Source: Rhizobacter sp.
GTDB taxonomy: Bacteria > Pseudomonadota > Gammaproteobacteria > Burkholderiales > Burkholderiaceae_C
Reading direction: 5' to 3'
Length of the DNA: 50,834 bases
Assembly: GCA_025361845.1 (NCBI GenBank)
Contig: JANYJL010000288.1
Span: 1-50,834, forward strand
How positions within the stretch are numbered: the stretch's first letter is position 1; every line of letters starts with the position of its first letter. The position numbers were made by a program, and so were the translations under genes. This document shows positions 1-50,834 of the stretch, piece after piece. Under the pieces are notes generated by a model, which was given only the letters and a program-made list of their open reading frames with translations, did no database searches and was not told the DNA's origin.

Positions 1-1200
1 GCTGGCCAGTTCGCCGATCTCGTCGCTGCGCATGATGGACAGCGGCGCATCGAGCCGACCCTCGCCCACCTCGCGTGCGGCCGTGGCCAGGCGCGCCAGG
101 TCGCGGGCGACCCAGCCCAGGATCGCCAGGCCCAGCACCACCGCCACCAGGGCCGCGAGCGTGCCGATGACCGCGGTGCGCAGCACGTTCTCGGTCACGC
201 CGCTCATGAAATCGCTGCGCGGCACCGCCACCACGGTGATCCAGTCCAGGCCCGCGTCGTCGCGCAGGTGTTCGTAGGCGAGCTGCACGGCCGCGCCATC
301 CGGGCCCTTGAAGTTGAGCGTGCGCTGCCGCGTGCCGGCCGCTTGTTGTTGCGCCTGCTGCACCTGGGCGTAGGCGGCCACCTGCAAGGCATCCTCGCTG
401 GCCGCGGCATTCACACGGCCGAAGTTGCCGTCCGCGCCGCGCAGCACGTTCGGGCTGCGCGACGAGGCGATCAGGTTGCCGTCCGGCTCGATGATGAAGG
501 CGATGGCGTGCGAGCTCATGCGCAGCTTGCGCACGAAGTCGTTGAGCTGGCGCAGCGACACATCGGTCGCGACCACACCCTCCACTTCGCCCGTCGCACC
601 GAGCACGCGGCGCGCGCGTGTGGCCACCAGTTCGGAGGTGCGGAAGTCGATGTAGATCGATGTCCAGGTGTGCGAAACATTCGCTGCGCCGGCCTTGTAC
701 CAGGGCCGCACGCGCGGGTCGAACAGGCGCGTTTCGATGGCCGGCGCGGCAAGTGGCCCGTTGATGCCCGAGAAGCGCTGGAAGCCGCGTGGGGCGTCGG
801 CGGAGAGCTTGATGCGCAGCTCGCCGTCCTGCACCGAATGCCGCCACAGGCCGAAGAACTGGCCGTGGCGGTTGCCGTAGTAGACGTAGTTGTTCGGGTC
901 CAGGTGCAGCGAGGTCGCGATCCAGAAGCGGCTGCGCAGTTCGTCGAGTTCGCGGTCGATGGTCGCTGGCGCCGCCATGCCGTTCGGGAAGGCCGCTTCC
1001 AGCACCGCGCCCGAGCCGACCACGTGGCGATCGACTGCCTGGCCGATGCGGCTGGCGGTTTCGAGCAGCAGGTTGGCGGCCACGGTGTCCACGGCCTGGC
1101 TGCCGGCGCGGTACGACAGCACGCCGATCAACACGGCCACGCCGAGCACCAGGGCCACGAAGGGAAGCGTCAGCGACTGGCGCAGGGAGAGGCGGTACAA
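1..1200 (-). CDS. Cache-HAMP membrane sensor, C-terminus beyond window
   Basis: The minus-strand reading frame runs off the left edge, so only the sensor half is present. Right after the start is a transmembrane helix, then a periplasmic region of about 280 residues that reads like a double Cache ligand-binding domain (aromatic-rich segment with NNYVYYGNR around residue 90; RPWYKAG around residue 155). A second membrane helix and a HAMP linker (REVGEGRLDAPL, RSDEIGEL) follow at the edge. This topology is shared by chemoreceptors, diguanylate cyclases, adenylate cyclases and histidine kinases; the missing output domain leaves the type open. The start is uncertain: TTG at 1200 puts the first helix at the N-terminus as is usual, whereas the only in-frame ATG (1341) would add a poor leader and leave just 11 bp to the divergent reductase gene. 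Confidence 0.75.
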   Translation of the reverse strand, partial: MYRLSLRQSLTLPFVALVLGVAVLIGVLSYRAGSQAVDTVAANLLLETASRIGQAVDRHVVGSGAVLEAAFPNGMAAPATIDRELDELRSRFWIATSLHLDPNNYVYYGNRHGQFFGLWRHSVQDGELRIKLSADAPRGFQRFSGINGPLAAPAIETRLFDPRVRPWYKAGAANVSHTWTSIYIDFRTSELVATRARRVLGATGEVEGVVATDVSLRQLNDFVRKLRMSSHAIAFIIEPDGNLIASSRSPNVLRGADGNFGRVNAAASEDALQVAAYAQVQQAQQQAAGTRQRTLNFKGPDGAAVQLAYEHLRDDAGLDWITVVAVPRSDFMSGVTENVLRTAVIGTLAALVAVVLGLAILGWVARDLARLATAAREVGEGRLDAPLSIMRSDEIGELAS

Positions 1201-1352
1201 GGGGCGTCGGTCGGATTCGAGGGCCTCCAGTATCGGGGGCGCAACCCAGATGAGGAAACCCTCCAGATGAAGGCGCGAAGGAGTGCCGCTGGTAGTCGCG
1301 TGCCTGCAACGCCCGCGTAATATCCTGCGTTCTCCATTCATCCGCGACCACC

Positions 1353-2396
<1,044 letters not shown>

Positions 2397-2534
2397 ACCG
2401 GCCCGAGGCTGTCAAACCAGCTGATCCAGCGGACGCAGGGTGTTACTCAGCCAATCCCGACCCGGCCCGCGGGGAATCGCGACTGCCTACACTCAACTCT
2501 CGGGGAGGTTCACAAGAAGAATCCCAGGAACCTC

Positions 2535-3083
2535 ATGAAAACCAGAGACGTCGTCATCTACACGGGAAAGCGCTTCGAGGTGCCCCAAGGCATCCAGCGC
2601 ATCGACACACAGGCCACCCACGGTTGGCAGCTGCGCTACGGCGGCACCAAGCTGTTTTCCGATGGCGTGGAGAACGCCCGAGGAGCGAGTGCCGCGCTGG
2701 TGCAAGCCACGCGCGAGTTGCTGAGCCGCATTGCGCGGCTGCCTGCGCCCTCGCTGTTGCAGCGCGAGCCGAACGAGAACAAGACATCGGACTTGCCGGT
2801 CGGTATCTCCGGCCCCATCGTGCGCAAGCGCCGGGGCGCGAAGGTGTACGAGAGCAGCCTGTCGGTCTTGTTGCCGCGTTTCGGTATGCCCTCGCGCCGG
2901 CGCAGTGTCTACATCGGCACCGAGAACACCTACACGACCGAGCGTTACCACCTGGCGCTGGAGAAGTGCATCGCGCTGCGTGATGCGGCCGAGAAGACCT
3001 ACCGGCGTGATGCCACCACGGCCAAGCGGGTGGGGGCCTTGCAGTTGCAGGCTCGGCAGGCGCGGCGCTTGGTTGCCAAGTAG
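2535..3083 (+). CDS. Hypothetical protein, basic, possibly AP2-like
   Basis: A 182-residue basic protein I cannot assign with confidence. No signal peptide or membrane helix is visible. The segment WQLRYGGTKLFSDG (about residues 31-44) and the later RRRSVYIGTENTYTTERY resemble the short beta-strand repeats of AP2-like DNA-binding folds that read W-x-x-R-a/y-x-G. The C-terminal 45 residues are rich in Arg, Lys and Ala and look helical. The ATG at 2535 follows a GGAACC stretch and is the only good start. It is monocistronic, with 138 bp upstream and a 112-bp spacer downstream that carries a dispersed repeat. DNA binding is an inference from composition and the weak AP2 resemblance only. Confidence 0.6.
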   Translation: MKTRDVVIYTGKRFEVPQGIQRIDTQATHGWQLRYGGTKLFSDGVENARGASAALVQATRELLSRIARLPAPSLLQREPNENKTSDLPVGISGPIVRKRRGAKVYESSLSVLLPRFGMPSRRRSVYIGTENTYTTERYHLALEKCIALRDAAEKTYRRDATTAKRVGALQLQARQARRLVAK

Positions 3084-3143
3084 GTTGACTTGTTGGTCGA
3101 GCGGGCCCGCGACGTTTGAGCGGTGCTGCCGAGGCCGCCGGTG

Positions 3144-3168
3144 CCTTCGCCTCGCGCGGAAATTCGAG
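3144..3168. repeat. Dispersed 25-bp repeat, copy A
   Basis: This 25-bp sequence (CCTTCGCCTCGCGC... ending ATTCGAG) recurs at 49531-49555 in the same orientation with one mismatch. Similarity continues weakly (GCAAG) for about 12 more bases. Both copies lie in non-coding spacers between convergent genes, which fits a genome-wide dispersed element rather than coding sequence. Confidence 0.65.
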
Positions 3169-3195
3169 TGGGCAAGGGCGTCGTCGGCGCAGCGC

Positions 3196-3927
3196 TCACA
3201 CGCCCTTCACGCTCCGCAGCGATTGCAGCATCTCGTGCACGTCGTGCGTCATCACTGCCAGGAAGGTGACGAGCAGCACGTAGTAGAGGCCGTACTCCCA
3301 CTTCACTGAGTTGCTGACGGCGTAGTAGCCGCGCCCTTCGGCACTGTCGCTGCGGTAGGTGATGGCCTTCCACACCTGCGGTGCGGCGAACAGCGCGATC
3401 ACCAGCAGCATCGGGCTCGGTCGATACAGGTAGGCGGCGCCGAGCACCGGCACGCCCAACAGCCAGATGCGCGGCGACAGCACGGCGGTGATGCGCCCAC
3501 CGTCCAATGGCGACAGCGGAATCATGTTGAACAGGTTCAGGAAGAAGCCCGCGTAGGCCACGGCCAGCAGCCAGGTCTCGTCGTAGTTGCGCGCGAGGAA
3601 GTAGCACACCAGCGCACCTACCGTGCCGAGCAGTGGACCGCCCAACCCGACATAGGCTTCGGTCTCGGCATCGTGCGGCATGTCCTTCAACTGGATCCAC
3701 GCGCCGACGAAGGGGATGAAGGTCGGCGCGCCCACGTCGAGCCCGCGCCGCTTGGCGGCGATGTAGTGGCCCGACTCGTGCACGAACAGCAGCGCGACGA
3801 AACCGATCGCATAACGCCAGCCATAGATGAAGGCGTAGGCCACGACCGAGATCAGCATCGTGCCGCCGGTCGTGAACAGCTTGCCCAGCTTGGCGCCCGA
3901 CAGCAGCAGGAGCAGCAGCTTGATCAT
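3196..3927 (-). CDS. Site-2 protease family (M50) membrane metalloprotease
   Basis: A 243-residue polytopic membrane protein with the M50 zinc site: HESGH at residues 50-54 in a membrane helix (His50, Glu51, His54) and the second motif NxxP...PLDGG with Asp142. Family members cut substrates inside the membrane, often anti-sigma factors, or have unknown substrates. It matches compact bacterial site-2 proteases of 200-250 residues lacking PDZ domains. ATG 3927 is used because it overlaps the stop of the small exported protein upstream (ATGA), indicating translational coupling; a longer reading from 4065 would only run through that neighbour in another frame. The coupled small protein could be a partner or substrate, which is inference. 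Confidence 0.88.
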   Translation of the reverse strand: MIKLLLLLLSGAKLGKLFTTGGTMLISVVAYAFIYGWRYAIGFVALLFVHESGHYIAAKRRGLDVGAPTFIPFVGAWIQLKDMPHDAETEAYVGLGGPLLGTVGALVCYFLARNYDETWLLAVAYAGFFLNLFNMIPLSPLDGGRITAVLSPRIWLLGVPVLGAAYLYRPSPMLLVIALFAAPQVWKAITYRSDSAEGRGYYAVSNSVKWEYGLYYVLLVTFLAVMTHDVHEMLQSLRSVKGV

Positions 3928-4103
3928 GCGGTGGGTGGTGCGCGGGGTGGTGTTGCCGGCGCCTCGGCCCAGCCCAGCACCTCGATCGTCTGCGAGCCCG
4001 TCTTCACGCGCTCTTCGTTCGCCTCTTCCGGCGAGGCCGCTTGCGCGACCACCGCGAACAGCCACAAACCGCTCAGCCAGAGCAGCATCGATCCACGTCG
4101 CAT
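3924..4103 (-). CDS. Small exported protein upstream of the M50 protease
   Basis: A 59-residue protein with a clear signal peptide: MRRGSMLLWLSGLWLFAVVAQA, then a mature part of about 37 residues starting near ASPEEANEERV, acidic then proline/alanine-rich. ATG 4103 is preferred over ATG 4109 because AGGGAG lies six bases before it. Its TGA overlaps the ATG of the M50 protease, so the two form an operon. I know of no family for the mature segment. Being secreted and coupled to an intramembrane protease, it may be an accessory or a substrate; this is only inferred from context. Confidence 0.7.
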   Translation of the reverse strand: MRRGSMLLWLSGLWLFAVVAQAASPEEANEERVKTGSQTIEVLGWAEAPATPPRAPPTA

Positions 4104-4157
4104 GGCCATCTCCCTGGCGTTGTTGTCGATCGATTTTGCCATGCGGGCCGCGCTTGA

Positions 4158-4667
4158 ATGCCGGTGCAAAATGCGCATGCCATGCTGCTACGCCCGCTCG
4201 ATTTTTCGCCGCTGTTGCCCGCCGTTCCAGGCCGCATCTGGCTCGGTCCGATGCCGGGCCGCCTGGAATCGTGGGCTGCCTTCCTCGCCGATGCAGGCGA
4301 ACGCGCCATTGCGCGTGTCGTCTGCCTCACACCGCGCCACGAGATCGCCTCGCTCTCGCCGGCTTACCTCACAGCCATCACGCAAGACCGATTGCCCTTC
4401 ACCTGGCAGGCCCTGCCGATGCGCGACCTGGGCCTGGCCGAACAAGCGCAGGCCTTTCGTGAGGGCATCGATGCAGTGGCGCAAGCAGTGCGCAACGGGG
4501 ATGCAGTGCTCCTGCATTGCGCTGCCGGCATCGGCCGCACCGGCACCGCGGCGGCCTGTTTGCTCAAGCGTTTGGGGCTGCCCACGGGCCTGGCCTTGCA
4601 GCGTGTGCGCGAGGCCGGGTCGAGCCCGGAAAGCGCCTTGCAATCGGGTTTGATCGAAACTTTCTGA
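4158..4667 (+). CDS. Dual-specificity/tyrosine phosphatase-like protein
   Basis: A protein of up to 169 residues with the cysteine-phosphatase signature HCAAGIGRTG at residues 120-129 (nucleophile Cys121, phosphate-binding Arg127). MRDLG at residues 88-92 supplies a candidate general-acid Asp90. The size and layout match compact dual-specificity phosphatases acting on phosphotyrosine, phosphoserine or other phosphoesters in the cytoplasm. ATG 4158 gives the longest form, but ATG 4182 (MLLRPLDFSPLLP) is equally plausible and would leave more room for a promoter divergent from the small exported gene. It converges on the histidine kinase gene with a 3-bp gap. Confidence 0.82.
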   Translation: MPVQNAHAMLLRPLDFSPLLPAVPGRIWLGPMPGRLESWAAFLADAGERAIARVVCLTPRHEIASLSPAYLTAITQDRLPFTWQALPMRDLGLAEQAQAFREGIDAVAQAVRNGDAVLLHCAAGIGRTGTAAACLLKRLGLPTGLALQRVREAGSSPESALQSGLIETF

Positions 4668-4670
4668 GGC

Positions 4671-5942
4671 TCACGCGATCGGCAGCGTGATGTCGACTTC
4701 GAGCCCCGGCGCGGCATTGCGCATCACCATCTGCCCGCCATGCGCCTGCGCGACGAGGCGACACAGATAGAGGCCCAGGCCCACGCCGCCGGTGGCACGC
4801 TGGCGCGCGCTGTCGGGCCGGTAGAAGGCCTGCGCCAGCAGCGCCAGTTGTTCCTCGGGCACGCCCGGGCCGTGGTCGCGCACGCGCAGGCGCACGAATC
4901 CACCATCGATTTCAGTACTCACCTGCGGCGGCATGGCCGCACCCGCGCTGTGTCGCAGCGCGTTGTCGAGCAGGTTGCGCAGCAGCAGCTTGATGCGGGT
5001 GCGGTCGATTGCAAGTGAAGGCAGCCCAGACGCCAGATTCATCTGCACGTCGTGCTCTGCGAACTGCGTGGCCACGATCTCGGCGACCAGCGTATTCAGC
5101 TCGCTGGCCTCGGTCTGCAAGGCGGCGTGGCCAGTGGCCAGGCGCTCGCTTTCGAGCAGGTCGCTGATCAGGTCGCGCATCTCGGCCAGGTCGTGCAGCA
5201 GGGCGTCGCGCTCCGGCCCTTCGGCCACCAGTTCGGCGTTCAGGCGCGCACGCGTGAGCGGCGAGCGCAGCTCGTGGCTGATGGCCAGCAGCAGGGCGCG
5301 CTTGGCGTCCAGCATGCCGTGCAGGTTGCCGGCCATGCGGTTGATCTGCAGGGCGAGCTCGCCCAGTTCATCGCGCCGCCGCAGCGCGATCGGGCGCGAA
5401 AAATCGCCAGCGCCGAAACGCAACGCGCCGGCGCGGATGTCTCGCAACGGGCGCAGCAGGCGGCGCACCGTGGCGTAGGCCAGTGCCGTCAACAGCAAGA
5501 GCACCGCCAGTGTGGCCCAGCCGATCATCCGCGGCCGGTCTTCACGCGTCACGTCGGCCAGGCCGAAGCGGATGCGGTGACCATCGGCGAGCTGGCGCAC
5601 CGGGCGCCAGGTGGTGTCGGCGCCGTCCGGTGCATCGAAGTGCTGGAGGCGTGGCTTGTCACCTTCCTGCCCCGGCTGCGAATCCCAGTTCACCACCGGC
5701 CCGTCGATGCGGATGCGCAGTGGCAGCCGTTGCGCCAGCGCCTGCGCGCGTGCCAGGTCGGGCGGGGTGCCGATCTCGGCCACCAGCAAGTCGGTGTAGT
5801 GAATGACGAGCGGGCGCGCGTAGTCCTGCCAGCCACCACGCAGCGCGGCCTGCGTGCCGACGAGGAAGGTCACCGTCACGGCGAAGGCCAGCAACACGAA
5901 CAGCCCGACCAGTCGCGCCCCCAGCGAATGCCGCCTTCTCAC
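4671..5942 (-). CDS. Two-component sensor histidine kinase, CpxA-like
   Basis: A 423-residue membrane kinase. Order of parts: transmembrane helix 1 (residues 11-33), a periplasmic domain of about 105 residues, transmembrane helix 2 (around 140-160), a HAMP linker, the HisKA dimerisation helix with ISHELRSPLTRARL (phospho-accepting His about residue 223), and the ATPase domain with NLLDNALRH, the DHGPGVP box and GGVGLGLYL. The start is GTG 5942, whose GTGA overlaps the stop of the regulator gene, so both are made from one transcript. With the CpxP-like lipoprotein upstream, the set resembles Cpx envelope-stress systems, although a heavy-metal sensor of the same architecture cannot be excluded. 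Confidence 0.92.
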   Translation of the reverse strand: MRRRHSLGARLVGLFVLLAFAVTVTFLVGTQAALRGGWQDYARPLVIHYTDLLVAEIGTPPDLARAQALAQRLPLRIRIDGPVVNWDSQPGQEGDKPRLQHFDAPDGADTTWRPVRQLADGHRIRFGLADVTREDRPRMIGWATLAVLLLLTALAYATVRRLLRPLRDIRAGALRFGAGDFSRPIALRRRDELGELALQINRMAGNLHGMLDAKRALLLAISHELRSPLTRARLNAELVAEGPERDALLHDLAEMRDLISDLLESERLATGHAALQTEASELNTLVAEIVATQFAEHDVQMNLASGLPSLAIDRTRIKLLLRNLLDNALRHSAGAAMPPQVSTEIDGGFVRLRVRDHGPGVPEEQLALLAQAFYRPDSARQRATGGVGLGLYLCRLVAQAHGGQMVMRNAAPGLEVDITLPIA

Positions 5943-6610
5943 AAGCGCGCCCCGGCGAAGGTGTAGCCCGCATTGCGCAGCGTGCGGATGCAGTCGAGCG
6001 GCTCCAGCTTCTTGCGCAACCGGCTGACCAGAATGTCGACCGCGCGGCTGTACAACTCGGCTTCGTGGCCGCGCAATCGGTTCAGGATCTCGTCGCGGCT
6101 GAACACCTTCTGCGGCTCGCGCGCCAGCAGCGTGAGCAGTTCGAATTCGGTGCCGGTGAGATCGAGCGCCTCGCCGTGGCGCAGCACCTCGCGCCGGTCG
6201 ATGTCGATCGACAAACCTTCGAACACCAGCCGGTTCGCGGCCGCCGGCGCGCGTGCGCGCCGCAGGATGGTCTGCAAGCGCGCCAGCAGTTCGCGCGGCT
6301 CGAAGGGTTTGGGCACGTAGTCGTCGGCACCGATCTCCAGGCCGACGACACGGTCCATCACCTCGCCGCGTGCGGTCAGCATGATGATCGGGATGTCGCT
6401 TTCCTTGCGGATCGTGCGGCAGAGTTCGAAGCCGTCCATCTCGGGCAGCATCACGTCGAGGATGGCCGCCTCGAACGGCTGCGCACGCAGCTTCGCGAGG
6501 CCCGCGCTCGGGCGCGTGGCGCTGTCGAGTTCGAAATCGAAACGCGCGAAGTAGGTCGCCAGCGGGGCGGCGAGCAGTTCGTCGTCGTCGATCAGCAGGA
6601 TGCGGCGCAT
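5939..6610 (-). CDS. OmpR-family response regulator, CpxR-like
   Basis: A 223-residue regulator with a receiver domain (acidic pocket DDD at 8-10, phosphorylation site Asp52 in AAILDVMLPEMDG, Thr in MLTARG, Lys in VPKPFEP) and a C-terminal winged helix (LTGTEFELLTLLAREP, SRDEILNRLRG, VDILVSRLRKKLEP, RNAGYTF). ATG 6610 (MRRILLIDDDE) is the natural family start; the frame is open far upstream but that sequence is not part of this protein. It is followed by the kinase gene with overlapping GTGA. It lies 71 bp downstream of the CpxP-like gene on the same strand, so the three probably form one regulatory unit. Confidence 0.93.
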   Translation of the reverse strand: MRRILLIDDDELLAAPLATYFARFDFELDSATRPSAGLAKLRAQPFEAAILDVMLPEMDGFELCRTIRKESDIPIIMLTARGEVMDRVVGLEIGADDYVPKPFEPRELLARLQTILRRARAPAAANRLVFEGLSIDIDRREVLRHGEALDLTGTEFELLTLLAREPQKVFSRDEILNRLRGHEAELYSRAVDILVSRLRKKLEPLDCIRTLRNAGYTFAGARL

Positions 6611-6681
6611 GCGGGGATTGTCGCTGTGACGAAGCGCAGAAAAAGCGGCCCGACGTTGGCGTGCAACGTGGGCCGCGCCGA

Positions 6682-7155
6682 TCAGCTGCGCCAGCCGTGG
6701 CCGCCGCGCTTGGCCATGAAGTCGCGCACCTTCTGCTGCTGCTCGGGCTTCAGGCTGTCGTAAAACTCGGCCGCCGCGGCGATGACTTCGGGGCTCTTGC
6801 CACGCAGGGCTTCGGTCTTGGCGGTGACGATGCCTTGCGCCTTGTCGCGGTCGAAGGTGGCGCCGGCCACCAGCGACTGGATCTCGGCACGCGGGTCGTT
6901 CGGGCCGGCCATCAGGGCCAGGCGCTGCTCGCGCAGCTTGTCGGCCAGGGCCGTGAGGCGCTGCTTCTGCGCGTCGTCGAGATTCAGTTCCTTGCCGACA
7001 CGTTCGACCATCTTGGTGCGGAACTTGGTGGCATCTTCCTCGGTCATCTGACCGTCGCGCATGCCGTAACGGCCGTGCGAGCAGGCGGCGAGACCGCCGA
7101 CGAGGACGGTGGCGCCGAAGAGGCCGATGAAAGTTCGTTTGAGCCAGGGACGCAT
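6682..7155 (-). CDS. Spy/CpxP-family periplasmic lipoprotein
   Basis: A 157-residue lipoprotein. The N-terminus MRPWLKRTFIGLFGATVL leads into a lipobox ending in Cys25 (LAAC). The mature part is helical with the Spy/CpxP layout: an LNLDDAQKQRLTALADKL stretch (the LTxxQ-type motif) and a second copy-like helix near the end (LKPEQQQKVRDFMAKRGGHG). Members are periplasmic chaperones or feedback inhibitors of the adjacent sensor kinase. ATG 7155 is preceded by AAAGGAAA, a good ribosome site. Position just upstream of the regulator and kinase genes supports a Cpx-like circuit in which this protein damps the sensor. Confidence 0.88.
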   Translation of the reverse strand: MRPWLKRTFIGLFGATVLVGGLAACSHGRYGMRDGQMTEEDATKFRTKMVERVGKELNLDDAQKQRLTALADKLREQRLALMAGPNDPRAEIQSLVAGATFDRDKAQGIVTAKTEALRGKSPEVIAAAAEFYDSLKPEQQQKVRDFMAKRGGHGWRS

Positions 7156-7340
7156 GGGATTTCCTTTCGTGGTGGATGGGGGCGGCTGTTGTTTCAGCAC
7201 AGGAGGAATCTTGATCGCCGCGCTCGATGGGGTCTTCTTTGCGGGGTATCGGCGTGTATCGTTTCTTTTCATCGCGGGGCGGTGGCAAGGAACTCGGGCT
7301 GCCAGTTACCCTCCAGCCCGTGAACAAGGAAACGACACCC
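7156..7340. promoter_or_regulatory. Divergent intergenic region cpxP-like / chaA
   Basis: 185 bp between the divergent starts of the CpxP-like gene and chaA. It must hold both promoters. It is less GC-rich near 7250-7275 (GTATCGTTTCTTTTCATCG). I see no convincing -35/-10 pair or binding palindrome. Confidence 0.4.
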
Positions 7341-8420
7341 ATGACCCAGACCCTGTGGCCCCGATGGACCCTCGTCGCGCCGCTGCTCGGCGCCGTCATC
7401 GCCGTTGCCTCGGTCTTCGTGCCCGGCCTGTGGTTCGCCGTGGTCATGGCCGCCGCCCTGATCGCGGGTGTGCTGGCCGCCGTGCACCACGCCGAGGTCG
7501 TCGCCCACCGTGTCGGCGAGCCTTACGGCACCCTGGTGCTGGCCATTGCCATCACGGTGATCGAACTCGCTCTGATCGTCTCGCTCATGATTTCCGGTGG
7601 TGCCGCCACGGCCGCGCTGGCGCGCGACACGGTGTTCGCGACCATCATGCTCATCCTCAACGGCATGGTCGGCCTGTGCCTGCTGGCAGGCGGCTCGCGC
7701 TTCGGCGAACAGCGCTTCGCGCAGTACGGCGTCAGCGCCTCGCTGGCCACACTCGCCACCATCGCCGTGCTCACCCTCGTGCTGCCGAACTACACGCTCA
7801 CCACGCCGGGGCCGATGTACAGCTCCAGCCAACTCGCCTTCGTGGCCGCCGTGTCGTTGGTGCTCTATGGCACCTTCGTGCTGGTGCAGACGGTGCGCCA
7901 CCGCGACTACTTCCTGCCGCCCGGCGCCGCCGCGGATGCCGAGGTGCACGCCGAAAAGCCCACGCTCAAGGTGGCATTGGGCAGCGGCGCACTGCTCATG
8001 GTGTGCTTGATCCTGGTGGTGGTGTTGGCGAAATCGCTCGCGCCGCTCGTGGAGAACGCGGTGGCCGCAGCCGGTGCGCCGCAGGCCCTGGTGGGCGTGA
8101 TCATCGCCGCGGTGGTGCTGCTGCCCGAAGGTTTGGCCGCCTTCCGTGCCGCGCGTGCCGACCGCTTGCAGACCAGCCTGAACCTGGCACTCGGCTCGGC
8201 GCTCGCGAGCATCGGCCTGACGATTCCCGCCGTGGCCGTCGTGTCGCTCGCCAGTGGCCTGACGCTCTCGCTCGGCATCGATGCCAAGTCGACCGTGCTG
8301 CTGATGCTGTCCCTGCTCGTCACCACCTTGTCGCTCGGCACCGGCCGCACCACGGTGCTGCAAGGCGTGGTGCACTTGGTGCTCTTGGCCGTCTACGTCT
8401 TCACGACCATCGTTCCCTAG
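7341..8420 (+). CDS. chaA: Calcium:proton antiporter ChaA
   Basis: A 359-residue inner-membrane cation/proton exchanger of the CaCA superfamily with about eleven hydrophobic helices. Two family signature regions are visible: HRVGEPYGTLVLAIAITVIELALI (about residues 56-79, with the acidic EPYG and the conserved Glu of helix 2) and the mirrored LLPEGLAAFRAARADRLQTS plus SLGTGRT in the second half. E. coli ChaA exports Ca2+ or Na+/K+ at alkaline pH. ATG 7341 is preceded by AAGGAAACG; an upstream GTG at 7320 is possible but unnecessary. The gene is monocistronic and ends just before a structured repeat element. Confidence 0.92.
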   Translation: MTQTLWPRWTLVAPLLGAVIAVASVFVPGLWFAVVMAAALIAGVLAAVHHAEVVAHRVGEPYGTLVLAIAITVIELALIVSLMISGGAATAALARDTVFATIMLILNGMVGLCLLAGGSRFGEQRFAQYGVSASLATLATIAVLTLVLPNYTLTTPGPMYSSSQLAFVAAVSLVLYGTFVLVQTVRHRDYFLPPGAAADAEVHAEKPTLKVALGSGALLMVCLILVVVLAKSLAPLVENAVAAAGAPQALVGVIIAAVVLLPEGLAAFRAARADRLQTSLNLALGSALASIGLTIPAVAVVSLASGLTLSLGIDAKSTVLLMLSLLVTTLSLGTGRTTVLQGVVHLVLLAVYVFTTIVP

Positions 8421-8427
8421 GAATGAC

Positions 8428-8482
8428 GGCCCCAAGACGCCTGCGGCGTCGCCCCCCGAGGGGATCTCAGGCGGCTTGGGGC
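8428..8482. repeat. Multi-stem hairpin element after chaA
   Basis: An outer stem (GGCCCCAAG at 8428-8436 pairing with CTTGGGGC at 8475-8482) encloses a perfect 6-bp hairpin (GACGCC/GGCGTC, 8436-8450) and a CCCC/GGGG hairpin (8452-8463). It lies between convergent genes and supplies the last codons of the minus-strand metallopeptidase gene. The form fits a bidirectional terminator or a dispersed REP-like element common in this bacterial group. Confidence 0.65.
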
Positions 8483-9000
8483 GGCCCGGCGCTCGCCTGA
8501 GTGCTGAGCAGCGTGAGGTACAGCCGCGCATCGAACTCGATCTGGTGATACCCAGGCAGCATGTGCTCGCACAGCGCGTAGAAGGGTTTGTTGTGCTCAC
8601 GCTCCTTCAGGTGCGCGAGTTCGTGCACGACGATCATGTCGAGCATCGCGGCGGGTGCGTCCTTGAAGACCGCCGCCACGCGGATCTCGCGCTTGGCCTT
8701 CAACTGCCCGCCTTGCACACGTGACACCGCGGTCAACGTGCCGAGCGCACGCTGATCGATCTGCAAGCGGTTGTCGTAGACCACCTTGGCCAGCAGCGGC
8801 GCGTTGCGCAGGTAGCGCTGCTTCAGCGCCATCGCATGCGCATACAGCGCCGCATCGTTGCGCACCGTGTGCACCTCGGGGTAGCGGCGCGCCAGGTGCG
8901 CGGCCAGGCGGCCTTCGGCCAGCGCCGCGCGCACATCGTCACGCACGGCCTCGGGGTAGCCGGTGATGAAGGGCAGGTCGGGCGCCGGCAGGCTGGCCAC
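8467..9000 (-). CDS. YgjP-like zinc metallopeptidase (DUF45)
   Basis: A 177-residue protein with the YgjP/WLM-type zinc motif HELAHLKEREHNKPF (HELAH at residues 126-130, third ligand His a few residues on). The central part (KVVYDNRLQIDQRALGTL...) is the usual beta-rich lead-in of the DUF45 family. YgjP-like proteins are cytoplasmic predicted peptidases with little known physiology. The start is uncertain: GTG 9000 is used, but TTG 9006 would overlap the stop of the upstream gene (TTGA). The last eight residues (SAGPPQAA) are encoded by the hairpin element, which suggests the element has replaced or extended the original C-terminus. Confidence 0.85.
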   Translation of the reverse strand: MASLPAPDLPFITGYPEAVRDDVRAALAEGRLAAHLARRYPEVHTVRNDAALYAHAMALKQRYLRNAPLLAKVVYDNRLQIDQRALGTLTAVSRVQGGQLKAKREIRVAAVFKDAPAAMLDMIVVHELAHLKEREHNKPFYALCEHMLPGYHQIEFDARLYLTLLSTQASAGPPQAA

Positions 9001-9002
9001 GG

Positions 9003-9491
9003 TCAATCGTCCCGCGTTTCTTCGGCTTCGATGACGAGGCGCACACGCTGCGCGCCGCCGACCTGGGTGACCGCACGCACGCGCAAGGCGCGGCCGACGG
9101 GCAGCACGACGCGGCAGTGGTAGTCGAGTGTGTCGGGGGCGGGCAGCGTGCCCTCGGGTGACGGCGCCGGGTTGTGGGTCTCGCAGCGGCGCGACCATTC
9201 GCGCACGCCGTTCAGGTCCACATTCATCGCATGCCATGCCGCGGCGCCCGAGGCCGGCGGGCGCACCACGAAACGCAGGTCGATCTCGAACACGCGTTCG
9301 CGCTGCGCGCTGGGCGGGATGTCGAGTTTGGCCACTTCGGCCGTGCTGGCATCGACCCGCCAGCGCTCGGGCGCGGTCTCGGCCGGGCCGCTGCGCGCGG
9401 GTCGGGCCATCTCAGTGGCGCCCGGCCGTCCGAAGCCACTGAGCGCCCCTTGGGGGGCCGCGAGCGGATGCGAGTTCGGGGGTCGTTTCAT
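9003..9491 (-). CDS. Hypothetical protein downstream of the SET gene
   Basis: An unrecognised, probably cytoplasmic protein. From ATG 9491 it has 162 residues, but the first 27 (PLAAPQGALSGFGRPG region) are the translation of a GC-rich hairpin element (9411-9459); from ATG 9410 (MARPARSG) it has 135. The core reads as beta-strands (VFEIDLRFVVRPP; LDYHCRVVLPVGRALRVRAVTQVGG; VRLVIEAEE) with one Cys pair region (RRCETHNP). No known motif is seen. ATG 9491 lies one base after the SET gene stop and the TGA of this gene touches the next start, so translation is probably coupled through all three genes. Confidence 0.6.
   Translation of the reverse strand: MKRPPNSHPLAAPQGALSGFGRPGATEMARPARSGPAETAPERWRVDASTAEVAKLDIPPSAQRERVFEIDLRFVVRPPASGAAAWHAMNVDLNGVREWSRRCETHNPAPSPEGTLPAPDTLDYHCRVVLPVGRALRVRAVTQVGGAQRVRLVIEAEETRDD
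9411..9459. repeat. Hairpin element inside a 5' coding region
   Basis: CTCAGTGGC (9411-9419) and GCCACTGAG (9435-9443) form a perfect 9-bp inverted repeat, followed at once by GCCCC-TT-GGGGGC (9445-9458). The combination resembles short palindromic elements usually found after stop codons in Burkholderiales. Here it is read through in frame at the start of a minus-strand gene. Confidence 0.65.
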
Positions 9492-9492
9492 C

Positions 9493-9948
9493 TCAGCCTG
9501 CCACGGCGGCGATGGTGCCGCGGCAGCCCCGTGCGCCGCAGCGGCAGGGGTAGTCGGCCGGGTCGTTGTCGCCGATGTCCAGGCCGTAGTCGAGTGTCAG
9601 CTCGGCGCCGCTGACGATGCGCCGCAGCGCTTCGATCTCGATGCGCAACTCGCCCGCTTCATCGCTCACCTCGTAGGCCACGCAGTTCGGCGCGCAGGAG
9701 TGGTTCAGGTAGCGCATCGCATTGCCGGCCTCGGCGCCGTCGATCACGGAGCCATCCGAGAGGCCGAACACATGCGTGAGGGCGTGGTTCCAGTCGCGCG
9801 CCTCGGCTTCGTCCGCCCGGTACAGGCGGCCGAGGTAGCGGCCGATGTGGCGCCCGCGCGAAATGGGCTGAACGGCAAACACGCCGCGGCCGTGCACGGT
9901 GCTGTCGTTGACTTCGTAGGGCGAGGCGGTGTCGGTGGCGGGCGGCAT
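9493..9948 (-). CDS. SET-domain lysine methyltransferase-like protein
   Basis: A 151-residue compact SET protein. Key pieces are visible in order: VHGRGVFAVQPISRGRHIGRYLG (residues 18-40), the pseudoknot motif YLNHSCAPNC (80-89), ELTLDYG (116-122) and a post-SET zinc site CRCGARGCRG (135-144). All residues needed for S-adenosylmethionine binding and lysine transfer appear intact. Bacterial SET proteins of this size methylate protein lysines; targets are mostly unknown. It is the first gene of a minus-strand run with the hypothetical gene (1-bp spacing) and the YgjP-like gene. Upstream sequence to the GST terminator is only about 45 bp. Confidence 0.88.
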   Translation of the reverse strand: MPPATDTASPYEVNDSTVHGRGVFAVQPISRGRHIGRYLGRLYRADEAEARDWNHALTHVFGLSDGSVIDGAEAGNAMRYLNHSCAPNCVAYEVSDEAGELRIEIEALRRIVSGAELTLDYGLDIGDNDPADYPCRCGARGCRGTIAAVAG

Positions 9949-9994
9949 GGGGTCGGTGAGGAAGGCGGAAGGGCGCGATTATCGGCGCGCCCAA

Positions 9995-10023
9995 CAAACC
10001 CGGCCGCCGTTGGGGCGGGTTTG
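9995..10023 (-). terminator. Hairpin downstream of maiA
   Basis: CAAACCCG (9995-10002) pairs perfectly with CGGGTTTG (10016-10023), 41 bp past the stop of the minus-strand transferase gene. There is no clear T-run, so termination strength is unsure. Confidence 0.5.
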
Positions 10024-10063
10024 CACTTGTCGTGCCCGCCCGTCTGCTGCGTTGCAGGCCCGC

Positions 10064-10726
10064 TCAGGCCGGCGCGCCCTGCTGCCGGCTCGGTGCGGCG
10101 CGCGCGAAGGCTTCGTGCGCATCACAACGCGCGACGATGCCGTCGATCGTCCGCGTGCCCGCCACGCTGATCTTGAACACCCGCATCACCGCGACGATGC
10201 TGGCCAGCGTGATGTCGGCCAGGGTCGGCGTGTCGCCATGGCAGTACAGGCCGGTCTGCACCTCGGCCGCGAGCCGCTGCTCGACCGCCAGCATGCCGGT
10301 GCTGAACCACTGGATCTGCCAGGCGCGCCAGGCCGCGTCGTCGAAGGCCGCCGCGCCGGCCAGGTATTTGCGCACCCGCGGCGTGACCAGCGGGTGCGTG
10401 TCGGCGGCCAGCATGCCGGCGATCGAGCGCACACGCGCGCGGCCGTGAATGTCGGCCGGCAGCAGGGGCGGGCTCGGCTGGAACTCGTCGATGAATTCGA
10501 GGATCGCGAGCGACTGCGTGATCGGCGCATGCCCCGGTACCAGCAACGCCGGAATGCCACCCAGCGGGTTGATCTTGAGGAAGGCCTCGCCGCGCTGTTC
10601 GCCGGCTTCCAGGTTGACGATGTGTTCGTGCGCCGCCAGGCCCTTGAGGTTCAACCCGACCCTCACGCGGAAGGTGGCCGACGAGCGCCAGAAGGCGAAG
10701 AGTTCGAATGCGGCGGGTTCGGTCAT
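10064..10726 (-). CDS. maiA: Glutathione S-transferase, zeta/maleylacetoacetate isomerase type
   Basis: A 220-residue soluble glutathione transferase. The N-terminal thioredoxin-like domain has the zeta-class motif SSATFRVR at residues 15-22 (family form SSCSWRVR), NPLGGIPAL and the Glu/Ser pair QSLAILEF that binds glutathione. The C-terminal helical domain carries PTLADITLASIV. Zeta-class enzymes isomerise maleylacetoacetate in tyrosine/homogentisate breakdown. The catalytic Cys of the typical SSCSWR is Ala here, so it may act on another substrate. No homogentisate genes are adjacent. It is divergent from lrgA across 177 bp. Confidence 0.8.
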   Translation of the reverse strand: MTEPAAFELFAFWRSSATFRVRVGLNLKGLAAHEHIVNLEAGEQRGEAFLKINPLGGIPALLVPGHAPITQSLAILEFIDEFQPSPPLLPADIHGRARVRSIAGMLAADTHPLVTPRVRKYLAGAAAFDDAAWRAWQIQWFSTGMLAVEQRLAAEVQTGLYCHGDTPTLADITLASIVAVMRVFKISVAGTRTIDGIVARCDAHEAFARAAPSRQQGAPA

Positions 10727-10903
10727 GGCGGGGCTTTCGGTGGGCGGTGGGGGCGACGGGTGGGCGCACCCGGACTTTCATCTTACGGCCGCGCGGCGGG
10801 GCACGATGAGCGGTGTGTCCTGTCAGACTGTCGTCAATTCAGCGAACCACGACGCCATGGAATACAAGCTTGTCGAGCGGACGAATCTCCTGTGGAGCAC
10901 ACC

Positions 10904-11287
10904 ATGACGGGCCTGCGCGGCCTGGCCATCCTGCTGGTGTTGCAGGCCCTGGGCGAAGCGCTGACCCACACGCTCGGCCTGCCGATTCCCGGCCCGGTGC
11001 TCGGCCTCATGCTGTTGTTGGCGGCACTGCAACTGGCCTGGGTGCGCACGCCGGTCGCGGCGGCGGCCGAGCTGCTGCTGGCGCACCTCTCGCTGCTGTT
11101 CATTCCGGTGGGCGTGGGTGTCATCACCCACCTCGACCTGATCGCGCAATACGGCCTGCGGCTGGCCGTGATCATCTTGCTGTCGACCTGGATCGGCATG
11201 GCAGTCACGGCGCTCGTTTTGCGCGCGCTGCTGCCGCGTGCGACCAGCGAGGCGAGTGCCCCGCTGGCGGAGGCCGACCATGGCTGA
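10904..11287 (+). CDS. lrgA: CidA/LrgA holin-like membrane protein
   Basis: A 127-residue inner-membrane protein with four hydrophobic helices. The family signature is clear: LPIPGPVLGLMLLL (residues 23-36) and HLSLLFIPVGVGVITH (60-75). CidA/LrgA proteins are holin-like regulators of murein hydrolase activity or by-product (pyruvate/acetate) carriers with LrgB. ATG 10904 has GGAG eight bases upstream. Its stop lies eight bases inside lrgB, so the two are co-translated. No LytSR-type regulator gene is adjacent. Confidence 0.9.
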   Translation: MTGLRGLAILLVLQALGEALTHTLGLPIPGPVLGLMLLLAALQLAWVRTPVAAAAELLLAHLSLLFIPVGVGVITHLDLIAQYGLRLAVIILLSTWIGMAVTALVLRALLPRATSEASAPLAEADHG

Positions 11288-12005
11288 CTTCGTGCAACTC
11301 TGGGTCTATCTCTCGTCGACGCCGCTGTTCGGCCTGACCGCGACGATCGCCACCTACGTGCTCGCACAGGCCTGCTACGACCGCGTCGGCCGCGCGCCGT
11401 GGGCGAACCCGGTGCTGTGGTCGGTGCTGTGCATCGGCTGCGTGCTGCTCGCCACCGGCACCACCTACCCGGCCTACTTCGCCGGTGCGCAGTTCGTGCA
11501 CGTGCTGCTCGGCCCGGCGGTGGTCGCGCTGGGCTGGCCGCTGTGGCTGCGCCGCACCGAGCTGCGCAGCCGCGGTGTCGCCCTCACGCTCGCCGCGCTC
11601 GCCGGCGGGCTGGCGGCCGGTGGCAGCGCGGTGGCGATGGCCTGGGCCTTCGGCATGCCGGCGGACATCGTCAAATCGCTCGCGCCGAAATCGGTCACCG
11701 CCCCGGTGGCGATGGGCATCGCCGAGCGCCTGGGCGGCGTGCCGGCCCTCGCGGCGGTGTTCGCGGTGTTGACGGGCATGGTCGGCGCGTTGTCGGCCAA
11801 GCTGCTGTTCGATGCGCTGGGCATCAAGGACTGGGCGGTGCGCGGCTTCGCGCTCGGCACCACCGCGCATGGCATCGGTGCCGCGCGCGCCTTGCAGGTG
11901 CACCCGGACGCCGGTGCCTACGCCGGCATCGCCCTCGGCATGCAGGCGGTGTTGGCCTCGGTGCTGATGCCGCTGCTGGTGTGGGCCTGGCGCCGGTGGG
12001 CATGA
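11280..12005 (+). CDS. lrgB: LrgB-family membrane protein
   Basis: A 241-residue polytopic membrane protein, partner of LrgA. Conserved LrgB segments are present: NPVLWSVLC near residue 43, YFAGAQFVHVLLGPAVVALGWPLW, the KSVTAPVAMGIAE block (about residues 139-151) and the glycine/histidine segment LGTTAHGIGAARAL. LrgAB/CidAB act on murein hydrolase export or on small-acid transport during overflow metabolism. It starts within lrgA (8-bp overlap) and its stop overlaps the ATG of a truncated GNAT gene. Confidence 0.92.
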   Translation: MADFVQLWVYLSSTPLFGLTATIATYVLAQACYDRVGRAPWANPVLWSVLCIGCVLLATGTTYPAYFAGAQFVHVLLGPAVVALGWPLWLRRTELRSRGVALTLAALAGGLAAGGSAVAMAWAFGMPADIVKSLAPKSVTAPVAMGIAERLGGVPALAAVFAVLTGMVGALSAKLLFDALGIKDWAVRGFALGTTAHGIGAARALQVHPDAGAYAGIALGMQAVLASVLMPLLVWAWRRWA

Positions 12006-12247
12006 GCGATGAGGTGGTGCACCGCCAGGCGCGCCGCCGCGGCATCGCGCAGCGGCTGATGGCGGCGCTGGATGTTGCGGCGAGCGCCGAAGGCAAGACG
12101 GTGCCGGTGCTCGACACCGTGACCGGTGGCGACGCCAAGCGCCTGTGCGAACGCGCCGGCTGGCAGAAAGTGGGGGCGGTGCCGACGTACGCGCTGATGC
12201 CCGACGGGGCGTTCAGCGGAACGACGTTCTTCTATCGGCAGCTGTGA
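12002..12247 (+). pseudogene. GNAT acetyltransferase, C-terminal half only
   Basis: An 81-codon frame beginning at an ATGA overlap with lrgB. It holds only the second half of a GNAT acetyltransferase: the acetyl-CoA pyrophosphate loop EVVHRQARRRGIAQRLM, then LDTVTGGDAKRLCERAGWQKVG and the C-terminal VPTYALMPDGAFSGTTFFYRQL. A complete enzyme has about 80-90 more residues in front. The reading frame upstream is open but gives only antisense-like translation of lrgB with no GNAT features. I read this as a 5'-truncated gene left by a deletion that joined it to lrgB. A coupled, still-translated stub is possible. Confidence 0.75.
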
Positions 12248-12287
12248 GGCCGCCGCCGGGCGGCGGGCCTCACGAGGTGTGTTGCGC

Positions 12288-12410
12288 TCAGGCGCTCTTG
12301 GTCGCCGCGCCTTGCACCGGGCTGGCCGGCTGCGGCCGCGCCTGCTTCTTCTTGTCCTTCGCCCGCTTCTGCTTTTGCCGGCGGATACCACGGTCCTTGT
12401 CTGCACTCAT
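12288..12410 (-). CDS. Small lysine/arginine-rich protein, 40 residues
   Basis: A 40-residue frame from ATG 12410 to TGA 12288. The first 24 residues are strongly basic (RRQKQKRAKDKKKQ), followed by a Pro/Ala/Gln tail. AGAGAG lies just upstream of the start as a ribosome site, and codon use has the GC-rich third position of real genes here. Such small basic proteins are common in this group and may bind nucleic acid, but no family is recognised. A GC hairpin (GGCCGCCGCC/GGCGGCGGGCC, 12248-12269) between it and the convergent GNAT remnant may terminate both. Confidence 0.6.
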   Translation of the reverse strand: MSADKDRGIRRQKQKRAKDKKKQARPQPASPVQGAATKSA

Positions 12411-12485
12411 GTCGATCTCTCTTCGGTTGATGGGGAATAACGAGCGAGGGTTGTACCACTGTGCCGGGCCTGCGGGCTGAACCGC

Positions 12486-13550
12486 TCAGCTCACCACCAG
12501 CCGCGGTGTGGCGCTGCGGTCCGCCACGCTGCCGACGACCGCAGCCTGCGCGAAGCCGTGGCGCCGGAAGATCGCCAGCACCTCGTCGACCGCACTCGGC
12601 GCGCAGGCCACCAGCAGACCACCACTGGTTTGCGGGTCGGTGAGCAGGGCTTTGTCGATGGAGGCGAACGAGGCGGGCAAGGCAATGTCGGCGCCGTAGC
12701 CGGCCCAGTTGCGCTCCGACGCGCCGGTCACGAAGCCGCGTTCCGCCAGCGCGCGCACGCCGGGCAGCAGCGGCACGCCAGCCCAATCGAGCCGAATCTC
12801 GCAGCGGGCGCCGCGCGCCATTTCCAGCGTGTGGCCGGCGAGGCCGAAGCCGGTGACATCGGTCAGGGCATGCACGCCGGGCAGGGCCGCGAGGTCCGGC
12901 CCCGGTGTGTTCAGCTTCGTCGTGGTGGCGATCATCTGCGCGTAGCCGGCGTCGCCCAACTCGCCCTTCTTCAGCGCGGCCGACATCACGCCCACGCCGA
13001 CCGGTTTGCCGAGCACCAGCACATCCCCGGGCTGCGCATCGGCATTGCGCTTCACTTGTTTCGGGTGCACGAGGCCGAGCGCCACCAGGCCGTAGATGGC
13101 TTCCACCGAATCGATCGTGTGGCCGCCGGCGATCGGGATGCCTGCCGTGCGGCACACCGACGCACCGCCTTCGAGGATGCGGCCGATCGTCTGCGTCGAC
13201 AGCACATTGATCGGCATGCCCACCAGGGCCAGCGCCAGGATCGGGCGGCCGCCCATCGCGTACACATCGCTGATCGCATTCGTCGCGGCAATGCGGCCGA
13301 AGTCGTGCGGGTCATCGACGATGGGCATGAAGAAGTCGGTGGTGGCGATCAGCGCCTGCTCGTCGTTGAGCTGGTAGACGGCCGCGTCGTCGGCGGTCTC
13401 GATGCCGACCAGCAGCTCCTTCGGAATCGGCATCGCGGCCGTGCCCCTGAGGATCTCGGACAACACGCCCGGCGCGATCTTGCAGCCGCAGCCACCGCCG
13501 TGCGAGAGCGAGGTCAGGCGGGGTTCGGCGGGCTTTTCAGGGGCGTTCAT
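12486..13550 (-). CDS. selD: Selenide, water dikinase SelD (SenC of the selenoneine cluster)
   Basis: A 354-residue cytoplasmic enzyme that makes selenophosphate from selenide and ATP. The active-site loop HGGGCGCK is at residues 17-24, with Cys21 and Lys24 matching Cys17 and Lys20 of E. coli SelD; this is a Cys form, not a selenocysteine form. Other family blocks are ATTDFFMPIVDDP, IAATNAISDVYAMGG, ALTDVTGFGLAGH and DPQTSGGLLVA. It lies 20 bp downstream of senB and is evidently co-transcribed. In sen clusters the SelD homologue is called SenC and feeds selenophosphate to SenB. It could also supply selenouridine or Sec synthesis if those genes exist elsewhere. Confidence 0.93.
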   Translation of the reverse strand: MNAPEKPAEPRLTSLSHGGGCGCKIAPGVLSEILRGTAAMPIPKELLVGIETADDAAVYQLNDEQALIATTDFFMPIVDDPHDFGRIAATNAISDVYAMGGRPILALALVGMPINVLSTQTIGRILEGGASVCRTAGIPIAGGHTIDSVEAIYGLVALGLVHPKQVKRNADAQPGDVLVLGKPVGVGVMSAALKKGELGDAGYAQMIATTTKLNTPGPDLAALPGVHALTDVTGFGLAGHTLEMARGARCEIRLDWAGVPLLPGVRALAERGFVTGASERNWAGYGADIALPASFASIDKALLTDPQTSGGLLVACAPSAVDEVLAIFRRHGFAQAAVVGSVADRSATPRLVVS

Positions 13551-13570
13551 GGAAGGGTTCCTCTCGGGGT

Positions 13571-14539
13571 TCACGGTAACGCGCGGGCCATCAGTTCGGC
13601 CACCACGTGTTTCAGTGTGGCGCTCTCCGCCTCGGGCGAAAAGAGCGGCGCACGCAGCGCGAGTTGCCGCTGCATGGCGGGCAGCATATCGGGATCGTCG
13701 CGCGCACCTGCCAGCAGGGTCGCCAGCGCCTCGTCGTCGCCCGCCGCGAACGTGCCGCGGTAGTCGGCCCCCAGCACGCCGAGGTTGCCGGCGATGTGCG
13801 AGGCCAGCACTGGCGTGCCGCTGCGCATCGCTTCGATGATCACCTGCGCGCCGCCTTCCATGCGACTCGGGTGCACCAGCACATGCGCGGCCTGGATGCG
13901 GGCTCGCGTGGCCGCGTGGGGCAGGGCGCCGAGCCAGCGGTAGTTCGGCTGCGCCGCGGCGAGCGCGCTTGCTTCGGCGCCGAGCGCGGGTTCGAGCGCG
14001 CTGCCGATGTGATCGAGCAGGATGTCGCTGCGGCCGGCCAGCCGCCGCGCCGCGCAAAAGAACGCGCGCGGGTCTTTCTCGTCGCGCAGGTGGCCGACCA
14101 TCAGCGCACGCAAATGGCGTGGTGTCTTGTGCAGCGCGCGCCGCGCGGGGCAAGACTGCAAGACCACATGGCACTTTGGTCGCAGCGTTGCCGGCAGCCG
14201 CTGCGCGCCGAGTTCGTTCAGCACGATCAACGCATCGGCTGACACCAGCGACTGCTGCGCGGCCGCGTCGTTGTCGATGTCGCGGTACAGGTCGGTGCCG
14301 GTGAGGGCGAGCAGCAGCGGGCGCTGTGGGTGCGCGGCGCGCCAGGCCGCCATCGATGGTGCCGAGCGGCGCGCGTGCAGCGCGATCATCAGCGCCTCGT
14401 CGCCGCCGGCCCACTGCGCCGTCAAACGGACGCGGTAAGCTGATTGCAGCATCTGCGCCCAGCGGCGCGCGGTTTGCCAGTTGCCGTTGTTGGCCTCCGC
14501 CAGCGCTGGCGTCACGATGACGATGGATCCACGATGCAC
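13571..14539 (-). CDS. senB: Selenosugar synthase SenB (glycosyltransferase fold)
   Basis: A 322-residue GT-B type glycosyltransferase-like protein. The N-terminus reads IVIVTPALAEANNGNWQTARRWAQML, as in SenB proteins. The C-terminal half has LVHPSRMEGGAQVIIEAMRSGTPVLASHIAGN, the nucleotide-sugar site with a conserved Glu. SenB uses selenophosphate and UDP-N-acetylglucosamine to form a selenosugar. GTG 14539 is chosen because the family begins a few residues before the first beta strand; no ATG is available. This start overlaps the divergent senA start by six bases. selD follows 20 bp downstream on the same strand, giving a senB-selD operon. Confidence 0.88.
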   Translation of the reverse strand: MHRGSIVIVTPALAEANNGNWQTARRWAQMLQSAYRVRLTAQWAGGDEALMIALHARRSAPSMAAWRAAHPQRPLLLALTGTDLYRDIDNDAAAQQSLVSADALIVLNELGAQRLPATLRPKCHVVLQSCPARRALHKTPRHLRALMVGHLRDEKDPRAFFCAARRLAGRSDILLDHIGSALEPALGAEASALAAAQPNYRWLGALPHAATRARIQAAHVLVHPSRMEGGAQVIIEAMRSGTPVLASHIAGNLGVLGADYRGTFAAGDDEALATLLAGARDDPDMLPAMQRQLALRAPLFSPEAESATLKHVVAELMARALP

Positions 14540-15697
14540 GATGCGAGCGTAACGCCTGCGGCCACGGCCGCCCGCCAGGGGGATGCCCGCGTTTTGATGC
14601 AGGCCTTGCAAGCCAGCCGCCGCGACACGCTGGCGACCTTCGCTGTGATCGAGCAGGCCTTGCCCGGCCTGAAGGTCCCGCAGCGCAGCGACCTGAACCC
14701 ACCGATCTGGGAGCTGGGGCACATCGGCTGGTTCCAGGACTACTGGTTGGCGCGTTACCCGCAGCGCCAACAAGGCCATGCAGCGGACCCGGAGGCGCTG
14801 CGTTTGCCACCGCGCCGGCCCGACGCGGATGCGCTGTACGACTCCAGCCACGTGCCGCACGCCACCCGCTGGGCCTTGCCCTTGCCCGATGCCGATGGCA
14901 CACGCGCCGATCTGAGCCAGCAACTGGCCGACACGCTGGCGCTGCTGCAAGACGCGAGCGATGACGATGCGGCGCTGTACTTCTTCCGCCTCGCCCTGCT
15001 GCACGAAGACATGCACCACGAGGCCGCGCTGTACATGGCGCAATCGCTCGGCATCGCCATCGACGATGCGCGCTGGCAGGCCGCCCCCTTGCCGGCGCCG
15101 CCGCCACCGATCGAGCTGCCGGCCGGCCCGTGGACACTCGGCAGCGCGACCGATGCCGGCTTCGTTTTCGATAACGAACTCTGCGCCCACGAAGTCGCGT
15201 TGGCCGCGACGGTCATCGACGCGCAGGCCGTGCGCTGGGCCGAGTACCTGCCCTTCGTCGAAAGCGGTGCGCATGCCGACCCGCGCTATCTGCGCCGCGA
15301 GGGCGCGGCCTGGCAGCAATGGCGCCACGGCCGTTGGCACGTGCTGAACCTGGCCGAAGCCGCGTGCCATCTCACATTTCACGAGGCCGAGGCCTGGTGC
15401 CGCTGGGCCGGCCGCCGCCTGCCGGGCGAGGCCGAGTGGGAGCGCGCCGCGCTGAGCCGGCCCGCCGACTTCCGCTGGGGTGACGTGTGGGAGTGGACGG
15501 CCAGCCCCTTCCAGCCCTTCCCCGGTTTCGAGCCGCACCCCTACCGCGACTATTCAGCGCCATGGTTCGATGGCCGGCCGGTGCTGCGCGGCGCTTCCCA
15601 CATGACCCAGCCCCGCATGCGCCATCCGCGCTACCGCAACTTCTTTCCGCCGCAGCGCAGCGATGTGCCGGCGGGCTTTCGGAGTTGCGCGATCTGA
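14534..15697 (+). CDS. senA: Selenoneine synthase SenA (EgtB-like non-heme iron enzyme)
   Basis: A 387-residue EgtB-like enzyme joining selenosugar to hercynine. The N-terminal DinB-like domain carries the iron ligands: His63 in LGHIGWFQDYW and the pair His157/His161 in LLHEDMHHEA. The C-terminal formylglycine-generating-enzyme-like domain has CRWAGRRLPGEAEWERAA, DVWEWTASPF and RGASHMTQPRMRHPRYRNFF. It is assigned to SenA and not EgtB because it is embedded with senB and selD. ATG 14534 is used; its ribosome site is weak, and the start overlaps the start of divergent senB, so each gene's promoter must lie within the other. It converges on egtD with a 19-bp gap. Confidence 0.88.
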   Translation: MHDASVTPAATAARQGDARVLMQALQASRRDTLATFAVIEQALPGLKVPQRSDLNPPIWELGHIGWFQDYWLARYPQRQQGHAADPEALRLPPRRPDADALYDSSHVPHATRWALPLPDADGTRADLSQQLADTLALLQDASDDDAALYFFRLALLHEDMHHEAALYMAQSLGIAIDDARWQAAPLPAPPPPIELPAGPWTLGSATDAGFVFDNELCAHEVALAATVIDAQAVRWAEYLPFVESGAHADPRYLRREGAAWQQWRHGRWHVLNLAEAACHLTFHEAEAWCRWAGRRLPGEAEWERAALSRPADFRWGDVWEWTASPFQPFPGFEPHPYRDYSAPWFDGRPVLRGASHMTQPRMRHPRYRNFFPPQRSDVPAGFRSCAI

Positions 15698-15716
15698 CGA
15701 AGGCTCGGCGGCAGCT

Positions 15717-16679
15717 TCAACCGGTGGCCAGGAACACCGCGAACCAGCCCTGCGGATCGGTCCAGCGCCGCACCGCGCCGAAGCCCGCGGCGCGCAGCAA
15801 GGCCTCGAAAGCCTCCGGCGCCCACTTGGCCGAGTTCTCGGTGTGGATGCGTTCGCCCGCCGCGAAGTGCCGCTCACCCGTGGGCCAGCGCACCGTGATG
15901 GCATGGCGTGCTTCGAGGTGCATCTCGATGCGCGAATCGGCGGCGTTGAAGAGGGCCACATGGCGCCAGTCGCGCACGCGGAAGTCGGCACCCAGCAGGC
16001 GGTTCAGGTGGCTCAGCAGGTTGAGGTTGAAGGCCGCGGTGACCCCGAGTTCATCGTCGTAGGCGGCCTGCAGCAGGGCCGCAGGCTTGAGCAGGTCGAC
16101 ACCGATCAGCAGCGCACCGCCCGCGGCCGTGGCCCGTGCTTCGCGAACCAGGCGCAAGGCGTCGTCGGGCGAAAAATTGCCGATCGACGAACCGGGGTAG
16201 AACACGAGGGCCGGGCTGTCCGCGAGCGATGGTGGCAAGTGCAGACGTGCCGAAAAATCCAGCCCGACCCCGACCATCTCCATCGCCGTGTGCTCACGCT
16301 GCAAGGCCAGCAGCGACTCGCGCAGGAACGCCACCGAGATGTCCACCGCCACATAGCGCCGCGGCGCGAGCAGGCCGAACAGGCGCGCCGCCTTGGCGCA
16401 GTTGCCCGCACCCAGGTCCACCAGCACCGGTGCCGCGCCGGTGGCGGCGAGTGCCGCGTCGGCAATGGCCGCGCCATGGGCCTGGAAGATCGCCGCTTCG
16501 GTGCGTGTCGGGTAGTACTCGGGCAGCTCGGTGATGGCGTCGAACAGCCGCGAACCCAGCGGGTCGTAGAAGAACTTCGGCGAGACATGCGCGCGTGGCG
16601 CCAGGAGCCCGGCCGCGGCTTCATCGGCCAGCACGCGGTCGTCGATCTGGTGTTGCTGGATGAAGGTCGGTGTGGGCAT
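15717..16679 (-). CDS. egtD: L-histidine N-alpha-methyltransferase EgtD
   Basis: A 320-residue S-adenosylmethionine-dependent enzyme that trimethylates histidine to hercynine, the acceptor for SenA (or EgtB). Visible motifs are KFFYDPLGSRLFDAITELPEYYPTRTE near the N-terminus, the SAM loop VLVDLGAGNCAKA, YPGSSIGNFSP, and the C-terminal WFAVF. ATG 16679 is assumed; an in-frame ATG at 16703 would add eight residues (MPSLTHAP). It is transcribed away from the ABC importer genes, with a perfect palindrome between them. Together with senA, senB and selD it completes the selenoneine route in one locus. Confidence 0.93.
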   Translation of the reverse strand: MPTPTFIQQHQIDDRVLADEAAAGLLAPRAHVSPKFFYDPLGSRLFDAITELPEYYPTRTEAAIFQAHGAAIADAALAATGAAPVLVDLGAGNCAKAARLFGLLAPRRYVAVDISVAFLRESLLALQREHTAMEMVGVGLDFSARLHLPPSLADSPALVFYPGSSIGNFSPDDALRLVREARATAAGGALLIGVDLLKPAALLQAAYDDELGVTAAFNLNLLSHLNRLLGADFRVRDWRHVALFNAADSRIEMHLEARHAITVRWPTGERHFAAGERIHTENSAKWAPEAFEALLRAAGFGAVRRWTDPQGWFAVFLATG

Positions 16680-16731
16680 CGGCGCGTGTGTCAGTGAGGG
16701 CATCGTTGAGCAGGCGCTATGCCTTTCAACC

Positions 16732-16760
16732 GACTCTAGCAGCGCAAGGCAGCTAGAGTC
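16732..16760. promoter_or_regulatory. Perfect palindrome between egtD and the ABC importer
   Basis: GACTCTAGC (16732-16740) and GCTAGAGTC (16752-16760) are perfect 9-bp inverted arms separated by 11 bp. The site lies in the 107-bp gap between divergent egtD and the PhnC-like gene, 53 bp from one start and 26 bp from the other. Two CTAG tetramers, rare in bacterial DNA, lie within it. An operator shared by both transcripts is the likeliest reading; a hairpin in the leader is the alternative. Confidence 0.6.
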
Positions 16761-16786
16761 CGGCATCTGCACAACCGGGCTCCGCA

Positions 16787-17623
16787 GTGAAACTCGAACT
16801 TCGCGCGCTGTCTGCGCGACACCCTGCGGCCCGGCCGGGTGCCGCGCCCGCACTGCACCCGCTCGACCTGGAGATTGCCGAGGGCGAGCAGGTCGCCGTG
16901 ATCGGCGCCTCGGGTGCCGGCAAGACCAGCCTGCTGCAAGTGATGGCGCTGGCGATGAAGCCGGCCGCCGGTGCGCTGCGCCTCGATGGCCATGACCCGT
17001 GGGCTCTGCCGCGCCGTGCGTTGCAGCGTCTGCGTGGCCGCTTGTTTCTAGCGCCCCAGGTGCCGCCGCTGCCACCGCGCCAGCGTGTGGTCACGGCCGT
17101 GCTGGCCGGCCGCCTGCCCGCGATGGGCTTCTGGGCCAGCCTGCGCTCGCTGTTCCACCCCAGTGATTTACCGGCTGCGCACGACGCGCTGGCATGTTTC
17201 GATCTCGCAGACAAGTTGTTCGAGCGGACGGATCGTCTGTCGGGCGGTGAACGCCAGCGTGTCGGCCTCGCGCGGGCGCTGCTGGCCCCGGCGCGGCTGT
17301 GGCTGGTGGACGAGCCGCTCTCGGCGCTCGACCCGACCCGCTCCCGGCAGGCGCTGGAAACTCTGGTGCAGATGGCGCGCCAGCGCGGCATCACGCTCGT
17401 GGCCACCCTGCACCAGGTGGACATGGCGCTGGCACATTTCCCGCGCATCGTCGGCCTGCGTGAAGGCCAGCTGGTGTTCGACCTGCCGACGGCGGAAGTG
17501 ACGCGTGAGCGCCTCGAACGTTTGTACGCGCAGCATGAAGACGAGCTGGATGGCGGCGCTGCGCCTCGCTCGCCCGAAGCCGCGCCGGCCGCGGTGCTGC
17601 CGGTGGTGGTTCATTGCCGTTGA
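16787..17623 (+). CDS. phnC: PhnC-like ABC importer ATPase
   Basis: A 278-residue ATP-binding subunit. Walker A GASGAGKTS is at residues 40-48, Q-loop LAPQVPPL, signature LSGGERQRVGLARALL, Walker B LWLVDEPLSALDP and the H-loop TLHQVD. It is closest to PhnC, the phosphonate/phosphate-analogue importer ATPase, given the two PhnE-type permeases behind it. The C-terminal 25 residues are a Pro/Ala extension. No substrate-binding PhnD gene or C-P lyase gene is nearby, and the gene is divergent from the selenoneine cluster, so the transported ion may be a selenium oxyanion; that is inference. Permease gene 1 starts two bases after the stop. Confidence 0.85.
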   Translation: MKLELRALSARHPAARPGAAPALHPLDLEIAEGEQVAVIGASGAGKTSLLQVMALAMKPAAGALRLDGHDPWALPRRALQRLRGRLFLAPQVPPLPPRQRVVTAVLAGRLPAMGFWASLRSLFHPSDLPAAHDALACFDLADKLFERTDRLSGGERQRVGLARALLAPARLWLVDEPLSALDPTRSRQALETLVQMARQRGITLVATLHQVDMALAHFPRIVGLREGQLVFDLPTAEVTRERLERLYAQHEDELDGGAAPRSPEAAPAAVLPVVVHCR

Positions 17624-17625
17624 AC

Positions 17626-18486
17626 ATGGCGGCGTCGGTCGAGACCTCGCGTGCGCACACGCGCACGCATCCCGCGCCGAGCTGCGATCCAGCCTGGCTC
17701 GGCCGCCTGGCCTGGCTCGCCGCGGCGGTGGTTCTTTTGTGGCCGCTGGCGGTGGCCACCGAGTTCAAACCCTGGGCGCTGTTCGATGCGCGCAGCCTGC
17801 ATGTCACCGGCCAGTTCCTGCGCAGCTTCTGGCCGCCGGCGCATGCGCCCGACTTTCTGATCATGGTCGCGCACGAGGCCTGGCGCACCGTGGCCATCGC
17901 CACCGCGGGGCTCACGCTCGGCTTGCTGCTGGCGGTGCCGGCGACCCTGGTGTCCACGCATGCGCTGTCGGTCTCGGCCTTGTCAGGGCGCATGGCGCGC
18001 GGGCCGTTCTGGCTGCGCCAGGCGGTGCGCTGCGGGCTCATCGTGCTGCGCAGCGTGCCCGAGCTGGTGTGGGCGCTGGTGTTCGTGCGCGTGGTCGGCC
18101 TCGGGCCGACGGCCGGCGTGCTGGCCATCGCACTCACCTACGGCGGTATGTTGGGCAAGGTCTATGGCGAGATCCTGGAGAGTGGCGATCTGCATGCCAC
18201 CGAGACCCTGCTGCGCAACGGCAGTTCGCGGTTGCAAGCCTTCTTCTTCGGTCTGCTGCCGCAGAACGCGGCCGAGCTGACGAGCTACACCGTCTACCGC
18301 TGGGAATGTGCGATCCGCAGTTCGGTGGTGCTGGGTTTCGTCGGCGCCGGCGGCCTGGGGCAACTGCTCGACGGCTCGATGAAGATGTTCAGCGGCGGCG
18401 AGGTGATGACGGTGCTCGCCGTGTTCGTGCTGCTGGTGGCGCTGGCCGATCGTGTGAGCGCCGCGCTGCGCGGGAGCCTCGGGTGA
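17626..18486 (+). CDS. phnE: PhnE-like ABC importer permease 1
   Basis: A 286-residue inner-membrane permease with about six helices. The PhnE-type hallmark region is RSVPELVWALVFVRVVGLGPTAGVLAIALTYGGMLGKVYGEILES, with the EAA-type coupling loop covering GEILES...GSSRLQAFFFGLLPQ. VLGFVGAGGLGQLL is the conserved C-terminal block. ATG 17626 is preferred to the TTG at 17614 that would overlap the ATPase gene. It is followed after four bases by a second, related permease gene; the two probably form a heterodimeric channel. Confidence 0.86.
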   Translation: MAASVETSRAHTRTHPAPSCDPAWLGRLAWLAAAVVLLWPLAVATEFKPWALFDARSLHVTGQFLRSFWPPAHAPDFLIMVAHEAWRTVAIATAGLTLGLLLAVPATLVSTHALSVSALSGRMARGPFWLRQAVRCGLIVLRSVPELVWALVFVRVVGLGPTAGVLAIALTYGGMLGKVYGEILESGDLHATETLLRNGSSRLQAFFFGLLPQNAAELTSYTVYRWECAIRSSVVLGFVGAGGLGQLLDGSMKMFSGGEVMTVLAVFVLLVALADRVSAALRGSLG

Positions 18487-18490
18487 GCGC

Positions 18491-19267
18491 ATGAAGCAGT
18501 CGATCTCGAGCCGCGGGTTCGTGGCGGCCTTGCTGGTGCTGATCGGCGCCAGCTTCTGGACGCTCGATCTGCAATGGGCGCAGTTCCTCTCGCTCGACGC
18601 CTTGCGCAGCATGGGCCGATTTGCCGGCGAATTCTTCCCGCCCGACACCTCGCCCGCCTTCCTTGCCCGTGTGGCCGTCGGCACCTGGGAGACGCTCGCC
18701 ATGTCCACGCTCGGCACGCTGCTGGCAGCGGCCGCCGGTGTTCTGCTCGCGCTGCCCGCCAGCCGCATGTTCGAGGGCGATGCCGCGCGCCTGCGAATCC
18801 CCACCCGCTGGCTGCTCAACGTGCTGCGCTCGGTGCCCGAGCTGGTGTGGGCGGCTTTGCTGCTCATCGCGGCCGGCCTCGGGCCGTTTGCCGGCACGCT
18901 GGCCCTGGCCGCGCACACCGCGGGTGTGCTCGGCCGCTTGTTTGCCGAAGCCATCGAGAACGCTCCGCCGGGGCCGGGCGCTGCGCTGCGTGCGCAAGGA
19001 GTGGGCAAGACCCGCGTGTTCCTCTACGCCACGCTGCCCCAGGTGCTGCCGCAACTGCTGAGCTACACGCTCTACCGTTGGGAAAACAACATCCGCGCCG
19101 CCGCCGTTCTGGGTGTCGTCGGCGCGGGTGGTCTAGGCCAGTTGCTGGCCTTCCACATGGGTCTGTTTCACATGGGCAAGACGGCGAGCATTCTTGGCGC
19201 GATGCTCTTGTTGGTGGGTGCGGTGGATGCGCTGAGTTACGGTGCGCGCAGGGTGATGACGCGGTAG
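18491..19267 (+). CDS. phnE: PhnE-like ABC importer permease 2
   Basis: A 258-residue permease related to its neighbour: it shares RSVPELVW, the gap to GVLGRLFAEAIEN, YTLYRWENNIRAAAVLGVVGAGGLGQLL and the membrane topology. The N-terminus is shorter and enters the first helix within ten residues. PhnE permeases occur as tandem pairs in some phosphonate-type importers. The operon ends here: the next gene is on the other strand, 11 bp on, so no binding protein is encoded downstream. A PhnD-like protein must come from elsewhere or be absent. Confidence 0.86.
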   Translation: MKQSISSRGFVAALLVLIGASFWTLDLQWAQFLSLDALRSMGRFAGEFFPPDTSPAFLARVAVGTWETLAMSTLGTLLAAAAGVLLALPASRMFEGDAARLRIPTRWLLNVLRSVPELVWAALLLIAAGLGPFAGTLALAAHTAGVLGRLFAEAIENAPPGPGAALRAQGVGKTRVFLYATLPQVLPQLLSYTLYRWENNIRAAAVLGVVGAGGLGQLLAFHMGLFHMGKTASILGAMLLLVGAVDALSYGARRVMTR

Positions 19268-19278
19268 GGGGCTACGCG

Positions 19279-20211
19279 TCAGTGCGGACCCATGAAGCGG
19301 TCGCCGTTGAAGTGAATCAGGTGGGTCGGGTTATCGGCGCACCAGACCTCCGTTTCCCAGGCGATGTCGGCAAGAAAACGGGCCATGAGTTGGCGGCTCG
19401 GGAATGCCGTCACGAATACCAGGCCCGCCTGGGCCTTGCCGAAGAGATGGGTGAGTTCGGCATGGCGTTTGCCATCGACAGGGCCGACCGATGTCACGCT
19501 CTCGACCAGGTAGAGCCAGCCTTTGTCTTCGCGGTAGAGCACGGCGTCCGGCATCTTGCCGCGCTCATGCGCGTGGACGCCGAGTTGTTCAAGTTGTTCT
19601 TTGTCGTGCACCACACCCTTGTTTCCGGTGTCGCCGAGGTACAGCACCTTCGCGCCCGGGGCGAAGCGAGGGGCGAACTCCTGGACGATGTCGCGGATGA
19701 GTTCGCTGTGCACTCCGGGGGACATGGCCACAACGAAGCCGTCGGGCAAACGGCAGGGGACCAAATTGAAGTCGCGCTCCGCTTTGTACCTTTCCGCCAG
19801 CGAGCCGGCCTTGGCAAGGTAAGTCTCAAGCGCCTTCTTCCACGCCGGAGTGCCATAGGTCATCAACAGCGCGTGGGCCTCCGGGGCAATCTGGTAGCAC
19901 CACTTCGGCGAGTTCGGCGCGCGCGTGGGCTGGTCGGGGTTCTGGAGCGCCAAGCCACCATCGACGAACTGGTGCAGCGTCTCCTTCCGGAAACTCTCGC
20001 GCGAGTTCTCCGCATACGGCCTTTTGTAGTCGTTGCGGCAGAAATCGAGGATGGCGCGCACCCCCAACATCGGCTGCTGGAGGCGTTGCCACGAACCGTT
20101 CTTGCGAAGCTGAACCAGCGCCAGAAGGCACAAAGCCGAACGCTCATTGTGTTGAGCCCTGGGAAAGCCCAAGGCCGCAATGATGCCGATGGCCTCGTCG
20201 ATCTTGCCCAC
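19279..20211 (-). CDS. Type II restriction endonuclease, BsuBI/PstI family
   Basis: A 310-residue endonuclease of the BsuBI/PstI family, which cuts CTGCAG. The N-terminal half is helical and winged-helix-like; the C-terminal catalytic domain contains YLGDTGNKGVVHD, the acidic cluster in MPDAVLYRED and YLVESVTSVGPVDGKRH, with the Asp/Glu residues expected for metal binding. Length is near that of PstI (326). The GTG start at 20211 directly follows the stop of the methyltransferase gene, so expression is coupled and the methylase is made first. Base composition is visibly less GC-rich than in neighbours, consistent with horizontal transfer. Specificity is inferred from the family. Confidence 0.88.
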   Translation of the reverse strand: MGKIDEAIGIIAALGFPRAQHNERSALCLLALVQLRKNGSWQRLQQPMLGVRAILDFCRNDYKRPYAENSRESFRKETLHQFVDGGLALQNPDQPTRAPNSPKWCYQIAPEAHALLMTYGTPAWKKALETYLAKAGSLAERYKAERDFNLVPCRLPDGFVVAMSPGVHSELIRDIVQEFAPRFAPGAKVLYLGDTGNKGVVHDKEQLEQLGVHAHERGKMPDAVLYREDKGWLYLVESVTSVGPVDGKRHAELTHLFGKAQAGLVFVTAFPSRQLMARFLADIAWETEVWCADNPTHLIHFNGDRFMGPH

Positions 20212-21693
20212 TCAAACTCCTCCCACGATTTGGTCGATTTCTTCCTGGTTCGGCAGGCGGTTGCCGACGGTCCTTCCCCAGGTGTGCAGCGTCTCGATGT
20301 CGGGGTACCGGAGGGCGCGCATGTCCCCGGCATTCACTTGGGTGTGGCCGCTGAATCGGCGCAGCCAGCGATCGGCAAAGCTCGATCCGAGGTAGAGCGC
20401 CATGCCTTTCGCCACCTCTGCCGGCAAGCCATTCTTGAAGGCGTGGACGATGTTGGTCTTGTTGTCAAAGCCGATCAGATCGCCGTGGGCCGCCTCAGGC
20501 GTGAAGACCGCGGGGACGATGCGCCGCTTCTCCTCCTTCGACGAGAGGCGACGGACGACCACGTAGCAGCCGGCGGGCATCATCCACTTGCGTGTTTCTT
20601 CGTTGATCTCGATGTAGTCGGGCTTCTTTGCTTCCGGCTTCGGGTGCTTGACGAAGCCGTGCTCGAAGTGATGCGAATACACCATCGGCGCCCGGCCTGG
20701 CCCGGGCTCCGTGCGCAAGTGCTCGCGCATGCGGAAATCCACCACCGGGCCTGTGCTGACGCCCAAGCCGATGCCATCGAGCGTATGGCAGTAGCGGGCC
20801 GTAGCCCGGGTCGTCGCATCGGTAGCCTCCGAGGTTGCCAGGTGAAATATCTTCTCGCGGTCACCGGGCAACACGATCTCGTTGAACGGGGTCTCGCGGG
20901 TCGATACAGCTGAAAAGGTGGAGTCCTCGCTGCTGGAGACGGCGACCTGCCCCTGCTTCGCGCCCTTCACCAAATGGAAGATGACGTTCTCCTGGAGCAC
21001 CTCGTCGCCTTTGAAAGCCTGCGTGCGCGATTCAAAGACGTGGATCTTCATGAGGGCCGATCTCGCGAGGATCAACTCGCGGAACGGTCGGAAGTAGGGG
21101 CCATTGCAGAAACTGCGCGGTGTGATGGCGACGAGTTCACCGCCGTCGTCCAACGACAGCAGGGCCAGCGCAACGAAGGCCGAATACAGATTCGCCGTCT
21201 CGACGCCACAGCCCCGCAGGGCATGTCGGTGCGCCGATTCAGAGCTGATCTTCTTGTAGGGCGGGTTGAGGATCGCGTGCGTCGGAGCCGCCATCTTGTC
21301 GTGCGCGAACAGGTCGGCGAAGGCCAGGATGAAGTCTTCTGATTGGATCGAGCTTCGAAATGCGCCGCCCGAACCCGCCATGAGTGCCCCGCAAGCTGCG
21401 AGCGTCGCCCGCAAGGGTTCGTGCATCTTGGTGTCGATCTCCCAGGCTTCGCATTGCAGCGAGGCCGCGCTCTCGCTGGCTGCACGCTCGGCGAAGGCTG
21501 CGGTGAGTGAGCCGATGCCGGCGCCTGCGTCGAGCAGTCGTATCGACTTCTCAGCCAAAGGGGCAAACATCCCGGCCATGAAGCGCGCGATGACGCTCGG
21601 GGTCATGAACTGACCCAATGCCGACTTGTGCTTGGCGGGGGTAGCGAGGGCTATCGCTTCGCGGCGGTCGTCGATGGTTTGAATGTCGAACAT
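20212..21693 (-). CDS. Type II adenine-N6 DNA methyltransferase, PstI-like
   Basis: A 493-residue gamma-type N6-adenine methyltransferase. Motif X region is ALGQFMTPSVIARFMAGMF (residues 25-43), motif I LLDAGAGIGSLTAAF (53-67), and the catalytic motif IV is NPPY at 143-146. The C-terminal third should hold the target-recognition domain. M.PstI and M.BsuBI have about 500 residues and protect CTGCAG. The restriction gene follows without a gap. The lower GC content and the position between unrelated genes suggest an acquired cassette. It is divergent from the HU-like gene across 118 bp containing ATGCATTATCAG, an AT-rich stretch that could hold its promoter. Confidence 0.9.
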   Translation of the reverse strand: MFDIQTIDDRREAIALATPAKHKSALGQFMTPSVIARFMAGMFAPLAEKSIRLLDAGAGIGSLTAAFAERAASESAASLQCEAWEIDTKMHEPLRATLAACGALMAGSGGAFRSSIQSEDFILAFADLFAHDKMAAPTHAILNPPYKKISSESAHRHALRGCGVETANLYSAFVALALLSLDDGGELVAITPRSFCNGPYFRPFRELILARSALMKIHVFESRTQAFKGDEVLQENVIFHLVKGAKQGQVAVSSSEDSTFSAVSTRETPFNEIVLPGDREKIFHLATSEATDATTRATARYCHTLDGIGLGVSTGPVVDFRMREHLRTEPGPGRAPMVYSHHFEHGFVKHPKPEAKKPDYIEINEETRKWMMPAGCYVVVRRLSSKEEKRRIVPAVFTPEAAHGDLIGFDNKTNIVHAFKNGLPAEVAKGMALYLGSSFADRWLRRFSGHTQVNAGDMRALRYPDIETLHTWGRTVGNRLPNQEEIDQIVGGV

Positions 21694-21811
21694 GCCAATG
21701 CATTATCAGTGCGCCGATGCGGCGGGCCATGAAGCGCGTTCGACCCACCGCCTAGAATGCGCGCGGCCCGTAGACGCGGGCCAACTCTCCAACCTCAGGA
21801 CATTCGACCCC

Positions 21812-22261
21812 ATGGCATCTGCAAAGAAGACGACGATCAAGACCCCGGCCAAGAAGGCGGCTCCCGCGAAGAAGGCCTTGAAGGCCGCTGCGCCCGCGAA
21901 GAAGGCCGTCAAGGTGGCCGCAGCGGCCAAGCCTGCCGCGACCGTGAAGCCCATCAAGGCCGCGTTCAACAAGACCAGCCTGATCGCTCACCTGGCCGAG
22001 ATGGCCGCCGTCGAGATCAAGGCCGTGAAGGCCATCGTCGCTTCGCTGGAGGCCACCATCCTGGCGTCCGTGCACAAGAAGGGCCTGGGCTCGTTCACGC
22101 TGCCGGGGCTGCTGAAGGTCAACGTCATCAACGTGCCGGCGAAGAAGAAGCGCACCGGCATCGACCCGTTCACCAAGCAGGAACGCGTGTTCGCTGCCAA
22201 GCCCGCGACCGTGAAGATCAAGACACGCGCGCTGAAGAAGCTGAAGGACGCGGCACTCTGA
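21812..22261 (+). CDS. HU-family DNA-binding protein with histone H1-like N-terminal tail
   Basis: A 149-residue nucleoid protein. Residues 1-50 are a lysine/alanine/proline tail built from PAKKA/AAPAKKA repeats as in histone H1-like proteins. Residues 51-149 form an HU/IHF-type fold (FNKTSLIAHLAEMAAVEIKAVKAIVASLEATI, then KGLGSFTLPGLLKVN and an arm with RTGIDPFTKQERVFAAKPA). Such fusions are known in beta-proteobacteria and compact or bridge DNA. The ATG at 21812 begins the tail; AGGA lies about 11 bases upstream. Composition is host-like, so it probably belongs to the chromosome rather than to the adjacent restriction cassette. Confidence 0.87.
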   Translation: MASAKKTTIKTPAKKAAPAKKALKAAAPAKKAVKVAAAAKPAATVKPIKAAFNKTSLIAHLAEMAAVEIKAVKAIVASLEATILASVHKKGLGSFTLPGLLKVNVINVPAKKKRTGIDPFTKQERVFAAKPATVKIKTRALKKLKDAAL

Positions 22262-22484
22262 GCTGGTGACACCGGCGAGGCTTCCCGGGCGCAAACGCGG
22301 CCGAGTTGCTTTGCCGCACGGGTTCTGCCGTCGGCGCAGGGCTGCCGGTGCGACCCCTTGGTCTTGGCGAAGTCCGGCGTGCGACAACGCAGGCCGGAGG
22401 TTGTTGTGGCCCTATCAAGCTTGATGATGGCAACGGAGGGTGGATGCCGACAATGGGGGCACGTGCCCTCAAACGGAGTCGTCT
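22262..22484. other. Intergenic region with a 12-bp palindrome
   Basis: 223 bp between the HU-like gene and the small exported protein gene. It contains ATCAAGCTTGAT, a perfect 12-bp palindrome, at 22414-22425, about 60 bp before the next start. This may be an operator for the downstream cassette. No terminator or other gene is evident. Confidence 0.4.
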
Positions 22485-22694
22485 ATGCCAAGCTCATGCG
22501 TCACTCATCGATTGATTGCCGGGGTGTTGTTGGCAATCGGCAGCCCGGCTGCGCTTCCACAGGTGCCACCGCATCAACCGGGGACGGTTTGCTTTACACC
22601 GTCTTTCTGGTGCTGGGCTGGGCAGCCCGGCCCGGCAGGAGCCGCGTGTGCGTGCCCGTCCACTTACGGATGGGTACGAGGCACCCTCGGCTGA
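22485..22694 (+). CDS. Small exported Cys/Trp/Pro-rich protein
   Basis: A 69-residue protein. Residues 1-23 are a signal peptide (MPSSCVTHRLIAGVLLAIGSPA), and the mature peptide of about 45 residues is dense in Cys, Trp, Gly and Pro: VCFTPSFWCWAGQPGPAGAACACPS with four Cys. It resembles short FWCW/GxPCxC proteins I have seen scattered as hypothetical proteins in proteobacteria, whose function I do not know. GGAG six bases before ATG 22485 makes this a convincing start. The stop is nine bases before the membrane-protein gene, so they likely share a transcript. Confidence 0.65.
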   Translation: MPSSCVTHRLIAGVLLAIGSPAALPQVPPHQPGTVCFTPSFWCWAGQPGPAGAACACPSTYGWVRGTLG

Positions 22695-22703
22695 GCCACG
22701 ATC

Positions 22704-23951
22704 ATGTCCGCCGCCGATCTGCCACGTTTGATTGCCGATGCACGGCTGATACTGGAGTACGCGGTACGAGCCGGGAGACTCCAGGACAGTTCACTGGCAG
22801 AGGCAATTCAGGCGCTGGAGGGACAAGACAGCGCGCGCAACATCATCGACCTTCAGAATGCGATGAACGCGATGGCGTTGCTGATCGCACCGATGACGCT
22901 GGTCGATTTGCGCGCCGGGCGCAACCCCTTCGATCAACGAAACGTTCACGCTCGCAGCCGCTGGCAGATCGGGTTGTCGCTCGCAACGCTCGCCTTGATC
23001 GCCATCATCGCGTATTCCCAGTACCTGGGGCAACGGCAGGAGTCTGCCTTGCGTGCCTACAAGGAGGTGGTGGCCGCGCGAGGTTCCGAAAGAATCACGG
23101 ACGTCCGCGCGCTGGTGCAGCAAGGGCACGCACTGGCCAAGGACAGCTGCCAGCGAGAGGCGTATCAGAAGGCTCGCCACGACCTCCGCGAGTTGGCTGA
23201 CCGCGCACTGGTTTCCTCCAAGATGCTCTACGACCTCTCAAGAGAATCGGCATGGCCCGTGGTCGATTCTGCGATTGACGTGGCTGTGTGGTTCCGAGAT
23301 TCACATTGGCTGCCGAGAGCTTCAGCCGCCAATGCGACCGAGGCCGCTTCAGTGGGAGCGGCTTCGACTCAGCCCGGCCCCGCTGCCGATGGCTCGGACG
23401 TGGCGAAAGACCCATGCGACGAGGTGAAAAGCTCCAAAGTCGTGCCGCCAGGCTATCCCGAATGGCTGCGTACAGTCGTCCTCGACTCGATTGACGAGTT
23501 CTGTTTTGCCAGCAAGCTCAGCGTGGACGGACTTTCTGGGTCGGACCCCGTCCGCCGAGGAACGGCCTCTTACTATGGCCCGCAGGGCGCCGACTACGAT
23601 CCTGTCACCAAGGTCGAGCAACGCATGCGCGTGCAAACTGGCTGGCTATTGCCGTTTCTGTACGGGCTGCTCGGCGCTTGCGTCTACGTGATGCGACGAC
23701 TGCTCTTCGATACGAAGGCGGCGGTCGTCGAGAATGTCGTGATCGTGCTCAGACTCGCCCTTGGCGCCTTGGCCGGTGTTGCGATCGGCTGGTTCGCCGT
23801 CCCGAGTTCCGCACCTTCCGTTGCGCTCTCGGCCAGTTCCCTTCCGTACATCCTGGCCTTCCTGGCCGGGTTCAGCATTGACATCCTCTTCAGCATGTTG
23901 GATCGCTTCAATCGGTTGCTTCTCGACAAGACGCAGTCGGCCCAGAACTGA
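22704..23951 (+). CDS. Four-helix membrane protein of unknown function
   Basis: A 415-residue protein I cannot assign. A helical cytoplasmic N-terminus (about 90 residues) leads into one membrane helix (IGLSLATLALIAIIAYSQYL), then a polar domain of about 200 residues with a Cys pair (DPCDEVK; DEFCFASK). The C-terminus has three closely spaced helices: LLPFLYGLLGACVYVMRRLLF, LRLALGALAGVAIGWFAV and YILAFLAGFSIDILFSMLDRF. That last block resembles a C-terminal membrane module I recognise from many unannotated bacterial proteins (LAFLAGYSVE...LLDR). It sits behind the small exported gene and beside a restriction-modification pair, so a defence or stress role is possible but unproven. Confidence 0.7.
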   Translation: MSAADLPRLIADARLILEYAVRAGRLQDSSLAEAIQALEGQDSARNIIDLQNAMNAMALLIAPMTLVDLRAGRNPFDQRNVHARSRWQIGLSLATLALIAIIAYSQYLGQRQESALRAYKEVVAARGSERITDVRALVQQGHALAKDSCQREAYQKARHDLRELADRALVSSKMLYDLSRESAWPVVDSAIDVAVWFRDSHWLPRASAANATEAASVGAASTQPGPAADGSDVAKDPCDEVKSSKVVPPGYPEWLRTVVLDSIDEFCFASKLSVDGLSGSDPVRRGTASYYGPQGADYDPVTKVEQRMRVQTGWLLPFLYGLLGACVYVMRRLLFDTKAAVVENVVIVLRLALGALAGVAIGWFAVPSSAPSVALSASSLPYILAFLAGFSIDILFSMLDRFNRLLLDKTQSAQN

Positions 23952-24024
23952 GGTCTTGCTGCGCAGGAACAATCGGCGAGATCTTCTCGTCTCCATCTCG
24001 GAGACGACCGAAGATCCGCATCCC

Positions 24025-25455
<1,431 letters not shown>

Positions 25456-25499
25456 GCGGGATTGTGCCGGGGTGGCTCCGCAGCACGCAAAATCCCGCC

Positions 25500-25763
25500 A
25501 TGACCGAGCCTGTGCCTCCTGCTTCGAAGCCCGCCGCACAGACGCGCAATCCTTTGCATGGTGTGACGCTCGAAGCCATCGTCACCGCACTGGCCGATCA
25601 CTACGGCTGGGCCGGCTTGGCCGAGCGCATTCCGGTGCGCTGCTTCAGCAGCGAGCCGAGCGTCGCATCGAGCCTGAAGTTTCTGCGCAAGACGCCCTGG
25701 GCGCGCGAGAAGGTCGAGAGCCTCTACCTCTTCATGCAACGCGAGATCCGTCGCGGCGGGTGA
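25500..25763 (+). CDS. VF530-family small DNA-binding protein (DUF2132)
   Basis: An 87-residue protein matching the VF530/DUF2132 family: NPLHGVTLEAIVTALADHYGW (residues 17-37), IPVRCFSSEPSVASSLKFLRKTPWAREKVE (44-73) and LYLFMQ. Members are small soluble proteins; a DNA-binding role is suggested for them, though function is not established. ATG 25500 gives the usual family length with a Pro/Ala leader. It is divergent from dbpA. 169 bp separate it from the beta-propeller gene. Confidence 0.9.
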   Translation: MTEPVPPASKPAAQTRNPLHGVTLEAIVTALADHYGWAGLAERIPVRCFSSEPSVASSLKFLRKTPWAREKVESLYLFMQREIRRGG

Positions 25764-25932
25764 AGGCGCGGCGTGCGCAGGATGGCCGCGCCACGCGGCC
25801 GAAAATGTTATGTGGAATCCGGGTAAGGCATGTCAGGTCTGCGCGCGACCAACACGGGTCGTCAAGCCTGCGCCCCACGCTCGGTGCATCTGGCGACGGT
25901 CCCTTAACCTCGACAGATCCACTGGAGTTCAC

Positions 25933-27048
25933 ATGAACATGATTCAACGTCGCCGCTTCGCGCTGCAGCTTTCTTCCTTGACGCTCGCGCTTGCCGCCAG
26001 TGTCCCCGCCTTCGCGCATGACGAGGCCTCGCTGCGCAGCGGCAAGGTCTTCACCAGCACCAACGGCACGGGCGGCAATGAGCTGCTTGTCTATGCCCCT
26101 GCCCGATCGGGCGAGCTCACGCTCGTGACGCGTGTGGCCACGCAGGGCCAGGGCACCGGCGCCGGGCTCGGCTCGCAAGGGGCCGTCACGCTGAGCGGTG
26201 ATGGTCGCCATGTCTTCGTCGTCAATGCGGCGAGCAACACCGTCTCCACCTTCGCCTTGCGCGGTGCGAATGCCGTGCTCACCTCGGTGGTCGATTCGGG
26301 CGGTTTGCAGCCGATCAGCGTGACCGAGAACGACGGCATGGTCGTCGTGCTCAATGCGGGCGGTGCCGGCAATGTGGCCGGCTTTCGCAACACGAACGGC
26401 GAGTTGCGTTTGATCCACGGCAGCTCGCGCGGCCTGTCTGCGGCCGGGGGCACCGGCCCGGCGCAAGTGGGTTTCGGCGCCGATGGCGATGTGCTCGTCG
26501 TGACCGAAAAAGCGACCAGCCGCATCACGAGCTACAACGTGCGCCGCGACGGCACGATCGGCTCGCCGACCGTCACCGCCTCGTCCGGCTCCACGCCCTT
26601 CGGATTCGCCTTCGACCGGCGCGACCACCTGATCGTCTCCGAGGCCGTGGCCAGCGCCGCCTCGTCCTATCGCTTCGATGATCGTGGCCCGGCGGTGGCG
26701 CATCTGCTGAGTGCCTCGGTGCCGAACACCCAGGCGGCTGCCTGCTGGGTCGTCGTCGCGCCGAACGGGCGTTATGCCTACACGGCCAACGCCGGCACCA
26801 GCTCGCTCAGCAGTTACCGCATCGCACGCGCCGGCACCATCGAATTGGCGAGCGCGGTGGCCGGCAGCACCGGCCTCAACGCCGGTGCGACCGACCTGGC
26901 GGTCACGCCGGACGGCGCCCAGCTCTTCGCCCTCGCACCGCGCAGCTTGCAGATCGTGTCCTTCAAAGTGGGTTACGACGGCAGCCTGACGACGCTCGGC
27001 GTCGGCACCGGTTTGCCGACGGGCAGTGTCGGCCTCGCGGCGAACTGA
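25933..27048 (+). CDS. Exported beta-propeller (lactonase-like) protein
   Basis: A 371-residue protein with a signal peptide ending near PAFAH (residues 1-27), then seven-blade beta-propeller repeats of the lactonase / YncE type: each ends in phrases such as DGRHVFVVNAASNTVSTFAL, GDVLVVTEKATSRITSYNV, NGRYAYTANAGTSSLSSY and DGAQLFALA. A 6-phosphogluconolactonase-like or lectin-like periplasmic role is possible, but the active residues of a true lactonase cannot be confirmed here. ATG 25933 has GGAG nine bases upstream. The Ig-like lipoprotein gene starts three bases after its stop, indicating one operon. Confidence 0.82.
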   Translation: MNMIQRRRFALQLSSLTLALAASVPAFAHDEASLRSGKVFTSTNGTGGNELLVYAPARSGELTLVTRVATQGQGTGAGLGSQGAVTLSGDGRHVFVVNAASNTVSTFALRGANAVLTSVVDSGGLQPISVTENDGMVVVLNAGGAGNVAGFRNTNGELRLIHGSSRGLSAAGGTGPAQVGFGADGDVLVVTEKATSRITSYNVRRDGTIGSPTVTASSGSTPFGFAFDRRDHLIVSEAVASAASSYRFDDRGPAVAHLLSASVPNTQAAACWVVVAPNGRYAYTANAGTSSLSSYRIARAGTIELASAVAGSTGLNAGATDLAVTPDGAQLFALAPRSLQIVSFKVGYDGSLTTLGVGTGLPTGSVGLAAN

Positions 27049-27050
27049 GC

Positions 27051-27512
27051 ATGGATGCGTGGAAGGTGTTTCGGCCCTGGGCCTTGCTGGCCATCACGGC
27101 CGGCCTCTCGGCTTGCGGCGGAGGCGAACCGGGTGATCTGCTCGCTGAGCCGATTGCCGCGAGCCCCATCACCACCGCGCCGCCTCAGGCCGCTGCTGCG
27201 GCGGCCGCCCCGGCCAGCGCGGTGGTGCGAGGAGAGGCCGCCGACACGCTGCGCCCGCGCATCGTTCAGGCGCCGCGCGATGCCGAACTCGCCGTCGATG
27301 GTGTGGCCGAGTTCAGCGTGCGCGCCGACGGGCCGCCCGGCCTGCGCTACCAGTGGCTGCGCGATGGTGAGCCGATCGACGGCGCGATCGGCGTGAACCT
27401 GCAACTGCGTGTCACCGATGCCGACCACCTCGCGAGTTTCAGCGTCGAGGTGCGCGCTGGTGCGCAGACGGTGCGCAGCCAGGCGGCCACGCTGCGCGTG
27501 AAGTCAGCTTGA
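27051..27512 (+). CDS. Lipoprotein with an Ig-like domain
   Basis: A 153-residue lipoprotein with lipobox LSAC (Cys22), followed by a low-complexity Ala/Pro linker (residues 35-65) and one Ig-like domain of about 85 residues: VQAPRDAELAVDGVAEFSV, LRYQWLRDGEPIDGAIG (the typical YQWxxxGxxI turn), LQLRVTDADHLASFSVEV. It probably sits on the outer membrane and presents the Ig domain to a partner, maybe the beta-propeller protein encoded immediately upstream. No specific function is known. Confidence 0.78.
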   Translation: MDAWKVFRPWALLAITAGLSACGGGEPGDLLAEPIAASPITTAPPQAAAAAAAPASAVVRGEAADTLRPRIVQAPRDAELAVDGVAEFSVRADGPPGLRYQWLRDGEPIDGAIGVNLQLRVTDADHLASFSVEVRAGAQTVRSQAATLRVKSA

Positions 27513-27516
27513 GTGC

Positions 27517-27545
27517 GTGAGCGCGCCGCGTGTCGGCGCGCTCAC
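27517..27545. terminator. Bidirectional hairpin between lipoprotein gene and panE
   Basis: GTGAGCGCGCC (27517-27527) pairs perfectly over 11 bp with GGCGCGCTCAC (27535-27545), with a 7-base loop. It lies between two convergent genes and includes the panE stop codon, so it can end transcripts from both sides. No T-run is present. Confidence 0.7.
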
Positions 27546-28462
27546 ACGGGCTTGGTCGCACGCGATTCGATCAGCTTGACGAGTGTGTGCAAGGCCCGGT
27601 TCGCCGGGGTCGCGATGCCATGCACCTCGCCACGCCGGATCACGTGGCCGTTGAGGTGATCGATCTCGCTGCGGCGCCCGCGCGCCAGGTCTTGCGCGGT
27701 GGACGAACGCTGGTTCGGCATCGTGCGGGCGACGGCTTCGATCGTGCCCCACATTGCCGCCGGATCGCCCGGCAGCGTCACGCCTTCGGCCTGCGCGACG
27801 GCCAGGCATTCGTTCAGCACCTCTTGCTGCAAGACCGGCACACCTTTGCCTTGCGCGAGTTCACCGTAGGCCTGCTGCGTGATCGCCGACAGCGCGTTCC
27901 ACGCGCAGTTCAGGATCAGCTTGGCCCACAAGGCGCCGACGACGTTGCCCGATATCTCTACCGACACGCCGGCCGCAATGAACATCGCCGCGATGGCCTC
28001 GCTGTGGGTGGACAGCCCGATCACCAGCTCGCCGCGTCCGTGGTGCTTCACATGGCCGGGGCCGGCCATCTCGGCGGCGACGTAGACGAGGGCCGGTGCC
28101 ACTTCGTGTTGCAGCAGTGTTTGCAAACGCTCCGCGTTGTCCACGCCGTTTTGCAGGCTGAACACGAGCGCATCGGGTTCGAGATGCGGCGCCATCTGCG
28201 CGGCCGCATCCTCGGTGTCGGTCGACTTCACGCACAGCAGCACGAGCTGCGCGCCGCGCACGGCCGAGGCCTCGGTGCTCGCCTGCACCGGCACGCGGGA
28301 CTGGAAGCTCGCCGTGTCCAGCAGCAGCCCGTCGCGCTGCATCGCCTCGACATGCGCGGCGCGCCCGATCAGCGTCACCGGATGCCCGGCGCGCGCGAGC
28401 ATGCCGCCGTAGTAGCAGCCGACGGCGCCCGCACCCATCACAGAAATCCGCATCGCGTCCAT
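27542..28462 (-). CDS. panE: 2-dehydropantoate 2-reductase (ketopantoate reductase)
   Basis: A 306-residue NADPH enzyme reducing ketopantoate to pantoate in pantothenate and CoA synthesis. The N-terminal Rossmann motif is VMGAGAVGCYYGGMLARAG (residues 8-26), followed by VKSTDTEDA, LQNGVDNAE and the catalytic-lysine helix LWAKLILNCAWNALSAIT. The C-terminal helical domain has RSSTAQDLARGRRSEIDHLNGHVIRRG, the conserved EID segment. ATG 28462 is assumed (MDAMRISVMGAG; a second ATG three codons on is possible). PanE paralogues acting on other 2-oxo acids exist, so the substrate is family-level. Confidence 0.9.
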   Translation of the reverse strand: MDAMRISVMGAGAVGCYYGGMLARAGHPVTLIGRAAHVEAMQRDGLLLDTASFQSRVPVQASTEASAVRGAQLVLLCVKSTDTEDAAAQMAPHLEPDALVFSLQNGVDNAERLQTLLQHEVAPALVYVAAEMAGPGHVKHHGRGELVIGLSTHSEAIAAMFIAAGVSVEISGNVVGALWAKLILNCAWNALSAITQQAYGELAQGKGVPVLQQEVLNECLAVAQAEGVTLPGDPAAMWGTIEAVARTMPNQRSSTAQDLARGRRSEIDHLNGHVIRRGEVHGIATPANRALHTLVKLIESRATKPV

Positions 28463-28540
28463 CCTCGTCGCATTCGGGCGACATCGTAGTGCGGCCTAGA
28501 ATCCGCGCCCCTGCATCTCGCCTTCTCCGACAACGCCACC

Positions 28541-29509
28541 ATGTTCAAGAACGCCCTCGTCTACCGCATCACGAATTGGCAGCCCGCCACACCGGCCGAG
28601 CTGGAAGCGCGGCTCGACACCGCGCGCTTCGCCGAGTGCGGCGCCACGCAACAGGAATCGGCCGGCTGGGTCGAGCCGCGCGGCGAGAAGCACGCGGCGC
28701 TGATCGAAAGTGTCGGCGGGCAGTGGATGCTGACGCTCTGCACCGAGACCAAGGCGGTGCCTTCGTCGGTGGTCAAGACGCAGCTCGAATCCCGCCTGGC
28801 CAAGGTCGAGGCCGACACCGGCCGCCGCCCGCGTGGCAAACAGACGAAAGAGATCAAGGAAGCGATCGTGCACGAGCTGCTGCCGCGCGCGTTTCCGAAG
28901 CGTTCGACCACGCCGGTGTGGATCGACCCGCAGGCTCTGCTCGTCATCATCGGCGCGGCGAGCGCGAAGAAGGGTGATGCGATCGCGAGTCGCTTGGTCG
29001 AACTGCTCGGCGGCGGCATCGTGCTGAGCTTGGTGCAGACCGAACAATCGCCCGCGGTGGCAATGGCCGCGTGGCTGCAGTCGAAGGAAGCGCCGGCCGG
29101 CTTCAGCGTCGACCGCGAGTGCGAGCTGAAGCAGCCCGACAGTGAAAAGGCGACGGTGAAATACCTGCGCCACACACTCGAGATCGATGAAGTCGCCGAG
29201 CACATCGCGCAGGGCAAGGTGCCCACGCAACTGGCGATGACGTGGAACGGCCGCGTCTCCTTCGTGCTGACCGACGCGCTGACGCTGAAGAAGATCGCCT
29301 TGCTCGACGTCGTGCTCGAAGGTGCGACGGCGAGCCAGGGCAAGGACGACAAGGGCTTCGATGCCGATGTCGCGATCACCACCGGTGAACTGGGCCGGCT
29401 CGTGGCCGATCTGCTCGACGCGCTGGGCGGCGAACTGCGGCGCGATGGCATCGCGCCGGCAGGCGCTCCCGCTGCGGCGCGTGTGGCCGAGGAAGGCATC
29501 GCGGCCTGA
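28541..29509 (+). CDS. rdgC: Recombination-associated protein RdgC
   Basis: A 322-residue nucleoid-associated protein that forms a ring around DNA and modulates RecA. N-terminal family sequence MFKNALVYRIT is at residues 1-11, followed by GWVEPRGEK, MLTLCTETKAVPSSVVK, and RRPRGKQTKEIKEAI; the C-terminus has LAMTWNGRVSFVL and LKKIALLDVV. Length is slightly above E. coli RdgC (303). ATG 28541 matches the family start. It is divergent from panE, with a 78-bp shared promoter region. Confidence 0.94.
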   Translation: MFKNALVYRITNWQPATPAELEARLDTARFAECGATQQESAGWVEPRGEKHAALIESVGGQWMLTLCTETKAVPSSVVKTQLESRLAKVEADTGRRPRGKQTKEIKEAIVHELLPRAFPKRSTTPVWIDPQALLVIIGAASAKKGDAIASRLVELLGGGIVLSLVQTEQSPAVAMAAWLQSKEAPAGFSVDRECELKQPDSEKATVKYLRHTLEIDEVAEHIAQGKVPTQLAMTWNGRVSFVLTDALTLKKIALLDVVLEGATASQGKDDKGFDADVAITTGELGRLVADLLDALGGELRRDGIAPAGAPAAARVAEEGIAA

Positions 29510-29527
29510 GGCCGCGGGCCGCCTCAG
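29506..29527. terminator. Hairpin after rdgC
   Basis: CTGAGGC (29506-29512) pairs with GCCTCAG (29521-29527), overlapping the rdgC stop codon and sitting 5 bp before the convergent PsiF-like stop. Likely a shared transcription end. Confidence 0.5.
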
Positions 29528-29531
29528 CGCA

Positions 29532-29816
29532 TCACTTCGCCGCCAGGCAGCTCAGCACGAACTGGTGGCGTGCGTCGCCAATGAGGTTCTGGTCATTGGC
29601 CTGTCGCTGGCAGGCGCCCATCGAGGTGCTGCGCTGCTTCGATTCGCGCACTGCGGCGCGCGAATCGATGGCCGACGCGGCCGGTGCCGGTGCGCTCGCC
29701 GCGGGTGCGGGCTTCTTCGCACCGGCCTTGCCTTGCGGCTTGGCGTCGGCGGCCAGGGCGGCCAGCGGAAGGGCGAGACAGGCCAGGAGGATCAGGTGCT
29801 TTTTCATGGTGTTCAT
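29532..29816 (-). CDS. PsiF-like small periplasmic protein
   Basis: A 94-residue protein (91 if ATG 29807 is used) with a signal peptide (MKKHLILLACLALPLAALAA), a Lys/Ala/Pro-rich linker and a C-terminal PsiF-type repeat: MGACQRQANDQNLIGDARHQFVLSCLAAK, with the pattern C-x(n)-A-x(n)-L-x-G-x-x-R-x-x-F-x-x-x-C-L. E. coli PsiF is induced by phosphate starvation; function is unknown. The two Cys could form a disulfide. It is the last gene of the run downstream of the SCO1-like gene, with 50 bp between. Confidence 0.75.
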   Translation of the reverse strand: MNTMKKHLILLACLALPLAALAADAKPQGKAGAKKPAPAASAPAPAASAIDSRAAVRESKQRSTSMGACQRQANDQNLIGDARHQFVLSCLAAK

Positions 29817-29866
29817 TTCGATCGGATTGCAGGGTTGACGTCGGGGAAGCGTGGCGGTGGTGCCGG

Positions 29867-30493
29867 TCAGGGCAGACCCGCCGTGGTGATGCGGATGGCC
29901 GCCGGGTGCACGAGCTTCTGGTACTCGCCCAGCAGGGCCGTCGGGCTGTAGAAGCCGTCCAGGCGCACCCAGGGCTTGCCGGGAGCGGCACGCAGGTAGG
30001 TGGTGGGCTGGTGGTTCATCTTGTCGCCGCGCCAGGCATCGAAGGCCCGCTGCAGCTCGACCATGTCGGCGCTCGTGCCGGTGTAGTGCGCCCACACGCC
30101 GGCGCTGCCGTAGCGGCGCGCATAGGCCGTGAGCGTGGCTGGCGTGTCCTGGTCCGCGTCGATCGAGATCGACACCATGTTGATGCCGTCACGTTCGGAG
30201 CCGATCTTCTCGCGGAACTCGACGAACACCTGGCTCGTCACCGGGCAGATCGCATTGCACGAGGTGTAGATGAAGTTCAGCAGCACCGGGCGACCGTCGT
30301 CGATGGCCTCGGCCAGCGCGACTCGCTTGCCGTCTGCCCGCGTGAGCTTCAGTGCCGGCAGCGTGTAGTTGCGTTCGCTGCGGGTGAGCGCTGCGCCCGC
30401 GGCGTGGTTCTCGTGCGCGTGCACCAAGGGGCCGATGCCGAGCGTGAGGGCAAGCGTCGCCAGCAGCGTGGCGGCGGCATGTCGGGTTGTCAT
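29867..30493 (-). CDS. SCO1/SenC-family copper chaperone, periplasmic
   Basis: A 208-residue thioredoxin-fold protein with a signal peptide (TLLATLALTLGIGPLVHAH). The copper ligands are Cys-Cys in TSCNAICPVT (CxxxC) and the later His in DKMNHQPTTY, the standard SCO set. SCO proteins deliver copper to cytochrome oxidase CuA or other copper enzymes. ATG 30493 is used because GGAG lies eight bases upstream; a TTG five codons earlier is in frame. It sits 39 bp after the cytochrome gene in the operon that begins with a multicopper oxidase, which suggests it loads copper into that oxidase. Confidence 0.9.
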   Translation of the reverse strand: MTTRHAAATLLATLALTLGIGPLVHAHENHAAGAALTRSERNYTLPALKLTRADGKRVALAEAIDDGRPVLLNFIYTSCNAICPVTSQVFVEFREKIGSERDGINMVSISIDADQDTPATLTAYARRYGSAGVWAHYTGTSADMVELQRAFDAWRGDKMNHQPTTYLRAAPGKPWVRLDGFYSPTALLGEYQKLVHPAAIRITTAGLP

Positions 30494-30532
30494 GTTCGTG
30501 GTCTCCAAAGATGAGGCTCGGGGTGGCGAGGC

Positions 30533-32605
30533 TCAGGGAATGATCCAGTCCGATTCAGCCTGCAGTGCGCTGCCCGTCGCACCGCTGAAGCGCACGATGT
30601 AGGCGCCCTTGCTGGCGTGCCGCTGGAACTGGCCGAGGCTCAGCCGCGGGTAGACGTTGGTGCTCTGCGGGGCCCCGCTGTTGCGTGCGGTGGCCGAATC
30701 CGCGACGGCTTCGATCGCGTCGGCGGTGTCTTGTGCGCTGGCCGCTGCCGCGACGGCGGGGCGAGGCACGGCGCGCGGGATGATCCTGCGTTGGGACATC
30801 TCGCGCAGCGGTTTCACGCTGGCGTCGATGAGGTTGCTCTTGGGCAGCGAGAGGTCGCGCGCCTCGTCTTCGGCTTTCGCCGCCTCGCGCAGGCTGAGCA
30901 TGTTCTCGCCACGTTCGAGCAGGTAGTCGCGGTGCACGTTGTCGAGCATGTCGACCAGCGTGTCGTTCAGGTAGTTCAGCGAGAAATACACCTCCGATTG
31001 CAGCAGCTCGTCCTCGAGCGGCAGGTGGCGGATGCGCAGGAACTCGCGGAACACCGTCATGCCGCGCTGGCGCAGCGCCGGCATCTGGTAGGGGTAGACC
31101 ATGCGCGCTGCGGCCCGCCAGTCGGTGGCCAGTGGCAACTTGTCGCCACCGCCAAGCGACGCCGAGAAGAAGACCTTCGCTTTTGGCACCGGCAGCCGCT
31201 GCACGGCCTGCACCTGTGCCGGCGTGAGCCAGAACACCACGCTGTCGGCGGCGCCCAGGCTGGCGAGTTGCCGGCCCAATGCAGACGTGTCGGCGCCGAG
31301 CTTGAACTCGCTGAGCTTCAACGGCCCGCGGGCGAGCTGGTGGCGCAGGCCCGCCACCGCGCTGGCGGCCACGCCGTCGTCCGCATAGACCTGCAGCAGG
31401 CGACTCGGCTTCACCGGGGTGTCCGATTCGGGCACGAGGTGGCGTGCCAGTACGTCCGCTTCGAGCCCGGCGCCGCGCGAGAAGTAGACGCTGTAGAAGC
31501 CGCTGGCACTTTCCTCCGGTACCGCGCCCACACTTGGGAACCAGCACGGTACGGCGCGCTGCTCGCAAAACGCATGCACCGGCGCCCACTCGGCCGTGCC
31601 CAGGCCGGAGGCGATCGCGAACACCGGCTTCGCCGCTTGCAGGCGCTCGAGCTGCGCCTGCCAGGTCGAAGCCGGCCCGTGCAGTTCCCAGACCTGCATG
31701 TCCCACATCCGGTCGGTCTGCAACACCATCTCGGCGCCGCTGGACATGGTGCGCTGGCCGTGCACCAGGTTGCCGTTCTTCTGCGCGACGATGCTGTTCA
31801 GGGTGTCGAGGAAGATGCGCTTGCGCTCGGGGTCCACATCCGGCGTGATGACCGTGGCCAGGCTCACCTGCTTGTCGGCCACCCCGGGCGACCACTCGTT
31901 CGACAGGTGGCGCAGGTAGCTCGCGAGTGCCAGCACGTCGGCATCGCTCAGGTCGTAGCGCGGCATCAGGGGGTCGAAGCCGCGGCCGCTCTCGTGGCGG
32001 CCGGCACGCAGCGCCAGTGCCAGCCCCTCCAGCGTGTAGGGCTCGTGCCGCTGGTTGAAACTCTTGCGGGCGCGCAGGTTCATGTTGACGACGGCGCGGC
32101 GGTCCTGGTCGAACAGGTAGCGGCCGGTGATCGGTGCGATCTGGTTCGGGCCCTCGACGGCGCCCAGCCCGCTGCGCCGATGGCATAGCACGCAGGCCGC
32201 GGCCGCACCGGCCATGCGCACCTGGCCGTCGAGCCGCGTGCCGACCAGCGGCTGGCCGTCGCCACGCAGACCGTCGAGGTAGAGGCGGCGGCCCAGTTCG
32301 ACGAGTCGCGGCTCGTCCGAGAGCGTCGGCGAGGCCTCGGTCCCTGGCGTCGCCAGGGCGGTGTCGGTGCGCCAGATGCGCGCCGACGTGCGCTGGCGTG
32401 ACTCGCGCGCCAGCTGGTTGGCGCTCGGTGCCGAGATGCCGGGTTGCTGCGCCACGGGCGTGGCCTCGTCGGCGTGCGCCCGCGTTGCTCCCAGCGCCAG
32501 CACCACCCCCCAGGCCAGGAGCCTTGCCGCCACTGCGACGCGCCGGCCCGTCAACGGGCGCGCCACGGCAGCGGCAGGGGCCAGGGGGGCGGTACGGTCA
32601 CGCAC
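30533..32605 (-). CDS. mofC: Cytochrome c / periplasmic-binding-protein fusion, MofC-like
   Basis: A 690-residue exported protein. A signal-like hydrophobic stretch ([20 protein letters not shown]) is followed by a class I cytochrome c domain with one heme site CVLCH at about residue 137 and a distal Met candidate in PLMPRYDLS. From about residue 270 the sequence resembles type I periplasmic binding (Leu/Ile/Val-binding-like) proteins, e.g. [24 protein letters not shown] 32605 is chosen: GAGG lies five bases before it and it is 17 bp after the FKBP stop. Leptothrix discophora mofABC encodes an oxidase, a peptidyl-prolyl isomerase and a c-type cytochrome in this order, so this is named as MofC-like. 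An electron-transfer role is inferred. Confidence 0.75.
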
Positions 32606-32622
32606 AGTCGCCTCGGGATGTG

Positions 32623-33333
32623 TCAGTTGACGACGGCGACGAGGTCGACGTTGAACACCAGGGTCTCGTTCGGTCCGATATCGCCGGCGCCGCGGGGGCC
32701 ATAGGCCATCGAGGTGGGGACCACGATTTCCCAGGTCGAACCCGCCGGCATGTGCTTGAGCGCTTCGCGCCAGCCGGTGATGACGTTCTCGAGCTTCATC
32801 GTCGCCGTCTTGCCTTCCGGCGTGGCGTCGAACTCGGTGCCGTCGACGAGCGTGCCACGGTACTTGACGACCACGGTGCCCAGGTCGCCGGGCTTGTCGC
32901 CCTTGCCTTCCTTGATCACGCGGTACATCAGGTTGCCGGGCAGCACCGTCACGCCGGGCTTGGCCTTGTACTCGGCCTGGAAGATGACGCCGCGTTCGCG
33001 ATTGAGGCTGCCCTTGACCTGGCGCTCGTTGCTCATCTTCTTGGCGATGTCGGCCGACATCGACTGCAGCACGATCTTGAGCTCCTTCTCGGGCATGCGG
33101 ATGTCGCCGCCGGCCAGCCCGTCGCGCAGGCCCTGCACGATCAGCTCGATGTCGAAGGGCACGTCGTTCTTGGTCAGCTGGCGGGCCGTCATCACGCCGG
33201 TGGCGTAGCTCATCTTGTCCTTGAGCGTGGCCAGCGGTGCGGGTTCGACGGCCCAGGCCGGCGCCGTCAGCGCCGCGGCGAGCGCGGCAGCCACTGCGAC
33301 CCGGTGGGTCGGCTTGAACTTGAAGATGTTCAT
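32623..33333 (-). CDS. mofB: Exported FKBP-type peptidyl-prolyl isomerase, MofB-like
   Basis: A 236-residue FkpA/Mip-type isomerase. A signal peptide ([17 protein letters not shown]) is followed by a helical dimerisation domain ([19 protein letters not shown]...[13 protein letters not shown]) and a C-terminal FKBP domain: [66 protein letters not shown]. All pocket residues (Tyr, Asp, Trp, Tyr) look present. It acts as a periplasmic folding factor. Coupled between the oxidase and cytochrome genes it probably helps fold the large oxidase; L. discophora MofB is the same class of protein. Confidence 0.85.
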
Positions 33334-33384
33334 TTGAAATGTTCCTGAAGGGTTGTAGCGGTCGAGGCGGTAGTTGCCGTGCGG

Positions 33385-33420
33385 GGGTACCGAAGAACCG
33401 TTGAGGATTCTTCGGCACCC
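33385..33420 (-). terminator. Long hairpin between mofA and mofB
   Basis: GGGTACCGAAGAACC (33385-33399) pairs with GGATTCTTCGGCACCC (33405-33420) over about 13-14 bp with two G-T or mismatch positions and a 5-base loop. It lies 14 bp after the mofA stop and 50 bp before mofB. No T-run follows, so it more likely stabilises the mofA 3' end or partly terminates, lowering mofB and mofC relative to mofA. Confidence 0.65.
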
Positions 33421-33433
33421 GGGCGGTGCGGCA

Positions 33434-36400
33434 TCAGTTCACGACCACGTTGGTCGGCGTGTAGGCCGAACTGCCTGCGGTTCCATTCGCACGCACCTGG
33501 TAGACATATGGCGTGGCGCTGCGCAGCACGTTGGCCTGGGTGAAGGTCAATGCGGTGGTGTTGGCCACCACCGTGCTGACGACGCCGAGCGGCGAGATGC
33601 GCTGCACGGTGTAGCTGGTCGCGCCAGCAACCGCCGCCCAGTTCAGCACCACGGTGGCGCGGGTCGCCGATGTGGTGGTCACTGCGGCAGTGAGCGGTGC
33701 CGGTGCGGCAGGTGCCACGAACGGGACACTGACAGTGGCCGAGGCTGGCGACACGACAGCACCGTTCACGGCTGTCACGTAGAAGGTGTACGTGTTGCCC
33801 AACACCAGCGGTGTGGTCGCGCCGTTGTTGTTGTTGAAGGTCACCGCGCCCCCCGTGGCCGTGGCCTGCGCTGCCGTCCGCGTGACCGTGCCGATCTGCA
33901 CTGCCGCGGCGCCGTTGTCCGAACGCCAGACCGCGAAGCTCGCTTCAGCCGAGGTCGTGTCGACCCAGTTGAGCGTGATGCGCGTGGCGCTCGCGATGCT
34001 GGCCGTGAGGCCGCTCGGCGCGCTGAGGAAGTAGTCGATCTTCACGACGTTGGACGGCGGCGAGTTCGAGATCACCGTGCCTGTGACGTTTTGCGCCATC
34101 ACCCGGTAGAAGTAGCTCACGCCGAGTGAGACCGCGGTGTCGTTGAAGGTGCGTGTCAGGCCCGTGCTGCCGGTGCGCGGTGCGGCCGTTCCGACCTGGC
34201 TGAAGTTCACGCCATCGGTCGAGCGTTCGATGATGAAGGCGGTCTCGTTGGTGGCCGCATCGGTCCAGGTCAGCGAGATGCGGCCCAGGGTGAAGGAGAC
34301 GACGGCGCCGAGGCCCGTCGGTGCAATCACGACCACGCCGCCCGGCGTCTTCACCGTTGCCGTCACCGTGTTCGACAGCGTCGGGTTGGTGCCGTTGGTG
34401 CCTGTCACGCGGTAGGCGTAGGTGGTGTTCGCCGCCACCGCGGTGTCCGCATAGCTCGTCGCTGGGGCATTCACCGTGACCGCCGGCAGCCACACCGACG
34501 AGGCCGCCGTGCAGTTGAAGTTGGCCGCGGTAGCGGTGCAGCGTTCGACCAGGTAGCTGGTGGCCGGCACGCCGCCGGACCACGTCACCGTCACCTGCGT
34601 GGCCGTCGCGTTCGAGACCGCAGCCAAGCCGGTCAGGGTGCCCGCGGCGGCGTAGGGCGTGGTCACGCTGGTCGACGATGTCGCACCGGCCACCGGCGTC
34701 AGGCCGTTGGCGTTCACCGCATTCACCGTGTAGGTGTAGGCGGTGTTCTGCAGCGCACCGGTGTCGATGAAGCTCGTGGCATTGGCCGCTGCGCTGAAAC
34801 TGGCTGCCCCAGCGCCGCCGCTGCGGACGATGTTGTAGCCGGTGACGGTCTGGGCGCGCACCAGGGCAGCCGGCGTCCAGGCCAGCGTCACCTGCGTCGG
34901 CGAGTTGGCCGTCGCCGACAGGCTGGCCAGCGCCGGGGCGCCGAGTGTGTAGGCCGAGGCCGACACCAAGGCCGAGGAGCCGACGGCGTTGACCGCGTTG
35001 AGCTGGTAGCTCACCAGCGTGTCGGCGGGCAGGCCGGTGTCGGTGTAGCCCACCGTGTTCAGGGCCAGGTTGAAGGTGCTCGTGACGCCGTTCACCGTGC
35101 GCTGCAGCACGAAGCCGGTCTCGTTCAGCGCGGTGTCGGTCCAGCTCAGCGTGACCTGCGAGCCGGACTGTGCCAGTGCCGCGAGGTTGGTCGGTGCCGA
35201 CGGCGGGCCCACGGTCAGCGGCGTGGTCACGATGCCGGATTCACCGACACCGTTGGCACCCACGGCCACGACCTTGTAGGCCATCGAGGTTCCGCCGCTC
35301 GCGTTCGTCACGCCGGTGGCGGTCGCATCGAAATAGGCATTGGCGTTCGCCAGCGCCGTGCCGACGGCCGTGAATGTGCCCAGCGTGATGTTGTCCGGCA
35401 GCACGTCGGCGCGCATCACGTCGAACTTGTATTCGGTGGCTGCGTTGTCAATCCAGCTCAGCGGCACACCGGTGGGCGTGCTGGTGGTGGCGGCCAGGGT
35501 CGGCGCGAGCGGCGCCGCCTCATTGGCACGGAAGGCGATCGGCCGCATGAAGTCGTTCTCCTCGTGGCCGAGGATGTGGCAGTGCCACACGTACTCCCAC
35601 CCGAAGTCCGTCATCGCGTTGGTCATCGTGGCCGGCGCGCCGGTGTACGGGTCGATCTGGGTGAAGCCGGTCATCGCGCCTTCAGGCTGGCTCGGGTCGA
35701 GCAGGCGCACGCTGTTGGGCAAGCCGAAGCCCGGCAGCTTGGGCTTCTTGGCGCGCACGGCGACGATCACGTCCTCCAGCGGGCTCATCTTGATGGTTTC
35801 CTTCCATCCGAGCTCGTTGGGTTCCGGCGGGCTGACGAAGTTGTCCCAGCCCACGCGGTTGATCAGCTGCACGTTGACCAGGTGGAAGTGGATCGGGTGC
35901 GTGTCCACGCCGTTGTGCGTGATCTTCCAGATCTGCGTCTCGCCGTCGGCAATCTCTTCGGTCGGCGCATCCACGTAGCCCAGCGGAATGGTGGTCTGCG
36001 TGAGGGCGCTGTTGTACGGAATCTCCGTGCCGAAGGTGGCGTTCAGGCGGCCGTAGGTCGGGTCGAACAGTTCCTGGATGGCCTTGGTCTTGACCAGGTA
36101 GCTGGCGGTCGGCTTGGTCGGGTTGATCGTCGTGTCGGCCGCGGCCGTGGCAGCAACGATGCTGGCCGGGGCGGGCTCGGTGGCCGCCGGCAGGATGGTG
36201 GCCACCGGAGGCAGGGTGTAGCCGCTGCCGGGATTGCTCAGGGTCACGTCGAAGACGCGGCCCGTGGCACCCGCGGTCGGCGCGGTACCGCCGGCGGGCG
36301 GCGCGGTGAAGGTGATCAGCAGGCCCGGTGCCGGATTGGCCGGCTCGGAGGCCGCGGTGCTCAGGTCGGTGTAGCCGCCGCCGCCCGCCGAAAGCGGGTT

Positions 36401-39400
36401 GGTCGGGTCGGGCAAGACCATCGAGATGGCATCGAGGCTGCCGGTGCTGGTGGCCTTGGCCACCACGAGCGTCTTGCCAGCCACCGGCGTGCCGGTGATC
36501 GTGACCGTCGGCGCCACGGCGTAGCCGCTGCCGGGGTTGGTGATGGTGATGCCGGTGACGGTGCCGGCGGTGAGGGTCACCGTGCCGGTGGCGGTGTTCG
36601 CAGCGCCCTTCGGCGAGGCCTGGAAGATCACGTTGGCCGTCGCGTAGTTGGCGCCCGGGTTGATGATCTTGATACCGGTGGCCTTCAGCGAGGTGTTGGC
36701 CGTGACACCGCTGCCCTGGCCCACCGCGGTGACGGTGATGATCGGTGCCGTGGCGTAGCCGGAGCCGCTGTTGATGATGTTGAACTTGTCGATCTTGAGC
36801 GTGGCCTTGGCCGTCGCGCCAGCGCCCGTGGTGTCACCGGCCGCAGGGCTGATGACGACGGACGGGGTGCGGGTGTAGCCGCTGCCCTGGCTCGTCACGA
36901 GGATGCCGTTGAAGGCCGCGTTCGGCGTGCCGGGAACGAACTCGAACGAGGGCGCCTTGATGGAGCCGTTGAACACCGAGGCGAAGGCCTTGGTGTCGTT
37001 CCAGGCGGTGCCGAGGGCACCGTTGTAAGCCGACTGGGCCACCACCGGCGGCTCTTGCGCCACCTTGTAGGCGGCCTTGAGGGTGGTGTCGAGCGCGACG
37101 AAGGGCGCGTCGGTGCGCTGGGTGGCACCGCCGTTGGGACCGACGCTCTCGATCGGCGCAATGCTGGGCGTGGTCACCGTGCCGGAGGCACTCACCACGA
37201 TCTGCATCATCGTGCGGGTGTTGGGGCCGTAGCCTGGGCGCGTGTCTTCGGCACCGCCGGTGGCCGAGTTGTCACCGTAGCCGGTGAAGTACTCGTTGCG
37301 CGGGTCGGCCGCAGGCACCGGGGCCCCGGCGTCGTTGTAGACGATCAGCGTCTTGCCGGCGTACTTGGAGAAGTCCACGATGATGTCCGCACGCTCGGCG
37401 TTGCCGATGTGCAGGCCGGAGGTGCTGAAGTCGGTGTTCAGCACCGCGGCGCGGCCCTTGTCGAGCAGGTAGCTGACGGGGGTCGCATCCTTGATGGCCA
37501 CACCGGGCAGCAGGCCGCCTTCGTTGCCGATCTGGAAGATCGTCGGGCCCTGCGTGGTCGGGTCCGGCACGCCGCCGTTGTGGCCGTAGATGTCGGTGGT
37601 CCAGATGTCGGGCACGCAGGTGCCGTCGCTCTTGGTCACGCCGGCCGCGCACACGGTGCTGGTCATGGCCCAGTTCTGCACCGGCACCATCTTGACCTCG
37701 GTGTTCTGCATCAACGCGCCGGTCGGGTTGCCGGCGGCATCCAGCACGGGGGCTTGCACGGCGCTGTCGGCGACGAACATGTTGAACGTCATCGTGCGGT
37801 CGTTCGATGCGTTCAGGATCTTGAAACGGTAGGGCTTGGGTTCGACCGTCAGCGTCGGGTAGGCGACGCCGTTCACGATCGGCGTGTCCATCCAGGCTTC
37901 CGGCGTCAGCGTCACGTCACCGTAGGCACCGGAGGGCAGGTTGTAGGCGGACGGGTACGACGGCCAGAACCACGGGCCCCAGTGCCAGCGACCGACCGAG
38001 TTGAAGGAGGTCGCCTGGTTGGGGTCTTGCACCGTCTCGTAGACGTGCGGGTACCACAGGTCGCCGGGTTCGCCCCAGGCCTTGGTGTCCCAGCGCGCGT
38101 CCTGCAGCAGGATGTCGTCGGGGACGAAGGTCTTCTCCTGCAGGATCAGTGGAATGGTGGCGTCGGCGCCGGGGATGACCTTGTCGGCGATCAGCTTCTG
38201 CTCGGTCGCGTCGGTCAGCAGGTAGGCCGAGGCCAGGCCGGCGTAGGCGTTCAGGCGCGTCATGCCGACCGTGTGGTCGTGGTACCACTCCATGCGGGCT
38301 GATTGGCCGTTGGGGAAGTAGTAGGTCATCGCGCCCGGGCCCGGGTCGTTCATGTCGGGCACGTTGAGCGCGCCGGGGCCGCGCAGGAAACCCGGCACCA
38401 GGCTTGGGTCGAGCGGCATGCCTTCCGGGCTGCCGCTGGCAATCGTGCCGGCCATGCCCGGATCGTTCTCGCCGATCGGCGCGATCCAGGTGTGGGGGCC
38501 GCCGTCGCTGATCCAGGGTGTATCGCCGCCGTGCAGGTGGATGTTGGTGCGGTTCTGCGTGTAGGTGTGCATGCCGTCCGGACCGAAGCCGGAGCCGGGC
38601 ACCGAAGGATCCAGCGGCAGGAAGATGTCGCCGTTTCGGGCAGTGACCGTGGCCACCGGCTTGGCGACCCAGGTGTTCGTGGCCGTGGCGGGATCGAACA
38701 CGAGTTCGGGGATGGTCGTGGTGCTGGTGAGGGCACGGCCGGCCGGCAGCAGGTTGTGGAACTTGACGCGGGTGGGTGCGCCGGCCAGGCCCATCGCGAC
38801 GGAGATGGCATTGGTGCTGGTGGCCTGGATGATCGGCCCGAGGTAGTGTGGGTTGTCGACCGCCTTGGCCTGGACCTTGATGTAGGCGCCGGTGCCGTCG
38901 ACCAGCAGCTTGCCAGTGGCGTCGGCCTTGTTGACCAGGATGGGCGTGACGCCATCGAGGAAGAACAGCGGCACGGCCTTGCTGATCCAGCCGACCGGCG
39001 CCGTGAGCCCGTGGGTGGCGAACTGGTCGATCTGCACGTAGCCGCGCAGCGTGGTGGCCTTCTTCAGGTCGGAGTGGAACTTCTCGCGGTACTCGACCGA
39101 GGCGATCTCGTAGTAGTCGTCGGTGCTGGCCGTGCCGTCGGGCTTGACCCACTTGGCGGGCACGGCCACCGGGATGTACTTCTGGGTGACGCCGTCCGAC
39201 AGGGTTTGCAACTTGCCCGGCAGCGGCAGCGGATCGACGAACTTGCGAAGCGCCTGGCCGGTGCCGGGGTAGCCGCCGGGGTAGAGCTTGGCAACGCCGG
39301 CGGCGTATGCGGCCTGGTTGAGCGGGTCGTAGCCTGCCGGTGCGCCGGTGGCCGGATCCCACAGGCGTGCGCCCGACGGGCTGCTCGCGAAGTAGGACTG

Positions 39401-39538
39401 CACGATGAACGGCTTGTTGTTCAGGTCGTAGGCGTCACCGAAGCCGGGGCCGGCGAACGCATCGCGCCCGGGGGCCATGCTGGCGGTGGCGATCATGACG
39501 GCGGCCGTCACACGATTGAGCTTGAAGTTGCTGCGCAT
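33434..39538 (-). CDS. mofA: Giant multicopper oxidase with GSGY repeats and seven FnIII domains, MofA-like
   Basis: A 2034-residue exported protein. A signal-like N-terminus is followed by cupredoxin domains containing all four copper motifs: NIHLHGG (about residue 333), WYHDH (about 416), HPIHFH (about 1213) and WHCHILGHEENDFM (about 1315), so T1 and the T2/T3 trinuclear site look intact. Residues about 875-1110, between the second and third motif pairs, hold at least five GSGYxxxP-type repeats. Residues 1340-2034 hold seven fibronectin III domains. L. discophora MofA (about 1660 residues) is a candidate manganese oxidase; this protein has the same neighbours but is longer. ATG 39538 is preceded by AGGGAA. 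Mn(II) oxidation is inferred from synteny, not shown. Confidence 0.85.
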   Translation of the reverse strand: MRSNFKLNRVTAAVMIATASMAPGRDAFAGPGFGDAYDLNNKPFIVQSYFASSPSGARLWDPATGAPAGYDPLNQAAYAAGVAKLYPGGYPGTGQALRKFVDPLPLPGKLQTLSDGVTQKYIPVAVPAKWVKPDGTASTDDYYEIASVEYREKFHSDLKKATTLRGYVQIDQFATHGLTAPVGWISKAVPLFFLDGVTPILVNKADATGKLLVDGTGAYIKVQAKAVDNPHYLGPIIQATSTNAISVAMGLAGAPTRVKFHNLLPAGRALTSTTTIPELVFDPATATNTWVAKPVATVTARNGDIFLPLDPSVPGSGFGPDGMHTYTQNRTNIHLHGGDTPWISDGGPHTWIAPIGENDPGMAGTIASGSPEGMPLDPSLVPGFLRGPGALNVPDMNDPGPGAMTYYFPNGQSARMEWYHDHTVGMTRLNAYAGLASAYLLTDATEQKLIADKVIPGADATIPLILQEKTFVPDDILLQDARWDTKAWGEPGDLWYPHVYETVQDPNQATSFNSVGRWHWGPWFWPSYPSAYNLPSGAYGDVTLTPEAWMDTPIVNGVAYPTLTVEPKPYRFKILNASNDRTMTFNMFVADSAVQAPVLDAAGNPTGALMQNTEVKMVPVQNWAMTSTVCAAGVTKSDGTCVPDIWTTDIYGHNGGVPDPTTQGPTIFQIGNEGGLLPGVAIKDATPVSYLLDKGRAAVLNTDFSTSGLHIGNAERADIIVDFSKYAGKTLIVYNDAGAPVPAADPRNEYFTGYGDNSATGGAEDTRPGYGPNTRTMMQIVVSASGTVTTPSIAPIESVGPNGGATQRTDAPFVALDTTLKAAYKVAQEPPVVAQSAYNGALGTAWNDTKAFASVFNGSIKAPSFEFVPGTPNAAFNGILVTSQGSGYTRTPSVVISPAAGDTTGAGATAKATLKIDKFNIINSGSGYATAPIITVTAVGQGSGVTANTSLKATGIKIINPGANYATANVIFQASPKGAANTATGTVTLTAGTVTGITITNPGSGYAVAPTVTITGTPVAGKTLVVAKATSTGSLDAISMVLPDPTNPLSAGGGGYTDLSTAASEPANPAPGLLITFTAPPAGGTAPTAGATGRVFDVTLSNPGSGYTLPPVATILPAATEPAPASIVAATAAADTTINPTKPTASYLVKTKAIQELFDPTYGRLNATFGTEIPYNSALTQTTIPLGYVDAPTEEIADGETQIWKITHNGVDTHPIHFHLVNVQLINRVGWDNFVSPPEPNELGWKETIKMSPLEDVIVAVRAKKPKLPGFGLPNSVRLLDPSQPEGAMTGFTQIDPYTGAPATMTNAMTDFGWEYVWHCHILGHEENDFMRPIAFRANEAAPLAPTLAATTSTPTGVPLSWIDNAATEYKFDVMRADVLPDNITLGTFTAVGTALANANAYFDATATGVTNASGGTSMAYKVVAVGANGVGESGIVTTPLTVGPPSAPTNLAALAQSGSQVTLSWTDTALNETGFVLQRTVNGVTSTFNLALNTVGYTDTGLPADTLVSYQLNAVNAVGSSALVSASAYTLGAPALASLSATANSPTQVTLAWTPAALVRAQTVTGYNIVRSGGAGAASFSAAANATSFIDTGALQNTAYTYTVNAVNANGLTPVAGATSSTSVTTPYAAAGTLTGLAAVSNATATQVTVTWSGGVPATSYLVERCTATAANFNCTAASSVWLPAVTVNAPATSYADTAVAANTTYAYRVTGTNGTNPTLSNTVTATVKTPGGVVVIAPTGLGAVVSFTLGRISLTWTDAATNETAFIIERSTDGVNFSQVGTAAPRTGSTGLTRTFNDTAVSLGVSYFYRVMAQNVTGTVISNSPPSNVVKIDYFLSAPSGLTASIASATRITLNWVDTTSAEASFAVWRSDNGAAAVQIGTVTRTAAQATATGGAVTFNNNNGATTPLVLGNTYTFYVTAVNGAVVSPASATVSVPFVAPAAPAPLTAAVTTTSATRATVVLNWAAVAGATSYTVQRISPLGVVSTVVANTTALTFTQANVLRSATPYVYQVRANGTAGSSAYTPTNVVVN

Positions 39539-39948
39539 GGGTGTTCCCTGGTTGGCGGGTGGTGTCAGATTCGCGACGTGAAGGGGTGGGCTGGTGTGTC
39601 GACCGGCGTGCTCGCGGGTGTCGCGAGGCGCCCCGAAAGGCCCCGGCGCGGCACCCCCCGACCGGGTTTTGAAACTCCGGTCTGGGGTATGGTGTTGATT
39701 AACCTGCTCACGATTCGAAGTTTGTTCGAAGGGGTGAGTGGCGTATATATTTCGCACCCCCTGAGTCGCGGGGAGGAAAGGTCCCATTCCCATGGGTATG
39801 TCCACACCGGTGATTCGGCTGGAGTATTTCGATTATTTAAGCTCGGCTCGCCCTGGAAATCGCGCCGAGGCTCGCCTTCTTCCTCGTGAGGGCCATGTCG
39901 GATGCCCCGGATGGTGTGCCCGAAAGGTGGGTGGGTGAACCCTGCAAA
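39539..39948. promoter_or_regulatory. mofA upstream region
   Basis: The first 410 bp of the 658-bp gap before mofA. A TTCGAAG direct repeat with 11-bp period occurs at 39714-39720 and 39725-39731 (the second copy flanked by GGGGTG), and TATATA at 39744-39749 could be a -10 element for the minus strand. GGGGTG (39731-39736) and CACCCC (39755-39760) bracket it. GC content drops sharply compared with genes. No gene is seen here. Confidence 0.5.
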
Positions 39949-40089
39949 GTTAATTCAGATTAATATGAAAATTTGACGACAGATGAGCGAACATTAATTT
40001 ATATTAACGGCTTCGTCAGCGCGCTTTCGGGTATCCGGCGATTAATGGAAATTAATGCTGAATGCTGGTTTAACGAATATTAATATTCG
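39949..40089. promoter_or_regulatory. Array of paired TTAA boxes, 10-bp phase
   Basis: Four TTAA-N6-TTAA pairs occur with TTAA starting at 39950/39960, 39994/40004, 40042/40052 and 40070/40080. The last lies in a perfect 16-bp palindrome CGAATATTAATATTCG (40074-40089). Half-sites exactly one helical turn apart, in the same orientation, are typical of OmpR-family regulator sites. The array lies between mofA and a gene for such a regulator, so it may control either. H-NS-like binding to AT-rich DNA is an alternative. Confidence 0.6.
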
Positions 40090-40115
40090 TGCGGGCCGCT
40101 GCGCTTCGACGGTTC

Positions 40116-40132
40116 TTTAAGGTGGCCTTAAG
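40116..40132 (+). promoter_or_regulatory. PmrA/QseB-type box upstream of the two-component genes
   Basis: TTTAAG-GTGGC-CTTAAG (6-N5-6) is the canonical direct-repeat box of PmrA/QseB-type regulators. It ends 64 bp before the regulator start. It fits autoregulation of the downstream regulator-kinase operon. Confidence 0.65.
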
Positions 40133-40196
40133 AAGCTGCCGGATGATCTGTGTCAAAGTCCGCGCCGATATCCATGCGAACCGATGCGGGGCCGTG

Positions 40197-40907
40197 ATGC
40201 GTTTGTTGTTGGTCGAAGACGATGAGATGCTCGGTCAGGCCACCTCCGATGCCTTGCAGGGTGCGGGGCAAAGCCTCGACTGGGTACGCAACTGCATGGA
40301 CGCACGCGCGGCCGCCCGGCTGCATGAATACGACGCCATCCTGCTCGACCTGGGCCTGCCCGACATGCCGGGCGAAGAGTTGATGAAGCAGCTGCGCAGC
40401 GCACGCTCGAACACACCCATCATCGTGCTCACCGCGCGCAGCCAGGTCGAGGACCGCGTCACCCTGCTCGACCTCGGCGCCGACGACTACCTCGTCAAAC
40501 CCTTCGACATCAACGAACTGCGTGCGCGCCTGCGCGCGGTGAAGCGGCGTACCTCGGGCAACAACGATGCCTCCGACGTGCAGAAGGTCGGTCCGCTCGA
40601 ACTCTTCCAGGCCTCGCGCACGGCACGCTGGAAGGGCCGCCAAGTCAACCTCACCGGCAAGGAATTCGACGTGCTCGAAACCCTGTTGATGCGCCGCCCG
40701 CGGGTCGTCAGCCGGGCCCAGCTTGAAGAGGTGCTGTACGGCTGGGGCGACGAGGTCGAGAGCAATGCGATCGAGGTCTACATCCACTTCCTGCGGCGCA
40801 AGTTCACGCCCGCGCTGATCGTCACGGTGCGTGGCAAGGGCTACCAGATCGGCAGCGAGGAAATCCTCCAAGCCGCTGTGGCGCCGCCCCCGCTGGGCGC
40901 AGGCTGA
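40197..40907 (+). CDS. OmpR-family response regulator, QseB/PmrA-like
   Basis: A 236-residue regulator. The receiver domain has acidic residues EDDE (7-10), Asp51 as phospho-acceptor in AILLDLGLPDMPG, VLTAR and Lys in LVKPFDINEL. The winged-helix C-terminus reads LTGKEFDVLETLLMRRPRVVSRAQLEEVLYG, then VYIHFLRRKF and VRGKGYQIG. Its style (MRLLLVEDDEMLGQAT) is close to QseB/PmrA. ATG 40197 is used; a GTG three bases earlier is in frame. It starts three bases before the kinase gene and follows a matching PmrA-type box, so autoregulation is likely. It is divergent from the mof operon and could control it. Confidence 0.92.
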   Translation: MRLLLVEDDEMLGQATSDALQGAGQSLDWVRNCMDARAAARLHEYDAILLDLGLPDMPGEELMKQLRSARSNTPIIVLTARSQVEDRVTLLDLGADDYLVKPFDINELRARLRAVKRRTSGNNDASDVQKVGPLELFQASRTARWKGRQVNLTGKEFDVLETLLMRRPRVVSRAQLEEVLYGWGDEVESNAIEVYIHFLRRKFTPALIVTVRGKGYQIGSEEILQAAVAPPPLGAG

Positions 40908-40909
40908 AG

Positions 40910-42349
40910 ATGGGGCGGGCGCACATGGCCCGGCGCTGGTCGCTGCAGTCGCTGCTGGTGGCACTGGCGGTGCTCGTCACGCTGATCGCGTGGGTCGCCG
41001 GGGGTTCGCTGGTCTGGCGGGTCGCCGAGCAGCATGCCCAGGAGTTTCACGACGGCCAGTTGCGTCACATGGCGCACATGCTGCTCGGGCTGAGCGGCCA
41101 TGAACTCATCGAGATCGGCGACAGCACGCCCATGGAGGCGCGCATTGCCAACGGGCAAGCGGATGGCAAGGAGACGCTCGGCGACGACTACCGCTATCAG
41201 CTCTGGAAGTCCGAAGGGCGGCTGCTGCTCACCAACTTCGGCCTGCCCTCCGCCGCTGCGATGGCGCCGCTGGGCCGCAGCGGCTACAGCTGGCTCAACA
41301 TGGATGGCGAACGTTGGCGCGTCTATTCGCTGATCGACTCCGATCTGGCACAGGAACTCCAGGTCGCCGAGCGCGCGGCCGTACGCGGCTGGCTGGCGGG
41401 CAGCATCGACGCGAAACTGCTCGGGCTGATGGCCTTGTCGCTGCTGGCGGTGCTGTTGCCGACCCTCTTCCTGCTGCGCTTGCTGCTCGGGCCGCTGCGC
41501 CACCTGGCGCAACAGCTCGGCATGCGCTCGGCCACCAACCTCACCCGGCTCGAGGTGCCCGGCGCACCGACCGAGTTGCTGCCCATCGTGGCCGCCACCA
41601 ACGACCTGTTCCGCCACATGGCCGACGCGATGCAGCGTGAGCGCAGCTTCACCTCGTTGGCCGCACACGAACTGCGCACGCCGCTGGCGGCACTGCGCCT
41701 GCAGGCCCAGGTGGCGGCCGGCACCGAGAACGATGCTGTGCGCGCGCGCAACCTGCGCGATCTGGTGCGCAGCGCCGACCGCTGTGCCCACTTGCAAGAC
41801 CAGTTGCTCACGCTGGCCCGGCTCGACGCCGCCAAACCCGCCGACCTGAACGAGATCCTGAACATGACCGAGGTCGTGATGGAGGCGGTGGCCGAGATCG
41901 CGGCCGATGCCCGCCGCCGGCATGTGCGCCTGGCCACCCGCAGCGACGGCGTGGCGATGCACGGCCACCCCTTCGGCGTGCGCACGCTGATCCGCAACCT
42001 GGTCAGCAACGCGGCGCGCCATGCGCCCGAACAGGGCCGTGTCGAAGTGCATGTCGAGGCCGATGGCGACGACGTGCGTGTGCGTGTCGAAGATTCGGGC
42101 GCCGGCATCCCGGTGGCCTTGCGCGAGCGTGCCTTCGAACGTTTCGAGCGCTTGAACGCCGTGCCCAGCGATGGTGTCGGCCTCGGCCTGTCGATCGTGC
42201 GCGCGGTGGCCGATGCGCATGCGGCCGAGGTGTCGCTCGGCGACTCCGCGCTCGGCGGCCTGGCCGTGGTCGTGCTGTTCCGCGGCCGCAAGGCCGACGT
42301 GCTGGCGATGGCGGACGACGATGCGGCTGCGCTCGCCGTGCCCGGCTGA
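40910..42349 (+). CDS. Sensor histidine kinase, QseC/PmrB-like
   Basis: A 479-residue membrane kinase. Transmembrane helix 1 is near residues 14-37, a periplasmic domain of about 130 residues follows, helix 2 is around 167-190 (LLGLMALSLLAVLLPTLFLLRLLLGPL), then a HAMP-like linker, HisKA with LAAHELRTPLAALRL (His about residue 253), and an ATPase domain with NLVSNAARHAP, DSGAGIP and GVGLGLSIV. The start ATG 40910 is two bases past the regulator stop; ATG 40925 is possible. QseC/PmrB kinases sense iron, aluminium, polymyxin or hormone-like signals; the ligand here is unknown. Given the neighbouring oxidase, a metal signal is a fair guess. Confidence 0.92.
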   Translation: MGRAHMARRWSLQSLLVALAVLVTLIAWVAGGSLVWRVAEQHAQEFHDGQLRHMAHMLLGLSGHELIEIGDSTPMEARIANGQADGKETLGDDYRYQLWKSEGRLLLTNFGLPSAAAMAPLGRSGYSWLNMDGERWRVYSLIDSDLAQELQVAERAAVRGWLAGSIDAKLLGLMALSLLAVLLPTLFLLRLLLGPLRHLAQQLGMRSATNLTRLEVPGAPTELLPIVAATNDLFRHMADAMQRERSFTSLAAHELRTPLAALRLQAQVAAGTENDAVRARNLRDLVRSADRCAHLQDQLLTLARLDAAKPADLNEILNMTEVVMEAVAEIAADARRRHVRLATRSDGVAMHGHPFGVRTLIRNLVSNAARHAPEQGRVEVHVEADGDDVRVRVEDSGAGIPVALRERAFERFERLNAVPSDGVGLGLSIVRAVADAHAAEVSLGDSALGGLAVVVLFRGRKADVLAMADDDAAALAVPG

Positions 42350-42356
42350 CACGCCC

Positions 42357-43127
42357 TCAGGACAGGCGCGGTTTGGCCTCGCGCTGGAAAGGCGAGAAGG
42401 CCCGCGTCACGATCAGGCCCGATTGCAGGTACAGCGCATTCAACAGCCGGCGCACCGGCAGGCGCTGCTTCACGGTCCAGTCGGACAGCTCCTGTTGCGA
42501 CAGCGAATCGCTGCGCATGCGTTGCAACAGCGGCAGCAGCAAGGGGTCGATCGGCAGGCCGCTTTCAGACCAGGTCGGCGCGAGCCGGTACTTGGCCGGC
42601 CCCGCCACTTCGGGCAGCAACTCGCCACGTGGGCCGTGCATGGCCAGCAGCCACAACAAGGGGCCCAAGGCGCGCAGCCGGCTCGATGCCGCTTGGAGAG
42701 GGCTGCCCCGGCTGCCCATCAGGTCGAGTTCCGGCTCCACGTGCAGCAGGCGCAGGCGCGCCAGCGCATCGACGTGCAACTCGCACAGATCGACCGCGCA
42801 GTGGAACAACTGTTCGCGCGGCAGCACCGAGAGGCTGATCACCGTGCCCGCATGCTGCAGGTACAGCACCAGCGCGCGCGCATGCCGCACCCCGGCCGCC
42901 ACCACCGCCAGCAACTCGGCGCCACCCGGCTCGTGCGCGAAGCGCCGCAGGTCGGACAGCAGGGACGAGCCCAAGGTCGAACTCATCGTGCTCGGCCCGC
43001 TGTCGAGGAACGAATCGCTCGCACCATCGAGCGCGCTGCCGGCCTGCGTGAAGCAGAAGTCGGTTGCTTCGTTCGACGGTGAGGTGGGCTCAAACGGGGC
43101 CACAGGCGATCCATCTCGGGGCAACAT
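42357..43127 (-). CDS. Hypothetical protein controlled by a PmrA-type box
   Basis: A protein of up to 256 residues, unrecognised. There is no signal peptide. The middle (LRRFAHEPGGAELLAVVAAGVRHARALVLYLQHAGTVISLSVLP) and the leucine-rich C-terminus (PLLQRMRSDSLSQQELSDWTVKQRLPVRRLLNALYLQ) look globular and helical, with a possible helix-turn-helix at the end. ATG 43127 gives the longest form; ATG 42986 (MSSTLGSS) is an alternative. A PmrA-type box lies 24 bp upstream of ATG 43127, and TAATCT seven bases before that ATG would make the transcript nearly leaderless. It converges on the kinase gene with a 7-bp gap, so it probably belongs to the same circuit. Confidence 0.65.
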   Translation of the reverse strand: MLPRDGSPVAPFEPTSPSNEATDFCFTQAGSALDGASDSFLDSGPSTMSSTLGSSLLSDLRRFAHEPGGAELLAVVAAGVRHARALVLYLQHAGTVISLSVLPREQLFHCAVDLCELHVDALARLRLLHVEPELDLMGSRGSPLQAASSRLRALGPLLWLLAMHGPRGELLPEVAGPAKYRLAPTWSESGLPIDPLLLPLLQRMRSDSLSQQELSDWTVKQRLPVRRLLNALYLQSGLIVTRAFSPFQREAKPRLS

Positions 43128-43150
43128 TGCACCGAGATTAGGTGGCGCCG

Positions 43151-43167
43151 GTTAAGTCCTGCTTAAA
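43151..43167 (-). promoter_or_regulatory. PmrA/QseB-type box before the hypothetical gene
   Basis: Read on the minus strand it is TTTAAG-CAGGA-CTTAAC, the same 6-N5-6 form as the box at 40116-40132 with one change. It lies 24 bp before ATG 43127, and a TAATCT -10-like element follows ten bases on. Confidence 0.65.
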
Positions 43168-43199
43168 GTGCTGCACCGTGGTGCAGGCAGCGCGAGCGC

Positions 43200-44009
43200 T
43201 CACTGGCGCGGTTCGCCATTGCGGTTCACCGCAATGCTCTCTCCCGGCGGCGCGCTCATCTGCACGTGGTGCTGCATGCCGCGGTAGGTGTAGCTCACGT
43301 CCCAGTAGGCGGGTGGGCCGCTGTTGGCCACCGTCTCGCAGCGCTGCACGTCACGCTCGCGCGTGGTGCCGCTGTTGCGGCCAGTGTTCGCGCCGATCGC
43401 GACGCCGGCAATCGCGCCGCCTGCGGTGGCGATGTCCTTGCCCGTGCCGCCACCGACCTGGTGGCCGAGGATGCCGCCGATCAACCCGCCGATGATCGCG
43501 CCGCCGACGTTCGGCTCGCTGCGGCCAGGCTCCACATAACGCTCCTTCTCGACCCAGCAGCGCTGCTCCGGCGGGCCGACGACGGCGCGCACGGCGGTGA
43601 CGGGTGCGTATTCCACCCGCTCGTTCGGTCGGCGCCGCCAGGCGTAGTCGGGCGCAGGCATCGGGGGCGGCACCTCGACGAGGTCGCGTCGGCGGTCGGA
43701 CAGCGGCCGCATCGACGACACGCGGTTGTTCAAGCCCATGCCGCGCAGCGAGTCGTAGCTGCCGGGGCGCAGGCGCACGCACAGGCCGGTGTAGTTCGCG
43801 TCTTCGCAGACTTCCCAACGGCCGCGTGTGACGACGACGGAGGAGGCGCGGTCGTTGTAGCCGTGGCGGGTGAAATCGCCCACCGCCTGGTTGGCGGTGA
43901 AGGCGGCGCCGCGAAAGCCTTCGCCTTCGTAGAAGGTGACCTGGGCCGAAGCCTGCGCGGCCAGCGCGAGTGCGCAGGCGCCGAGGGTGAGTTGCAGTGA
44001 GCGCTTCAT
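43200..44009 (-). CDS. Exported beta/gamma-crystallin plus glycine-zipper protein
   Basis: A 269-residue exported protein. The signal peptide (LTLGACALALAAQASA) is followed by a beta/gamma-crystallin-like domain: VTFYEGEGFRGAAFTANQ and WEVCEDANYTGLCVRLRPGSYDSLRGMGLNNRVSSMRPL (two Greek-key motifs). After a basic, proline-rich linker comes a glycine-zipper 2TM domain, VGGAIIGGLIGGILGHQVGGGTGKDIATAGGAIAGVAIGA. The final part contains a Cys, DVSYTYRGMQHHVQMSAPPG. Crystallin domains can bind Ca2+; glycine zippers insert in the outer membrane as in SmpA/YmgG-type proteins. Function is unknown. ATG 44009 directly precedes a KRSLQ leader. Monocistronic. Confidence 0.82.
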   Translation of the reverse strand: MKRSLQLTLGACALALAAQASAQVTFYEGEGFRGAAFTANQAVGDFTRHGYNDRASSVVVTRGRWEVCEDANYTGLCVRLRPGSYDSLRGMGLNNRVSSMRPLSDRRRDLVEVPPPMPAPDYAWRRRPNERVEYAPVTAVRAVVGPPEQRCWVEKERYVEPGRSEPNVGGAIIGGLIGGILGHQVGGGTGKDIATAGGAIAGVAIGANTGRNSGTTRERDVQRCETVANSGPPAYWDVSYTYRGMQHHVQMSAPPGESIAVNRNGEPRQ

Positions 44010-44034
44010 GGGATGCTTTCGGTGCAGTGGTGAG

Positions 44035-44442
44035 TCAGCCGGCCGCCCAACGGTCGAGCGCCGCCTTGCCCGCCATGCCCGAGACCGCGCTGACGGCGCT
44101 GCCCCAGGCCATGTCGAGCAAGGACATGCCAACCGGCCAGCCCTTCAGCGTGGCCAGGTTGCTGAGGTCGTAGGTGGCGTAGGCGAAGAAGCCGAACAGG
44201 GCCGCGCTGAGCGCTGTCTTGGTCCAGCCCACATCCGCCGCATGCGGCAGCACGGCGAAGACGAGCAGGCCGACCGCATACACGGCATAGAACAGCACCG
44301 CCACTGGCACGTTCGGCCGCTCGGCCATCAGGTGGCCGATGCCTTGCTGGTAGAGCGGCTTGGCGATGAAGCCGAGCCACAGCATGTCGAGCACGACCAT
44401 CACGAGCGCGATGGCGGCGTAGGCGACGAGGTTCTTCATCAT
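44035..44442 (-). CDS. DUF2177 family membrane protein
   Basis: A 135-residue protein with four hydrophobic helices: VAYAAIALVMVVLDMLWLG, VPVAVLFYAVYAVGLLVFAV, LSAALFGFFAYATYDLSNLATLKGWP and a last helix in SAVSAVSGMAGKAA. The motif FGFFAYATYDLSNLATLKGWP is diagnostic of DUF2177. Function unknown; members often sit near lipid or photolyase genes. ATG 44442 (MMKNL) is used. It lies 13 bp downstream of the PQQ-type dehydrogenase gene on the same strand. Confidence 0.88.
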   Translation of the reverse strand: MMKNLVAYAAIALVMVVLDMLWLGFIAKPLYQQGIGHLMAERPNVPVAVLFYAVYAVGLLVFAVLPHAADVGWTKTALSAALFGFFAYATYDLSNLATLKGWPVGMSLLDMAWGSAVSAVSGMAGKAALDRWAAG

Positions 44443-44455
44443 GGTGTCGGTCCCG

Positions 44456-45769
44456 TCAGTGGGCGGCGCTGACGCGCCAGACCACGTTGCCCACGTCGTC
44501 GGCCACCAACAGGGCGCCCCGCCGGTCCAGTGCCACGCCGACCGGGCGGCCGCGCGCTTCGCCCTTGTCACTCAGAAAGCCTGTCAGCACGTCGTCCGGT
44601 GGACCGGCCGGTTGGCCTGCGGCGAAGGGCACGTAGATCACCTTGTAGCCGCTGTGCGGCGAGCGGTTCCACGAGCCGTGCTGGCCGATGAACATGCCCT
44701 GCGCGAAGCGCGCGGGCAGCGTCGTGCCGACCGAGGAGGCGAGGCCGAGCGAGGCGGTGTGCGGCCCGAGCGCGTAGTCGGGCGCGATAGCGCTGGCCAC
44801 GAGATCCGGCCGCGGCGGCTGCACGCGGGCATCGACGTTGCCGCCGTAGTAGCTGTAGGGCCAGCCGTAGAAGGCACCGTCGCGCACCGAGGTCAGGTAG
44901 TCGGGCACGAGGTCGCTGCCGATCTCGTCGCGCTCGTTCACCACCGTCCACAGCGCCCGCGTCTGCGGCTCCCAGGCCAGGCCGTTCGGGTTGCGCAGGC
45001 CGGTGGCGTAGAGGCGGTGGTGGCCGCTGTCGGTGTCCACCTGCCAGATCGCAGCACGCTCGGCTTCGACCGCCATGCCGCGTTCGGCCACATTGCTGTT
45101 CGAGCCGACCGTGACATAGAGGCTGCGCCCATCGGCACTCGCGACCAGGTTCTTCGTCCAGTGGTGGTTGATCGGGCCGCCGGGCAAGGCCAACACCTGC
45201 ACGCCGGGGCTGGCGATGCGGGTGTCGCCGGGATGGTAGGGAAACTTCAGCACCGCATCGCTGTTCGCCACGTACAGCTCGCTGCCGATGAGGGCCATGC
45301 CGAAGGGCGAATGCAGGTTCGAAATCAACACGGTGTGCAGGTCGGCCACGCCGTCGCCATCGGTGTCGCGCAGCAGGCTGATGCGGTCGGCGCTCGGCAC
45401 GCCGGCACCCGCGCGGCCCATCACCAGACCCATCACCCAGCCCTTGATGCCTTGGCCTTCTTCGGGCCGTTCAGGTGCATTCGTTTCGGCCACCAGCACG
45501 TCGCCATTCGGCAGCACGAGCAGCCAGCGCGGGTGGTCCAGGCCGCGCGCGAACGCGGCGACGGTGGTGCCCGCTGCGGCCTGCGGCAGCAAGCCCGCCG
45601 GCCAGCCGGTGGCGGGCGCGATGTTGACGGTGGGCAGCAGGGTCGGCCGCGGCGCCGGCAGCATCGGCCGCGGCCCGGTGCCGGCCGACAACGGCAGCGT
45701 GGCCGATTCGCCGCAGCCGCCGAGCACGGCGGCCGCAGCCATCACGCCGAGCAGCAGCGCCCGTGCCAT
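44456..45769 (-). CDS. PQQ-dependent sugar dehydrogenase-like lipoprotein (sorbosone/glucose type)
   Basis: A 437-residue lipoprotein (lipobox LGGC about residue 19) with a six-bladed propeller of the soluble glucose/sorbosone dehydrogenase type: [28 protein letters not shown], a calcium-loop-like [65 protein letters not shown], and [21 protein letters not shown] near the end. Family enzymes use PQQ and Ca2+ to oxidise sugars in the periplasm, though many members have no shown substrate. The start ATG 45769 overlaps the stop of the DUF3309 gene by one base (TGATG). Confidence 0.85.
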
Positions 45770-45927
45770 CAGATGCGTCCCATCAGCAGCAGCACCACCA
45801 AGATGATCACCACCAGCCCGAGCCCGCCACTCGGCCCATAGCCCCAACCGGCGCTGTGCGGCCAGGCCGGGACCACGCCGATCAACATCAGGATCAAGAC
45901 GATCAAAACAATGGTTCCGAGGCTCAT
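45769..45927 (-). CDS. DUF3309 small membrane protein
   Basis: A 52-residue membrane protein with two hydrophobic stretches flanking a conserved turn: [22 protein letters not shown], then [16 protein letters not shown] and [14 protein letters not shown]. This matches the DUF3309 pattern (SLGTIL...P-W-x-x-S-x-x-WGYxPSGGLGL...GRI) closely. Function unknown. ATG 45927 is sharply defined, with GGAGC seven bases upstream. The stop overlaps the start of the sugar-dehydrogenase-like gene, so they are translationally coupled. Confidence 0.85.
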
Positions 45928-46093
45928 GGCCGCTCCTTGAAAACTGAACCCTGCCGCTGAGCGGGAGGTGCCGAAAGCGCAACGCGCTTCGATCGAGACT
46001 CAGGCTAGGCGCGTGGGGCGGCAGCGTCGGTGCGCTGTCGCACACACGGCCGCGATCTCGCTTTGGTCTCGCCGTGGTCTCGCTGTCGTGTCG

Positions 46094-47488
46094 TCAACGC
46101 GGCCCGAGCATCTGGCGCGGATCGACCCACGCATCGAACTGCGCGGCGCTCACCGCCCCGAGTGCGAGCGCCGCTTCGCGCAGGCTGGTGCCCTCGGCCT
46201 GCGCGTGTTGGGCCACCTTCGCAGCGAGGTCGTAGCCGATGTGCGGCGTGAGTGCGGTGACCAGCATCAGCGAGCCTTCGAGCAACTGCGCCACGCGCGC
46301 TTCGTCGACTTCGATGCCCACGATGCAATGCTGCGTGAAGCTGCGCATCGCGTCGGTCAGCAGGTGCAGACTGGCGAGCGTGTCCAGCGCGATCAGCGGC
46401 TTGCCGACGTTCAACTCGAACTGGCCCTGGCTGGCCGCGTAGCCGATGGCGGTGTCGTGCCCCAGCACCTGCGCGCACACCATCGCAAGCGCTTCCACCT
46501 GGGTCGGGTTCACCTTGCCCGGCATGATCGAACTGCCCGGTTCGTTCTGTGGCAAGCGCAGTTCACCGAGCCCCGCGCGCGGGCCGCTGCCCATCAGGCG
46601 GATGTCGTTGCCGATCTTCGTCAGCGCGATCGCCAGCATCTTCAGCGCGGCATGAAAAGCCACCAGCGCCTCATGCCCGGCCATCGCGGCGAACAGGTTG
46701 TCGGCTTGCACCAGCGGCAGGTCGAAGTGGCGCGCCAGCATCGCGGCCACACGCGAGCCGAACTCGGGGTGCGTGTTCAGGCCCGTGCCGACCGCCGTGC
46801 CACCGATCGCGAGCGTGTGCACCGCGCCGAGTGCGTGATGCAGGCTCACCTCGCACAGCGCGAGCTGGGCGTCGTAGCCACCGAACTCCTGGCCGAGTGT
46901 CACCGGCGTGGCATCTTGCAAGTGCGTGCGGCCGACCTTCACGATCGCCTTGAAGGCCTGCGCCTTGGCTTGCAAGGCCGCACGCAGGCCGTGCAGTGCA
47001 GGCCGCAAGGCATCACGCTCCCGCAACACGATGGCGAGGTGCATGGCCGTCGGGAACACATCGTTGGACGATTGGCCGAGGTTCACGTCATCGTTGGGGT
47101 GCACACGCCGCGCCGCCGGGTCGCTCGCGGCCCATGTGCGCGTGGCCAGGTTCGCCACGACCTCGTTGACATTCATATGGCTCTGCGTGCCCGAGCCTGT
47201 CTGCCACACCGAGAGCGGGAACTCGGCATCGAACTCACCGGCGGCGACGCGCAGTGCGGCGTGGGCGATCGCATGCGCCGCCGCCGGGTCGAGCAGACCG
47301 AGGTCGCGGCTGACGCAGGCGGCCGCCCATTTCACCGCGGCCATCGCGTGGATGAGGGGCAGCGGCATGCGCTGCTCGCCGATCGCGAAGTACTGCAGGC
47401 TGCGCGCAGTCTGCGCGCCCCACAGTGCATCCGCCGGCACGTCGATGGGGCCGAAGCTGTCGGTCTCGCTGCGCTGAAGTTCGCTCAT
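46094..47488 (-). CDS. fumC: Class II fumarate hydratase
   Basis: A 464-residue iron-free fumarase converting fumarate and malate. The family signature GSSIMPGKVNPTQVEALAMV (around residues 315-334) and the substrate-site segment SGSGTQSHMNVNEVV (about 98-112) are complete. TARSLQYFAIG and GRTHLQDATPVTLGQEF also match. ATG 47488 overlaps the stop of the preceding small gene (ATGA). The product acts in the citric acid cycle, often as the oxidative-stress-resistant form. Confidence 0.95.
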   Translation of the reverse strand: MSELQRSETDSFGPIDVPADALWGAQTARSLQYFAIGEQRMPLPLIHAMAAVKWAAACVSRDLGLLDPAAAHAIAHAALRVAAGEFDAEFPLSVWQTGSGTQSHMNVNEVVANLATRTWAASDPAARRVHPNDDVNLGQSSNDVFPTAMHLAIVLRERDALRPALHGLRAALQAKAQAFKAIVKVGRTHLQDATPVTLGQEFGGYDAQLALCEVSLHHALGAVHTLAIGGTAVGTGLNTHPEFGSRVAAMLARHFDLPLVQADNLFAAMAGHEALVAFHAALKMLAIALTKIGNDIRLMGSGPRAGLGELRLPQNEPGSSIMPGKVNPTQVEALAMVCAQVLGHDTAIGYAASQGQFELNVGKPLIALDTLASLHLLTDAMRSFTQHCIVGIEVDEARVAQLLEGSLMLVTALTPHIGYDLAAKVAQHAQAEGTSLREAALALGAVSAAQFDAWVDPRQMLGPR

Positions 47489-47949
47489 CCGTTCACGATA
47501 TACCGGTCGGCCCGTGCGGCACCGAGCACGGCCGGCAAATCCGTGTTCAGCAGGTCGACCGGCGCGCGGCCGTGCAGCCAGTCGTTCGGCTCCGCGAACC
47601 AGCTCGCGAGCGACCAGCCGGCGTAGGCGCTGCCCAGTTCGGCCAGCACCGCCTGACCGTTCGGCTTGAGCGAAAGGTCACGCAGCTCGAACTGGAACAT
47701 CGGAATCCAGAAGCTCTCGCGCCAGACGAAGCCGAACACGCTGCCGCTGGCGATGAGGCGTGCCAGGCTGATGAAGTCGCCGCGGTGCAGGTCGTCCAGC
47801 AGGCGCCCGAGGTCGTCGCCTCGGGCAATGCCGCCCGAGCTTCGAAACGCCGCGAGCATCGCGCTGTGGTCGCGCCCGCTGGGAACGAAGTCGATGGCCG
47901 CGGGCGAGCGGGCCGGGTGGGGTGAGTGGGTTGCAGGGGCTGCATTCAT
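47485..47949 (-). CDS. MbcA/ParS/Xre-type antitoxin-like (DUF2384-like) protein
   Basis: A 154-residue cytoplasmic protein. The C-terminus (SWFAEPNDWLHGRAPVDLLNTDLPAVLGAARADRYIVNG) carries the toxin-binding pattern of the MbcA/ParS/Xre group: a WLxGxxPxxLL stretch and a final RxxxG-like end. The N-terminal part is polar; the middle has FRSSGGIARGDDLGRLLDDLHRGDFISLARLI, which could be a DNA-binding helix region. No RES-type toxin is adjacent, and the partner slot is taken by fumC in a coupled ATGA overlap. It may therefore be a solo, non-toxin regulator. ATG 47949 is the natural start. Confidence 0.7.
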   Translation of the reverse strand: MNAAPATHSPHPARSPAAIDFVPSGRDHSAMLAAFRSSGGIARGDDLGRLLDDLHRGDFISLARLIASGSVFGFVWRESFWIPMFQFELRDLSLKPNGQAVLAELGSAYAGWSLASWFAEPNDWLHGRAPVDLLNTDLPAVLGAARADRYIVNG

Positions 47950-48231
47950 CGGTGTGTTCCCGGCTCGTGCGCTGACGACTTGCGTGCGCTTCGAGGCGTC
48001 AGAAGTTCCTCCTGCGCGCACTGTGTGCGTGGCGTGCCGCGCCTGTCGGTACGACACCGCACAGAGGCCGTGTGACGCCGAAAACACAGGCGCTGAAGTG
48101 TGTTGGCAAGCGCACAGACCCTGTTTCGGGGCGCCCCTACAACCGGCCAGTCGAGACGGTCGCGAAGGCGCTTCAACCAACGCTTCATCGGTCCCGCACC
48201 ACCCCCTCATCCACTCCACAGAAAGTTCATC
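47950..48231. promoter_or_regulatory. Divergent region between the antitoxin-like gene and the OmpA porin
   Basis: 282 bp without a gene. It should hold promoters for the minus-strand fumC operon and the OmpA-like porin. AGAAAG at 48220-48225 precedes the porin ATG. I see no clear box or palindrome. Confidence 0.4.
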
Positions 48232-49428
48232 ATGAAATCTCACCACGCTCTGCGCCTGGTCACCCTCGCGGGCCTCGGCACCCTGATGGTCAGCTCGGCC
48301 TTCGCGCAAGACAGCTACTACTACGGCGGCCTGTCGGTCGGCACCTCGCGCGCCAAGCTGAACGAAGAACGCATCACTGCCAGCCAGTTGCCGGCCGGCG
48401 TCACCGCCACCGGCATCAAGAGCGACGATCGCGAGACCGGCTTCAAGGTCTTCGGCGGCTACCAGGCGAACCGCTACATCGGCTTCGAGGCCGGCTACTT
48501 CAGCCTCGGCAAGTTCACCTACGAGGGCACCACCAATCCGGCCGGCATCATCAACGGCAAGCTCAACTTCAAGGGCGTGAACGCCGACATCGTCGGCACC
48601 CTGCCGGTGACGGACAACTTCTCGGTGATCGGCCGCGTCGGCGCGCAGTTCACGCGCACCCGCACCGCCTTCAGCGGCACCGGTGCCGCCAACCCCGTGA
48701 CCGACCCCGCGCCGAACCAGCGCGAGACCAACTACAAGGTCGGTGCCGGCGTGCAGTACGCGTTCAGCCCCTCCGTGCTGGGCCGTGCCGAAGTCGAACG
48801 CTACCGCGTCAACGAAGCGGTCGGTGGTCACGGTGTGGTGAACACCGTCACCGTCGGCCTGGTGTTCCCGTTCGGCCGCTCCGCGCCGATGATGAAGACG
48901 GCGATGGCCACGCCCTACGTGGCCCCGGCGCCCGCCCCGATCGTGAAGGCCGAGCCGGCCCCCGCGCCGGTAGTCGTGCAGGCACCGCCGCCCGCGCCGG
49001 TCGTCGTCGTGGTCGCCGCGCCCCCGGCACCGGTGATCCCGCCGCGCACACGCGTGACCTACTCGGCCGAATCGATGTTCGGTTTCGACAAGTCGGCCGT
49101 GCAGCCTGAAGGCATGGCCGCACTCGACACCTTCTCGAAGGAGCTGCAAGGCACGCGCTTCGACAAGGTCTCGGTCGAGGGTTACACCGACCGTCTCGGC
49201 TCGGCCGAGTACAACCAGAAGCTGTCGATGGAACGTGCCGAAGCCGTCAAGGCCTACCTGGTGAGCAAGGGTGGTGTGGACGCTTCGAAGGTCACCGCCG
49301 CGGGCATGAGCGAAGGCAACCCGGTGACGAAGCCGGAAGACTGCAAGGGCACCAAGGCGACCGCCAAGCTGCGCGCCTGCCTGCAGCCGGACCGCCGTGT
49401 CGAGATCGAAGTGACGGGCACGAAGTAA
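48232..49428 (+). CDS. OmpA-family outer-membrane protein with N-terminal barrel
   Basis: A 398-residue outer-membrane protein. The signal peptide ends at SSAFAQ (about residue 25). Residues 26-225 form an eight-stranded OmpA-like barrel (YYGGLSVGTSRAKL, FKVFGGYQANRYIGFEAGYF, VGAGVQYAFSPSVLGRAEVERYRV, VTVGLVFPFG). A Pro/Ala/Val linker (225-270) leads to an OmpA peptidoglycan-binding domain: FDKSAVQPEGMAALDTF, VSVEGYTDRLGSAEYNQKLSMERAEAVKAYL, and a two-Cys loop PEDCKGTKATAKLRACLQPDRRVEIEV. It anchors the outer membrane to peptidoglycan. ATG 48232 follows AGAAAG. Confidence 0.92.
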   Translation: MKSHHALRLVTLAGLGTLMVSSAFAQDSYYYGGLSVGTSRAKLNEERITASQLPAGVTATGIKSDDRETGFKVFGGYQANRYIGFEAGYFSLGKFTYEGTTNPAGIINGKLNFKGVNADIVGTLPVTDNFSVIGRVGAQFTRTRTAFSGTGAANPVTDPAPNQRETNYKVGAGVQYAFSPSVLGRAEVERYRVNEAVGGHGVVNTVTVGLVFPFGRSAPMMKTAMATPYVAPAPAPIVKAEPAPAPVVVQAPPPAPVVVVVAAPPAPVIPPRTRVTYSAESMFGFDKSAVQPEGMAALDTFSKELQGTRFDKVSVEGYTDRLGSAEYNQKLSMERAEAVKAYLVSKGGVDASKVTAAGMSEGNPVTKPEDCKGTKATAKLRACLQPDRRVEIEVTGTK

Positions 49429-49448
49429 ATACGCGCCAGAGCGACAGC

Positions 49449-49477
49449 GCGCACGGCGGCTTCGGCCGGCCGTGCGC
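49449..49477 (+). terminator. Hairpin after the OmpA porin gene
   Basis: GCGCACGGC (49449-49457) pairs perfectly with GCCGTGCGC (49469-49477); the loop itself holds GGC-TTCG-GCC, a stable UUCG tetraloop. It lies 20 bp after the porin stop. ATTGTCGTTTC follows, a weak T-rich tail. Confidence 0.7.
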
Positions 49478-49530
49478 ATTGTCGTTTCAACGTGTGGTGC
49501 TGTATGAAACGCTGCCCTTGGCAGCAGGAA

Positions 49531-49555
49531 CCTTCGCCTCGCGCGGAGATTCGAG
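49531..49555. repeat. Dispersed 25-bp repeat, copy B
   Basis: Matches copy A at 3144-3168 at 24 of 25 positions in the same orientation. It lies between the porin terminator and the convergent DUF4398 gene. No other feature is visible in the surrounding 234 bp. Confidence 0.65.
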
Positions 49556-49711
49556 CCAGCAAGAGCATCAGTGGTGCCCAAGCGCTGTGATGGGCGTTGT
49601 GTGGAGCGAAGTCAAGAAGGAGAGCCGAGTCTCTTCCGGCTCGGGTGACATGAGCGCAACACAGCGCGCCGGCGCAATGCAATCGCGCCGAACGCTGCCG
49701 CGCCGACCGCG

Positions 49712-50734
49712 CTACTTCGTCACCACATCATCCGCCTGCGGTGCGAACACGATCTCCACGCGGCGGTTCATCTGGCGGCCGGAGATGGTGGCGTTGCTCG
49801 CTGCCGGCATCTCTTCGCCGTGCGCCTGCGTGCTCAGCCGTTCGGCCGGCACACCCAGGCCGACAAGCGCGGACTTGACGGCAGCTGCGCGACGACCTGA
49901 CAGGTCGAGGTTGGAACTGGCCGAGCCGATGCTGTCGGTGTAGCCCTCGATCGAGGCACTGCGCTGCGGGTTGCGCTGAAAGAAGGCGGCCAGCTTGCCG
50001 AGGTTGCCGGTGCTGTCGGAAGTCAACTGCGCCTTGCCGGTGTCGAACAGCACATCGCCGAGGGTGACGACCATGCCGCGTTCGGTCTTCTTCGCGTTCA
50101 GCTCCTTCAACTGCATTTCGAGGTCACCCAGGCGCGTGTCGCGGCGCTCGATGCGGGCCTTGTCGTTCTGCGCCGCGGCGTCGGCAGCGGCGAGCTCGGC
50201 GGTCTTTTGGGCATTGAGTTGCTGCGATTGGGTCAGTGCTGTCTGGGCCGCGTCGATCTCGCTGCTGCGCGCGGCGAGCTTGGTGTCGGCCGCAGCCAGC
50301 TCGCTGCTCTTCTGCGCGTTCGCTCGTTCGGATTGGGTCAGCGCCGCTTGCGCGGTGTCCGCCTCACGGGTGCGCAGGGCCAGGCGCATGCGGTCTCGCT
50401 CCGCGCCGGCACCGGCGGTGATGGCCTGCGAGGCCTTGCTCGCCGCGGTGTCTTGCGCGATCGTCACACGCTGCGAGGCGAGGTAGGCGAGGTGGTCCAC
50501 CGTGCTCGGCTTGCCGCCCGAACTCCAGGTCTGCTCTGCAAACCGCAGGGATTCGGCGGCGCGCTTCAATTCGTCGGGCGCGAGGCTGCTGACCTGGGTG
50601 TCGCGCTGAGCCGCGTCGTAGCGGTTGCGCGCCTGGTCGAGGGCGCCGTTGGGTACGGGCATCGAGCCGCAGGCGGCCATCAGTGCGGCGGTGGCCAGGC
50701 TGAGGGCGGTGAGGGTGTAGCTGCGTGAGGTCAT
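49712..50734 (-). CDS. OmpA-family lipoprotein with DUF4398 domain
   Basis: A 340-residue lipoprotein (lipobox MAAC, Cys22). Residues about 28-100 form the DUF4398 region (LDQARNRYDAAQRDT, APDELKRAAESLRFAEQTW), residues 105-215 are a long coiled coil with two near-identical heptad blocks (TAQAALTQSERANAQKSSEL and AAQTALTQSQQLNAQKTAEL), and residues 220-335 form an OmpA peptidoglycan-binding domain (VVTLGDVLFDTGKAQL, IEGYTDSIGSASSNLDLSGRRAAAVKSAL, MNRRVEIVFAPQ). It links the outer membrane to peptidoglycan. It starts 26 bp after the preceding gene's stop, on the same strand. Confidence 0.9.
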   Translation of the reverse strand: MTSRSYTLTALSLATAALMAACGSMPVPNGALDQARNRYDAAQRDTQVSSLAPDELKRAAESLRFAEQTWSSGGKPSTVDHLAYLASQRVTIAQDTAASKASQAITAGAGAERDRMRLALRTREADTAQAALTQSERANAQKSSELAAADTKLAARSSEIDAAQTALTQSQQLNAQKTAELAAADAAAQNDKARIERRDTRLGDLEMQLKELNAKKTERGMVVTLGDVLFDTGKAQLTSDSTGNLGKLAAFFQRNPQRSASIEGYTDSIGSASSNLDLSGRRAAAVKSALVGLGVPAERLSTQAHGEEMPAASNATISGRQMNRRVEIVFAPQADDVVTK

Positions 50735-50760
50735 GGTGGGCTTTCGGAGGTTCGCCGCGT

Positions 50761-50834
50761 TCAGCGAACGGTCTTGCGGTTGATTTCTTCTTGCAGCGCG
50801 CGGGCGGCGTCCTGCGTCTCTTGGGCGGCCTTGC
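50761..50834 (-). CDS. C-terminal end of an upstream gene, probably a DUF4398 lipoprotein
   Basis: The last 23 codons of a minus-strand gene that continues past the right edge. The visible end KAAQETQDAARALQEEINRKTVR is helical and heptad-like. Its stop is 26 bp before the OmpA/DUF4398 gene, and such genes often come in pairs, so a DUF4398 protein is likely. The assignment is inference from context. Confidence 0.5.
   Translation of the reverse strand, partial: KAAQETQDAARALQEEINRKTVR

Follow-up and report, generated by a model that had tools for sequence, protein, structure and literature searches.

A predicted selenoneine biosynthesis locus with on-site egtD and a neighbouring ABC importer in a Burkholderiales bacterium

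Selenoneine gene set and proposed pathway

Positions 12,486–16,679 of the window, the 50,834-nucleotide stretch of DNA that was analysed, which is the whole of contig C220 of its assembly, very probably constitute a chromosomal selenoneine biosynthesis locus whose genes are real and correctly named. The host of the locus is a Burkholderiales bacterium, many relatives of which have the same arrangement, and its assembly has 399 contigs totalling 4.5 Mb, with a completeness of 90.65% and a contamination of 2.28%. The locus is filled by four genes, selD (− strand), senB (−), senA (+) and egtD (−), and the product of each scored above its curated NCBIfam cut-off in the profile search, with the smallest margin for SenA. 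The best-match E-values of the four proteins range from 1.9e-105 to 3.4e-161, and therefore chance is excluded for the four gene assignments. The initial annotation had located SelD, SenB, an EgtB-like SenA and EgtD within 4.2 kb, and all of them were found there. The four genes appear to form a compact, self-contained selenoneine gene set. Our high confidence in the selenoneine reading is based on the model scores, the nearest solved chains, the residues of SenB, the histidines of SenA, the tree position, the conserved locus order and the published pathway. A sen locus with egtD is an already known type, and egtD is included here as in many relatives; the importer linked to it and the layout of the putative promoter are leads of more interest. 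Three observations extend beyond the initial annotation: an ABC importer next door, a second SenA-family gene, and overlapping starts of senA and senB.

The selD gene (12,486–13,550, − strand) encodes a predicted selenophosphate synthase in the role of SenC (NF002098, 536 bits, cut-off 299; TIGR00476, 421 bits). Its nearest solved chain is 3u0o, a selenide, water dikinase, and the active-site cysteine that had been claimed for it is Cys21 of the motif GGGCGCK, which also contains Lys24. The senB gene (13,571–14,539, − strand), with a GTG start, encodes a putative selenosugar synthase (TIGR04348, 426 bits, cut-off 300), and its nearest solved chains, 8k5u, 8jjq and 8fbx, are selenosugar synthases. 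Residues N20, T23, K158 and E231 of the Variovorax enzyme are important according to the mutagenesis described in the available text of PMC10891094. The residues aligned to them, N20, T23, K155 and E228, are all kept, so the claim of a SenB-type glycosyltransferase stands. One motif of SenB counts against the selenoneine reading: it is EGGAQV here versus the published EGGAHV, and the other 17 alignment rows have H or N at this position. The senA gene (14,534–15,697, + strand) encodes a predicted selenoneine synthase (NF041186, 462 bits, cut-off 420) whose nearest solved chains are the selenoneine synthases 8ryz and 8k5i. The margin of only 42 bits over the cut-off weighs against the reading. 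His78, His172 and His176 (tree-alignment numbering) are kept and are invariant in 82 of 82 SenB-linked SenA proteins; we take them to correspond to the iron ligands known from EgtB structures. The egtD gene (15,717–16,679, − strand) encodes a predicted histidine N-alpha-trimethyltransferase (TIGR03438, 352 bits, cut-off 290.9), has the EgtD structures 7scf and 4pim as nearest solved chains, and is the one egtD match in the genome.

What was observed directly is which families the proteins belong to, which residues are conserved and how the genes are placed; each catalytic step and the transporter substrate are predicted from the named families. EgtD would trimethylate histidine to hercynine, and SelD would use selenide and ATP to form selenophosphate. 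SenB would move the selenium onto a UDP-sugar to give a selenosugar, which SenA, an iron enzyme, would join with hercynine into a selenoxide that decays to selenoneine. Selenium oxyanion would, somewhat more probably than any other substrate, be taken up by the PhnC/PhnE/PhnE importer together with a binding protein encoded on contig C93. The steps from histidine and selenide to selenoneine are those described in the available portions of PMC10702425, PMC10903977 and PMC10891094, and in PMC9814287. This known biochemistry upholds the claim that the four-gene set would be sufficient to make selenoneine from histidine and selenide. Since the profile search found a single SelD, one selenouridine synthase and no SelB over the cut-offs in the genome, this SelD is probably used for selenouridine as well as for selenoneine.

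Distribution of the locus and supply of hercynine

An alignment search of named genomes with SenB, in one scan, gave at least 571 relatives, the best 80 of which were kept; among the matches listed, the nearest loci belong to Rubrivivax, Roseateles and other Burkholderiales. By tblastn, 65 of the 80 loci have SelD (five of them only a relative of 30–34% identity), 60 have a SenA labelled as such and 38 have EgtD, where contig ends fall inside the locus in many cases. The divergent SelD relative (30–34% identity) lies downstream of senB, replaces the usual SelD, and is possibly a different SenC; it is encoded at L102 2,860–3,840, L127 4,397–5,377, L130 12,219–13,199, L133 12,304–12,783, L136 12,216–12,656 and L149 11,525–12,505.

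In a 399-genome sample of the order, 116 genomes have SenB over the cut-off, three of 119 senB genomes having been excluded as falling below it. Among the matches listed, at least 25 of the 116 genomes have egtD no more than 12 kb from senB, and 61 have it farther away or on another contig, a count that takes in other contigs of fragmented assemblies. The search at E 1e-60 gave no egtD in 17 genomes, and its position lies outside the matches listed in 13, since positions covered 149 of the 182 egtD-bearing genomes. From the 38 of 80 loci and the at least 25 of 116 genomes, egtD on site is a recurrent variant that is not peculiar to the window genome. The initial annotation was thus right about the presence of egtD at the locus, but this is not special, being common in the order.

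As had been noted for the locus, the scan of nine genes from 11.2 to 20.2 kb showed neither egtB nor egtC, and the genome-wide search extends this to the assembly, which has no match to either over the cut-offs. With E values up to 1, the EgtB model matched the window SenA, the SenA-like protein of contig C252 (263 bits) and a protein of contig C28 (40 bits), all below the cut-off, and the best EgtC match reached 51 bits against a cut-off of 218.65. The organism may make only the selenium form. A real alternative is that the missing egtB reflects an assembly gap, because each of the other four senB genomes of the family in the sample (G049, G264, G294 and G323) has EgtB over the cut-off; the completeness of only 90.65% also favours a gap. 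The EgtB search covered 80 of the 116 genomes with senB: the 25 in which egtD is close to senB and the 55 that follow in SenB score. EgtB is over the cut-off in 23 of the 80 and not in 57. Among the 25, it is over the cut-off in ten and not in 15, the window genome included. These 15 genomes prompt the question of whether hercynine is produced solely for use with selenium in some bacteria. Other arrangements occur in the set: in L124, a true EgtB (6,523–8,793, 538 bits) is encoded directly before egtD and next to senA, in what appears to be a joint ergothioneine and selenoneine locus, and in L136 an EgtB-clade protein (7,521–8,768) is encoded beside senA.

ABC importer genes next to the locus

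Downstream of the locus, the + strand encodes a phnC-type ABC ATPase (16,787–17,623; TIGR02315, 192 bits, below the cut-off of 266), a first phnE-type permease (17,614–18,486; TIGR01097, 188 bits, below the cut-off of 217) and a second one (18,491–19,267; 248 bits, above the same cut-off). The island order in many relatives is egtD, binding protein, phnC-type ATPase and two phnE-type permeases. Cultured relatives that combine the importer with sen genes include Rubrivivax rivuli and Roseateles saccharophilus. The window has a 107-bp gap between egtD and phnC (16,680–16,786), where many relatives have a TIGR04553 binding-protein gene. The genome's own copy of this gene (L055) lies on contig C93 (9,707–10,516; 397 bits, cut-off 250), adjoins cytochrome bd genes, and is parted from the transporter genes. 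This placement on separate contigs speaks against the selenoneine reading, whereas in many relatives the binding protein is encoded beside the ATPase and permeases. Family member G264, which has the same selD-senB-senA-egtD layout, gave no TIGR04553 match at E 1e-60. The restriction-modification stretch at 19,279–21,693, which starts 12 bp after the second phnE, encodes a BsuBI/PstI-type restriction endonuclease and, in the next same-strand gene, probably its methyltransferase; its G+C content is 0.626 versus 0.680 for the window.

We consider it somewhat more probable than otherwise that the importer beside the sen genes imports a selenium oxyanion. PhnC orthologues (at least 65% identity) are present in 39 of the 80 best SenB loci, with conserved order, and the binding protein is likewise present in 39, in one of which (L127) it is only 30% alike. 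In the genome sample, 13 genomes have the binding-protein gene no more than 12 kb from senB, and 12 have it no more than 5 kb from egtD. We aligned the genome's own binding protein with 39 others, which share 63–77% identity with it and include one from outside the 80 loci (L149). The TIGR04553 model is named "putative selenate ABC transporter substrate-binding protein" and is of the hypothetical-equivalog type, and the nearest solved relatives of the binding protein by sequence are annotated as phosphonate or phosphite binders. Moreover, a TIGR04553 protein (E up to 1e-60) occurs in 94 genomes, and in 44 of these no SenB passes the cut-off. These points favour an importer of another oxyanion (phosphite, phosphonate or phosphate), whose linkage to the sen genes would be accidental or have a different cause; we regard this as unlikely in view of the conserved order beside the sen genes and the proximity to senB and egtD. 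If import of a selenium oxyanion is correct, the genes would encode a bacterial importer that is dedicated to selenium and linked with a selenometabolite. No description of an importer beside sen genes was found in the literature looked at, including the available parts of PMC13188914 and PMC9312934.

The separate location of the binding-protein gene may also be explained by C93 being a contaminant contig, in an assembly with 2.28% contamination; the tetranucleotide distance to the window is 0.133 for C93, equal to that of C355, and 0.098 for C252. We rejected plain assembly collapse as the cause of the missing binding protein, as positions 16,501–17,000 have only short matches to C93 (the best of 19 bases, E 0.003), and the near-identical loci L065 (Roseateles puraquae) and L066 have phnC-phnE-phnE beside senA without a binding protein.

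Overlapping gene starts and a putative leaderless senB

The starts of senA (14,534, + strand) and senB (14,539, − strand) lie head-to-head and share 6 bp. An identical overlap occurs in 15 of 86 loci, among them L043/L138, one locus fetched twice, and L065/L066; the set of 86 still has copies (L138 of L043, L151 of L025, L117 matching L032, and L065 near L066). Six bases before the GTG of senB, inside codons 5–6 of senA, is the sequence TACGCT (14,546–14,551, − strand), a TANNNT element with a putative promoter role. Start sites were compared after hits below 40% identity and copies of a locus had been removed, together with loci that lacked a candidate start codon or had fewer than 45 upstream bases; the start codons were picked by rule and some are wrong. 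A TANNNT element at a spacing of exactly 6 precedes senB in 36 of 103 loci, leaving 67 without it, and each other spacing from 3 to 12 accounts for zero to four loci. When the 20 bases upstream of senB were shuffled 200 times, the element appeared at spacing 6 in one locus on average and in four at most. The spacing-6 element is found before senA in 3 of 73 loci, selD in 0 of 65, egtD in 2 of 40, the binding-protein gene in 0 of 27, and phnC in 1 of 40. Shine-Dalgarno-like sequences are present upstream of senB in 5 of 103 loci, selD in 41 of 65, senA in 25 of 73, and egtD in 7 of 40. The spacing is the same in 16 loci with overlapping senA and senB and in 12 loci with more than 10 bases between the two genes, and therefore coding constraint on senA alone is insufficient to account for it. 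The signature of leaderless genes, a TANNNT element about six bases before the start and no Shine-Dalgarno sequence, is present in the window senB as TACGCT-N6-GTG, which suggests that the senB mRNA is leaderless.

We see an even chance that Sphaerotilaceae and related Burkholderiales make selenoneine from one selenium island that combines a dedicated high-affinity PhnD/PhnC/PhnE/PhnE-type importer of selenium oxyanions with SelD, SenB, SenA and EgtD, and with a leaderless senB mRNA whose promoter, in the window genome and its close kin, would be embedded in the opening codons of senA on the opposite strand.

SenA and its paralogue

The second SenA-family gene of the genome (L054) is located on contig C252 (8,250–9,476), between a DUF1289 gene and leuCDB, and there is no senB on this 19.7-kb contig. 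Its product scored 501 bits with NF041186, above the 462 bits of the window SenA, and a paralogue that outscores the window protein with the SenA model was counted against the selenoneine reading. Among 12 sampled family genomes, the C252-type protein is present in four of the five with senB; in the seven that lack senB, no SenA match passes the cut-off. We calculated a quick SenA tree with a midpoint root, for which proteins shorter than 300 or longer than 520 residues and identical copies were dropped (110 to 101 rows). The C252 protein and its relatives in three family members (L139, L140 and L141) form a clade with 100% SH-aLRT support, which is located among SenB-linked lineages as sister to a mostly SenB-linked SenA clade (63 of 65 rows). 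Residues that are invariant in the 82 SenB-linked SenA proteins are changed in the C252 clade, and two of its four members (L139 and L140) have arginine for an iron-ligand histidine, which the genome's own protein keeps as histidine. The C252 protein may have another role, and the SenA model does not tell the C252 type apart.

The window SenA lacks about 19 loop residues that are present in solved SenA, a further point against the selenoneine reading. However, the loop between the same anchors, of about 64 residues in most SenB-linked SenA proteins, has at most 50 residues in 15 of the other 81, and we therefore rejected damage as its explanation. The higher model score of the C252 protein could be taken to mean that it is the working selenoneine synthase and that the window SenA, which lacks the loop, is in decay. 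This is very unlikely, as the C252 clade is unlinked to senB and has altered invariant residues, in two members including the iron-ligand histidine, whereas the window SenA keeps the invariant residues, has an intact frame, and shares its short loop with the 15 other proteins.

That senA is truly an EgtB and the locus makes ergothioneine was rejected as extremely improbable: SenA and EgtB are homologous and the EgtB model TIGR03440 still gives the window SenA 187 bits, but this is below its cut-off of 360 and far behind the 462 bits of the SenA model, four true EgtBs of relatives score 503–561 bits with the EgtB model and 326–362 with the SenA model, the EgtB clade (8 rows) is split from the rest of the tree with 100% SH-aLRT support while the window SenA is nested within the clade of SenB-linked SenA proteins, and senB and selD are alongside. 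The comparison of the two models had been named beforehand as a possible refutation of the SenA assignment, which it leaves standing.

Comparison with known systems

The sen cluster of Variovorax paradoxus DSM 30034 was reportedly described by Kayrouz et al. in 2022. The locus in the window resembles this cluster (senA, senB and senC), as presented in PMC9814287 and in the accessible parts of PMC10891094 and PMC10702425, in having SenA, SenB and SelD/SenC together, and the pathway is alike by family. Unlike the cluster as it appears in those parts of the later papers, the window has an adjacent egtD, convergent with senA, and importer genes beyond it. The sen islands of Rubrivivax, Roseateles, Leptothrix and Hydrogenophaga are alike in order and orientation, with SenB identities of 59–75% in the named examples, and the selD-senB-senA-egtD layout of family member G264 is identical. 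The window differs from those islands in that no binding-protein gene lies between egtD and phnC, being on another contig, and in the BsuBI/PstI-type restriction-modification pair after phnE. The locus shares with ergothioneine egtB-egtD loci an EgtD and an EgtB-fold enzyme; however, this enzyme is a SenA by model score and tree, and the assembly has no EgtB over the cut-off. The importer is similar by sequence to the PhnCDE and PtxABC phosphonate/phosphite importers in its ABC family and binding-protein family. It is unlike them in that the ATPase and the first permease score below the phosphonate equivalog cut-offs, whereas the binding protein scores above that of TIGR04553, and in the linkage to sen genes in relatives.

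Follow-up and report, generated by a model that had tools for sequence, protein, structure and literature searches.

In Leptothrix discophora SS-1, the mofABC genes encode an oxidase (MofA, 1661 aa), an FKBP isomerase and a cytochrome c in this order, and neither SCO nor PsiF genes have been reported for this locus. The Mn(II) oxidiser Rubrivivax sp. A210, a burkholderial relative of the organism studied here, carries a five-gene mof operon (RA210_u30246-u30250) in which mofA, mofB and mofC are accompanied by genes for a copper metallochaperone and a small exported protein; that paper makes no mention of adjacent genes for regulators or secretion (PMC8218464). The ompB cluster of Geobacter sulfurreducens contains a MofA homologue with Fn3, a mofC homologue and an SCO chaperone, and SCO next to mofC was noted both in FeOB and in Geobacter ompB clusters (PMC5566968). 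Recent papers continue to regard as unclear what part MofA plays in the oxidation of Mn(II) or Fe(II) (PMC11412304; PMC13386937). Its substrate is disputed, and neither the export of MofA nor the switching on of its gene is addressed in the mof literature that we found.

Here, we describe a mof operon of Rhizobacter sp. within a window of 50,834 nt, which is the whole stretch of DNA analysed (assembly GCA_025361845.1, contig JANYJL010000288.1, positions 1 to 50,834, forward strand). What looks new in this locus is a divergent pair of regulator and kinase genes which faces mofA across a repeat array that is unique in the assembly.

A five-gene mof operon in Rhizobacter sp.

Five genes on the minus strand form one unit, with intergenic gaps of 100, 17, 39 and 59 nt from mofA to the PsiF-like gene:

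33434..39538, minus strand: mofA-like gene, multicopper oxidase of 2034 aa (translation, Pfam, motif scan, alignment, profile match)
32623..33333, minus strand: mofB-like gene, FKBP-type peptidyl-prolyl isomerase of 236 aa with a signal-like N terminus (Pfam, identity to relatives)
30533..32605, minus strand: mofC-like gene, cytochrome c protein of 690 aa, GTG start (Pfam, family alignment, AlphaFold, Foldseek)
29867..30493, minus strand: SCO1/SenC copper chaperone of 208 aa (Pfam, motif, alignment with Bacillus Sco 1xzo)
29532..29807, minus strand: small exported PsiF-like protein of 91 aa (Pfam, same-place homologues)

The convergent rdgC gene (28541-29509) ends 22 nt past the operon, and a two-component system diverges from its head. 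Translations and Pfam family matches bore out the coordinates and order of the five genes in the original prediction, and the succession oxidase - FKBP - cytochrome c, which had been read as mofABC, holds with an oxidase that was assigned to the MofA-type family. This arrangement is far beyond chance, because every gene matches its own family and the order recurs in other genomes. The predicted extension by SCO and PsiF-like genes is likewise present; it is not novel, as the A210 gene set is published and an SCO gene lies beside mofC at 29 of the 34 mofC loci, one of which (L027) breaks off inside mofC. The five-gene set recurs at the loci L028 and L029 and, interrupted by contig breaks, in G298, a genome from another genus of the family. 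From the A210 set and the frequency of the SCO neighbour, the SCO/PsiF-extended form is taken to be the normal form of the mof operon. By its gene content, the locus is a genuine mof operon and a fresh example of an operon type already described, and the Rhizobacter strain is a fair candidate for a metal oxidiser, with Mn(II) as a putative substrate.

A Lactonase-type beta-propeller gene is located 2.5 kb from the operon (window 25933-27048, plus strand). The mnxG operon of P. putida GB-1 also lists a beta-propeller lactonase-family gene; the proximity in Rhizobacter may be a coincidence, because two housekeeping genes intervene.

The oxidase

A motif scan of MofA identified the copper motifs HLH (334), HDH (420), HPIHFH (1214) and HCHILGHEENDFM (1319), and the alignment revealed that all 11 copper ligands, ten histidines and one cysteine, are kept. 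Motifs A and B are thus N-terminal and motifs C and D C-terminal, each with every ligand, which is the order of the four copper motifs of L. discophora MofA. An insert with GSGY-type repeats (about residues 876-1145) separates the two motif pairs, and an Fn3 tail (about 1346-2034) forms the C-terminal third of the protein, whose 2034 aa compare, by published description, with 1661 aa in strain SS-1. Pfam assigned Cu-oxidase_2 (2e-9) and fn3 domains. The core is about 70% identical to those of three mof-operon orthologues, with which it was grouped in the tree at a support of 100/100; the AlphaFold model of this core (pLDDT 34) was unusable.

The solved structures closest by sequence are CotA laccases, with CotA as the top profile match (E=1.6e-44), and bilirubin oxidases, and CotA is a laccase-type enzyme which also shows Mn oxidase activity (PMC3618234). 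A broad laccase-like oxidase for phenols or copper tolerance, with no dedicated role in metal oxidation, is nevertheless an improbable description of the protein, as its size, the Fn3 tail, the inserted repeats and the mofB, mofC and SCO partners are atypical of laccases. The motif order A, B / C, D also equals that of MofA, although this order is common to CotA and MoxA.

That the oxidase works mainly on Fe(II) or, in the manner of OmpB, in extracellular electron transfer instead of Mn(II) oxidation is a tentative possibility. The MofA homologue OmpB of Geobacter is needed for Fe(III) oxide reduction and has mofC and SCO neighbours (PMC5566968), and in iron-rich mats of L. ochracea, mofA ranks with the most highly expressed genes (PMC11412304). 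The ompB cluster differs from the locus described here in that it is without a mofB homologue and tied to Fe(III) reduction. Against this possibility, strain A210, which shares the five-gene set, is a Mn(II) oxidiser (PMC8218464), although mofA is there no more than a candidate cause.

The accessory proteins

MofB matched the Pfam families FKBP_C (1e-21) and FKBP_N (2e-17) and is 70-72% identical to the products of mofB at L027, L028 and L029. MofC has one heme site (CVLCH at 138; Cytochrom_C, 1.4e-5); its cytochrome c part is joined in one chain with a type-1 periplasmic-binding domain and, at the C terminus, a conserved tail. This fusion of cytochrome and periplasmic-binding domains was previously noted by He et al. 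(PMC5566968). The heme site and Met214 are invariant across the MofC family of 18-19 members, and the AlphaFold model (pLDDT 74.7) led in Foldseek to Leu/Ile/Val-type binding proteins. The SCO protein (SCO1-SenC, 2e-17) has its CxxxC motif (CNAICP) and the distal histidine (NHQPTTYL) in alignment with Bacillus Sco 1xzo. For the 91-aa protein, PsiF is a weak label: a single PsiF repeat (E=1.8e-4) exceeded the Pfam cut-off narrowly with 21.7 bits vs 21, and the NCBIfam cut-off for the PsiF equivalog was not reached. Homologues of its gene occupy the same place at L028, L029 and L040.

Distribution in relatives and copper-less paralogues

A shorter piece of MofA was used as survey query along with MofC. 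Genes for MofA are rare, with matches to this query in three of 400 other genomes of the family and a contig-end fragment in G298, and mofC was found in 18 of 401 family genomes, host included. The neighbouring genus g79 has tandem mofA copies, among which one clade is without 8-10 of the 11 copper ligands according to the ligand alignment, while its genes are full length and open:

L030:13158-16457, L031:4404-9374, L032:1569-4946 and L087:14167-17568: copper-less MofA paralogues of genus g79

These paralogues adjoin intact mofA copies at least at L031 and L087, and in the tree they form a monophyletic, fully supported clade which spans three species. By analogy to pairs of enzyme and pseudoenzyme, we guess that the copper-less paralogue may be a structural partner.

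Linkage to secretion genes

In two genomes, G418 and G419, mofA is preceded at a distance of about 150 nt by the end of an operon for type II secretion, which encodes GspG, GspF, GspE, a secretin and pseudopilins, and at L027 pseudopilin genes and a gene for a LuxR-type regulator precede mofA. Gsp-type genes are found near 11 of the 34 mofC loci, and GspE/F/G or secretin genes near other mofC-SCO loci, including the paralogous locus of the host. At this locus (L036; G000:C55:1-12331), a second mofC-SCO pair stands beside genes for a secretin, a pseudopilin and a LuxR-type regulator; the scanned copper motifs were not found in its large Ig-like protein. A GspE (56% identity) is encoded on another contig of the host. 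Secretion genes are not adjacent to the mof operon in the Rhizobacter window. According to the titles of the respective references, P. putida GB-1 employs a Gsp-related pathway for its Mn-oxidising factor, and Geobacter OmpB is secreted by an atypical type II system. The linkage in relatives suggests a type II route for the export of MofA.

The large MCO-like proteins of other islands were considered as MnxG, and this assignment was dropped because HCHxxxH and HxxHxH are absent save one stray HxxHxH, and the largest protein gave no more than weak Cu-oxidase matches.

A divergent two-component system faces mofA

Upstream of mofA, the following features were identified:

40197..40907, plus strand: OmpR-family response regulator, divergent from mofA (best models PmrA, then QseB)
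40910..42349, plus strand: QseC-like sensor histidine kinase with a 2CSK_N sensor domain (profile models, orthologue in G298)
39949..40084, no strand assigned: four TTAAY-N5-TTAAY repeats with a half-site period of 10 bp, between regulator and mofA
40116..40132, plus strand: exact PmrA-box match YTTAAK-N5-YTTAAK, about 65 nt before the start codon of the regulator

The pair resembles PmrAB/QseBC in these best-matching models and in its one exact PmrA box. It differs in scores far below the equivalog cut-offs (for the regulator 194.5 bits vs 330 for the NCBIfam PmrA equivalog), in the 10-bp repeat period and in its apparent target, an oxidase operon. A regulator (65% identical) and a kinase (52-53% identical) again face mofA in G298 (locus L086), which was the sole genome with a close orthologue of the kinase among 400 other family genomes (490 bits, next best 268). 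Seven of the 12 other genomes with the best kinase matches fall among the 17 of 400 that have mofC (hypergeometric P=4e-8, calculated for related and hence not independent genomes at a chosen match threshold), and several of the next-best kinases adjoin secretion or MCO-like genes.

Most of the 14 sensor domains compared (window 40973-41400, L118-L129) share an ExxE motif at an equivalent position. The motif recalls those that bind iron; as it was counted without a control, sensing of Fe(III) is kept as no more than a lead.

The repeats are located at 39950, 39994, 40042 and 40070. All seven strand-wise exact matches to TTAAY-N5-TTAAY in the 4.5-Mb host assembly fall within the array, the reversed pattern used as control gave five matches in the whole assembly, and no such array was found in 100 shuffles of the window. 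The box at 40116-40132 is the sole exact match in the window to the PmrA-box consensus, which was taken from PMC10729948, and matches were absent from 100 shuffles. The half-sites of the four main repeats have a period of 10 bp vs 11 bp in the published PmrA box. In 55 related loci (0.9 Mb pooled; not independent of each other, and some of them fetched because they bear the kinase), exact PmrA boxes were counted seven times at N5 and once at the other tested spacings, and control cores of the same composition gave 0 to 3 matches per spacing. The boxes stand before type II secretion, regulator and SCO genes. Among 29 TTAA pairs 5 to 18 bp apart in these loci, 18 have a distance of 10 or 11 bp, and ten of the 12 that lie 11 bp apart are followed by gspG, regulator, LuxR-regulator, mofA or SCO genes.

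Broad conservation of the array was rejected: the strict form with four repeats is particular to the Rhizobacter host genome, as it is absent at L086, where the AT-rich island alone is retained, and before other regulators. This island, located about 500 nt before mofA, recurs at L086 and L027. Between the array and mofA lies a leader of about 400 nt (window 39550-39900), and a search for a riboswitch in it gave no Rfam match.

It may be argued that the two-component system regulates itself alone or unrelated genes, and that its proximity to mofA is incidental. The array might act solely on the promoter of the regulator, and some mofA genes do without the system: regulator pair and repeats are both absent beside mofA at L084, at L085 and in genus g79, and the divergent two-component system is missing at L027 as well. 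We consider this explanation unlikely in view of the identical divergent layout in a second genus, the otherwise missing kinase orthologue, the uniqueness of the TTAA array in the host assembly and the secretion and MCO-like genes next to related kinases.

Proposed function and significance

We rather favour the reading that this mof operon serves a giant multicopper oxidase which is secreted, and that it is under the control of the divergent PmrA/QseB-like two-component system. MofA would be exported to the periplasm, where MofB probably aids its folding as a chaperone and the SCO protein probably loads it with copper. For MofC, with its cytochrome c and binding domain, electron transfer or the sensing of a ligand is the probable task, and a type II system would secrete MofA. 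The two-component system probably controls both the mof operon and its own regulator gene by binding to the TTAA array. The chances appear evenly balanced that this PmrA/QseB-like subfamily is, beyond Rhizobacter, the dedicated switch of a wider type of Burkholderiales island, which would combine extracellular multicopper oxidases, MofC-SCO and a type II secretion system of its own under TTAA boxes; in the Rhizobacter window, the switch would control mof.

With a regulator adjacent to a compact, assembly-unique operator candidate and with the secretion linkage in relatives, the switching on and the export of MofA become accessible to gene-removal and reporter tests. The recurrent MofC-SCO pair points to a copper-loading and electron-transfer module shared by several large extracellular oxidases, and the regulator with its array provides a testable idea of how metal-oxidising islands may be switched on.
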